A DNA stretch of 32,906 nt, taken from contig CP136752.1 in the NCBI GenBank assembly GCA_033471095.1, positions 269,433 to 302,338 of the forward strand. Reading direction: 5' to 3'. Below the pieces are notes generated by a model, which saw only the letters and a program-made list of their open reading frames with translations, was not told the origin of the DNA and did no database searches. The stretch is from Nitrosopumilaceae archaeon AB1(1). Lineage in GTDB: Archaea > Thermoproteota > Nitrososphaeria > Nitrososphaerales > Nitrosopumilaceae. Both the position numbers and the translations under genes were made by a program. Positions within the stretch are counted from its first letter, which is position 1, and each line of letters begins with the position of its first letter. Shown piece by piece: positions 1 through 32,906 of the stretch.

Positions 1-959
1 GCACCTTCTTTAACAAATCCCCGAGCATATGATTGCAATCCAATAAAAGATGATTTATCCAATTGTGGATTTATGGCTAATAATGGAACTTGAAGATCAT
101 CCAACATAGATATCAGATTTGCAGATTTATCATCTATGATGTATTTGGTAGTGCCCAACGCGGTTTTGTTTTTATCAAATTTTAAAAAATCTGCAAATAC
201 CAATACAGCTGCCATTTGTGTTCCACCTGCCAACAATACTGGCATTCTTCTAGACGCTTCACACAACATACCTGCTGTAAATGGTATAAAGAGATCACCG
301 ACTTTGGAGACTATATCGTATGGATTGTCTGAGGAAGTGATTCGATCAAGTGCGTGTGCCACAACAGATTCTTTCAAAGATATAGGATTCTGCGGCATGC
401 TTGAACTCACCTTGGCATCTTTATTCATACCACACAGTACTGCAAGGGCACTAGTTGTACCCCCTGGCATGGATTCTCCTATAACAAGATAGTTTTGTGG
501 TATAATTTTTTGTCCAAGTCTCTTGCCTGCATCAACAGCATTCAAGACATCTTGCCGTGTTGATGCATTAGTTTTATCAATGTTATTTGTAGGTGGTAGA
601 CCCGTACGCACAAGCGGGGATTGGGGAGAAATTAGACATCCTGCATCAACGAATTGATATGGCATTTTGGATGCAAGAAGTGATGCTCTAGTTAAAAGCG
701 CAGGTGTGGGTTTTCCATCAGGGGTCATAGGTATTGTATCAATACTTTTACATTTTCCATAATGGATATACTCTGCATCTCCTGCGGCTGTAAATTTTAA
801 AACTGCAGGTTGAGCTCCGGCAACAGTGATACCGGGAATTTCACATGTTTTTGTAAAAGATAACACAAGGGTAAAGAGAAAATCTTTACCAATGATTGAA
901 TCTGTAAATTTTTCTCCTGCATCTTGCATTGTATGTAGAATAATAGAGTCATCAAGCAA
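1..959 (-). CDS. cobT: Nicotinate-nucleotide--dimethylbenzimidazole phosphoribosyltransferase-like protein (CobT family), C-terminus cut by window edge
   Basis: The minus strand is open without a stop from 959 to the window edge, giving about 319 residues; the C-terminus lies outside. The product resembles the archaeal CobT branch, which transfers phosphoribose to the lower-ligand base in cobalamin assembly. Visible landmarks are CEIPGITVAGAQPA near the N-terminus, GESMPGGTTSALAVLCG in the middle, and a glycine-rich LLAGGTQMAAVLVF segment. I chose TTG at 959 because it overlaps the stop of the upstream MBL gene by 8 nt and keeps the residues MLDDSIILHTMQDAGE; an internal ATG at 929 is the alternative. 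It is third in an operon after the epimerase and MBL genes. Thaumarchaea are known cobalamin producers, so the role fits. The family call comes from recognition, not a search. Confidence 0.75.
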   Translation of the reverse strand, partial: MLDDSIILHTMQDAGEKFTDSIIGKDFLFTLVLSFTKTCEIPGITVAGAQPAVLKFTAAGDAEYIHYGKCKSIDTIPMTPDGKPTPALLTRASLLASKMPYQFVDAGCLISPQSPLVRTGLPPTNNIDKTNASTRQDVLNAVDAGKRLGQKIIPQNYLVIGESMPGGTTSALAVLCGMNKDAKVSSSMPQNPISLKESVVAHALDRITSSDNPYDIVSKVGDLFIPFTAGMLCEASRRMPVLLAGGTQMAAVLVFADFLKFDKNKTALGTTKYIIDDKSANLISMLDDLQVPLLAINPQLDKSSFIGLQSYARGFVKEG

Positions 960-1557
960 ATAACATCAGAAAATCTTCTAGAGATTGTTTTTGAAATACA
1001 GGATTTAATTTTTTTTGTTCTAATAAAGTGGATTGTTTCTTTGTGCCATAATCATGTCCAGGGTACATCATCAGATTATCATCCAGGTTATACAATACAT
1101 CAAACAAGCTATGATACAGTTCTGTAGCATCTCCACCAGAGAGATCAACTCTTCCACAACTACCGACAAACAAAGTATCACCAGAGAATATGCTAGTCTT
1201 ATCAACAAGACACATGCTGTCTTTAGAGTGTCCTGGTGTGTGTAAGACTTTGAGGGCAGAGTTACCAAATTCTATCATATCAGAATCAGATACAACAATG
1301 TCATTCTTCATCTCAGATGCAGAATGTTGTATAATCTGAGCTCCTGTGGATTGGGCAAGAGAGCCATTTCCCACAGTATGATCATGATGATGATGAGTAT
1401 TTACTATATATCGTAAAGATAAATCATGCTCTTTTAACAATATATGAATTTTATCAAGATCCCACGATGGATCAATCACAATAGATTGTTTTGTGTCATC
1501 GTATAAGAGATAGGTAAAATTCTGCATTGAGCCTACTGGTAGTTGATGAATAATCAT
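952..1557 (-). CDS. Metallo-beta-lactamase-fold hydrolase, persulfide dioxygenase (ETHE1)/glyoxalase II-like
   Basis: This 201-aa protein has the metal-binding signature THHHHDHTVG (HxHxDH) near residues 54-63, a second histidine in LHTPGHSKDS, the aspartate in FSGDTLFVGSCGRVDL, and the final histidine in YPGHDYGTKKQST. The segments SGDTLFVGSCGRVDL and YPGHDYG followed by LNPVF resemble ETHE1-type persulfide dioxygenases more than classical glyoxalase II. Such enzymes oxidise glutathione or other persulfides with a single iron, but the substrate in an archaeon without glutathione is not evident. The length is complete for a single MBL domain with no extra C-terminal domain. Its ATG overlaps the stop of the upstream epimerase gene (ATGA, 1554-1557), and its own end overlaps cobT, indicating one transcript. 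The MBL fold is certain; the ETHE1 function is inferred. Confidence 0.8.
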   Translation of the reverse strand: MIIHQLPVGSMQNFTYLLYDDTKQSIVIDPSWDLDKIHILLKEHDLSLRYIVNTHHHHDHTVGNGSLAQSTGAQIIQHSASEMKNDIVVSDSDMIEFGNSALKVLHTPGHSKDSMCLVDKTSIFSGDTLFVGSCGRVDLSGGDATELYHSLFDVLYNLDDNLMMYPGHDYGTKKQSTLLEQKKLNPVFQKQSLEDFLMLFA

Positions 1558-2213
1558 AGGATATCTTGTTCAGCTTCTGGAGGTATTCCTATTCTCTCCA
1601 ATACCAATCTGCCACATATATTTTCAAATTTCTTCATACCTATTTTGACTTTATGAAATGTTACTGTAACATCAGGTCGTACAACTAGATCCACATCATC
1701 TGCACTAAGATCAAGACCTGTGGGAATATCCACAGATAACTTAAAGGCACGTGAGTCATTGATGAATTGAACTGCTGCACGGTACGGCTCCCTAATAGTA
1801 CCGGTAAATCCAGTACCTAAAATTGCATCTACGATCGCATCGGGTTCACCATTAATTTGATCAATGCTATTCAATTTGTTTACAGAATTCATCTTTGTGA
1901 GCAAGTTCCAATTCCAATTTGCCTCATCAGTTTTAATGGATTCAGGATTATCTAGTAATATCAAATCCACCTTGGCGCCAAGACCTGCCATGTGTCTTGC
2001 GACAACCATTCCATCACCACCGTTATTTCCATTACCGACAAATATTACAATATGTTTAGATGATATATCTACAAAACGATTAAGTAAATGTCGTGAAGCA
2101 GCAGCTCCGGCATTTTCCATCATAAATTTTTTTAAAAATCCCATCTGATGACCACGATTTTCAATCTGCAACATTTGATTGATTGTAATTTCCACATTTA
2201 TCATACTATACAT
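1554..2213 (-). CDS. nnrE: NAD(P)H-hydrate epimerase (YjeF N-terminal domain)
   Basis: The 219-aa product matches the YjeF_N fold: an N-terminal helix region (NQMLQIENRGHQMGFLKKF), the nucleotide-binding loop IVIFVGNGNNGGDGMVVARH at about residues 55-74, and the conserved DAILGTGFTG and SVDIPTGLDLSADD segments. Proteins of this type interconvert the R and S forms of hydrated NAD(P)H so that a dehydratase can repair them. Only the epimerase domain is present; the ADP/ATP-dependent dehydratase domain often fused in prokaryotes is absent here. The annotated ATG is at 2213, and an in-frame ATG at 2204 (MINVEIT) is an equally good start. A TATA-like stretch lies upstream, adjoining the 24-bp repeat at 2231. 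It heads a minus-strand operon with the MBL gene and cobT. Confidence 0.85.
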   Translation of the reverse strand: MYSMINVEITINQMLQIENRGHQMGFLKKFMMENAGAAASRHLLNRFVDISSKHIVIFVGNGNNGGDGMVVARHMAGLGAKVDLILLDNPESIKTDEANWNWNLLTKMNSVNKLNSIDQINGEPDAIVDAILGTGFTGTIREPYRAAVQFINDSRAFKLSVDIPTGLDLSADDVDLVVRPDVTVTFHKVKIGMKKFENICGRLVLERIGIPPEAEQDIL

Positions 2214-2230
2214 CTAAAATAATAGGTTTA

Positions 2231-2254
2231 TGCAAAGGAATTCTAGAATATTAT
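2231..2254. repeat. 24-bp direct repeat, copy 1
   Basis: These 24 bases recur exactly, in the same orientation, at 3125-3148, with centres about 894 bp apart. The repeat contains the palindrome ATTCTAGAAT. This copy is non-coding and sits just upstream of the epimerase gene, while copy 2 lies inside the small gene at 3095-3235. Between the copies lies an AT-rich islet with two small genes. The arrangement could mark an insertion junction or a partial duplication of the small gene. No integrase is present. Confidence 0.85.
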
Positions 2255-2343
2255 TGATGGTTGTGTTAATGACAGTTCTAAATTTATGGTATTTAATAAA
2301 AATACTCAGGTTTGGAACAGTGCATCTCTGATATTTATCAAAA

Positions 2344-2694
2344 TCAGAATCGATGTATTTCTGCATAAAACATCATAATTTCATCTTGTCTGAATGACTT
2401 TTGTAATATTTTTTTAAATTTTTGAAAAAATTGTTTGTTATGTTTTGTATTATTACACAAAACCCAATACACACTGCTTTGATCTTTTATGACTCTATTT
2501 TTGTGATCTCTCCAATTTCCTAGTATGGGTGATGAATCAATTGAATACCCCCCTATGTTTTTTGTTAAATTTTCATTCACTTGATCAAATTTTTCATCAG
2601 GAATTTCTTTTCGTTGCCCTTTTTTGTTTACATTATAAAAGTGTGGAAGTAAAAACTCTACTCTGATAAAATTGTTTAATATAATTATTATCAA
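2344..2694 (-). CDS. Hypothetical protein, possibly DUF3574-like
   Basis: This is a 116-aa protein with no signal peptide. The core GNWRDHKNRVIKDQSSVYWV, followed by a helix FFQKFKKILQKSFRQDEIMM, resembles small proteins I recall as DUF3574 (pattern G-x-W-R-D then R-I/V, a beta strand and a helix ending RFGQE), whose function is unknown. That similarity is by eye only. Translation starts at TTG 2694, overlapping the TGA of the upstream 63-aa ORF in the arrangement TTGA, so the two are probably co-translated. Base composition is markedly AT-rich relative to neighbouring genes, and the pair lies between two copies of a 24-bp repeat, which suggests recent acquisition. The function is not recognised. 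Confidence 0.5.
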   Translation of the reverse strand: MIIIILNNFIRVEFLLPHFYNVNKKGQRKEIPDEKFDQVNENLTKNIGGYSIDSSPILGNWRDHKNRVIKDQSSVYWVLCNNTKHNKQFFQKFKKILQKSFRQDEIMMFYAEIHRF

Positions 2695-2882
2695 ATATGA
2701 ATATAGTTAATTTTCTTTTTTTCTAATTTTTGGCAATTTTTTTTATCAAGCCCGAAAACATTTTCAGAATCAACATCAAATTCTATGTTACTTTTTATTA
2801 GAAAGCCAAGTGCTTTTACTCTTTCACTTTTAATATTAAATTGGATCGTACAAAATTTATTATGTTTAGATGTATTAGGCAC
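2691..2882 (-). CDS. Hypothetical protein, 63 aa
   Basis: A small GTG-initiated ORF sits directly upstream of, and overlaps by 4 nt, the 116-aa gene. The product is lysine- and asparagine-rich with one central strand-like stretch (FCTIQFNIKSERVKALGFLI). It shows no membrane segment, signal peptide or motif I recognise. The overlap with its neighbour and the shared AT-rich composition suggest a two-gene cassette. The pairing of a small ORF with a larger one is reminiscent of toxin-antitoxin layout, but no known toxin or antitoxin motif is visible, so I do not assign one. Confidence 0.4.
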   Translation of the reverse strand: MPNTSKHNKFCTIQFNIKSERVKALGFLIKSNIEFDVDSENVFGLDKKNCQKLEKKKINYIHI

Positions 2883-3094
2883 ACTAATATTATTAACATC
2901 ATATTATTAATATGTTTTAGTAGATATTGTAGCGTCAATGCATAAAAAAATATTAGCAATAGTAATCAAAGTTGATTTTATTTTAATGAATATATCAATG
3001 ATGACATTTCAATTCATTACTAAATTTCAATCCTTGATTTCATGGATAAAAAATTTGGATATGAGATTATAGTTAATTTATGATATGTTCTAAC
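2883..3094. other. AT-rich intergenic region with no recognisable gene
   Basis: About 210 bases between the 63-aa ORF and the small plus-strand ORF. It contains a repeated TTAATAATAT-type motif around 2885-2915 that may include the promoter of the leftward cassette, and AT-rich stretches near 3064-3085 that could provide a TATA box for the rightward genes. No ORF of note and no RNA gene is seen. Confidence 0.5.
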
Positions 3095-3235
3095 ATGAAT
3101 AATTTTCTCTCGTGTTGTAGAATTTGCAAAGGAATTCTAGAATATTATGAGGAATTCGTGTATGATAATCCGATAGAGTTACTGCACATTGACAGAATTG
3201 TCAAGACAAACGGATTTAAATTAGATTATCAATAG
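3095..3235 (+). CDS. Small cysteine-containing protein upstream of translin (46 aa)
   Basis: ATG at 3095 opens a 46-codon frame ending at TAG 3233-3235, only 6 nt before the translin ATG. The product begins MNNFLSCCRICKGILEYYEE and ends with IELLHIDRIVKTNGFKLDYQ. The sequence is not low-complexity: it has a CCxxC cluster that could bind metal, an amphipathic helix and a regular hydrophobic pattern, all typical of a real small protein. Close spacing to translin implies co-transcription. Codons for CKGILEYY fall inside copy 2 of the 24-bp direct repeat. I do not recognise the family. A short ORF in an AT-rich region can arise by chance, so confidence is moderate. Confidence 0.5.
   Translation: MNNFLSCCRICKGILEYYEEFVYDNPIELLHIDRIVKTNGFKLDYQ
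3125..3148. repeat. 24-bp direct repeat, copy 2
   Basis: Exact match to 2231-2254 in the same orientation. It lies within codons 11-18 of the 46-aa ORF, so this copy is probably the original and the distal one a duplicate or junction sequence. Similarity does not clearly continue beyond the 24 bases on either side. Confidence 0.85.
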
Positions 3236-3241
3236 TGTAGT

Positions 3242-3865
3242 ATGTCACTTGTAGATGCAAAGGCATCATTAGATAAAATTTCAAAATCATTAGATACAAA
3301 ACTTGATGCTAGAGAATTTTTAATTAGGAATACTAGAGATATTGTTACCTTGGCAAGTCAAGCAATAATATCAATACATAAAGAAGACATACGAACGGCC
3401 AAAGTAAAAATCAACAAAGCTACAAAATTATTAGAAAAATATAGGAAAAAAAGTAAAGGAGGTTTAAATAAATACCTCCAGATGCCGGAACAAGAATTGG
3501 TAGAAGCATCTGCGTTGCTATGTATCGTGCAAAAAAAGAACATTCCATCTATAAAATCATTAAATGTTTCAGAAGAGTCATATGTTTTGGGATTATTAGA
3601 TTGCATCGGAGAATGTAAGAGATTAGTTTATGATAAAATCAGAAAAGATAAAGTAAAAGAGGCATCACGTGTGTTTGAACTAATGGAGGATCTCTATTTA
3701 CACCTATACCCATTTGCAGCACAAGATAAAATTTTACGCGAGGCAAGAAGAAAATTAGATGTAAATAGAATACTAGTAGAGAACGTAAGGGCTACACTAA
3801 CTGAAGATATCAGAAGAACAAAATTATTGTCAGATATAGTGAAATCCAAATTAATGAATCAGTAA
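3242..3865 (+). CDS. Translin family RNA/DNA-binding protein
   Basis: The 207-aa, almost entirely helical protein matches archaeal translin-family proteins. It has an N-terminal REFLIRNTRDIVTLASQAI helix, a long lysine-rich helix, and the conserved ESYVLGLLDCIGECKR and ELMEDLYLHLYPF segments, followed by a C-terminal LREARRKLDVNRILVENVR. Eukaryotic translin assembles with TRAX into an octameric nucleic acid-binding particle with RNase activity; archaeal homologues form similar barrels, but their cellular role is unclear. The ATG at 3242 follows the 46-aa ORF by 6 nt. A TTTAAA box at 3215-3220 is at the right distance for leaderless transcription, although it lies inside that ORF, so co-transcription is also possible. 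Confidence 0.85.
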   Translation: MSLVDAKASLDKISKSLDTKLDAREFLIRNTRDIVTLASQAIISIHKEDIRTAKVKINKATKLLEKYRKKSKGGLNKYLQMPEQELVEASALLCIVQKKNIPSIKSLNVSEESYVLGLLDCIGECKRLVYDKIRKDKVKEASRVFELMEDLYLHLYPFAAQDKILREARRKLDVNRILVENVRATLTEDIRRTKLLSDIVKSKLMNQ

Positions 3866-3903
3866 TTCCCAAAATAAAATCACGATTTCACATCATTAAA
3901 TTA

Positions 3904-3988
3904 TGCGGGCGATGGGATTTGAACCCACGAACTCCTGAGAGACTAGCCCCTCAAGCTAGCGCCTTTGGCCAGGCTGGGCGACACCCGC
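3904..3988 (-). tRNA. tRNA-Leu (anticodon GAG)
   Basis: The minus strand folds as a class II tRNA. The acceptor stem pairs GCGGGTG with CGCCCGC, with one G-T pair. The anticodon stem CTAGC/GCTAG encloses loop TTGAGGG with anticodon GAG. There is a long variable arm (TCTCTCAGGAG region) and a T-arm with GTTCAAATC. The discriminator base is A, as expected for leucine. No CCA is encoded and no intron is seen. It lies between the convergent translin gene and the rpoN promoter. Confidence 0.95.
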
Positions 3989-4009
3989 AAAATTACTGAA
4001 CATGAATGG

Positions 4010-4019
4010 TTTTTATAAT
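4010..4019 (+). promoter_or_regulatory. TATA-like box of the rpoN-eno operon
   Basis: TTTTTATAAT is centred about 26 nt before the GTG start of rpoN at 4040, the spacing expected for leaderless archaeal transcription. It lies just past the 5' end of the oppositely oriented tRNA-Leu, so it is likely the main promoter of the nine-gene plus-strand operon. Confidence 0.5.
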
Positions 4020-4039
4020 CCTTGGTTGATTTTTGAATA

Positions 4040-4276
4040 GTGTTAGTTCCAGTAAGATGTTTTACCTGTGGAAATATGTTAGCAGATAAGTATGAAGACT
4101 ATAAGAAAAAAATTGCAGCAAATGAAAATCCGGCAAAAGTTTTAGATTCACTTGGTATGGACAGATATTGTTGTAGAAGGATGTTATTAACAACAGTTGA
4201 GACAATTCAACAAATCATTCCATTCTATGAAGCAGTTGAAAGAAGACGACTGGAAATAGAAGCAGAGATCGAATAA
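4040..4276 (+). CDS. rpoN: DNA-directed RNA polymerase subunit N (RpoN/Rpb10)
   Basis: The 78-aa product has the diagnostic zinc-binding arrangement VPVRCFTCGN at the N-terminus and RYCCRRMLL in the middle, with the spacing seen in Rpb10 family members. RpoN is a small assembly subunit of archaeal RNA polymerase that contacts the D/L and B subunits. The start is GTG at 4040, giving the usual LVPVRCFTCG N-terminus. The stop at 4274-4276 is one base before the TTG of enolase. It is the first gene of a long plus-strand operon in which RNA polymerase, glycolytic and ribosomal genes are linked, an arrangement common in archaea. Confidence 0.97.
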   Translation: MLVPVRCFTCGNMLADKYEDYKKKIAANENPAKVLDSLGMDRYCCRRMLLTTVETIQQIIPFYEAVERRRLEIEAEIE

Positions 4277-4277
4277 A

Positions 4278-5510
4278 TTGCCAAAAATTACCTCAGTTAG
4301 GGGTAGAGTATTGTATAATAGTAGAGGGAGTAAGACTGTAGAGGTAGATGTAATAGCAGATAATAATTTGGGTCGTGTATGTGCGCCTTCAGGTGCAAGT
4401 GTTGGAATTCACGAGGTTGTATCATTTCCTAATGGACCAGAACAGGCAATTAAAATATTGCATGAGAATGAGCAGAAATTTATTGGAATAGAAGCTGGAA
4501 ATCCAAAAATAATTTACAATGCACTACATGAGATAGATGACTCTGCAAATTATTCAAATTTAGGGGGCGGGATAGCATTTGCTACAAGCATAGCATGTGC
4601 CGAAGCTGCAAGCAGAGCAATAAATGAGCCACTCTACAAAACATTATCAGATAGATCAAATTTCACTTTTCCACGTCCACTTGGAAATATACTAGGAGGA
4701 GGAGTTCATGCAGGACCAGGTACGCCAGATATTCAAGAGATTCTAGTATGTGCCATAGGTGCAAATACAATCAAAGAAGCAGTAGAGACGAATATTTCTG
4801 TCCATAATGAGTTGAGAAATATTTTACAGAAAAAGGAACCATATTTTACAAATGGGCGCGGAGACGAGGGAGGATGGGCCCCACGTCTTGATAATGATGC
4901 GGCGTTGGAAGTATCTGTATCTGCATGTGAGAGTTTGGGATTCACACTGGGCAAAGATGTCTCACTTGGAGTTGATTTTGCAGCATCCACACAGTGGGAT
5001 CAGAAAAAATTAAAATATAATTATGAACGTCAGGGATTTGAAAATGATTCAGGCGAACAGATAGAGTATGTATCTGAAATTATAAAAAAATACAAATTGA
5101 TTTATGCAGAAGACGCTGTTCATGAGGAAGCATTTGAAGACATGGCAGAAATTACAAAACAATTTCCTAATGTACTAATCGTAGGAGATGATTTAATTAC
5201 TACAAGTAGAGACACACTAACAAAGGCAGTTGCAATCAAAGCATGTAACGCAGTTATACTAAAAGTCAATCAGGCCGGTAGTCTGTATGATGCTATGCAA
5301 TTTGCAAAAGAAGCAGATGCCAATAATATCAAGATAATCACATCTCATAAATCTGGGGAATCTAACGATTACCACATATCTCATATCGGAGTGGCCACAG
5401 GCTCGAAGATGCTCAAAATAGGTATAGTAGGTGGGGAGAGAATGGCTAAAATTAATGAGTTATTACGTCTATCAGAGCATGATTTAATATGTGGCATGAC
5501 GGAGTTGTAA
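4278..5510 (+). CDS. eno: Enolase (phosphopyruvate hydratase)
   Basis: The 410-aa enzyme interconverts 2-phosphoglycerate and phosphoenolpyruvate in the cytoplasm. All main active-site positions are visible: the substrate-loop PSGASVG, the histidine in GGGVHAGPG, the general-acid glutamate in GDEGGWAP, magnesium ligands in GVDFAAS, EDAVHEE and VGDDLITTS, the catalytic lysine in LKVNQAGSL, and the phosphate-binding SHKSGESND and LKIGIVGGERMAK. Several flanking residues differ from the bacterial consensus (for example NSRGSKTVEVDV and GRVCAPSG), but none removes a catalytic group. Translation starts at TTG 4278, one base after the rpoN stop. The gene ends 6 nt before rps2. Confidence 0.96.
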   Translation: MPKITSVRGRVLYNSRGSKTVEVDVIADNNLGRVCAPSGASVGIHEVVSFPNGPEQAIKILHENEQKFIGIEAGNPKIIYNALHEIDDSANYSNLGGGIAFATSIACAEAASRAINEPLYKTLSDRSNFTFPRPLGNILGGGVHAGPGTPDIQEILVCAIGANTIKEAVETNISVHNELRNILQKKEPYFTNGRGDEGGWAPRLDNDAALEVSVSACESLGFTLGKDVSLGVDFAASTQWDQKKLKYNYERQGFENDSGEQIEYVSEIIKKYKLIYAEDAVHEEAFEDMAEITKQFPNVLIVGDDLITTSRDTLTKAVAIKACNAVILKVNQAGSLYDAMQFAKEADANNIKIITSHKSGESNDYHISHIGVATGSKMLKIGIVGGERMAKINELLRLSEHDLICGMTEL

Positions 5511-5516
5511 AATCTA

Positions 5517-6152
5517 ATGAGTGAGAATAGCGCTGAGGATATGAAGAAAAAGCTTGTAGCGTCCGGTGTACAGATTGGTACAAGGGTAAAAACCAAGTTT
5601 ATGAAACCATTCATTATCAAAACAGAGACTGATGGAACATATACCATGGATATCGACATCACCATTGGAAGAATCAAAGCGGCAGCTAAATTCATCAATA
5701 GAATGGAGCCTAAAAATGTCATTGTCTGTTCTGGAAGTAGTTATCCAGAAAAACCAATTGAGAAATTATGTGATATTATTGGTACAGTAAAGATGTTAGG
5801 AAGATTCATGCCAGGTACTCTTACAAACCCTGCACTTCCATATTACATCGAACCCAAACTAGTAGTCATATCAGATCCATTGACAAATCTACAAGCAATT
5901 AGGGAAGCTACAAATGCAGGAATACCTGTTATTGGTATTGCAAACACTGACAATTTAACATCTAACCTTGATGTAATAATACCGGCTAATAACAAAGGCA
6001 GAAAAGCTCTGGCTGCAACATATTGGTATCTAGTACGAGAGATCTTGATCCTTCAAGGTAAGATGACTGAAGATGATACCATGGAAGAGGATATAGACAG
6101 TTTTGAGACAAAGACTACCGAACTGCAAAGCCCGGATGTTGCTAGTGTGTGA
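5517..6152 (+). CDS. rpsB: Small ribosomal subunit protein uS2
   Basis: The 211-aa protein is an archaeal/eukaryotic-type S2. It has GVQIGTRVKTKFMKPFI near the N-terminus, DITIGRIKAAAKFI, the FMPGTLTNP segment, and the conserved PKLVVISDPLTNLQAIREA and GIPVIGIANTDN block, followed by a C-terminal acidic tail. It binds the head and body junction of the 30S subunit. The ATG at 5517 follows enolase by 6 nt, and the stop TGA overlaps the GTG of mevalonate kinase by 4 nt. The tail (TEDDTMEEDIDSFETK) is acidic and probably disordered. Confidence 0.97.
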   Translation: MSENSAEDMKKKLVASGVQIGTRVKTKFMKPFIIKTETDGTYTMDIDITIGRIKAAAKFINRMEPKNVIVCSGSSYPEKPIEKLCDIIGTVKMLGRFMPGTLTNPALPYYIEPKLVVISDPLTNLQAIREATNAGIPVIGIANTDNLTSNLDVIIPANNKGRKALAATYWYLVREILILQGKMTEDDTMEEDIDSFETKTTELQSPDVASV

Positions 6153-7081
6153 AATCTGTAGCATCGGCTCCGTGTAAAACAATATTATTTGGTGAGCATT
6201 TTGTCATGTATGATACAAGTGCAATTTTATGTGCAATTGACAAGAGAATTACAGTCAGATGTGAGACGATCAAGGAAAAAGATTTAAAGATCAAGTCCAA
6301 TATTGGTACAATTACAACAAGTTTAGATGATTCTATAGATAATAAATTCAAACCACTACTCTACATTGTAAAACATGTATTAAAAATAAATGGATTCGAG
6401 GGCGGAGTCTCCATGGATATAGACTCGCCGATACCGGCAGGTGTAGGTTTAGGCTCATCTTCGGCATGTTTTGTAGCAGCGGCAAGAGCAGTATTGAATC
6501 TATTTGATAAATCTAGTATACAAAAAGTAATAGACTTGGCAGTACAGGCAGAGAAGACAATATTCTCAAGTGTGTCAGGGGCAGATACTACAATATCTGC
6601 TATTGGAGGAATAATAGATTATGATAAGACACATACCAAAATTGATTCACGATTGAATTTTTCTCTGGTAATTGCAAACTCTAATGAAACACACTCTACA
6701 AACGATGTGGTGAATCATGTTGCAGAATTCGCCAAACAAGATGCCACCAAATTTTCAAATTTATGTAAAAGAGAGGCAAAAATAATTCAAGAAGCAAAAA
6801 ATGGAATAATAGATGCAGATATTCACAAAGTAGGAAGATGTATGTCAGAGAATCAAGAATGTCTCCAAGAGATAGGAGTATCAAATGATACACTAGACCA
6901 CATGATTAGGCTTGCAGAAAGAGAATCATATGGTGCAAAAATCACAGGTGCAGGCAAGGGCGGATGTATCATAGCTATTACAGATCAAACTAATGTAAGG
7001 CAGACCATGGAGATTTTAGAGAAGAACAGCTTTGAGTGTTTTTCTACAAAAATAACTACAAAGGGACTGGATAATATTTAA
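6149..7081 (+). CDS. mvk: Mevalonate kinase (GHMP family)
   Basis: This 310-aa GHMP kinase phosphorylates mevalonate in isoprenoid precursor synthesis for archaeal lipids. GHMP motif 1 is KTILFGEHFVMYD near residue 10. The ATP-binding motif 2 is PIPAGVGLGSSSACFVAAAR. A catalytic aspartate lies in SVSGADTTIS, and motif 3 is GAKITGAGKGGCIIAI near the C-terminus. The start is GTG at 6149, overlapping the S2 stop as GTGA. It is followed after 23 nt by isopentenyl phosphate kinase, which supports mevalonate rather than another GHMP substrate. No phosphomevalonate kinase or decarboxylase lies in the cluster, consistent with the archaeal variant of the pathway. Confidence 0.93.
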   Translation: MKSVASAPCKTILFGEHFVMYDTSAILCAIDKRITVRCETIKEKDLKIKSNIGTITTSLDDSIDNKFKPLLYIVKHVLKINGFEGGVSMDIDSPIPAGVGLGSSSACFVAAARAVLNLFDKSSIQKVIDLAVQAEKTIFSSVSGADTTISAIGGIIDYDKTHTKIDSRLNFSLVIANSNETHSTNDVVNHVAEFAKQDATKFSNLCKREAKIIQEAKNGIIDADIHKVGRCMSENQECLQEIGVSNDTLDHMIRLAERESYGAKITGAGKGGCIIAITDQTNVRQTMEILEKNSFECFSTKITTKGLDNI

Positions 7082-7104
7082 CTGACTATACAGCAGATTC
7101 ATTC

Positions 7105-7851
7105 ATGATTCTACTCAAACTAGGTGGCTCGATAATTACTGATAAAAATAGACCAATCACTGTCCGTCGTAAAGTTGTTGATAATTTAGGCAAAACAATT
7201 TCCAAGATTTCAGAACCAGTAATAATAATTCACGGTGGGGGTTCATTTGGACATTATTGGTCTGTAAAGTATAACATGCATACAAAACCATCAACTACAA
7301 AAAGTATCGGAGTTGCACGTGTAAGAGAATCTATGATTTCACTAAATGATACCATTACAAAATCATTCATAAAATCAAAACTTCCAATATACTCTATTCC
7401 GCCAAGTGTGTTTATGATTGGAAATAAACCAATAGTATCAAAGATCAAAGAAATTCTACAATACACTCCAAAGATGATACCGATGACATACGGTGACGCG
7501 CTATTGTATGATAAAAATAGATATTATATCCTATCAGGCGATGTCATTATGAGTATATTTGCCAAAATTCTAAAACCAAGACTAGTAATATTCACAACAA
7601 ACGTAGATGGCCTATACTCAGATTTGAAGACAAAAAAAATATTCAGTGTTGTAAAAAATGATACAAAAGGTATCATTACAGATAACCCAAAAGATGTAAC
7701 AGGTGGAATGGTGCGAAAAGTAGCAGAAGCGAAAAAAATCTCTAAAATGAAATATGATACATTTTTTATTAATGGGAATAAACCACAAAGAATATTGGAT
7801 GTAATTAATGGTAAAAAATTTGTGGGTACAAAATTTGAGGGTAAAAAATGA
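7105..7851 (+). CDS. ipk: Isopentenyl phosphate kinase
   Basis: The 248-aa amino acid kinase-fold protein starts MILLKLGGSIITDKNRP and carries IIIHGGGSFGHYW, which includes the histidine known to contact isopentenyl phosphate in this family. TTNVDGLYSDL and TGGMVRKVAEA match the ATP-binding portion. The enzyme phosphorylates isopentenyl phosphate to isopentenyl diphosphate in the archaeal mevalonate pathway. The fosfomycin resistance kinase is the closest other family, but the flanking mvk, idi-like and idsA genes argue for IPK. Its stop overlaps the ATG of the next gene (ATGA, 7848-7851). Confidence 0.93.
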   Translation: MILLKLGGSIITDKNRPITVRRKVVDNLGKTISKISEPVIIIHGGGSFGHYWSVKYNMHTKPSTTKSIGVARVRESMISLNDTITKSFIKSKLPIYSIPPSVFMIGNKPIVSKIKEILQYTPKMIPMTYGDALLYDKNRYYILSGDVIMSIFAKILKPRLVIFTTNVDGLYSDLKTKKIFSVVKNDTKGIITDNPKDVTGGMVRKVAEAKKISKMKYDTFFINGNKPQRILDVINGKKFVGTKFEGKK

Positions 7852-8477
7852 CAGAGTATTTAATACTTGTAAATAAAAAAGATGAGCCTGTTGGTATGGA
7901 GGAGAAGGTAAAATGCCATCTTCCAAATGGTAAATTACACAGGGCATTTACAGCCCTCATATTTGATGAATCTTCTCGTCTGCTTCTTGGAAAAAGAGAT
8001 GGGGGAAAGATGCTTTGGCCCAATTGCTGGGATGGAACATTTGCAAGTCATCCAAGAAAAGATGAAGGATATTCGGATGCAGCTGTACGTAGAATGCCCG
8101 AAGAGGTTGGAATAAAGTGCGATGTGGATTACGCCTTCAAGTTTGAATATCACGTGCCTTACAAGGATGTTGGCTCGGAAAATGAAATATGTGGTACACT
8201 AGTTGGACAAATAGATTCACAGATACCGTTGAGTCTTGTAGAGAAAGAAATCAGTGAGACAAGATGGATATCTGCTGAACAATTAATACAAGAATTAAAA
8301 CAATCCTCAAAAGAATTTTGTCCATGGATGTTAATAGCATTATACCTTTTACCAAAAGTAAATCCACAAATCATTACAAAGCATAAACTAGATGGATGGT
8401 TGATGAAAGATACTCTTGATATAATATATAATGCTACAAAGATTCATCTTGCAGATGAAAAGTGGAGATTGGTATGA
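7848..8477 (+). CDS. idi: Isopentenyl-diphosphate isomerase type 1-like Nudix protein
   Basis: The 209-aa protein has the type 1 IDI layout: RAFTALIFDESSRLLLGKR, then WPNCWDGTFASHPRKDEG, the Nudix-like helix AAVRRMPEEVGI, and SENEICGTLVGQI. Type 1 IDI converts isopentenyl to dimethylallyl diphosphate. The glutamate of ENEIC, matching the E. coli catalytic Glu116, is kept. The position of the essential cysteine (Cys67 in E. coli, in CGHP) is alanine here (ASHP). I recall the same WDGTxASHP in haloarchaeal proteins annotated as IDI, so this may be an archaeal subtype with altered chemistry or a different Nudix reaction on isoprenyl phosphates. Operon position between ipk and idsA, with 4-nt overlaps on both sides, supports a role in isoprenoid metabolism. 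Confidence 0.8.
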   Translation: MTEYLILVNKKDEPVGMEEKVKCHLPNGKLHRAFTALIFDESSRLLLGKRDGGKMLWPNCWDGTFASHPRKDEGYSDAAVRRMPEEVGIKCDVDYAFKFEYHVPYKDVGSENEICGTLVGQIDSQIPLSLVEKEISETRWISAEQLIQELKQSSKEFCPWMLIALYLLPKVNPQIITKHKLDGWLMKDTLDIIYNATKIHLADEKWRLV

Positions 8478-9433
8478 AGAGTAATGATACCATTAATAAA
8501 AATATCTTGTCTTCACTTGGTGGAAGACCAAAGGATTTGTATGCAGCTGCATCTCATTTAATAGAACACGGAGGAAAGCGTTTGAGACCTCACATGGTAC
8601 TAGATAGTTGTAAGATGCTTGGCGGTCGTACAAATAATGCAATGTATGCAGCTACTGCCATAGAGATGATACACAATTTTACTCTAATTCATGATGATAT
8701 GATGGACAATGATGAACTGCGTCATGGTGTGCCTACGGTACACAACAAATTTGGAATGCCAGTTGCCATATTATCTGGAGATGTTTTATACTCTAAAGCA
8801 TTTGAGGTGATTTCTCACAAAAATTTAACCGTAAATATGTCAACTAGTCTAGTTCGAGTCTTGGCACGTGCGTGTATTGAGGTTTGTGAAGGGCAAATGC
8901 TGGATATTCAAATGGCAGAATATAAAAAAATTCCATCACAAAAAGAGTATATAATAATGATCCAGAAAAAAACATCTGCATTGTTTGAGGCGTCTTGTGC
9001 AATGGGTGCTATTTGTGCAAATGCAAAGAGTAATGATGTAAAAAATCTTGCCTCATTTGGGAAAAATCTAGGAATTGCATTTCAAATTACAGATGATTTG
9101 ATTGGAGTTGTAGGGGATTCTAAAATAACAAAAAAACCTGTAGGAAATGATCTACGTGAGGGTAAAAAATCACTACCAATTGTACTTGCAATAAGAATGG
9201 CAAAGGGAAATGATAAAAAAACTATTCTAAAGGCATTTGGAAATAAAAAAGCAAGTAAAATAATGATAAGCAAGGCTGTACAGACAATTATACATCTAGG
9301 TGTAGAAGAACAAGTTAGAAAAACTGCAAATCAATATGCAAATAGAGCAAAGAGATCATTAAATTCCTATTCAGGCAAGTCTCATGCAGACCTTTTGTCA
9401 CTTTTAGATTTTATAGTAGAGAGAAGTAAATGA
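8474..9433 (+). CDS. idsA: Geranylgeranyl diphosphate synthase-type polyprenyl synthetase
   Basis: This 319-aa trans-prenyltransferase condenses isopentenyl diphosphate with allylic diphosphates to make the C20 or longer chains of archaeal lipids. It carries HGGKRLRPHM, the first aspartate-rich motif IHDDMMDND, and the second motif FQITDDLIGVVGD followed by KKPVGNDLREGKKSLP, a combination usual for archaeal IdsA. The residue before the first motif region (NFTLIHDDMMD) would bear on chain length, but I cannot predict it reliably. I chose ATG at 8474 because it overlaps the previous stop as ATGA like its neighbours; a GTG at 8462 would add four residues. Its own stop overlaps gltX by 4 nt. Confidence 0.93.
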   Translation: MKSNDTINKNILSSLGGRPKDLYAAASHLIEHGGKRLRPHMVLDSCKMLGGRTNNAMYAATAIEMIHNFTLIHDDMMDNDELRHGVPTVHNKFGMPVAILSGDVLYSKAFEVISHKNLTVNMSTSLVRVLARACIEVCEGQMLDIQMAEYKKIPSQKEYIIMIQKKTSALFEASCAMGAICANAKSNDVKNLASFGKNLGIAFQITDDLIGVVGDSKITKKPVGNDLREGKKSLPIVLAIRMAKGNDKKTILKAFGNKKASKIMISKAVQTIIHLGVEEQVRKTANQYANRAKRSLNSYSGKSHADLLSLLDFIVERSK

Positions 9434-11139
9434 CCACAGATGATTTAACAGGCGAAATTCAAAAATTAGCACTACAAAATGCACTAGAACATGATGGTAA
9501 GACTAGTGAGAAAATAATACTAGCAAAAATTCTCGGACAGATGCCAGAGATGAGAGGTAAAATTAAAGAAATTATGCCAGAGATTGCAAGTGTGGTTCAA
9601 AAAGTGAATAATTCCACTAAAGAATCACAGAGATTCGATGTGCAAAGACTATTTCCAGAATTGCTGGAAAAATCAAAAAAAACACACTCTCCTCAAAAAC
9701 CTCTACTAGCACCATTAGAGAATGCTATAGATGGCAAAGTAGTTACACGATTCCCACCTGAACCAAATGGTTATCCACACATTGGACATGCAAAGGCGGC
9801 AATAATTAATGAAGAGTATGCTAAAATGTATAATGGAAAATTAATTTTACGATTTGATGACACAAATCCACGGGCCGAACGATTAGAATATTACGCTGCG
9901 ATCAAAGTAGGATTAGATTGGCTCAACATCAAATATAATTCAGTAAAGAATACGTCAGACGATATGGAATTGATGTATGAGAAGGGTAAAAATATGATGG
10001 AATTGAATCGGGCTTATGTGTGTACTTGCAAACAAGAAAATATTAAAAATAATAGAATGAATCGTATAGCTTGTAAATGTAGTAAAAGAGATCAAGATTT
10101 AGAAGATTGGGATATGATGTTTACCAAGATCAAGCCAGGTAAAGGAATAGTTCGATTCAGGGGAGATATGAATTCGGATAATACTGTAATGCGAGATCCC
10201 GTACTATTTAGAATAGTTGATGAGAAACACCCACTTGTTGGAGACAAGTATAGGGTTTGGCCAAGTTATGATTTTGCAGTTGCAATAGAGGATAGTGCAG
10301 ATGGTATAACACATGCATTTAGAACCAAAGAGTATGAGCTTCGAAATGAATTATACTATACAATTTTAGACATACTAGAGATGCGCAAACCAATAATGTC
10401 CGAATTTTCTAGACTCGAGTTTGATGGAATGCCCGTATCAAAACGCATTCTAAGACCACTAATTGAGGACGGAAAGGTATCTTGGTATGATGATCCACGT
10501 CTACCCACACTAGAGGCACTTCGAAGACGTGGTATGAGACCAGAGGGAATAAGAAAGTTCATAGCATCACTTGGACTGACTAAAGCTGACACATTAGCAC
10601 CATTTGACGCACTAGAGTCGTTTAATCGCAAGCACGTAGATAAGACAAGTATTAGACTATTCATGGTTACAGAGCCGGTGTTGATAAAAATTAGTGGCTC
10701 TCCAGAAAAAATAGAGATTTCAAATCACCCAACCGGCGACATGGGAAAACGTACAGTAGAGGTTGGTGGGCAGGTATATCTTGCAAAAGAGGATTTACAA
10801 AATATAGCCCCAGGTACACAGATACGACTAATCGGATTAGGCAACATTAGTATAAACAAGATATCAGATCATGTGACAGCAGAGTATGTAGGGGATACAA
10901 AAGACTCGTCTGTGATCAAGGTACAATGGGTTCCAAAGATGAATAGCCACAAGATCAAAGTAATCATTCCAAAGATATTATTCATTAATGATTCATTTAA
11001 TGAGGATAGTTTGGAGGAGAAATACGCATATACAGAACCAGAGTTTCTTAATTTAGAGGAGGGTTCTGAAATTCAATTTGTAAGATTTGGTTATTGTAGA
11101 AAAGATTCTCAGAATCAAGTGATTTTTACACACAAGTGA
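9430..11139 (+). CDS. gltX: Glutamyl-tRNA synthetase (archaeal type)
   Basis: The 569-aa class I synthetase attaches glutamate to tRNA. After a helical N-terminal extension of about 95 residues, it shows the HIGH region RFPPEPNGYPHIGHAKAA, LRFDDTNPRAER, a cysteine-containing insert (VCTCKQE and IACKCSKRD, four or more cysteines that may bind zinc), and the KMSKS equivalent MPVSKRILRPL. The C-terminal part is the beta-barrel anticodon-binding domain of the archaeal/eukaryotic GluRS/GlnRS type. Archaea usually lack GlnRS and use a non-discriminating GluRS with an amidotransferase; that is known of the group, not shown here. The ATG overlaps idsA (ATGA) and the TGA overlaps the GTG of the next gene. 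Confidence 0.96.
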   Translation: MTTDDLTGEIQKLALQNALEHDGKTSEKIILAKILGQMPEMRGKIKEIMPEIASVVQKVNNSTKESQRFDVQRLFPELLEKSKKTHSPQKPLLAPLENAIDGKVVTRFPPEPNGYPHIGHAKAAIINEEYAKMYNGKLILRFDDTNPRAERLEYYAAIKVGLDWLNIKYNSVKNTSDDMELMYEKGKNMMELNRAYVCTCKQENIKNNRMNRIACKCSKRDQDLEDWDMMFTKIKPGKGIVRFRGDMNSDNTVMRDPVLFRIVDEKHPLVGDKYRVWPSYDFAVAIEDSADGITHAFRTKEYELRNELYYTILDILEMRKPIMSEFSRLEFDGMPVSKRILRPLIEDGKVSWYDDPRLPTLEALRRRGMRPEGIRKFIASLGLTKADTLAPFDALESFNRKHVDKTSIRLFMVTEPVLIKISGSPEKIEISNHPTGDMGKRTVEVGGQVYLAKEDLQNIAPGTQIRLIGLGNISINKISDHVTAEYVGDTKDSSVIKVQWVPKMNSHKIKVIIPKILFINDSFNEDSLEEKYAYTEPEFLNLEEGSEIQFVRFGYCRKDSQNQVIFTHK

Positions 11140-12005
11140 TTTTTATGAAAATTTGTAGAATAAAAAATGACAAACTAGAGACGTATGGGATAGTAGTTGG
11201 GGATTATATCTTAACAAAGAGTCAGATAGTAGATGAGACAGGAATACCAATTCCAGATAATATAAAGGACTTTATGTTTGATGGTTGGTACAATGAAATT
11301 AAAGACAAGATTTCAGATATAACAGAGAAGACTAGATTAGACAAATACACAATACTTGCCCCTATTGCAAACCCTTCAAAAATTATTTGTGTTGCATTTA
11401 ATTACACAGATCATGCATCTGATCAAAATATGATACCACCAGATGATCCTGCCATAGTGATAAAACCTAAAACCACACTCACGGGTACAAATTCAGATTT
11501 AGTATGTCCAAAATTTGCCAGAAAATTAGATTATGAGATTGAACTTGGAGTGATAATTGGGGAGATGTGCAAGAGCATCGATGCCATCAGAGCAAAGGAG
11601 GTAATATTTGGATATACGATAATGAATGATGCATCCTCTAGAGAAATTCAATTTGGCGATGGGCAGTTTACACGTGGTAAAGGTTTCGATACATTTGCCC
11701 CTTGTGGTCCATACATTACAACGGCAGATGAAATTATAGATCCAGATATGTTGAGTATGAAGACGTTTGTGAATGGAGACATTAGGCAAAACTCTTCCAC
11801 AAGCAAAGCACATATCAAAACATACGATATGATATCTAAACTAAGTCAAGTGATGACTTTGGAGAGAGGAGATATCATATCTACAGGTACTCCAACAGGA
11901 GTTGCATTGAATAATCCAAATGTAGAATTTTTAAAACACGGTGATAAAATTAGAATGGAGATTCAAGATTTAGGAATACTAGAGAATATAGTAAAAATAA
12001 TTTAA
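11136..12005 (+). CDS. Fumarylacetoacetate hydrolase (FAH) family protein
   Basis: The 289-aa product has an N-terminal small domain followed by the FAH fold. Metal ligands are visible in KLDYEIELGVIIGE, with the flanking VAFNYTDHASD and KPKTTLTGTNSDLVCP. Catalytic-region motifs are NDASSREIQFGDGQFTRGKG followed by FDTFAPCGP, and ISTGTPTGVA. Family members hydrolyse or hydrate acylpyruvates and related beta-keto acids, and some decarboxylate oxaloacetate; the substrate cannot be told from sequence. The GTG at 11136 overlaps the gltX stop as GTGA; an ATG at 11145 (MKICRIKND) is a reasonable alternative. It is the last gene of the rpoN operon and converges with the RNase H gene one base away. 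Confidence 0.9.
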   Translation: MIFMKICRIKNDKLETYGIVVGDYILTKSQIVDETGIPIPDNIKDFMFDGWYNEIKDKISDITEKTRLDKYTILAPIANPSKIICVAFNYTDHASDQNMIPPDDPAIVIKPKTTLTGTNSDLVCPKFARKLDYEIELGVIIGEMCKSIDAIRAKEVIFGYTIMNDASSREIQFGDGQFTRGKGFDTFAPCGPYITTADEIIDPDMLSMKTFVNGDIRQNSSTSKAHIKTYDMISKLSQVMTLERGDIISTGTPTGVALNNPNVEFLKHGDKIRMEIQDLGILENIVKII

Positions 12006-12006
12006 A

Positions 12007-12360
12007 TCAACTACCCAACATTTTACCTGCAAGATTTTCTTTGCGCGGTATCCATTTTAATTCAATATTTTTACATGTAGCAATTAGAGACCAAGCTTTT
12101 TGTGCAAGTAATCGTAGATTCGGAGCATTAATTGCATAATCATGATTTAGTTGGTAAATAGTATTTTTAGAATCACTATAAATTACAAGATTGTCGACAC
12201 CGTGAAATTTTTCTAGTGCAGATATTATAGCCATGTATTCTGCGTCGTTATTTGTAATGCCAGGTTTTTTTTCATAAAAGGTATCACCAGTACTTTTAAC
12301 ATAATATCCATACCCAGAATTGTTACCACCAGAACCATCTACATATATCTCAGTTTTCAT
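12007..12360 (-). CDS. rnhA: Ribonuclease HI-like protein
   Basis: At 117 aa this is a compact RNase H fold. Three of the four catalytic carboxylates are visible: Asp8 in IYVDGSGG, Glu41 in NNDAEYMA, and Asp63 in IYSDSKNT. The fourth, usually an Asp near the C-terminus, is replaced by glycine (RKENLAGKML, Gly112). Enzymes of this family cut the RNA of RNA-DNA hybrids; the missing residue may lower activity or change specificity. QLNHDYAINA and AQKAWSL resemble other short archaeal RNase H-like proteins. It lies after a membrane protein gene with an 11-nt overlap and ends one base from the convergent FAH gene. Confidence 0.85.
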   Translation of the reverse strand: MKTEIYVDGSGGNNSGYGYYVKSTGDTFYEKKPGITNNDAEYMAIISALEKFHGVDNLVIYSDSKNTIYQLNHDYAINAPNLRLLAQKAWSLIATCKNIELKWIPRKENLAGKMLGS

Positions 12361-12802
12361 GTTTGTAGATTTTACTAGCCCAAATTATAAGATTAACTAT
12401 CCCAAAGTAGATTACCGTGGCAATTAGCTGTGCAAAGATGGACGTATGATAAGGCTCTACACCCATAGTTAGAAGATAGTGTTGTAGATACCATCGCGTA
12501 GCAGCGTATGCTACCTCTCCGATACCAAGAGATAGGATAGTACCGGTAATATCTTTATAAAATTTCTGTCTATTAATGGTACCATTAGATGTATAGTATA
12601 ATTTTTTATTCACATACCAATGCAAGGTTACAAAGACAGTATAGTATACAATAAAATCAGCAACTAGTGCGATAGTTGCATTAAGTTCACTAGATGATTC
12701 TGAAAATAGTTGTGTGACTAGAGCAGATACGATAAATGATGCAATGAATCCAAAAAAAATATTTTGGTTCAAACGAATATAACGCACGTATCTATTATTC
12801 AT
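12350..12802 (-). CDS. Four-helix integral membrane protein of unknown function
   Basis: The 150-aa product has four predicted membrane segments: FFGFIASFIVSALVTQLF, IALVADFIVYYTVFVTLHWY, ILSLGIGEVAYAATRWYL, and IFAQLIATVIYFGIVNLIIW. A short basic loop (NGTINRQKFYKD) lies between helices two and three. I recognise no transporter or enzyme motif. The helix count and length loosely resemble GtrA-like small membrane proteins, but I cannot support that assignment. The gene starts at ATG 12802 and overlaps rnhA by 11 nt, so the two are probably co-transcribed. Confidence 0.7.
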   Translation of the reverse strand: MNNRYVRYIRLNQNIFFGFIASFIVSALVTQLFSESSSELNATIALVADFIVYYTVFVTLHWYVNKKLYYTSNGTINRQKFYKDITGTILSLGIGEVAYAATRWYLQHYLLTMGVEPYHTSIFAQLIATVIYFGIVNLIIWASKIYKHEN

Positions 12803-12832
12803 GATTAAAATTTAGATATATCATTATTCAAG

Positions 12833-15800
12833 TTATGGGTATGTAACATTTAATTCAGGAGTTGAGTCCAAAGGTACATCATTAATCATAATTTTATCAC
12901 CACCCAATTGAACTGCTCGAACTCTATTTATGGAATCATTGTTAGATACAAATTCAAAAATGATATTAACATCATTATTGGAATCATTCGTATCTGTTCT
13001 ATCAGAGAATCCAATTATGGTAAATGTATTATCTGTGATGATATAATTTTGTAAAATAAAATATTTTGTAGGTTGCTTCTGAGTGTTTAAATTATGTATA
13101 GTAATAGAATCTAAAAATTCAGATATTGGATCAGACAGTATGAGTTTCGAGGTATCATCCTGATGTCGCATCTTGAGAGGATTAGAGTCTAGACCAGAGG
13201 ACACATCAATACTAGTAGGTCCATCTATGGATTTTAGTGCGTGATTAGATGATTGTATGGTGATACTATCAACCAAAGATACAGCTCTTGCAGAATTTAT
13301 TAGCTCATCAGTGTGGGATATCTGAAGCAATGCTATAATACGATTATCAGACTGTATCAAAAGAGTTGTGACATATTGATCAGATATTCCATGATAAACT
13401 AATGCAAAATTATCATACAATGATTTTCGTGATGTGATATCAGATAGAACGATATTACCTTTCTTAATGATTAGTGTGTCAACAAAGTCATCAATCAGAG
13501 TAGAAGAGGAATTTTTAATCATGATTGGTTTAGATTGAGATATGATTGGAGGTGCAGGAGGAGATGGTAATTTGGCAGGAGGAGATGGTAATTTGGTAGG
13601 AGGAGATGGTAATTTGGTAGGAGGATTATCAAAGATTATTTCATCAGGGTTTTCAGTGAGTGTGATTGTTTTTCTTATACTCAATACTTGTCTGCCAACC
13701 ACATTATCAGCCGTGATTGAGACAAAAATATCTTTAAGATCAAGGGATACCTCAAATGTAAGAGTAGAATCACCGATCTTACCAGATACTAGTGTTGCAC
13801 TTTGAACACCCAAACTAGAACTACGAACAGATACACTAGGCAAGATATTTGAATCCTGTTTTGTAAATATTTGTAATATTCGATTATTATCTATTATATC
13901 CCATGTCACTTTGTAAATACTAAAATCTCCAGTGATACCAGAATTTAACACATTTGCACTACTACTACCACCGCCACCTCCGCCTCCGCCTCCGCCTCCA
14001 CCACTACTAGATATAGGAATGGCAGATGTGGCAGGAGTAGGTGTAATTTGAGGTATTGTTGTAAGTAATGTATCAGATACTAGTGTATAATATCCAAAAT
14101 TAGTAGCATGTAGAGTCCATATTGTAATCCCAGTATTAGATAAAATATAACACTCTTGAATTTGATTGGTAGTTAGAAATGTATGTACAGAATTGATATC
14201 GTTTGATTGACAGACGTGATTAATTAATTGTGGATTTTGATTTGATTGTTGATTAAATACGCTTAAATTTTGAGCAGTAGTGTTGAATACAAGTTTTACA
14301 GGTTGTGAGAAATTAAGTGTGCTGGAATCTGCCCCCATACTGACTGCAAATATATCTGCAAAGGTCAATGTGGTTGTATTTATTATATTATTTATAGTAA
14401 CATTAGAGGTAATACTAGGAATTATTACATCCACAATCTTTGGAAGATTAAAAGTTCCATTCCAAAAACTAGAAGGGACAGTCACATTGGTAGATGAAAA
14501 TAGACTTAAACCAACCAAAGTATTTACAGTGTCAGATACATTAGATATGAAATTAAAACCGGCAAGAGTAGTGTTTTGGGCAGATGTATTATATTGAATC
14601 GTATGATTTATGGTGTCTGGTCTTACCTGAATGTCTAAAAATGAATCAGTCTCTGACAGTATTATAGAATTATTTGTGTTTATTATGATATTTGGACTAG
14701 GAATAATCGACTCGGATTCATGAAATGTGGTTAGATTATTATCATCAGTAAGAGAGAAACAAACTTTTTGAGTATTGAGTGTATTGGATGTAAATATCAA
14801 TACAGAATTTTCATCATATTGATTGATATTATTTGACGATACAAATGCACAATTGTTATTTATATCTGTGGTAAACCACTGCCAAGTAGTATTTACAGCA
14901 TTATCAGATGAAGAGACAAACCAAGTGGTAGAGTTGGAAGAAGGATTCGATGGGCTAGTTATACTAGGAATCACACTAGCGACATAAATTATAGTAAATA
15001 CATATTCAAGATTAGAATTGTTCGATGTATCTTGAACAATGCCTGCCGGAATCACTACCATAATAGTTCCATTACGTATAGTTGGAGTTAGAGATAGTGT
15101 AGTGTTTGAGATAAATTCAAAAGTTGCATTTAGTACTGTTGGCATAAAAGTAGAATTAGACAAAGTCTCACTGAATAATATATCAAGTGTAATTGGATAG
15201 TTGCTAGTAAAATTTGTCGATGTGGTATTAATAATTACAACAGGTGATATAGTATCTGGAATTATTAGAGTGAAATTATAATCTAATATTGTATTGATAA
15301 AATTTCCCGTTAGGTCTTGCACTGTAGCACTCAATAGATCCAATTGTGGAGTATCAAGTGAAATTATATTCTGTCGCCGAGTCTCATTCAAGTAGAATGT
15401 CAATGTTGAATTTACAATACTAGTATTAGTATTGGATAATGATATCTGATTTGATGAATTAAATTCACTAATGAATAATCTAGATTGATTCACAAACGGA
15501 GTTAATGTTTCACTAAAGGTAATACTCAATACACCAATTCCCTCATCAAGAATCACATTATCAATGGTTGGTGGTTCTGAATCATGAAAGAAAGTAACTA
15601 TATTTGATGCGTTATTTGTGACTCCAAAACGAGATGTGGTAGAATTTGCGATGATAAAAACATAGACATTACCAGTACTAGATGGTAAAATTGTTAGAAC
15701 GAATTGTTGAGAATTTATGGTGGTAATATTTGTAATATTTGCATTGATAATTGAAATAGATGAATTTGTAAAATTAAATACAGGTTTAGAAAAATTAACT

Positions 15801-17452
15801 ATTATATCCACATAGGATTTGTTGACAATGTTGGAAAAATTTAATGTCAAGGTTGCAATAGGTGGAATCGTATCATAAGTTATTGTAAAATTATTTGATT
15901 CAATGTTATTGTATCCATCACCATCAGTTGAACTATTTTCAATTACATGTAAAAATACGGCATCATTAATTGATATTGGTAAAATGTCAACAGCAAATGT
16001 AGTATCATTGAGTTTAATAAAAGAGTTGATCATTCCATTTGTGATTAAAATATCTGATTGATCAAATCCAAATGGTTGTTTATCGAATGTAATGATTAGT
16101 TGTACAAGTGAATTAGAGGTTACATTTGAAGATAATGTAATTGTAGATTTAAGAAAAGGGATTTTTGTTATATTCAATATGTAGACAGAGCCTCTACTCA
16201 TACCACCAATATCACCTCCATTTGCACCTATAGCAATTTCTACACCAGTATTATCAATATTCAAAATAGCCATGGATTTACCAAAGTGAGAATATTCTTC
16301 ATGAGTGTGAGATGGAGATAATATTGTAGAGGATTTCACACTTCCATCAGTGTCTAAAAATAAGACATATACAATTCCAGATAAATCAAAAGAATTAGCT
16401 ATTATTATGCTATTTACTGCTCCAACGGCTAAATCATTTATACCATCACCATTTAGATCACCAACATTCACTAAAGAACGTCCAAACCAGTCACTAAAGG
16501 ACAATTGAGGACCATTAGGGGTGGAATCAGTGATTTTAGCAGTGGATTTGACAAATCCATTATTATTCATAAATAGAATATAGACTGACCCAGAGTTAGG
16601 TACTGCAGTACCATCATTAACAGAGCCGACTGCCAGATCAACAATTCCATCTTGATTGAGATCACCCATTGTAGTTACTGATGAACCAAAATAACCATTA
16701 ATACTAAGATCTAATGTGTTAACAGTACTATTATCAATTCTATAATTAGAAAGTATACTACTACCATTCATAAAAAAGACATACAGTGCTCCAAGTCCAG
16801 AGGTTTCATCAGCTCCAATAACAGGATCAGAGAATCCATCATTATTTAGATCACCAATATTTGCAACAGCTCCACCAAAATAATCATTACGAGACAGATT
16901 GGGTCCATTCATAGTATCATTATTAATAGTCACTGTATGATTAATACTAGCATCCTTGTTGAAAAAAAGAATATGGGCAGCTCCTGTAACGTTAAATTCA
17001 GGGGAACCAACTAAAAATTCGTCAATACCATTACCATCAATATCACCTATGTTCACTATAGAATCTCCAAATAATGAAGAATTCGCAGAACTAAATATAC
17101 TACTACTATCAATTGTGACAGTGGAATCTATTGCAAATGTATTAGATTGTGATTGAGATAAAACAACATGTATTGAACCAGAATTAGATCCACCTACATC
17201 ACTATATGGCGATCCTATCACTAAATCTAGTGCAGAATCATTATTAATATTACCATATGCAATGGAAGAGCCAAATCTATCAAAATCAGAAAGAGAGATA
17301 TTATTATTATCAATTGTTGTTATCGTGTTTATAGTAGTAAGAAGAGGATATAATTCAGAATTGGTAATTTCGACTTCGATATAATCAGCAGTAATATTTA
17401 CATTAGTAATTGTAATATTTCTAACACCATTATATGATTGAGATTGTCCCAA
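12833..17452 (-). CDS. Giant secreted surface protein, C-terminal part (FG-GAP propeller, Ig-like domains), separated from its N-terminus by a frameshift
   Basis: This 1539-aa ORF has no signal peptide because its true beginning is the upstream metalloprotease ORF. The open frame continues upstream of 17452 through PISLVPVTSFPLASLWYLGQ and joins the protease after adding one base. Six FG-GAP repeats at about residues 58-415 (for example FGDSIVNIGDIDGNGIDEFLVG-type units with calcium-binding DxDGxGxxD) should form a beta-propeller. Several Ig-like domains follow (PPIATLTL, PPTIDNVILDEG and SPVVIINTTS segments). After these come a 12-glycine linker, a beta domain, a PPTKLPS/PPAKLPS tandem repeat, and a final domain ending LNVTYP. 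There are very many N-glycosylation sequons (NxS/T). No C-terminal membrane anchor is seen, so it is probably secreted or held by other means. Function is likely adhesion or extracellular substrate binding. Confidence 0.8.
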   Translation of the reverse strand: MGQSQSYNGVRNITITNVNITADYIEVEITNSELYPLLTTINTITTIDNNNISLSDFDRFGSSIAYGNINNDSALDLVIGSPYSDVGGSNSGSIHVVLSQSQSNTFAIDSTVTIDSSSIFSSANSSLFGDSIVNIGDIDGNGIDEFLVGSPEFNVTGAAHILFFNKDASINHTVTINNDTMNGPNLSRNDYFGGAVANIGDLNNDGFSDPVIGADETSGLGALYVFFMNGSSILSNYRIDNSTVNTLDLSINGYFGSSVTTMGDLNQDGIVDLAVGSVNDGTAVPNSGSVYILFMNNNGFVKSTAKITDSTPNGPQLSFSDWFGRSLVNVGDLNGDGINDLAVGAVNSIIIANSFDLSGIVYVLFLDTDGSVKSSTILSPSHTHEEYSHFGKSMAILNIDNTGVEIAIGANGGDIGGMSRGSVYILNITKIPFLKSTITLSSNVTSNSLVQLIITFDKQPFGFDQSDILITNGMINSFIKLNDTTFAVDILPISINDAVFLHVIENSSTDGDGYNNIESNNFTITYDTIPPIATLTLNFSNIVNKSYVDIIVNFSKPVFNFTNSSISIINANITNITTINSQQFVLTILPSSTGNVYVFIIANSTTSRFGVTNNASNIVTFFHDSEPPTIDNVILDEGIGVLSITFSETLTPFVNQSRLFISEFNSSNQISLSNTNTSIVNSTLTFYLNETRRQNIISLDTPQLDLLSATVQDLTGNFINTILDYNFTLIIPDTISPVVIINTTSTNFTSNYPITLDILFSETLSNSTFMPTVLNATFEFISNTTLSLTPTIRNGTIMVVIPAGIVQDTSNNSNLEYVFTIIYVASVIPSITSPSNPSSNSTTWFVSSSDNAVNTTWQWFTTDINNNCAFVSSNNINQYDENSVLIFTSNTLNTQKVCFSLTDDNNLTTFHESESIIPSPNIIINTNNSIILSETDSFLDIQVRPDTINHTIQYNTSAQNTTLAGFNFISNVSDTVNTLVGLSLFSSTNVTVPSSFWNGTFNLPKIVDVIIPSITSNVTINNIINTTTLTFADIFAVSMGADSSTLNFSQPVKLVFNTTAQNLSVFNQQSNQNPQLINHVCQSNDINSVHTFLTTNQIQECYILSNTGITIWTLHATNFGYYTLVSDTLLTTIPQITPTPATSAIPISSSGGGGGGGGGGGGSSSANVLNSGITGDFSIYKVTWDIIDNNRILQIFTKQDSNILPSVSVRSSSLGVQSATLVSGKIGDSTLTFEVSLDLKDIFVSITADNVVGRQVLSIRKTITLTENPDEIIFDNPPTKLPSPPTKLPSPPAKLPSPPAPPIISQSKPIMIKNSSSTLIDDFVDTLIIKKGNIVLSDITSRKSLYDNFALVYHGISDQYVTTLLIQSDNRIIALLQISHTDELINSARAVSLVDSITIQSSNHALKSIDGPTSIDVSSGLDSNPLKMRHQDDTSKLILSDPISEFLDSITIHNLNTQKQPTKYFILQNYIITDNTFTIIGFSDRTDTNDSNNDVNIIFEFVSNNDSINRVRAVQLGGDKIMINDVPLDSTPELNVTYP
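13555..13625. repeat. 21-bp in-frame tandem repeat within the surface protein gene
   Basis: Three full 21-bp units (13555-13575, 13576-13596, 13597-13617) plus 8 bases of a fourth encode the seven-residue unit PPTKLPS or PPAKLPS on the minus strand. The period is a multiple of three, so gain or loss of units changes spacer length without breaking the frame. It probably forms an extended proline-rich stalk. Confidence 0.85.
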
Positions 17453-17490
17453 ATACCATAAACTAGCAAGAGGAAAAGAGGTAACTGGAA

Positions 17491-18855
17491 CTAAAGATAT
17501 GGGGATGTAGAATCATCAGTATTAATTTGTCCAAAGGGATTGTAACTATACAAAACTAATCCAGTAGTATTAAAAGGCGTTTTGTCAAATACAGATGGCG
17601 TTCTAGCTTCAAGTGTATAATATTCACCATTTGTCCCAAACGGAATGATTGCAAGTTTGTAGGTATCATTTACAATTGTATTCTCACCAAGGTATGTCAA
17701 CTTGAATGTGTCAAGATTATTATTCAAAACTATGCGAACATCAGAGTGTTCAATCCAATTGGATTGATATTTGTTAAAACCAATTATGCCAACAGTGCCA
17801 GTTGTAGTATATGAATCACTCATTAAAGACCACGGATCATCATATGTTCGTAGTGGTAATGGTGGTGGCGAATGTCGCCAATTTAAATTATGACCAAGCT
17901 CATGTGCAACAACAGAAAATTGACCCAAAGAGCCTCGTTGAAGAGAAACATGAGTATTAATATTTATAAAAACAAAACCGCATACATTAGAACTATCACA
18001 TATTTGTCTTGGACTAAGATATGCAATGCCACCAATACCCGTTTCAAAAACATCGTTGGTGATTATAGTTATTACATCAATGTCATCATGTGTATTATTG
18101 TAATATAGTTTTTCAGAGCGATCATTATATTTTATATTATCAGCACCATATAGTGTTAGATTTCTTGAAAAGTATTCATTTATTATAGTATTGTAAAGAA
18201 TTGGTATTTCAAAGGATGTATCATAAGATTTAGTATTCGGTAAAGTTGTGTTAAACCAATCTATTATACCATTATTTTTTAAAAGTGTTTTATTGTATGA
18301 ATGATGTACAAAATAATTATACAAGGAAGTAGATTGGTTATAAAAGAGAGATTCGTACCAAGATGCATCATTAGATGGAGTTGTAGTATTAGCAAATTTA
18401 GTGAATAGTGTAACATGATCTAATTGAGTTGTAGTTAGTCTGCTTCCATCTATCGTAAGAGATGCAGGTTTGGAGAGAATAGTATCAAGGGACATAGACT
18501 TGGCTTGCAACAATTGTGAAGAATTATCAGGGTTGGTCTTCAAAACAACTGTAACGTAATTACCTGACATATCAAATAGATCAGTTGGCGGCAAACTAAA
18601 TTCTAGAGTATAAGGGATTTGTTGTGTATGAGATTTATTTCCTTCAACAAATAAATGATATTCGTAAGAGGTAGAGCCGTTGATGTAAAGTTTCTCAAGT
18701 ATGTTAAAGTAACCACCAATAGTATCAGGGGATAATTTAGTAACGGTGTGATTATCTAATGGAACAGCATAAGCACTGTCAGATAAAACGAGTCCGAAAA
18801 ATCCAACAAGTAAGAGTATTGTTATTGTGTATGTCAGGATATACAAAGTAGGCAA
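17491..18855 (-). CDS. Secreted zinc metalloprotease, N-terminal part of the split surface protein
   Basis: The 454-aa ORF starts with a signal peptide (hydrophobic ILLLVGFFGLVL, cleavage likely after DSAYA) and contains the metzincin-like zinc motif HELGHNLNWRH (His318, Glu319, His322, His328). The expected Met-turn methionine is in WSLMSDSY (Met345). This places it with gametolysin/M6-type extracellular metalloproteases. The ORF ends in DDSTSPYL at TAG 17491-17493. One additional C in the C4 run (GGGG at 17501-17504 on plus) would instead read STSPISLVPVTSFPLAS and continue into the 1539-aa ORF, giving about 2007 residues. The start is TTG 18855, with a TATA-like AGTATAAATTA 29 nt upstream. 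Either the gene is broken, phase-variable, or there is a sequence error. Confidence 0.85.
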   Translation of the reverse strand: MPTLYILTYTITILLLVGFFGLVLSDSAYAVPLDNHTVTKLSPDTIGGYFNILEKLYINGSTSYEYHLFVEGNKSHTQQIPYTLEFSLPPTDLFDMSGNYVTVVLKTNPDNSSQLLQAKSMSLDTILSKPASLTIDGSRLTTTQLDHVTLFTKFANTTTPSNDASWYESLFYNQSTSLYNYFVHHSYNKTLLKNNGIIDWFNTTLPNTKSYDTSFEIPILYNTIINEYFSRNLTLYGADNIKYNDRSEKLYYNNTHDDIDVITIITNDVFETGIGGIAYLSPRQICDSSNVCGFVFININTHVSLQRGSLGQFSVVAHELGHNLNWRHSPPPLPLRTYDDPWSLMSDSYTTTGTVGIIGFNKYQSNWIEHSDVRIVLNNNLDTFKLTYLGENTIVNDTYKLAIIPFGTNGEYYTLEARTPSVFDKTPFNTTGLVLYSYNPFGQINTDDSTSPYL

Positions 18856-18877
18856 TACAAATGATTCACAGTGTTTT

Positions 18878-18888
18878 AATTTATACTA
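18878..18888 (-). promoter_or_regulatory. TATA-like box of the secreted metalloprotease gene
   Basis: On the minus strand AGTATAAATTA is centred about 29 nt before the TTG at 18855, consistent with leaderless initiation, and supports that TTG as the start because no ATG or GTG lies in frame nearby. Confidence 0.45.
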
Positions 18889-18914
18889 TATTACTATTAA
18901 TAGATAAAAACACT

Positions 18915-19973
18915 TTACTTAAAACGATATCTTAGTGTGGCTAGTACTGAATCATATAATTGGAGTCTTTTAACAAGATTAGGTGCTACTACAAACTCAA
19001 CTCTAGCAGAGGTGTTTTCGGCCATCTCCAACATCTTGAGTATATCCAAATATTGTGGGTTTGAACGATATTGAGCGGAGACAAATAATGTTTCAACGGC
19101 TCCTTTAGCAAGTGCTCTTTTAATTACAGGGTTTTTTCTAGCTGTTTTGCCACTCTTTACCTTTTTCTCAAATTGTTCAAGCATTATTGTGACATATTTT
19201 TTCCTATACGTGTATAGACTAGGTATGAGTTTTTTATGAATCTCTACTGGTGGTGTGGAAAGTGATATCGTATCCACAAATCTACACTTTTTCATAATTT
19301 TGGGATCAAGCTCATCGTGAAACTTCATCTTTGCCTGACCATTTCCACCTAGAAATATGATATCTACATCATCAGAGTATATCTCTAGTACTTTCTTTGC
19401 TACCTTTTTAAAAAAGACATGAATCTTGGTTTGCCTAGCTCTCAAGAATCTTCCCTGACTCTGTCCACCTTTTCTATGCCTTCCAATCAAGTGTATTGAA
19501 GTTCTAGTCTCATCTATTACTTTATTTCCTTGTAGTAAAGTTAGCCGCGCAGATTTACTATCCACGATCACAACCATTACTTTATAGTCCACCTTTAGGA
19601 TATCTTTGAAAGGTTTTACGTATGGTTTTTTACTCAACATGTAGATGTATGGTAATTTTTTAGAGACAGTAACATATTTGATTTTTACTGTATCTTTATC
19701 CATCCATCCAAATACGCACAGAGTGTTAACTAGTTGTGTTTCACTTTCTAATTCTTTTTGAAGTTTTATAATCTTTTTTTCAATGAGTGACTCTATCTTC
19801 TCAGCTACTACATCACGTTTTGTTTTTTTTAGTAAAGATACAATCTCTGCCTCATGTCTGTGTGGATAATACACAGAGATACAGCGGGTCTTCACAGACC
19901 TCAGATCCCGTACAAAGCTGTTTAGCTTATACCACTCATTTGGAGATATTTGATTCGTATTTGATCTCTTCAA
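18915..19973 (-). CDS. eRF1-like / Vms1-type (VLRF1) GGQ-domain protein, candidate ribosome-rescue peptidyl-tRNA hydrolase
   Basis: The 352-aa protein has three parts: an N-terminal helical domain with the coiled segment KRDVVAEKIESLIEKKIIKL, a central domain with RHRKGGQSQGRFLRARQ, and a C-terminal domain with LAKGAVETLFVSAQ that ends in the eRF1-type ATLRYR. The GGQ loop marks peptidyl-tRNA hydrolysis. The canonical aRF1 features for stop codon reading (NIKS and YxCxxxF) are not seen, the protein is shorter than aRF1 (about 410), and the loop reads GGQSQGRF rather than GGQSALRF. It therefore fits the Vms1/VLRF1 branch, which releases nascent chains from stalled 60S/50S subunits in other organisms. 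Start is TTG 19973, with a TATA-like box at about 19989-20003. A divergent aRF1 is the alternative. Confidence 0.7.
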   Translation of the reverse strand: MKRSNTNQISPNEWYKLNSFVRDLRSVKTRCISVYYPHRHEAEIVSLLKKTKRDVVAEKIESLIEKKIIKLQKELESETQLVNTLCVFGWMDKDTVKIKYVTVSKKLPYIYMLSKKPYVKPFKDILKVDYKVMVVIVDSKSARLTLLQGNKVIDETRTSIHLIGRHRKGGQSQGRFLRARQTKIHVFFKKVAKKVLEIYSDDVDIIFLGGNGQAKMKFHDELDPKIMKKCRFVDTISLSTPPVEIHKKLIPSLYTYRKKYVTIMLEQFEKKVKSGKTARKNPVIKRALAKGAVETLFVSAQYRSNPQYLDILKMLEMAENTSARVEFVVAPNLVKRLQLYDSVLATLRYRFK

Positions 19974-19988
19974 TACACATTGTAATAC

Positions 19989-20003
19989 GATATAGTATAA
20001 AGG
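19989..20003 (-). promoter_or_regulatory. TATA-like box of the GGQ-domain protein gene
   Basis: The minus strand reads CTTTATACTATATCG here, centred about 24-26 nt before the TTG start at 19973, the spacing expected for a leaderless archaeal transcript. Confidence 0.4.
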
Positions 20004-20069
20004 AATATTCCAGATAATGGTGTCAAGTGTATAGTTGTCTATAACAGAATTTCAAATTAATAATTGAGG

Positions 20070-20143
20070 CGGGTCTAGAGGGATTCGGACCCTCGACAGC
20101 CGGATTAAGAGTCCGGTGCGCTACCTGGCTGCGCTATAGACCC
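20070..20143 (-). tRNA. tRNA-Lys (anticodon CTT)
   Basis: On the minus strand the acceptor stem GGGTCTA pairs with TAGACCC. The anticodon stem CCGGA/TCCGG encloses loop CTCTTAA with anticodon CTT. The T-arm GAGGG/CCCTC carries GTCCGAATC, and the D-arm is GCGCAGCCAGGTAGCGC. The discriminator is G; no CCA and no intron. It lies between the SRPBCC gene and the GGQ-domain gene. Confidence 0.95.
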
Positions 20144-20201
20144 ACAAATTATCAAATGAAGAGTGATTATTATTCGTATGTAGAAAAATTAAAAATATAT
20201 G

Positions 20202-20804
20202 TTATGCAGATGGTTCTACTTTAACTTTGGCATAATTGTCCAAGATCGAATTAAGTACAACTGATACTGGTACATTATTCATCTTTTTCTTTTCAGATAA
20301 TAGTTTTTGATAAGAATCTAGTGTGATGTATACTGGAATGGAACCATTACCTTCCAATAGACCACGAACCTTAAACAGAGCAGTTTCCATACCACGTGCA
20401 GCAGATTTTGCAAACTTTGCCTTGTCTGCAATACTACCTAAAAGACCAAATGGCATTTCATAATCCACACTCATACTAACTTTGGTAAGATTTTCACTTA
20501 GTGGTGTAAATGATGTGGTTATCGACCATTTCTTAAATGGACCTTCAATCATTTTTGCAGAGATTTTTTCTTCACGAATAAACTCTGTAGTTTCACAATC
20601 CCATTCTAGACGTTTACCACTAAAATCACCAATTATTCTAAATGTTGTACCAACGCCCATACCTTCTTTAATATCCATTGGAATTACAGTCATGCCAATA
20701 CCCTTGTCTGTCATCTGATCAGATACGTGCTCAGGACGTGCAAAGTAGGTAAAAACAGTATCAATTGGAGATTTAATATCTATTGATTTAGTGATATTTG
20801 TCAA
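20202..20804 (-). CDS. SRPBCC (START-like/polyketide cyclase) domain protein with a ribbon-helix-helix-like C-terminus
   Basis: Of 200 residues, the first 150 or so form an SRPBCC domain: TKSIDIKSPIDTVFTYFARP, GTTFRIIGDFSGKRLEWDCE, and the strand-rich SITTSFTPLSENLTKVSMSV. Such domains bind hydrophobic ligands in a deep cavity. The last 45 residues (IPVYITLDSYQKLLSEKK, then VPVSVVLNSILDNYAKV) have the strand-helix-helix pattern of ribbon-helix-helix DNA-binding proteins, an unusual fusion if correct. The start is TTG 20804, with TATA-like CCTTAAATTATG about 27 nt upstream. The ligand is unknown. It lies downstream of rad50 with its own promoter. Confidence 0.75.
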   Translation of the reverse strand: MTNITKSIDIKSPIDTVFTYFARPEHVSDQMTDKGIGMTVIPMDIKEGMGVGTTFRIIGDFSGKRLEWDCETTEFIREEKISAKMIEGPFKKWSITTSFTPLSENLTKVSMSVDYEMPFGLLGSIADKAKFAKSAARGMETALFKVRGLLEGNGSIPVYITLDSYQKLLSEKKKMNNVPVSVVLNSILDNYAKVKVEPSA

Positions 20805-20825
20805 TATTGGACAAATTTTAGGATC

Positions 20826-20837
20826 ATAATTTAAGGG
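20826..20837 (-). promoter_or_regulatory. TATA-like box of the SRPBCC gene
   Basis: CCTTAAATTATG on the minus strand is centred about 27 nt upstream of TTG 20804, supporting that start and independent transcription from the repair operon. Confidence 0.45.
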
Positions 20838-20886
20838 TTTATTCAGAGATGTAATTACTCTATATCATATTATTAAAAGAATATGC

Positions 20887-20904
20887 CACTAGAGGATACT
20901 AGTG
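20887..20904 (-). terminator. Possible terminator hairpin after rad50
   Basis: CACTAG and CTAGTG form a perfect 6-bp inverted repeat around a 6-nt loop, 14 nt past the rad50 stop. On the minus strand it is followed by a T-rich stretch (TTCTTTTAATA, about 20870-20882). Archaeal termination mainly uses T-runs, so the hairpin itself may not be needed. Confidence 0.35.
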
Positions 20905-20917
20905 ATTAATGATAGAA

Positions 20918-23434
20918 TCACACCTGCATAGGGGTAAATTCAAGTTGTTTATCTCGATTAGTGCTAGATACCTGAATGCTATGAGAGTCCCCAACATCAA
21001 TATCAGTATGAGTAATGAGGAATATCTGACTGAAACTTGCATCTGAGACTAGTATATTCATCAGTTCACGTCGTCTATGAACATCAAGACTTCCCATTGG
21101 CTCATCAAGAAGTATCATATTTACTAGAGGAGGATGAGTTTCAGAATTTTTAAATGGTCGTATACGACCCATGATTTTAGATATTGCAAGTCTCAGTGCA
21201 AGACCTAATGCAGTTTCATCACCACCGCTTATCTGTGTCTTTGTTCTCATCATATTATCATGTTCATCAAATAGAGTAATCTCTAAACCATGTGATTCCA
21301 TATCTTTAACACGTTTAGAAATGGAGCGAAATTCATGAACACGATATCTTCTATTACTAAATGGTAATAGATAATGATTTGTAGCTTCCTTTAAAATTTC
21401 TACAATTTTACCTTCTATCACATGAATAGAAAGGAATCCGTTAATTTCACCCTTTAAAAATTTCATATGGCGTAATTTGTTTTTAGAATTTTCAAGTTTC
21501 TTTTTTTGTAAGACCAGTGATTTTATACAATCTTCTCTATCTACAAAATCTACAAGTGTCTCATCTAGTTGATTTTTAGTAGATGTTTTTTGTTTGGTCT
21601 GCTCTGATATTTTGGCATCATAGATTTTGTGATTATTTTCAAGTTCTGCTATACTAGAGCAAGAGAACTGTTTTAATAATTCATCAAGACTAGAATATGG
21701 TTTGAGTTGTTTGAGAATATCCTTATTTGCAGATACCTTTTGATCATTTAATTGTGTCTTTTCTAACTCCAACTCTTCAATGTCTGTCCTTCCACTAGTA
21801 GATTGGGAGCGTTCCTCCTCTAAATTTTGACGTTTTGCCTGAATTAATTCTTGTTTAACACTCAATTTGTTCTCAGATTTACGTCTTTGATCTATGGCCT
21901 CAGAGATTGAGATATTTCCAATCTTTGAGAGCAGAGCATCAATCGTATCAACGTCATATGATTCAAGAGTCGAATGCAGATTAGATTTTTTTTGCTCAAG
22001 TGTATCTATTGGTTCAGTTAATCTATCTAGTGAATCACGTATATTATTTTTATCAGAAATATCTAGATTAATGGTATCGATTTGTTTTTCCAACTGAATA
22101 ATTTCATCATTCAATTTTAATGTTTTAGATTTGTGTGATTCATGTGAAGATTTGATTTTAGCAAAAGTAGAATTCTCCCCCATCATATCACGTTCACAGA
22201 CAGGACATTTTTCATGATTTTTAATATAATCTAGACTTTCGTGTTTCATAGATACAAGAAGTTTCTCCTCAGTATGTGTTTGTCTTAATTGATTTAATGT
22301 TTCATTCATGAGTGATTGTTCTTTAGTTAATGTAGTAATTTTAGTGTGCATTTGTTTTATTAATTGTAAGATATATTCAGAACTCAAAGATTCCAGTTCC
22401 ACATTAATTTTCTTGCGTTGATTAATAATTTGTTCTGTAATGTTTAGGATGTCATTATTTATATCATCAATGTGACGCAGCTTGTTCTCATCCATCAAAC
22501 TATTTACTAAATCATTTATGGTAGTAATTTCCTCATCTAGGGTTGAAATTTCACTCTCAAGTGATTCAATTCTAGATTGTCTGTTTTGTGTCTGTGCCCT
22601 TTGAGATTTAATCTTCTCTTCGTGTATCTGCAGTTTGTTACTAATGTCATCAATAATTCCCACATTATGAGTAATTATTCGTAGTCGCTCAAGGTCAAAA
22701 AGTTGTGATTTGAGATGTTTGGATTCAGCAACCTGCTTGTTAATTTCATCAAGATTTGCTTGTATTTCTGTTACCCGATGTTTTTGCTTGCCGAGTTCAT
22801 TTTGTTCTATATCAAGACGGCCAACGTCCCTAGACAAGTTATTTATGGATTCAGTAATGTTGATAATTCTATCTTTGAGTCGTTTAATTATATCATCAAA
22901 TGCTTCCAATCCAAACAAAGATGTAACTAGTGTACGTAGCTTTGCAGGTTCTGCAGTAGCCAAACTATCAACTTCTTTCTGTTTTACATAGACTGTTTTC
23001 AGGATATCCTCATCACTAAGTCCTAAAAGATTTTGAATCTCACTATTAACTCTCCTTACACCATTATACATAATAGAAAATGTATCACCATTCTGCTTTG
23101 AAAGACTTGCATCAACAGGATATTCTAAATCGGAATTTGATTTTTTACTCTTTCTAGATATGATTTTTCGCACAACCTTGTAGATGTTATCTTCAAGTTC
23201 AAACGTTACATCTACTCTGCAACTTGATTGTCCTTGACGAACAAACAAACTTTTATGACCAGAAATGATTTTATCTCCAAGTATACACCACAACATTGCT
23301 TCCATAAAACTAGTTTTTCCCATAGAATTATCACCTCTAATTAAAAAGAGACCATCTCGTAGGTAACCTGATTCAGGCAGGGTTACTTTGTCAAAAGATT
23401 TAAAATTATTAATTTCGACTTTAAGTATCTTCAA
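20918..23434 (-). CDS. rad50: DNA double-strand break repair ATPase Rad50
   Basis: Rad50 is an SMC-like ATPase that partners Mre11 in DNA end processing. The N-terminal Walker A is IRGDNSMGKTSFMEAMLW. Two long coiled-coil arms flank the zinc-hook motif CPVCERDM (about residue 409 of 838). The C-terminal lobe has the ABC signature ISGGDETALGLALRLA and Walker B MILLDEPMGSLD, followed by the D-loop and switch histidine in FLITHTD. I prefer TTG at 23434 (MKILKVEINNFKSF, the usual Rad50 N-terminus). The longer reading from 23458 adds MQKLWWII, which looks unrelated. With this start the gene overlaps the 3' end of the full-length mre11 frame by 14 nt, which implies that frame was meant to be translated to its end. 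Confidence 0.95.
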   Translation of the reverse strand: MKILKVEINNFKSFDKVTLPESGYLRDGLFLIRGDNSMGKTSFMEAMLWCILGDKIISGHKSLFVRQGQSSCRVDVTFELEDNIYKVVRKIISRKSKKSNSDLEYPVDASLSKQNGDTFSIMYNGVRRVNSEIQNLLGLSDEDILKTVYVKQKEVDSLATAEPAKLRTLVTSLFGLEAFDDIIKRLKDRIINITESINNLSRDVGRLDIEQNELGKQKHRVTEIQANLDEINKQVAESKHLKSQLFDLERLRIITHNVGIIDDISNKLQIHEEKIKSQRAQTQNRQSRIESLESEISTLDEEITTINDLVNSLMDENKLRHIDDINNDILNITEQIINQRKKINVELESLSSEYILQLIKQMHTKITTLTKEQSLMNETLNQLRQTHTEEKLLVSMKHESLDYIKNHEKCPVCERDMMGENSTFAKIKSSHESHKSKTLKLNDEIIQLEKQIDTINLDISDKNNIRDSLDRLTEPIDTLEQKKSNLHSTLESYDVDTIDALLSKIGNISISEAIDQRRKSENKLSVKQELIQAKRQNLEEERSQSTSGRTDIEELELEKTQLNDQKVSANKDILKQLKPYSSLDELLKQFSCSSIAELENNHKIYDAKISEQTKQKTSTKNQLDETLVDFVDREDCIKSLVLQKKKLENSKNKLRHMKFLKGEINGFLSIHVIEGKIVEILKEATNHYLLPFSNRRYRVHEFRSISKRVKDMESHGLEITLFDEHDNMMRTKTQISGGDETALGLALRLAISKIMGRIRPFKNSETHPPLVNMILLDEPMGSLDVHRRRELMNILVSDASFSQIFLITHTDIDVGDSHSIQVSSTNRDKQLEFTPMQV

Positions 23435-23792
23435 AATTATCCACCAAAGTTTCTGCAAAGATTTTTGATAATAGTTTGGGATCTAGTTTTTCATCATTTA
23501 GAGTATCTTGTCTTCTAGTAGTGATATATTCATGAAATTCTTTTTCAGGGTCGGCAATTAGATATTCAATATTTCCAATAGGGTCATTCAAACTATCAGC
23601 CGATTCCTTTACAGATTTAGGTTTTTGAAGGATAAATTCTGCCACATTTACAGAATTCGAATCCAAGGATTTAGCTCTCAGATATGATTCAACACGTCCT
23701 AGTTCAAAATTAAATCCAAATTTAAATTCTCCATCTAGAATAATTCGAACTCGTGCAGCGGTTTTAGGATTGTACTGCTCATTTAATCCATG
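23421..23792 (-). pseudogene. mre11: C-terminal part of Mre11 downstream of an in-frame stop
   Basis: This segment continues the mre11 reading frame directly after TGA 23793-23795, with no frame change: HGLNEQYNPKTAARVRIIL, then a segment with FELGRVESYLRA, and it runs to NFEDT at the TAA 23421-23423. It corresponds to the Mre11 C-terminal region that contacts Rad50. An isolated ORF could start at TTG within it (MDSNSVNV), but the sequence before that TTG is clearly also protein-like. The continuation shows that a single codon separates the two halves. Without readthrough or correction this part is not made. Confidence 0.8.
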
Positions 23793-24686
23793 TCAACGAT
23801 AGATATCATCAACTCGAGATTGGATGACTGTGTCTGTATAATTTTGTTCAAGTTTGATATGTTCACTTAAGATTTTTCTATCAAGTTTTAAAAATCGCCT
23901 ACTTATACTCGGGTATGCTTTTTCTTTCTCAACATTTACCAAAAGATATCCATGTTCACGATCATATTCGTCCAAGACCCATCTTTCAGTGGAGCCAGAG
24001 TACCAAGCATGTTTTGATACCTGCTCCATTGTGTGTATATCACCAAGTGCAATATAATGAAAATTTCCCTTGAGAAATTCAGGACTCAACGTATCGAATC
24101 TCTCTGCACCATGAGCAATTCCCACATTAATCATATCAGGGGATATACTAGAGGTTTGTATCTTTATCCAATCATGATAGAATTGTTCAATGCCAAGGGA
24201 GTGCATTGTTCGAAGATCTAATGCAGGATGTGCTATAACACGTAAGTTTAGATCTTGAAAATCACGATACAGTGGTCTTTGTTCCCTAATGGCATCACGA
24301 AGATCATAGTGAGAGAAAAGAAAAAAATTTGATATAGTATCATCAAAACTACTCAAAGTAGAACTTCGATACTCTGTGTATCTACCATGATTACCATCAA
24401 TTATTACAAATGGAATGCCAAATCTCTCTAATCTCTTAAAAGATTTGGCAGCTACTCTTCGTGCATACTCTGGTGGAGGATTACGATCATTTCCATCAGG
24501 CGTATCAAAGAAATCACCACTGTGTAAAATAATATCAGGTGATTCCTCAATTACTAGATCTATGAATTGTTCCCATGAATCATAAAAATCAGATTCAATC
24601 ACCCTTGTTTCATTATTAATTATTCCACGACGACTAGACGATACACGTCGCCCCAAATGTGTATCAGAGACGTGCGCTATTATCAA
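23793..24686 (-). CDS. mre11: Mre11 nuclease, N-terminal phosphodiesterase part, ended early by an in-frame TGA
   Basis: The 297-aa ORF has the calcineurin-like phosphodiesterase motifs of Mre11: AHVSDTHLGRR, LHSGDFFDTPDGN, FVIIDGNHGRYTEYRSS (GNHD-type motif), VGIAHGAERFD and IALGDIHTMEQ. Together with Rad50 and HerA-NurA it resects DNA ends. The ORF stops at DDIYR, and the same frame continues for another 123 codons with recognisable Mre11 C-terminus. The full reading of about 421 residues is the normal family size. The stop may be a nonsense mutation (one change from CGA or TGG, among others), a sequence error, or read through. GNHG in place of the usual GNHD is a further small oddity. It overlaps herA by 4 nt. 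Confidence 0.9.
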   Translation of the reverse strand: MIIAHVSDTHLGRRVSSSRRGIINNETRVIESDFYDSWEQFIDLVIEESPDIILHSGDFFDTPDGNDRNPPPEYARRVAAKSFKRLERFGIPFVIIDGNHGRYTEYRSSTLSSFDDTISNFFLFSHYDLRDAIREQRPLYRDFQDLNLRVIAHPALDLRTMHSLGIEQFYHDWIKIQTSSISPDMINVGIAHGAERFDTLSPEFLKGNFHYIALGDIHTMEQVSKHAWYSGSTERWVLDEYDREHGYLLVNVEKEKAYPSISRRFLKLDRKILSEHIKLEQNYTDTVIQSRVDDIYR

Positions 24687-26185
24687 AGTGAAAATTCTCC
24701 ATGTTTAGGTTTTGTATTAGATTTTGGTTTTTGAGAGTCATCTTTGTAGAAGAATCTACGAGTCTCACCTGCTGCATCATCTAGCTTTACAGTTTTAATC
24801 ACAAATGGAAATTCTCTAGTCGCATTTCCAATCACAAGACATGTCCCAGGCGGTAGTGTTTTACCTATCGCGGTGGTGGTTTCACGATCAAGTCTTATCG
24901 CTTTTGTCATGTATGCAAAGTCTTCATCATTTTGTAAATTAAACAAGAACAAATTATCAGTCTGACGAATTAGTGTTTCTGGCAGCGTGGATGGAGTGTT
25001 GGTAATATAAAATTGAAAGGTTCCCAAGTGACGCATACGAGTGATGATATTATCCCAATCAGTTTCACCAATGTACATGTGAGCCTCTTCGGCAAAAAGA
25101 AATACCGGATCATGATTGATGTCATGTTCTAGTAGGTTGGATAATTTGGTAAGTATTGTAGAGACTACTATATTTACAGTCTCAGAGGATCTGCCACGTA
25201 AATTAAAGACTAGTGCACCACCATTTGGAATCTTTCTCAATTCATTCTCAAGTGTAGTTGCACGATCAGCCTCGTCGGTGATTAAATTTGTCTTCTTTAG
25301 TCCCTCAAAGCGCCTCTCAAGGGCGTGTAGTATTGCTTTATTCACACCACCACGTACATCCATACTATCAAGTGATGACAATATTGTGTCAAGTGTGATT
25401 GGAGTGTTATTACGTTTTAATCCCTTCCATGCTCTAGACAATTCATATAATGATGGTTGTGAGCTTTTCAGAGATTTGCGCAATACATCACTAATCACAT
25501 CCAAGCCAATATACTCTAGCAAGAATTGTAAATTATATCCAGGATTCAAATTATTAATTTTAGAGTCTGTTGAGGATTTATCTAGTTGAGAGTATTCAGC
25601 ATTGATATCAAATACAATACATTTTGCTCCATGATTCAGTAATCCCTTTAAGATGATCTTGGCTGCATGTGATTTCCCTGTACCTTTTTTACCAATAATT
25701 ACACATGTTCCACCCTCTTGAATGTCGTATGCACTTAGATTCAGAGGAGTTTGATCAGATATGGTATTACCTACATGAATTGGGTAGTTTTTTCCAATAT
25801 CAAGTTTGGTCATAAGCCATTCATCATTAATTGGTTCCACGCTTGAGCGCCTATCAGGTATCCAACCAGTCCAAGAAATTACATCATCATTAGAGATCTC
25901 TTTACGAATCTTTGTGATTATAATTTTAGTATCTCGAACATCGTTAATATATTGACCAAGATCATCTGGCATGTTTGTAGTTATTTTATCACTCGGTATA
26001 CTCTCATTTCGTATTAAATCCTCAAGCATTCCAGGAATGTCTGTCAGTTGTGTTTCAATTATCTGTACTAAAACACCACGTTTTTTTTCTTCATCCCAAA
26101 TCTTGAGATTCTGACCTACCTCTACACTCTCTTGAGAGCCGTGTATCAAGAGTATCCTATCACCTTTTATCTTGTAAATTTGCAA
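24683..26185 (-). CDS. herA: HerA hexameric DNA translocase/helicase
   Basis: The 500-aa protein has an N-terminal HAS-barrel-like region (about 1-90). Its HerA/FtsK ATPase core has Walker A IGKKGTGKSHAAK (165-172 for GKKGTGKS), CIVFDINAEYSQL, and Walker B VFLFAEEAHMY. The following motifs include HLGTFQFYITNTPSTLP and a C-terminal brace segment with GTCLVIGNA. HerA pumps DNA and works with the NurA nuclease, feeding Mre11-Rad50 mediated end resection. The start is TTG 26185, 5 nt after the nurA stop, and the end overlaps mre11 by 4 nt, so these genes form one operon. Confidence 0.95.
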   Translation of the reverse strand: MQIYKIKGDRILLIHGSQESVEVGQNLKIWDEEKKRGVLVQIIETQLTDIPGMLEDLIRNESIPSDKITTNMPDDLGQYINDVRDTKIIITKIRKEISNDDVISWTGWIPDRRSSVEPINDEWLMTKLDIGKNYPIHVGNTISDQTPLNLSAYDIQEGGTCVIIGKKGTGKSHAAKIILKGLLNHGAKCIVFDINAEYSQLDKSSTDSKINNLNPGYNLQFLLEYIGLDVISDVLRKSLKSSQPSLYELSRAWKGLKRNNTPITLDTILSSLDSMDVRGGVNKAILHALERRFEGLKKTNLITDEADRATTLENELRKIPNGGALVFNLRGRSSETVNIVVSTILTKLSNLLEHDINHDPVFLFAEEAHMYIGETDWDNIITRMRHLGTFQFYITNTPSTLPETLIRQTDNLFLFNLQNDEDFAYMTKAIRLDRETTTAIGKTLPPGTCLVIGNATREFPFVIKTVKLDDAAGETRRFFYKDDSQKPKSNTKPKHGEFSL

Positions 26186-26190
26186 AGTAA

Positions 26191-27141
26191 CTACCCATAC
26201 GGAAACAGTAATGTCTTATGAAGATTTGGCGATTTTACTAGAGGGGTCTTTGATTTAGATACAAGCATCTTTTGACATGCAAGTGCAATAGTAGGAACAA
26301 TTTTGGCATATACATGAGCATTACGCAAGGGTACTGGATATCCGTGAATAAATGATATGCTAGAGGTCAAATCACTCAATGTGTCAGGAGAACTAGACTC
26401 GTCAATATCAACTCGAAAAGGAGTACCCCTTTGTGTAAATTTAGTTGCAAATGTACTGCCAAGTATATCATATCCGGCAGCTTCAGAGGTCGGCATCTGA
26501 TTTGTTAGATCAATCGCTATTGGACCTGACATATGATCTAATTTTGATAATAGAGGTTGTCCAGAAGATAGTAACATATTAGTGGTTTTTGATACAGCGA
26601 TGACACTATTACTCTTTTGTTTAGCTGTGCACAATAGTTTGGTCAATAGTTCATCAGGAACTATAAAGCGTGTTTTTCCGGTACCAAGGGAACCATCCCA
26701 CAGAATTATAGAGTTAGACACATGATTTGCTACATATAGTTGAGTCATACGCTCTAAAAATTCACGGATTGTATTGTGCATTCGAAAGAAAGGAGGGGCA
26801 TAGTATTGTTTTGTAAGTCGAAATATTTTTTTTATAAAATGATCATACCAATTTTGTTTATTATCCTCTGAGATACAAAATGTCAAAGGACCAAATCTTT
26901 CTACTCGATCAGGAAATACTATGGTAGATTTTACAGCAAACATTATCGAGGTAGATGTCTTACCAAGTATTATAGAGGAAGAATCTATTGCAGATACATA
27001 TCTTTTGGTACCGCCAATTAGATTATATGATTTCTCTATATTACTAAATCGTAGCATGATATTTGGCTCGGAGAAATCTTGTAGAGTATCAAGTTCGTCA
27101 GATAGCCATGGTAGTGGACTTGTAGTATCATTTTTAGACAT
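26191..27141 (-). CDS. nurA: NurA 5'-3' nuclease
   Basis: The 316-aa product matches the NurA family. An acidic residue in SAIDSSSIILGK matches motif I, ILWDGSLG is the second acidic motif, IAVSKTTNML provides the conserved lysine region, and the late block GYPVPLRNAHVYAKI is typical of the family. NurA forms a dimer on the HerA hexamer and degrades the 5' strand during DNA end resection. It is the first gene of the nurA-herA-mre11-rad50 operon, starting at ATG 27141. No strong TATA box is evident immediately upstream. Confidence 0.88.
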   Translation of the reverse strand: MSKNDTTSPLPWLSDELDTLQDFSEPNIMLRFSNIEKSYNLIGGTKRYVSAIDSSSIILGKTSTSIMFAVKSTIVFPDRVERFGPLTFCISEDNKQNWYDHFIKKIFRLTKQYYAPPFFRMHNTIREFLERMTQLYVANHVSNSIILWDGSLGTGKTRFIVPDELLTKLLCTAKQKSNSVIAVSKTTNMLLSSGQPLLSKLDHMSGPIAIDLTNQMPTSEAAGYDILGSTFATKFTQRGTPFRVDIDESSSPDTLSDLTSSISFIHGYPVPLRNAHVYAKIVPTIALACQKMLVSKSKTPLVKSPNLHKTLLFPYG

Positions 27142-27214
27142 AGAAATGATCTCATCGAGTTAACTGTACATATTCATGATTGTTGTGGTACCATCTTGTC
27201 AATATATCAAGCGC

Positions 27215-27263
27215 CATAAACTGTAATTTTATCAGTTTTGTATTAGACAAGACACAGTTTATG
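27215..27263. repeat. 10-bp perfect inverted repeat
   Basis: CATAAACTGT at 27215-27224 and ACAGTTTATG at 27254-27263 are perfect reverse complements with a 29-nt spacer. It lies 75-120 nt upstream of nurA and downstream of the leftward 99-aa ORF, so it could be an operator for the repair operon, a hairpin at the end of the small ORF transcript, or chance in AT-rich DNA. Confidence 0.5.
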
Positions 27264-27317
27264 CTATGATCATATAGTCAAGTTGATCAATAATTTGATT
27301 CATTTTACAAGTTTAGT

Positions 27318-27379
27318 GAAAATTTATGGAAAATAAATCCAGTTGAAAATATATGGAAAATAAATCCAGTTGAAAATAT
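27318..27379. repeat. 27-bp tandem repeat, about 2.3 copies
   Basis: Unit 1 is 27318-27344 and unit 2 is 27345-27371, differing at one base, followed by 8 bases of a third unit (27372-27379). The unit contains TATGGAAAATAAATCCAGTT. The period is nine codons and one plus-strand frame is open through it, but without a start codon. It probably arose by slippage. Confidence 0.85.
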
Positions 27380-27409
27380 TGATAGATATTGTAAGCTACT
27401 AAATCTCTT

Positions 27410-27709
27410 TCAAGGTTCATATTTTATAAATTTAACATTAAATGTTTCATTATTCACATCTATCCAAATTGATAATTGATATTTACTCATATACTTTACA
27501 AAGTGCATATCACAAAATTTTATATTTTTTTGAGAAAAATCCGTAACAAGAACGTAAACGCTGCTAATGATAGAATTACAAAAATCAGCATCATCTTCGC
27601 TTATAGACGCAAAATTATCATTAAATGTTTGTGTTTTATCGGATTTAGGATCAAACTCGTTTGGGTAATAGATTATCTTCCATATTATTTTCGTATTTCT
27701 TTCATCCAT
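27410..27709 (-). CDS. Hypothetical protein, 99 aa, second of an overlapping pair
   Basis: The ATG at 27709 lies inside the preceding 46-aa ORF, in another frame, with a 25-nt overlap. The product starts MDERNTKIIWKIIYYPNEFD, has a central SIISSVYVLVTDFSQKN stretch and ends YQLSIWIDVNNETFNVKFIK. It appears to be a mixed alpha/beta soluble protein without membrane segments or recognisable catalytic motifs. The tight overlap with a tiny partner and the AT-rich, repeat-bearing surroundings suggest a small accessory cassette. I do not recognise the family. Confidence 0.45.
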   Translation of the reverse strand: MDERNTKIIWKIIYYPNEFDPKSDKTQTFNDNFASISEDDADFCNSIISSVYVLVTDFSQKNIKFCDMHFVKYMSKYQLSIWIDVNNETFNVKFIKYEP

Positions 27710-27825
27710 TTTAAACCCTCTTCGACACTGTTGAACTTTTTGTCAGGTTTAGCATTATTATGAATATCTTTTTTAAATTGTTCCATAGAAATACGTTCAG
27801 TATCGCTCCACATTTTGTCTTCCAT
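27685..27825 (-). CDS. Small hypothetical protein, 46 aa, first of an overlapping pair
   Basis: ATG at 27825 opens a frame that ends with TAA at 27685-27687. The product begins MEDKMWSDTERISMEQF and ends FNSVEEGLKWMKEIRK. It is charged, likely helical, and the terminal segment resembles the tails of small regulatory proteins such as some antitoxins, but that is only a visual impression. The overlap of 25 nt with the 99-aa ORF would couple their translation. It is short enough that a chance ORF remains possible. Confidence 0.4.
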   Translation of the reverse strand: MEDKMWSDTERISMEQFKKDIHNNAKPDKKFNSVEEGLKWMKEIRK

Positions 27826-27974
27826 GTAATGTATATGTTAGAGACCTATTTAAAATTAATGATTTATTCGCATCAAGTAGAAAAGGCAGATCATGGTGGA
27901 TTGGTGTTTATTCTTGTAAGAATGGATATTACGAATCCTTGTATACCACACAACAAAGTTGAAAAGAGATAAAA

Positions 27975-27984
27975 TAGTATAAAG
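27975..27984 (+). promoter_or_regulatory. TATA-like box of the 176-aa membrane protein gene
   Basis: TAGTATAAAG is centred about 26 nt before the ATG at 28006, consistent with leaderless transcription. Confidence 0.45.
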
Positions 27985-28005
27985 ATTTAGAATTTTGATG
28001 ACATC

Positions 28006-28536
28006 ATGATAAGGATTCTAACATTATTAATAATAGTAGTAGCGTTGATACAAATACCAAATGTAGATGCACACTCTTTATTCAACTCTGCAGAGCAGAG
28101 CATAGGGAACAACAGGGTTCAGATAGGTACACTACCAGAATTTCCCAATATTGGAGAGACATCACAAATTGTAATCAGAATAACAGACAAAGATTATGAA
28201 GAGGTGGAGAAATTTATTATCGGAATACGAATATTTTACAATAACCAACAAATTGATACAATAGGACCATACTCTATTGATGGAGCACATGTAGAATTTG
28301 ATTATATTTTTGAAATATCAGGAAATCACATATTTGAGGTAGATTTGCATGATGCGGGAAATAATGGAGAAATCATCACCTATTCGTTTAATCTCAGTAC
28401 ACAATCACCATTTGGATATATCTTTTTTGCAGCAATAATAACCGGAAGTCTCATGCTATTAGCAGTGCTATTATACATATATCTATCAAAATGGCAGAAA
28501 AATAGATCAAATAGTAGTACTAGATTTACGCGATAA
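28006..28536 (+). CDS. Signal-anchored extracytoplasmic protein near complex IV genes, function unknown
   Basis: The 176-aa product has a signal peptide (ILTLLIIVVALIQIPNVDA, cleavage near VDA-HS). A soluble beta-rich domain of about 105 residues follows (SQIVIRITDKDYEEVEKF and GAHVEFDYIFEISGNHIFEV), then one C-terminal membrane helix (YIFFAAIITGSLMLLAVLLY) and a basic tail. The fold pattern recalls Ig-like or YtkA/FixH-like domains that sometimes accompany cytochrome oxidases, but I see no copper motif, so that is only a suggestion. It is transcribed convergently with the heme A synthase-like gene and their 3' ends overlap by 30 nt. Confidence 0.7.
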   Translation: MIRILTLLIIVVALIQIPNVDAHSLFNSAEQSIGNNRVQIGTLPEFPNIGETSQIVIRITDKDYEEVEKFIIGIRIFYNNQQIDTIGPYSIDGAHVEFDYIFEISGNHIFEVDLHDAGNNGEIITYSFNLSTQSPFGYIFFAAIITGSLMLLAVLLYIYLSKWQKNRSNSSTRFTR

Positions 28537-28917
28537 TCTAAATCCAAAGAGTGTTGTGAGAAGCACCATAGAGAATAGTAAAATCCCAATACCAAAATGA
28601 ATGGCTACCAAGATTGCCGCTAGTTTCAAATCAATTACAAGAGCTCCAAGACCAATCTGTGTCAATACTAAAACAGATGCAAAAGTGCTAGTAAATTTGA
28701 TATACTTTTCTGAATCTTGATGTTTCCACACAAATACATTTGTTGCAATGATCATAGTACCAACAGATACGGCAATTAATCTATGAACCCATTCAATGAA
28801 AAAATCATCACCTGGAAATATACCATTTGGACACAGAGGCCAATCAGGACAGACCAGACCAAGTCCGGCAGCAGAGATGTATCCACCAATAAACATGAGA
28901 CTATACAAAACAATCAA
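28507..28917 (-). CDS. ctaA: Half-size heme A synthase-like membrane protein (CtaA/Cox15 family)
   Basis: About 136-146 residues with four membrane helices. The first half has GLGLVCPDWPLCPNG and the conserved EWVHRL (ExxHR) heme-ligand motif, and the fourth helix carries a second histidine in LVAIHFGIGILL. Compact four-helix archaeal CtaA proteins are known to act in heme A synthesis for terminal oxidases, usually as dimers. The start is uncertain: TTG 28917 gives MIVLYSLMFIGGY, but the coding pattern continues upstream through IRVKYLALASL to an ATC at 28945-28947, right after the cupredoxin TAG. An ATG there would be the natural start. It is downstream of the oxidase genes, as expected for an assembly factor. 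Confidence 0.75.
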   Translation of the reverse strand: MIVLYSLMFIGGYISAAGLGLVCPDWPLCPNGIFPGDDFFIEWVHRLIAVSVGTMIIATNVFVWKHQDSEKYIKFTSTFASVLVLTQIGLGALVIDLKLAAILVAIHFGIGILLFSMVLLTTLFGFRLSRKSSTTI

Positions 28918-28947
28918 AGATGCTAAAGCTAGGTACTTTACGCGGAT

Positions 28948-29922
28948 CTATGTCACTGTAAATGTTCCCTTCATGCCTTGTTGCGCGTGACCTGGAACAG
29001 TACAAATGTAATAATAGGTACCAGGTGCTCCAGCGGTAAATGTAACAGAGCCACTTTCACTAGGTTTTATAGAATTTACAACTGATCCAATATCAGAATT
29101 CCACACGATACTTGATATATCATCAGGATCATTTACCACACCAAAAGCATGAAAAGATATACCATCATTTCTTGTATTAATCGTTACCTCATCACCAGAG
29201 GATACGACAATATCAGGATTATTACCTTCTTCTCCCGGAAGAGCATTGAATGCAAGTTTCAAAAAGTCATCACTCTCTACAAAGTTTAGATCAAATTCAC
29301 GCTCAACTCCCGTAGGAGGTGCTGCTTGTATGGGTTTAGATGTAGATTCTGTTACAATAATCTCCCCTACCATTCCTTGTTCACGATGACCCGGAACAGT
29401 ACAAATGTAATAATAGGTACCAGATTCACCTGGTACAAAATTTGAAGTCCCATCTTCTCCAGGCTTTAGTGCATTTGTAACAGAACCAATCGCGCTCGAG
29501 TCAAAAATATTGTCAAATCCAGAATCATCTCTAGTTACACCAAATGAATGAAATGATCTTCCTGCGTTATCAACAGTAAATTCTATTTTATCACCGACAT
29601 TCGCATAAATTGTAGGATTATTATCATCTTCTCCTGGAAGAGCATTGAATGCAAGTTTCAAAAAGTCATCACTTTCTATAAAAGATAATGTTATTGGTAT
29701 GAGTTTTCCTGTCTGAACAGCAGGGGATGATCCGGCTGAATCTGAAGTCGTAGATTCTTTTGGTAATAGACTGCCTTGTGCTGGAATAGATATCCAATAA
29801 TCCCACATACCAATGAATATCACTCCACCGATAAGACAAAGACCCAACATTATTACCATCATCTTTGTGGTTCGTCCAGGGGTAGTCCTATAGATTGTTT
29901 CAGTGTTTGTTTCTTGAGTCAT
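28948..29922 (-). CDS. Membrane-anchored two-domain cupredoxin (blue copper protein)
   Basis: From ATG 29922 the 324-aa protein has an N-terminal membrane anchor (MMVIMLGLCLIGGVIFIGMW), a short linker and two plastocyanin-like domains. Each domain carries a full set of type 1 copper ligands: histidine in SFHSFGV or SFHAFGV, then the Cys, His and Met of CTVPGHREQGM and CTVPGHAQQGM. It is likely an electron carrier to the heme-copper oxidase, facing outside. The longer frame from 29991 overlaps coxA and is unlikely. The two domains share two long identical DNA stretches, a sign of recent duplication or gene conversion. Ammonia-oxidising archaea use cupredoxins in place of cytochrome c. It ends in the same frame as the ctaA-like gene, separated by one TAG. 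Confidence 0.9.
   Translation of the reverse strand: MTQETNTETIYRTTPGRTTKMMVIMLGLCLIGGVIFIGMWDYWISIPAQGSLLPKESTTSDSAGSSPAVQTGKLIPITLSFIESDDFLKLAFNALPGEDDNNPTIYANVGDKIEFTVDNAGRSFHSFGVTRDDSGFDNIFDSSAIGSVTNALKPGEDGTSNFVPGESGTYYYICTVPGHREQGMVGEIIVTESTSKPIQAAPPTGVEREFDLNFVESDDFLKLAFNALPGEEGNNPDIVVSSGDEVTINTRNDGISFHAFGVVNDPDDISSIVWNSDIGSVVNSIKPSESGSVTFTAGAPGTYYYICTVPGHAQQGMKGTFTVT
28994..29673. repeat. Internal tandem duplication of the cupredoxin domain (period 399 bp)
   Basis: Two stretches are identical between the domain copies: 31 bp at 28994-29024 and 29393-29423, and 38 bp at 29237-29274 and 29636-29673. Both pairs are exactly 399 bp (133 codons) apart. Regions between are more diverged, so conversion acts on, or selection preserves, the copper-site and entry segments. 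Confidence 0.85.
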
Positions 29923-29933
29923 GACATAATCAC

Positions 29934-31460
29934 CTAATGATGTGGATTCTTGGCAGCAAATGGATAATAATATTTGCCTCCCAATCCCCATGGGTCGTCA
30001 ATATTCGCATGTTTACCTTTACCAGAACTATATATCATATTACCCAACCAAAGCGCAGTGCCGGCAGCCAATAAAATTGCACCAATTGTTGCTATCTGAT
30101 TCATTGCTATCCATTCAGGTATAGGAGGATAATCGTAGACGCGTCGTGGCATGCCATACAATCCTAAAACATGTTGTGTAAAGAATACCATTACTGCTCC
30201 TACAAGAGATAAAACAAAGTGTGCTTTGGCCAAGCCTTCATGATACATTCTACCAGTGATGTATGGAAACATGTAATACGAAAAACCAAATGAGGCAAAA
30301 GTTATAGTGCCCATTACAAATAGGTGAAAGTGTCCCACTACCCAATACGAGTCATGAGTTACAAAGTCTAGTGGCATGGCACTATTAACAACTCCACCTG
30401 CACCAGCAGAGAAAAAGAGTGCAATTCCTCCAATAGACCACATCATGGGTGCTGCAAATTTGATTCTGCCACCCCACATGGTAGCCAAAAAGTTAAAGAC
30501 GTGCATGGCAGATGCAGGTACAGCTGCCAAGGTTCCTACCATGAATACTGTTTTTTCTGTAAATGAGAGTCCTGTAGCATACATGTGATGGGCCCAAGAC
30601 GCAAACGCTACAATACTGAGTAGTACAAATGCAAATACGCCAGAGCTGTGACTGAATATTGGCTTTCGTGAAAATCGAGGTATAATTTCATACATAAAAC
30701 CAATTGCAGGTAACACCAATACATAGACCTCTGGGTGGAATGTAAACCAAAACAAATGTGCATATGCAATCGGATTTCCACCTAGTGCGGGATTGAAGAA
30801 TCCGCTTACTCCAAGTCTATCTGTAAGTAACATGAGCAGAGCTGCGGCAAATGTTGGAATTGCAACTAGAATAATTAATGATGTTGATAGAATGGACCAC
30901 ACAAATAATGGAGCTTTACTAAGAGGCATGTCGGGGTGTTTACATTTCATAATTGTTACAACAAAGTTTATGGAACCTAAAATTGATGAGATACCAAGAA
31001 TTTTAAGTCCAAATATCCACATGTCTGCTGCAGGAGCAGGTGAACTAATCACAGAATATGGTGGACTAGCATACCAACCAAAATCAGCAAATCCTAAAAG
31101 AATTAACACCGCTGCAGGTGGAATCATCCAAAATGCAATTGCGTTCAATTTTGGATATGCCATATCTTTGTATCTGACCATGATTGGAATTAGATAATTA
31201 CCAATACCGGCTGCAAATGGAATCAAAAATAAGAATATCATAACTGTACCGTGAACAGTAAACATACGATTGAAGGTCATAGAATCGGCGATGATTTGAG
31301 CACCAGGAGAGAACAACTCTATACGAAGAGCCAAGGCCAAAGCTCCACCTATGAAAAAGAATGCTATTGAGGATATCATGTAGAGCAGGCCTATATCGGT
31401 ATGATGTGTAGAGAACATAATTTGCCATATTGGACGTGGGCGTTGTAATTCTAGAACCAT
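29934..31460 (-). CDS. coxA: Heme-copper oxidase subunit I
   Basis: The 508-aa, twelve-helix membrane protein is the catalytic subunit of complex IV. The low-spin heme ligand is the histidine in FTVHGTVMIFLF, with the partner in VVGHFHLFVMG. The CuB site is formed by WFTFHPEVYVLVLP (His-Tyr pair) and WAHHMYATGL. The tail ends with the soluble GGKYYYPFAAKNPHH. It reduces oxygen and pumps protons, probably receiving electrons from the cupredoxin encoded next. Translation starts at ATG 31460; a purine-rich GGAGAG lies about 10 nt upstream and a TATA-like ATATATATTTAAG overlaps the coxB 3' end. Confidence 0.96.
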   Translation of the reverse strand: MVLELQRPRPIWQIMFSTHHTDIGLLYMISSIAFFFIGGALALALRIELFSPGAQIIADSMTFNRMFTVHGTVMIFLFLIPFAAGIGNYLIPIMVRYKDMAYPKLNAIAFWMIPPAAVLILLGFADFGWYASPPYSVISSPAPAADMWIFGLKILGISSILGSINFVVTIMKCKHPDMPLSKAPLFVWSILSTSLIILVAIPTFAAALLMLLTDRLGVSGFFNPALGGNPIAYAHLFWFTFHPEVYVLVLPAIGFMYEIIPRFSRKPIFSHSSGVFAFVLLSIVAFASWAHHMYATGLSFTEKTVFMVGTLAAVPASAMHVFNFLATMWGGRIKFAAPMMWSIGGIALFFSAGAGGVVNSAMPLDFVTHDSYWVVGHFHLFVMGTITFASFGFSYYMFPYITGRMYHEGLAKAHFVLSLVGAVMVFFTQHVLGLYGMPRRVYDYPPIPEWIAMNQIATIGAILLAAGTALWLGNMIYSSGKGKHANIDDPWGLGGKYYYPFAAKNPHH

Positions 31461-31503
31461 TTCAAACTCTCCATTTTAAACACAAATAATCTTAAATATA
31501 TAT

Positions 31504-31935
31504 TCAAGACGATGGATCCTCCACAATCAATTTACCACGCATATTATAGTGAATTAAGCCACAATACTCTCTGCACTGTATATCATGTTCACCTGCCTCG
31601 ACGGGGGCAAACCATACAGTATTAACTCTACCAGGTACGGCGTCTAGTAAAACTACATAGTCGTGAATATTAAAGGAATGAATAACATCTGTTGAAGTAA
31701 TTTCAAACTTGTAAGCTTTGCCAACCTCGACATGAAGTTCTCCTATCTCTTTGGTACCGTCTTCATGCTCAAAAGTCCAAAACCATTGTTAACCTGTAAC
31801 TTTGATTACTTTGGCATCTTGTGGTATATGCTCAATTAGTCTCTCTACATTCCAAGCTTCAGCACCTACATAGACTAAAAGTGCTACTACGACTCCGATA
31901 TACACCCATTCAGGCCAATTGGAATGTCCACTCAA
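31504..31935 (-). CDS. coxB: Heme-copper oxidase subunit II, interrupted by an in-frame TAA
   Basis: Read as one frame from TTG 31935 to TGA 31504, the gene encodes a membrane helix (WPEWVYIGVVVALLVYVGAE) followed by a CuA domain: QWFWTFEHEDGT, DVIHSFNIHDY, and the ligands CREYCGLIHYNM. A TAA codon at 31789-31791 falls between KVIKVTG and QWFWTF, in a conserved region, so as given the frame is broken into 48 residues and the rest. The stop is one base from CAA (Gln) or TAT/TAC (Tyr). Subunit II is essential for complex IV, so a sequence error or readthrough is more plausible than real loss. It precedes coxA and follows the small membrane protein gene by a few nucleotides. Confidence 0.85.
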
Positions 31936-31938
31936 CTA

Positions 31939-32196
31939 TTATTCACCCATCTCTTCGTATTTTGTTGGAGTAGCCTTTGGGTGTGATTCTCTGAATCGAT
32001 ATATCAGCCAAATCAAAGTACCGGATATAACTGAGCCAATAACAAATGCGATAGTCATCATTCTAAAGAATAAATTCCAAATTTCTACACGTCTATCCAA
32101 GTATTGGCCTGGTTCATCACTGGCAGCAAAAACACTGTGAATAGTAGGGGTAATTATTAAAAGTGCAAGTACGAAACATATCATCTTTAAATTCAT
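31939..32196 (-). CDS. Small membrane protein at the head of the complex IV operon
   Basis: The 85-aa product has a signal peptide (ICFVLALLIITPTIHSVFAA), a short exterior segment, and one membrane helix (MTIAFVIGSVISGTLIWLIY), ending in a charged cytoplasmic tail (FRESHPKATPTKYEEMGE). It resembles the N-terminal hairpin region of subunit II or an accessory subunit of archaeal oxidases. It begins at ATG 32196, and its stop lies just before the coxB TTG, so the two are co-transcribed and may function together. I cannot assign a named family. Confidence 0.7.
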   Translation of the reverse strand: MNLKMICFVLALLIITPTIHSVFAASDEPGQYLDRRVEIWNLFFRMMTIAFVIGSVISGTLIWLIYRFRESHPKATPTKYEEMGE

Positions 32197-32215
32197 TACT
32201 TATTTGCCTACAAAT

Positions 32216-32232
32216 TTTAAATATATTTAAGA
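32216..32232 (-). promoter_or_regulatory. TATA-like region of the complex IV operon
   Basis: On the minus strand CTTAAATATATTTAAA lies about 22-34 nt before the ATG at 32196, a good position for the promoter of the small membrane protein, coxB and following genes. Confidence 0.5.
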
Positions 32233-32270
32233 GTTTGGAGAATGCATGTTAGGTAAAGACACTAATCATA

Positions 32271-32894
32271 TCACAATATATCAGAATATCTAGATTCATT
32301 CATTACATTAATAGCAGAAGCGAATACATCTCCATTCTCTTCGTTAAAGATTGACAGAGATGCATTTCCCAGTATTAATTCATACAAGGATTGAGCAGAA
32401 GGTTTCATCGTACTGAAGATCATAGTCTTTATGGGATCCATATGAGTGACAAATAATAGATTACCAGAGGGATGTTGTTTGATTTTTTCATTTAGTAAAT
32501 CATCAATTCTAGTTTTTACTTGTTTGAATGTTTCAACACCGTATTCACCAACTTCAGGATTGTTATTGTAAAATCGTAGAAAAACATTCCCATGTTTTGT
32601 AAAGATCTCATCGTAAGGTTTTCCAGTAAATTGACCCATATCAAGTTCAATTAATCGATCATCTGTTGTAAAGGTAAGAGAGTTATGTTCACATACTATC
32701 TTGCTCGTCTCCTGTGTTCGTTGTATTGGACTAGAGTAAACTGCAGACACATTCATGGATTGTAGAGTTTTAGTGACAAAAGATACCTGTTCTCTTCCAA
32801 CATCTGTTAAAGAAATACCAGCGGTTCGGCCAGTGAGTATGCGCTTAGTATTATTATAAGCCTGACCGTGACGCAGAAATATTATTTGTCTCAA
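32271..32894 (-). CDS. Histidine phosphatase family protein (phosphoglycerate mutase-like)
   Basis: The 207-aa protein begins MRQIIFLRHGQAYNN with the RHG phosphohistidine motif. VYSSPIQRTQETSKI supplies the second arginine, LDMGQFTGKPYDEI the catalytic-region glutamate segment, and LLFVTHMDPIKTMI the late histidine. These match the branch 1 histidine phosphatase superfamily, which includes phosphoglycerate mutases, cobalamin-related CobC-type phosphatases and broad phosphatases. The substrate cannot be told from the sequence. The ATG at 32894 gives a complete N-terminus near the window edge. The gene ends about 75 nt from the 85-aa gene and is separated from it by that gene's promoter. Confidence 0.9.
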   Translation of the reverse strand: MRQIIFLRHGQAYNNTKRILTGRTAGISLTDVGREQVSFVTKTLQSMNVSAVYSSPIQRTQETSKIVCEHNSLTFTTDDRLIELDMGQFTGKPYDEIFTKHGNVFLRFYNNNPEVGEYGVETFKQVKTRIDDLLNEKIKQHPSGNLLFVTHMDPIKTMIFSTMKPSAQSLYELILGNASLSIFNEENGDVFASAINVMNESRYSDIL

Positions 32895-32906
32895 GTAGCT
32901 GAAATT

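Follow-up and report, generated by a model that had tools for sequence, protein, structure and literature searches.

The in-frame TAA in coxB, the gene for the CuA subunit (subunit II) of cytochrome oxidase, is present in the sequence file of Nitrosopumilaceae archaeon AB1(1) but very probably not in the organism. The reading that we favor, at a probability of about 0.87, is that the true codon is CAA and that TAA is a methylation-associated consensus error in the assembly. Coordinates refer to the window, the whole stretch of 32,906 nucleotides that was analysed (contig CP136752.1, positions 269,433 to 302,338), unless the contig is named. The features at the coxB locus are as follows:

31504 to 31935, minus strand: CuA-domain cytochrome oxidase subunit II gene (TM2 and CuA), with a TTG start, intact apart from the TAA
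31789 to 31791, minus strand: in-frame TAA of the CuA subunit II ORF, where nearly all relatives have CAA or CAG (Gln)
31788 to 31793, strand not applicable: GTTAAC as assembled, putatively GTTGAC (GTYRAC, a HincII-type motif) in the cell
31939 to 32196, minus strand: separate 85-aa ORF for the first transmembrane helix of subunit II (TM1), split off in relatives as well

The plus strand reads 'tta' at 31789-31791, and the minus strand reads GTT ACA GGT TAA CAA TGG TTT at about 31800-31780, the TAA (31791-31789) falling in the V-T-G-x-Q-W-F-W stretch of the CuA subunit II gene (V T G * Q W), where the first-pass annotation had placed it. The frame is otherwise open from the TTG start at 31935 to the stop at about 31504. 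As had been claimed, every CuA ligand (CREYCGLIHYNM, with the His upstream of it) lies downstream of the TAA, and a PF00116 match of 45.5 bits covers this downstream segment, a conserved C-terminal CuA domain with CREYCGLIHYNM. In comparison with relatives, coxB deviates at none of 79 near-invariant columns. The gene is therefore not decaying but has been under full selection, and the TAA is recent or not real. The earlier argument that essentiality makes real loss unlikely is sound, and the search for a second intact coxB that it had called for, by PF00116 and protein searches of the whole 1.455-Mb genome (a single contig of 1,455,463 bases, 97.5% complete), gave no second CuA subunit II gene. 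Thus neither sign of a pseudogene, further decay at the 79 columns or an intact copy elsewhere in the genome, was found.

A search for the CuA family found it in 199 of 250 genomes; the comparison drew on 80 named loci of the Nitrosopumilus, Nitrosarchaeum, Nitrosopelagicus, and Cenarchaeum type. At the position of the TAA, the relatives have CAA (72) or CAG (33), and a few have Ala codons (GCN); no stop is found there among the ~105 relatives with Gln or the few with Ala. The change is accordingly taken to be CAA>TAA, and of the three codons previously listed as one base away, CAA is retained and TAT and TAC are dropped. Conserved programmed readthrough is not indicated, since the stop is not conserved among these relatives. 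The stops flagged inside the match in G110 and in genus g16 lie ahead of the start codon and proved to terminate the TM1 ORF. In the relatives that were checked the TM1 ORF is also separate, so the double stop TAATAG before the TTG start is normal and only the TAA is odd. At the Nitrosopumilaceae loci checked, the two parts of the split subunit II (TM1 ORF and TM2/CuA ORF) are often in the same frame.

The coxB stop is not an isolated case. A census of ~0.97 Mb (two thirds of the genome) against the ORFs of a single-contig relative (G012), under a fixed filter, covered 152,170 aligned codons and, within conserved alignments, picked out 24 distinct in-frame stops as candidates. The reverse control on G012 gave one candidate in 155,194 codons, probably at a gene start. 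By our assignment of names from the alignments, the interrupted genes include those for RNA polymerase A' (GARG*SLN), the large subunit of DNA polymerase D (VRVG*PEKA), UvrA (GMC*QCNG), a DUF373-like protein, an S-layer protein, and a HIT-domain protein. TAA, TAG, and TGA are all used, the aligned residues include Q, R, K, E, S, and T, and the sequence beyond each stop is conserved. Frameshifts are few in the alignments of this genome with the relative.

The location of these stops in essential genes, with conserved sequence downstream, would also be expected if the coxB stop were real and full-length subunit II were made by decoding it, whether through programmed readthrough, reassignment, or a suppressor tRNA. 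We consider such decoding highly improbable: all three stop codons are involved, opposite various residues, and no relative has a stop at the coxB site. No stop-reading tRNA was found among 40 tRNA hits (ARAGORN being among the methods used), a list from which some expected tRNAs are absent. Reassignment does not fit a replaced residue that varies and a genome in which no suppressor tRNA was found. An ARAGORN prediction of 'tRNA-SeC (tca)' at 115545 is instead an intron-bearing tRNA-Met. It is just as hard to believe that some 15-20 essential-gene stops are truly in the DNA and are read as several amino acids according to which codon comes before (Asp, Gly, or Cys). The first-pass annotation had offered a wrong base or a bypassed stop; the varied residues, the three stop codons, and the lack of a suppressor tRNA or of a relative with the stop speak against the bypass, and the wrong base is strongly supported by what follows.

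The stray stops cluster in two palindromes, which together hold 15 of the 24: GATC (10 stops) and GTYRAC (five, coxB and four others). The ten come after the codon GAT, and the five have the form GT-TAAC or GT-TGAC; undoing a single C>T at each of the 15 restores GATC or GTYRAC. Such contexts make up 5.2% of the codons that are one step from a stop, which gives p = 5e-14 for 15 of 24, a post hoc value, as these stops both suggested the motif and are counted in the test. Independent tests of the motif come from the excess of missense changes and from the genes for the enzymes, described below. At coxB the context of the stop is GG-TTAAC-A, for a presumed original GG-TCAAC-A. The suspect base would be plus-strand position 31791 (A where G is expected), immediately 5' to the adenine at 31792, the predicted target of a GTYRAC methylase.

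The other nine stops lie outside both motifs: three are TAA-TCC, three are beside an N, and three are probably antisense or edge alignments. The three TAA-TCC stops, which lie in a repeat protein as well as in RNA polymerase A', and the three N-adjacent ones are left unexplained by methylation. A CATCC/GGATG motif was considered for the TAA-TCC stops, and missense support for it was absent. Six copies of the repeat domain (VELG-x-SYSEQ), at L171:8881-9321, L222 near 11158, and L223:6506-7187, carry an identical TAA (GGC TAA TCC TAC), and the nine bases GGCTAATCC recur at the RNA polymerase A' stray stop (L157:7591). The 0.97 Mb also contains 51 isolated single Ns, none longer, of which three directly precede a stray stop; they show that some bases in the assembly are unsettled, and by eye they do not cluster at GATC or GTYRAC. 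It is in these stops outside the motifs and these isolated Ns, together with the fact that the coxB change is a lone C>T, that one could see a random error of consensus or assembly, unrelated to the motif, or an allele carried by a minority of a mixed population, the motif being a coincidence. This is unlikely, although less so than the other alternatives; coincidence explains neither the 15 of 24 stops in motifs that cover ~5% of stop-prone codons nor the presence of matching enzyme genes.

Missense changes were compared between this genome and G012, counting amino-acid changes in conserved stretches only; a context test on all substitutions had been swamped by codon-usage differences. Missense changes of the form GATC>AATC/GATT number 54 in this genome and 14 in the relative, a one-sided excess (Fisher p = 1.8e-4), most of them Asp>Asn, and the other GATN contexts are balanced (GATA 21:17, GATG 36:37, GATT 26:20). 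For GTYRAC the corresponding count is thin, 2 against 0, and one of the two is coxB itself. Since the total number of GATC sites equals that of the relative and most sites are intact, only a minority of GATC is affected. The effect is seen on both strands, whichever way the gene runs, and so belongs to the DNA and not to translation or RNA editing, a further point against decoding of the stops. Editing of U to C in the mRNA, by which Gln would be regained post-transcriptionally, would mend most of the motif stops. The coding-strand G>A changes (Asp to Asn) at the same motif would, however, need a second type of editing, whereas a palindromic DNA motif accounts for both types of change. To our knowledge, U-to-C mRNA editing of such kind is not known in archaea, and of all the alternatives we give this one the least credence.

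Another probable miscall of this type, with GATT in place of GATC, lies in the neighbouring gene:

29934 to 31460, minus strand: heme-copper oxidase subunit I (coxA), full length
30773 to 30776, plus-strand letters: GATT in coxA, by which Asn replaces the near-invariant Asp of GGDP

The Asp of GGDP is conserved in 101 of 102 relatives; here the codon (30774-30776, minus strand) is for Asn, and the site reads AATCC where it would be GATCC. As a separate observation, coxA has 19 residues that depart from near-invariant columns, compared with a median of 0 and a maximum of 13 in other genomes. Most of these changes are conservative. Its mean identity to relatives is 0.80, the adjoining CuA gene is not divergent, and a different history for coxA is possible. 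These unusual residues, and a base at the coxB stop unlike that of all relatives, are what could be cited for a real and recent nonsense mutation that inactivates coxB in this lineage. That too is very doubtful: the gene is the sole copy of a respiratory gene kept by nearly all relatives and is otherwise undamaged, and RNA polymerase A' and DNA polymerase D carry similar stops, not all of which can be real losses.

GATC is the palindromic target of DpnII/Dam, and GTYRAC is that of HincII. Genes for such enzymes were sought in the genome only after the motifs were known, and candidates were found for both:

contig ~66-69 kb: Dam/DpnM-family adenine methylase (PDB 2dpm, E 2.8e-47; TIGR00571 dam)
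contig 589222-589908: HincII-family nuclease gene (PF09226, E 1.1e-10; HincII chains in PDB)

Next to the Dam/DpnM-family methylase, whose family membership suggests specificity for GATC, lies a PD-(D/E)XK gene with a match to the DpnII nuclease family. The HincII-family nuclease is likewise adjoined by an adenine methylase, in the form of two ORFs in different frames that match halves of one methylase model, the junction reading GAGATCAAAAACAACAG. Being split in two frames, this methylase may be broken or may itself be mis-assembled; a real frameshift, if true, would leave the nuclease without its methylase. The nuclease and the overlapping-frame methylase ORFs occupy contig ~588-592 kb. A further restriction-modification locus, at contig ~759-763 kb, codes for two methylases, one of the D12 class and one of the N6/N4 type, and for a nuclease that weakly matches BsuBI/PstI; two more methylases are present in stretches L281 and L282. 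For GATC and GTYRAC alike, the base called wrongly is the G immediately 5' to the adenine that is expected to be methylated.

The following sequence of events would account for the stop by methylation. The true codon would be CAA (Gln), in GGT-CAA-CAA, the opposite strand of which reads GTTGAC, a GTYRAC site; because the comparison relative is distant, this codon is a presumed one. The restriction-modification enzymes of the cell, judging from their genes, would methylate the adenine of GTYRAC and GATC. Native methylated DNA would then have been sequenced, probably on a nanopore platform, and at a minority of sites the G 5' of the methylated A would have been called A, which is C>T on the other strand. 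The consensus would have kept the miscall, turning CAA, CAG, and CGA in coding frames into TAA, TAG, and TGA. In this scheme we infer the methylation itself, the sequencing platform, and the error at the level of the reads.

There is precedent for such errors. In native nanopore assemblies, nearby methylation causes confusion of A with G and of C with T, at the motif RACG/CGTY and in reverse-complement pairs, and PCR-based sequencing addresses these confusions (PMC11610573). Errors from G/C to A/T have been found at methylated positions or one base off (PMC12506013). The pattern here, few indels and transitions bound to motifs at a minority of sites, fits such errors. If so, a single-contig genome with very few frameshifts may still hold false stops in essential genes, and those in coxB, RNA polymerase A', DNA polymerase D, and UvrA would be reported by pipelines as pseudogenes or recoding. 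Such errors can also reveal the methylation motifs of an organism, as here, where the motifs came from the errors first and the restriction-modification genes after.

Compared with the CuA subunit II (PF00116) of other Nitrosopumilaceae, coxB has the same sequence and ligands, stands among the same neighbouring genes, and is divided in the same way into a TM1 ORF and a TM2/CuA ORF; it differs only in the TAA that replaces a Gln codon. With stop-to-sense reassignment (as in ciliate and phage codes) and with selenocysteine and pyrrolysine, the present case shares in-frame stops in conserved genes. It differs from them in involving three stop codons and many residues, in the lack of a suppressor tRNA among those found, and in its link to DNA motifs. 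The likeness is closer to the native nanopore bacterial assemblies (PMC11610573; PMC12506013), with which it shares G>A/C>T confusion, reverse-complement motif pairs, an error at most one base from the putatively methylated base, and a restriction to a subset of sites. Unlike in those assemblies, the motifs are GATC and GTYRAC and not RACG/CGTY, the organism is an archaeon, the platform is only putatively nanopore, and the errors came to light through false stops in conserved genes and not through strain typing.
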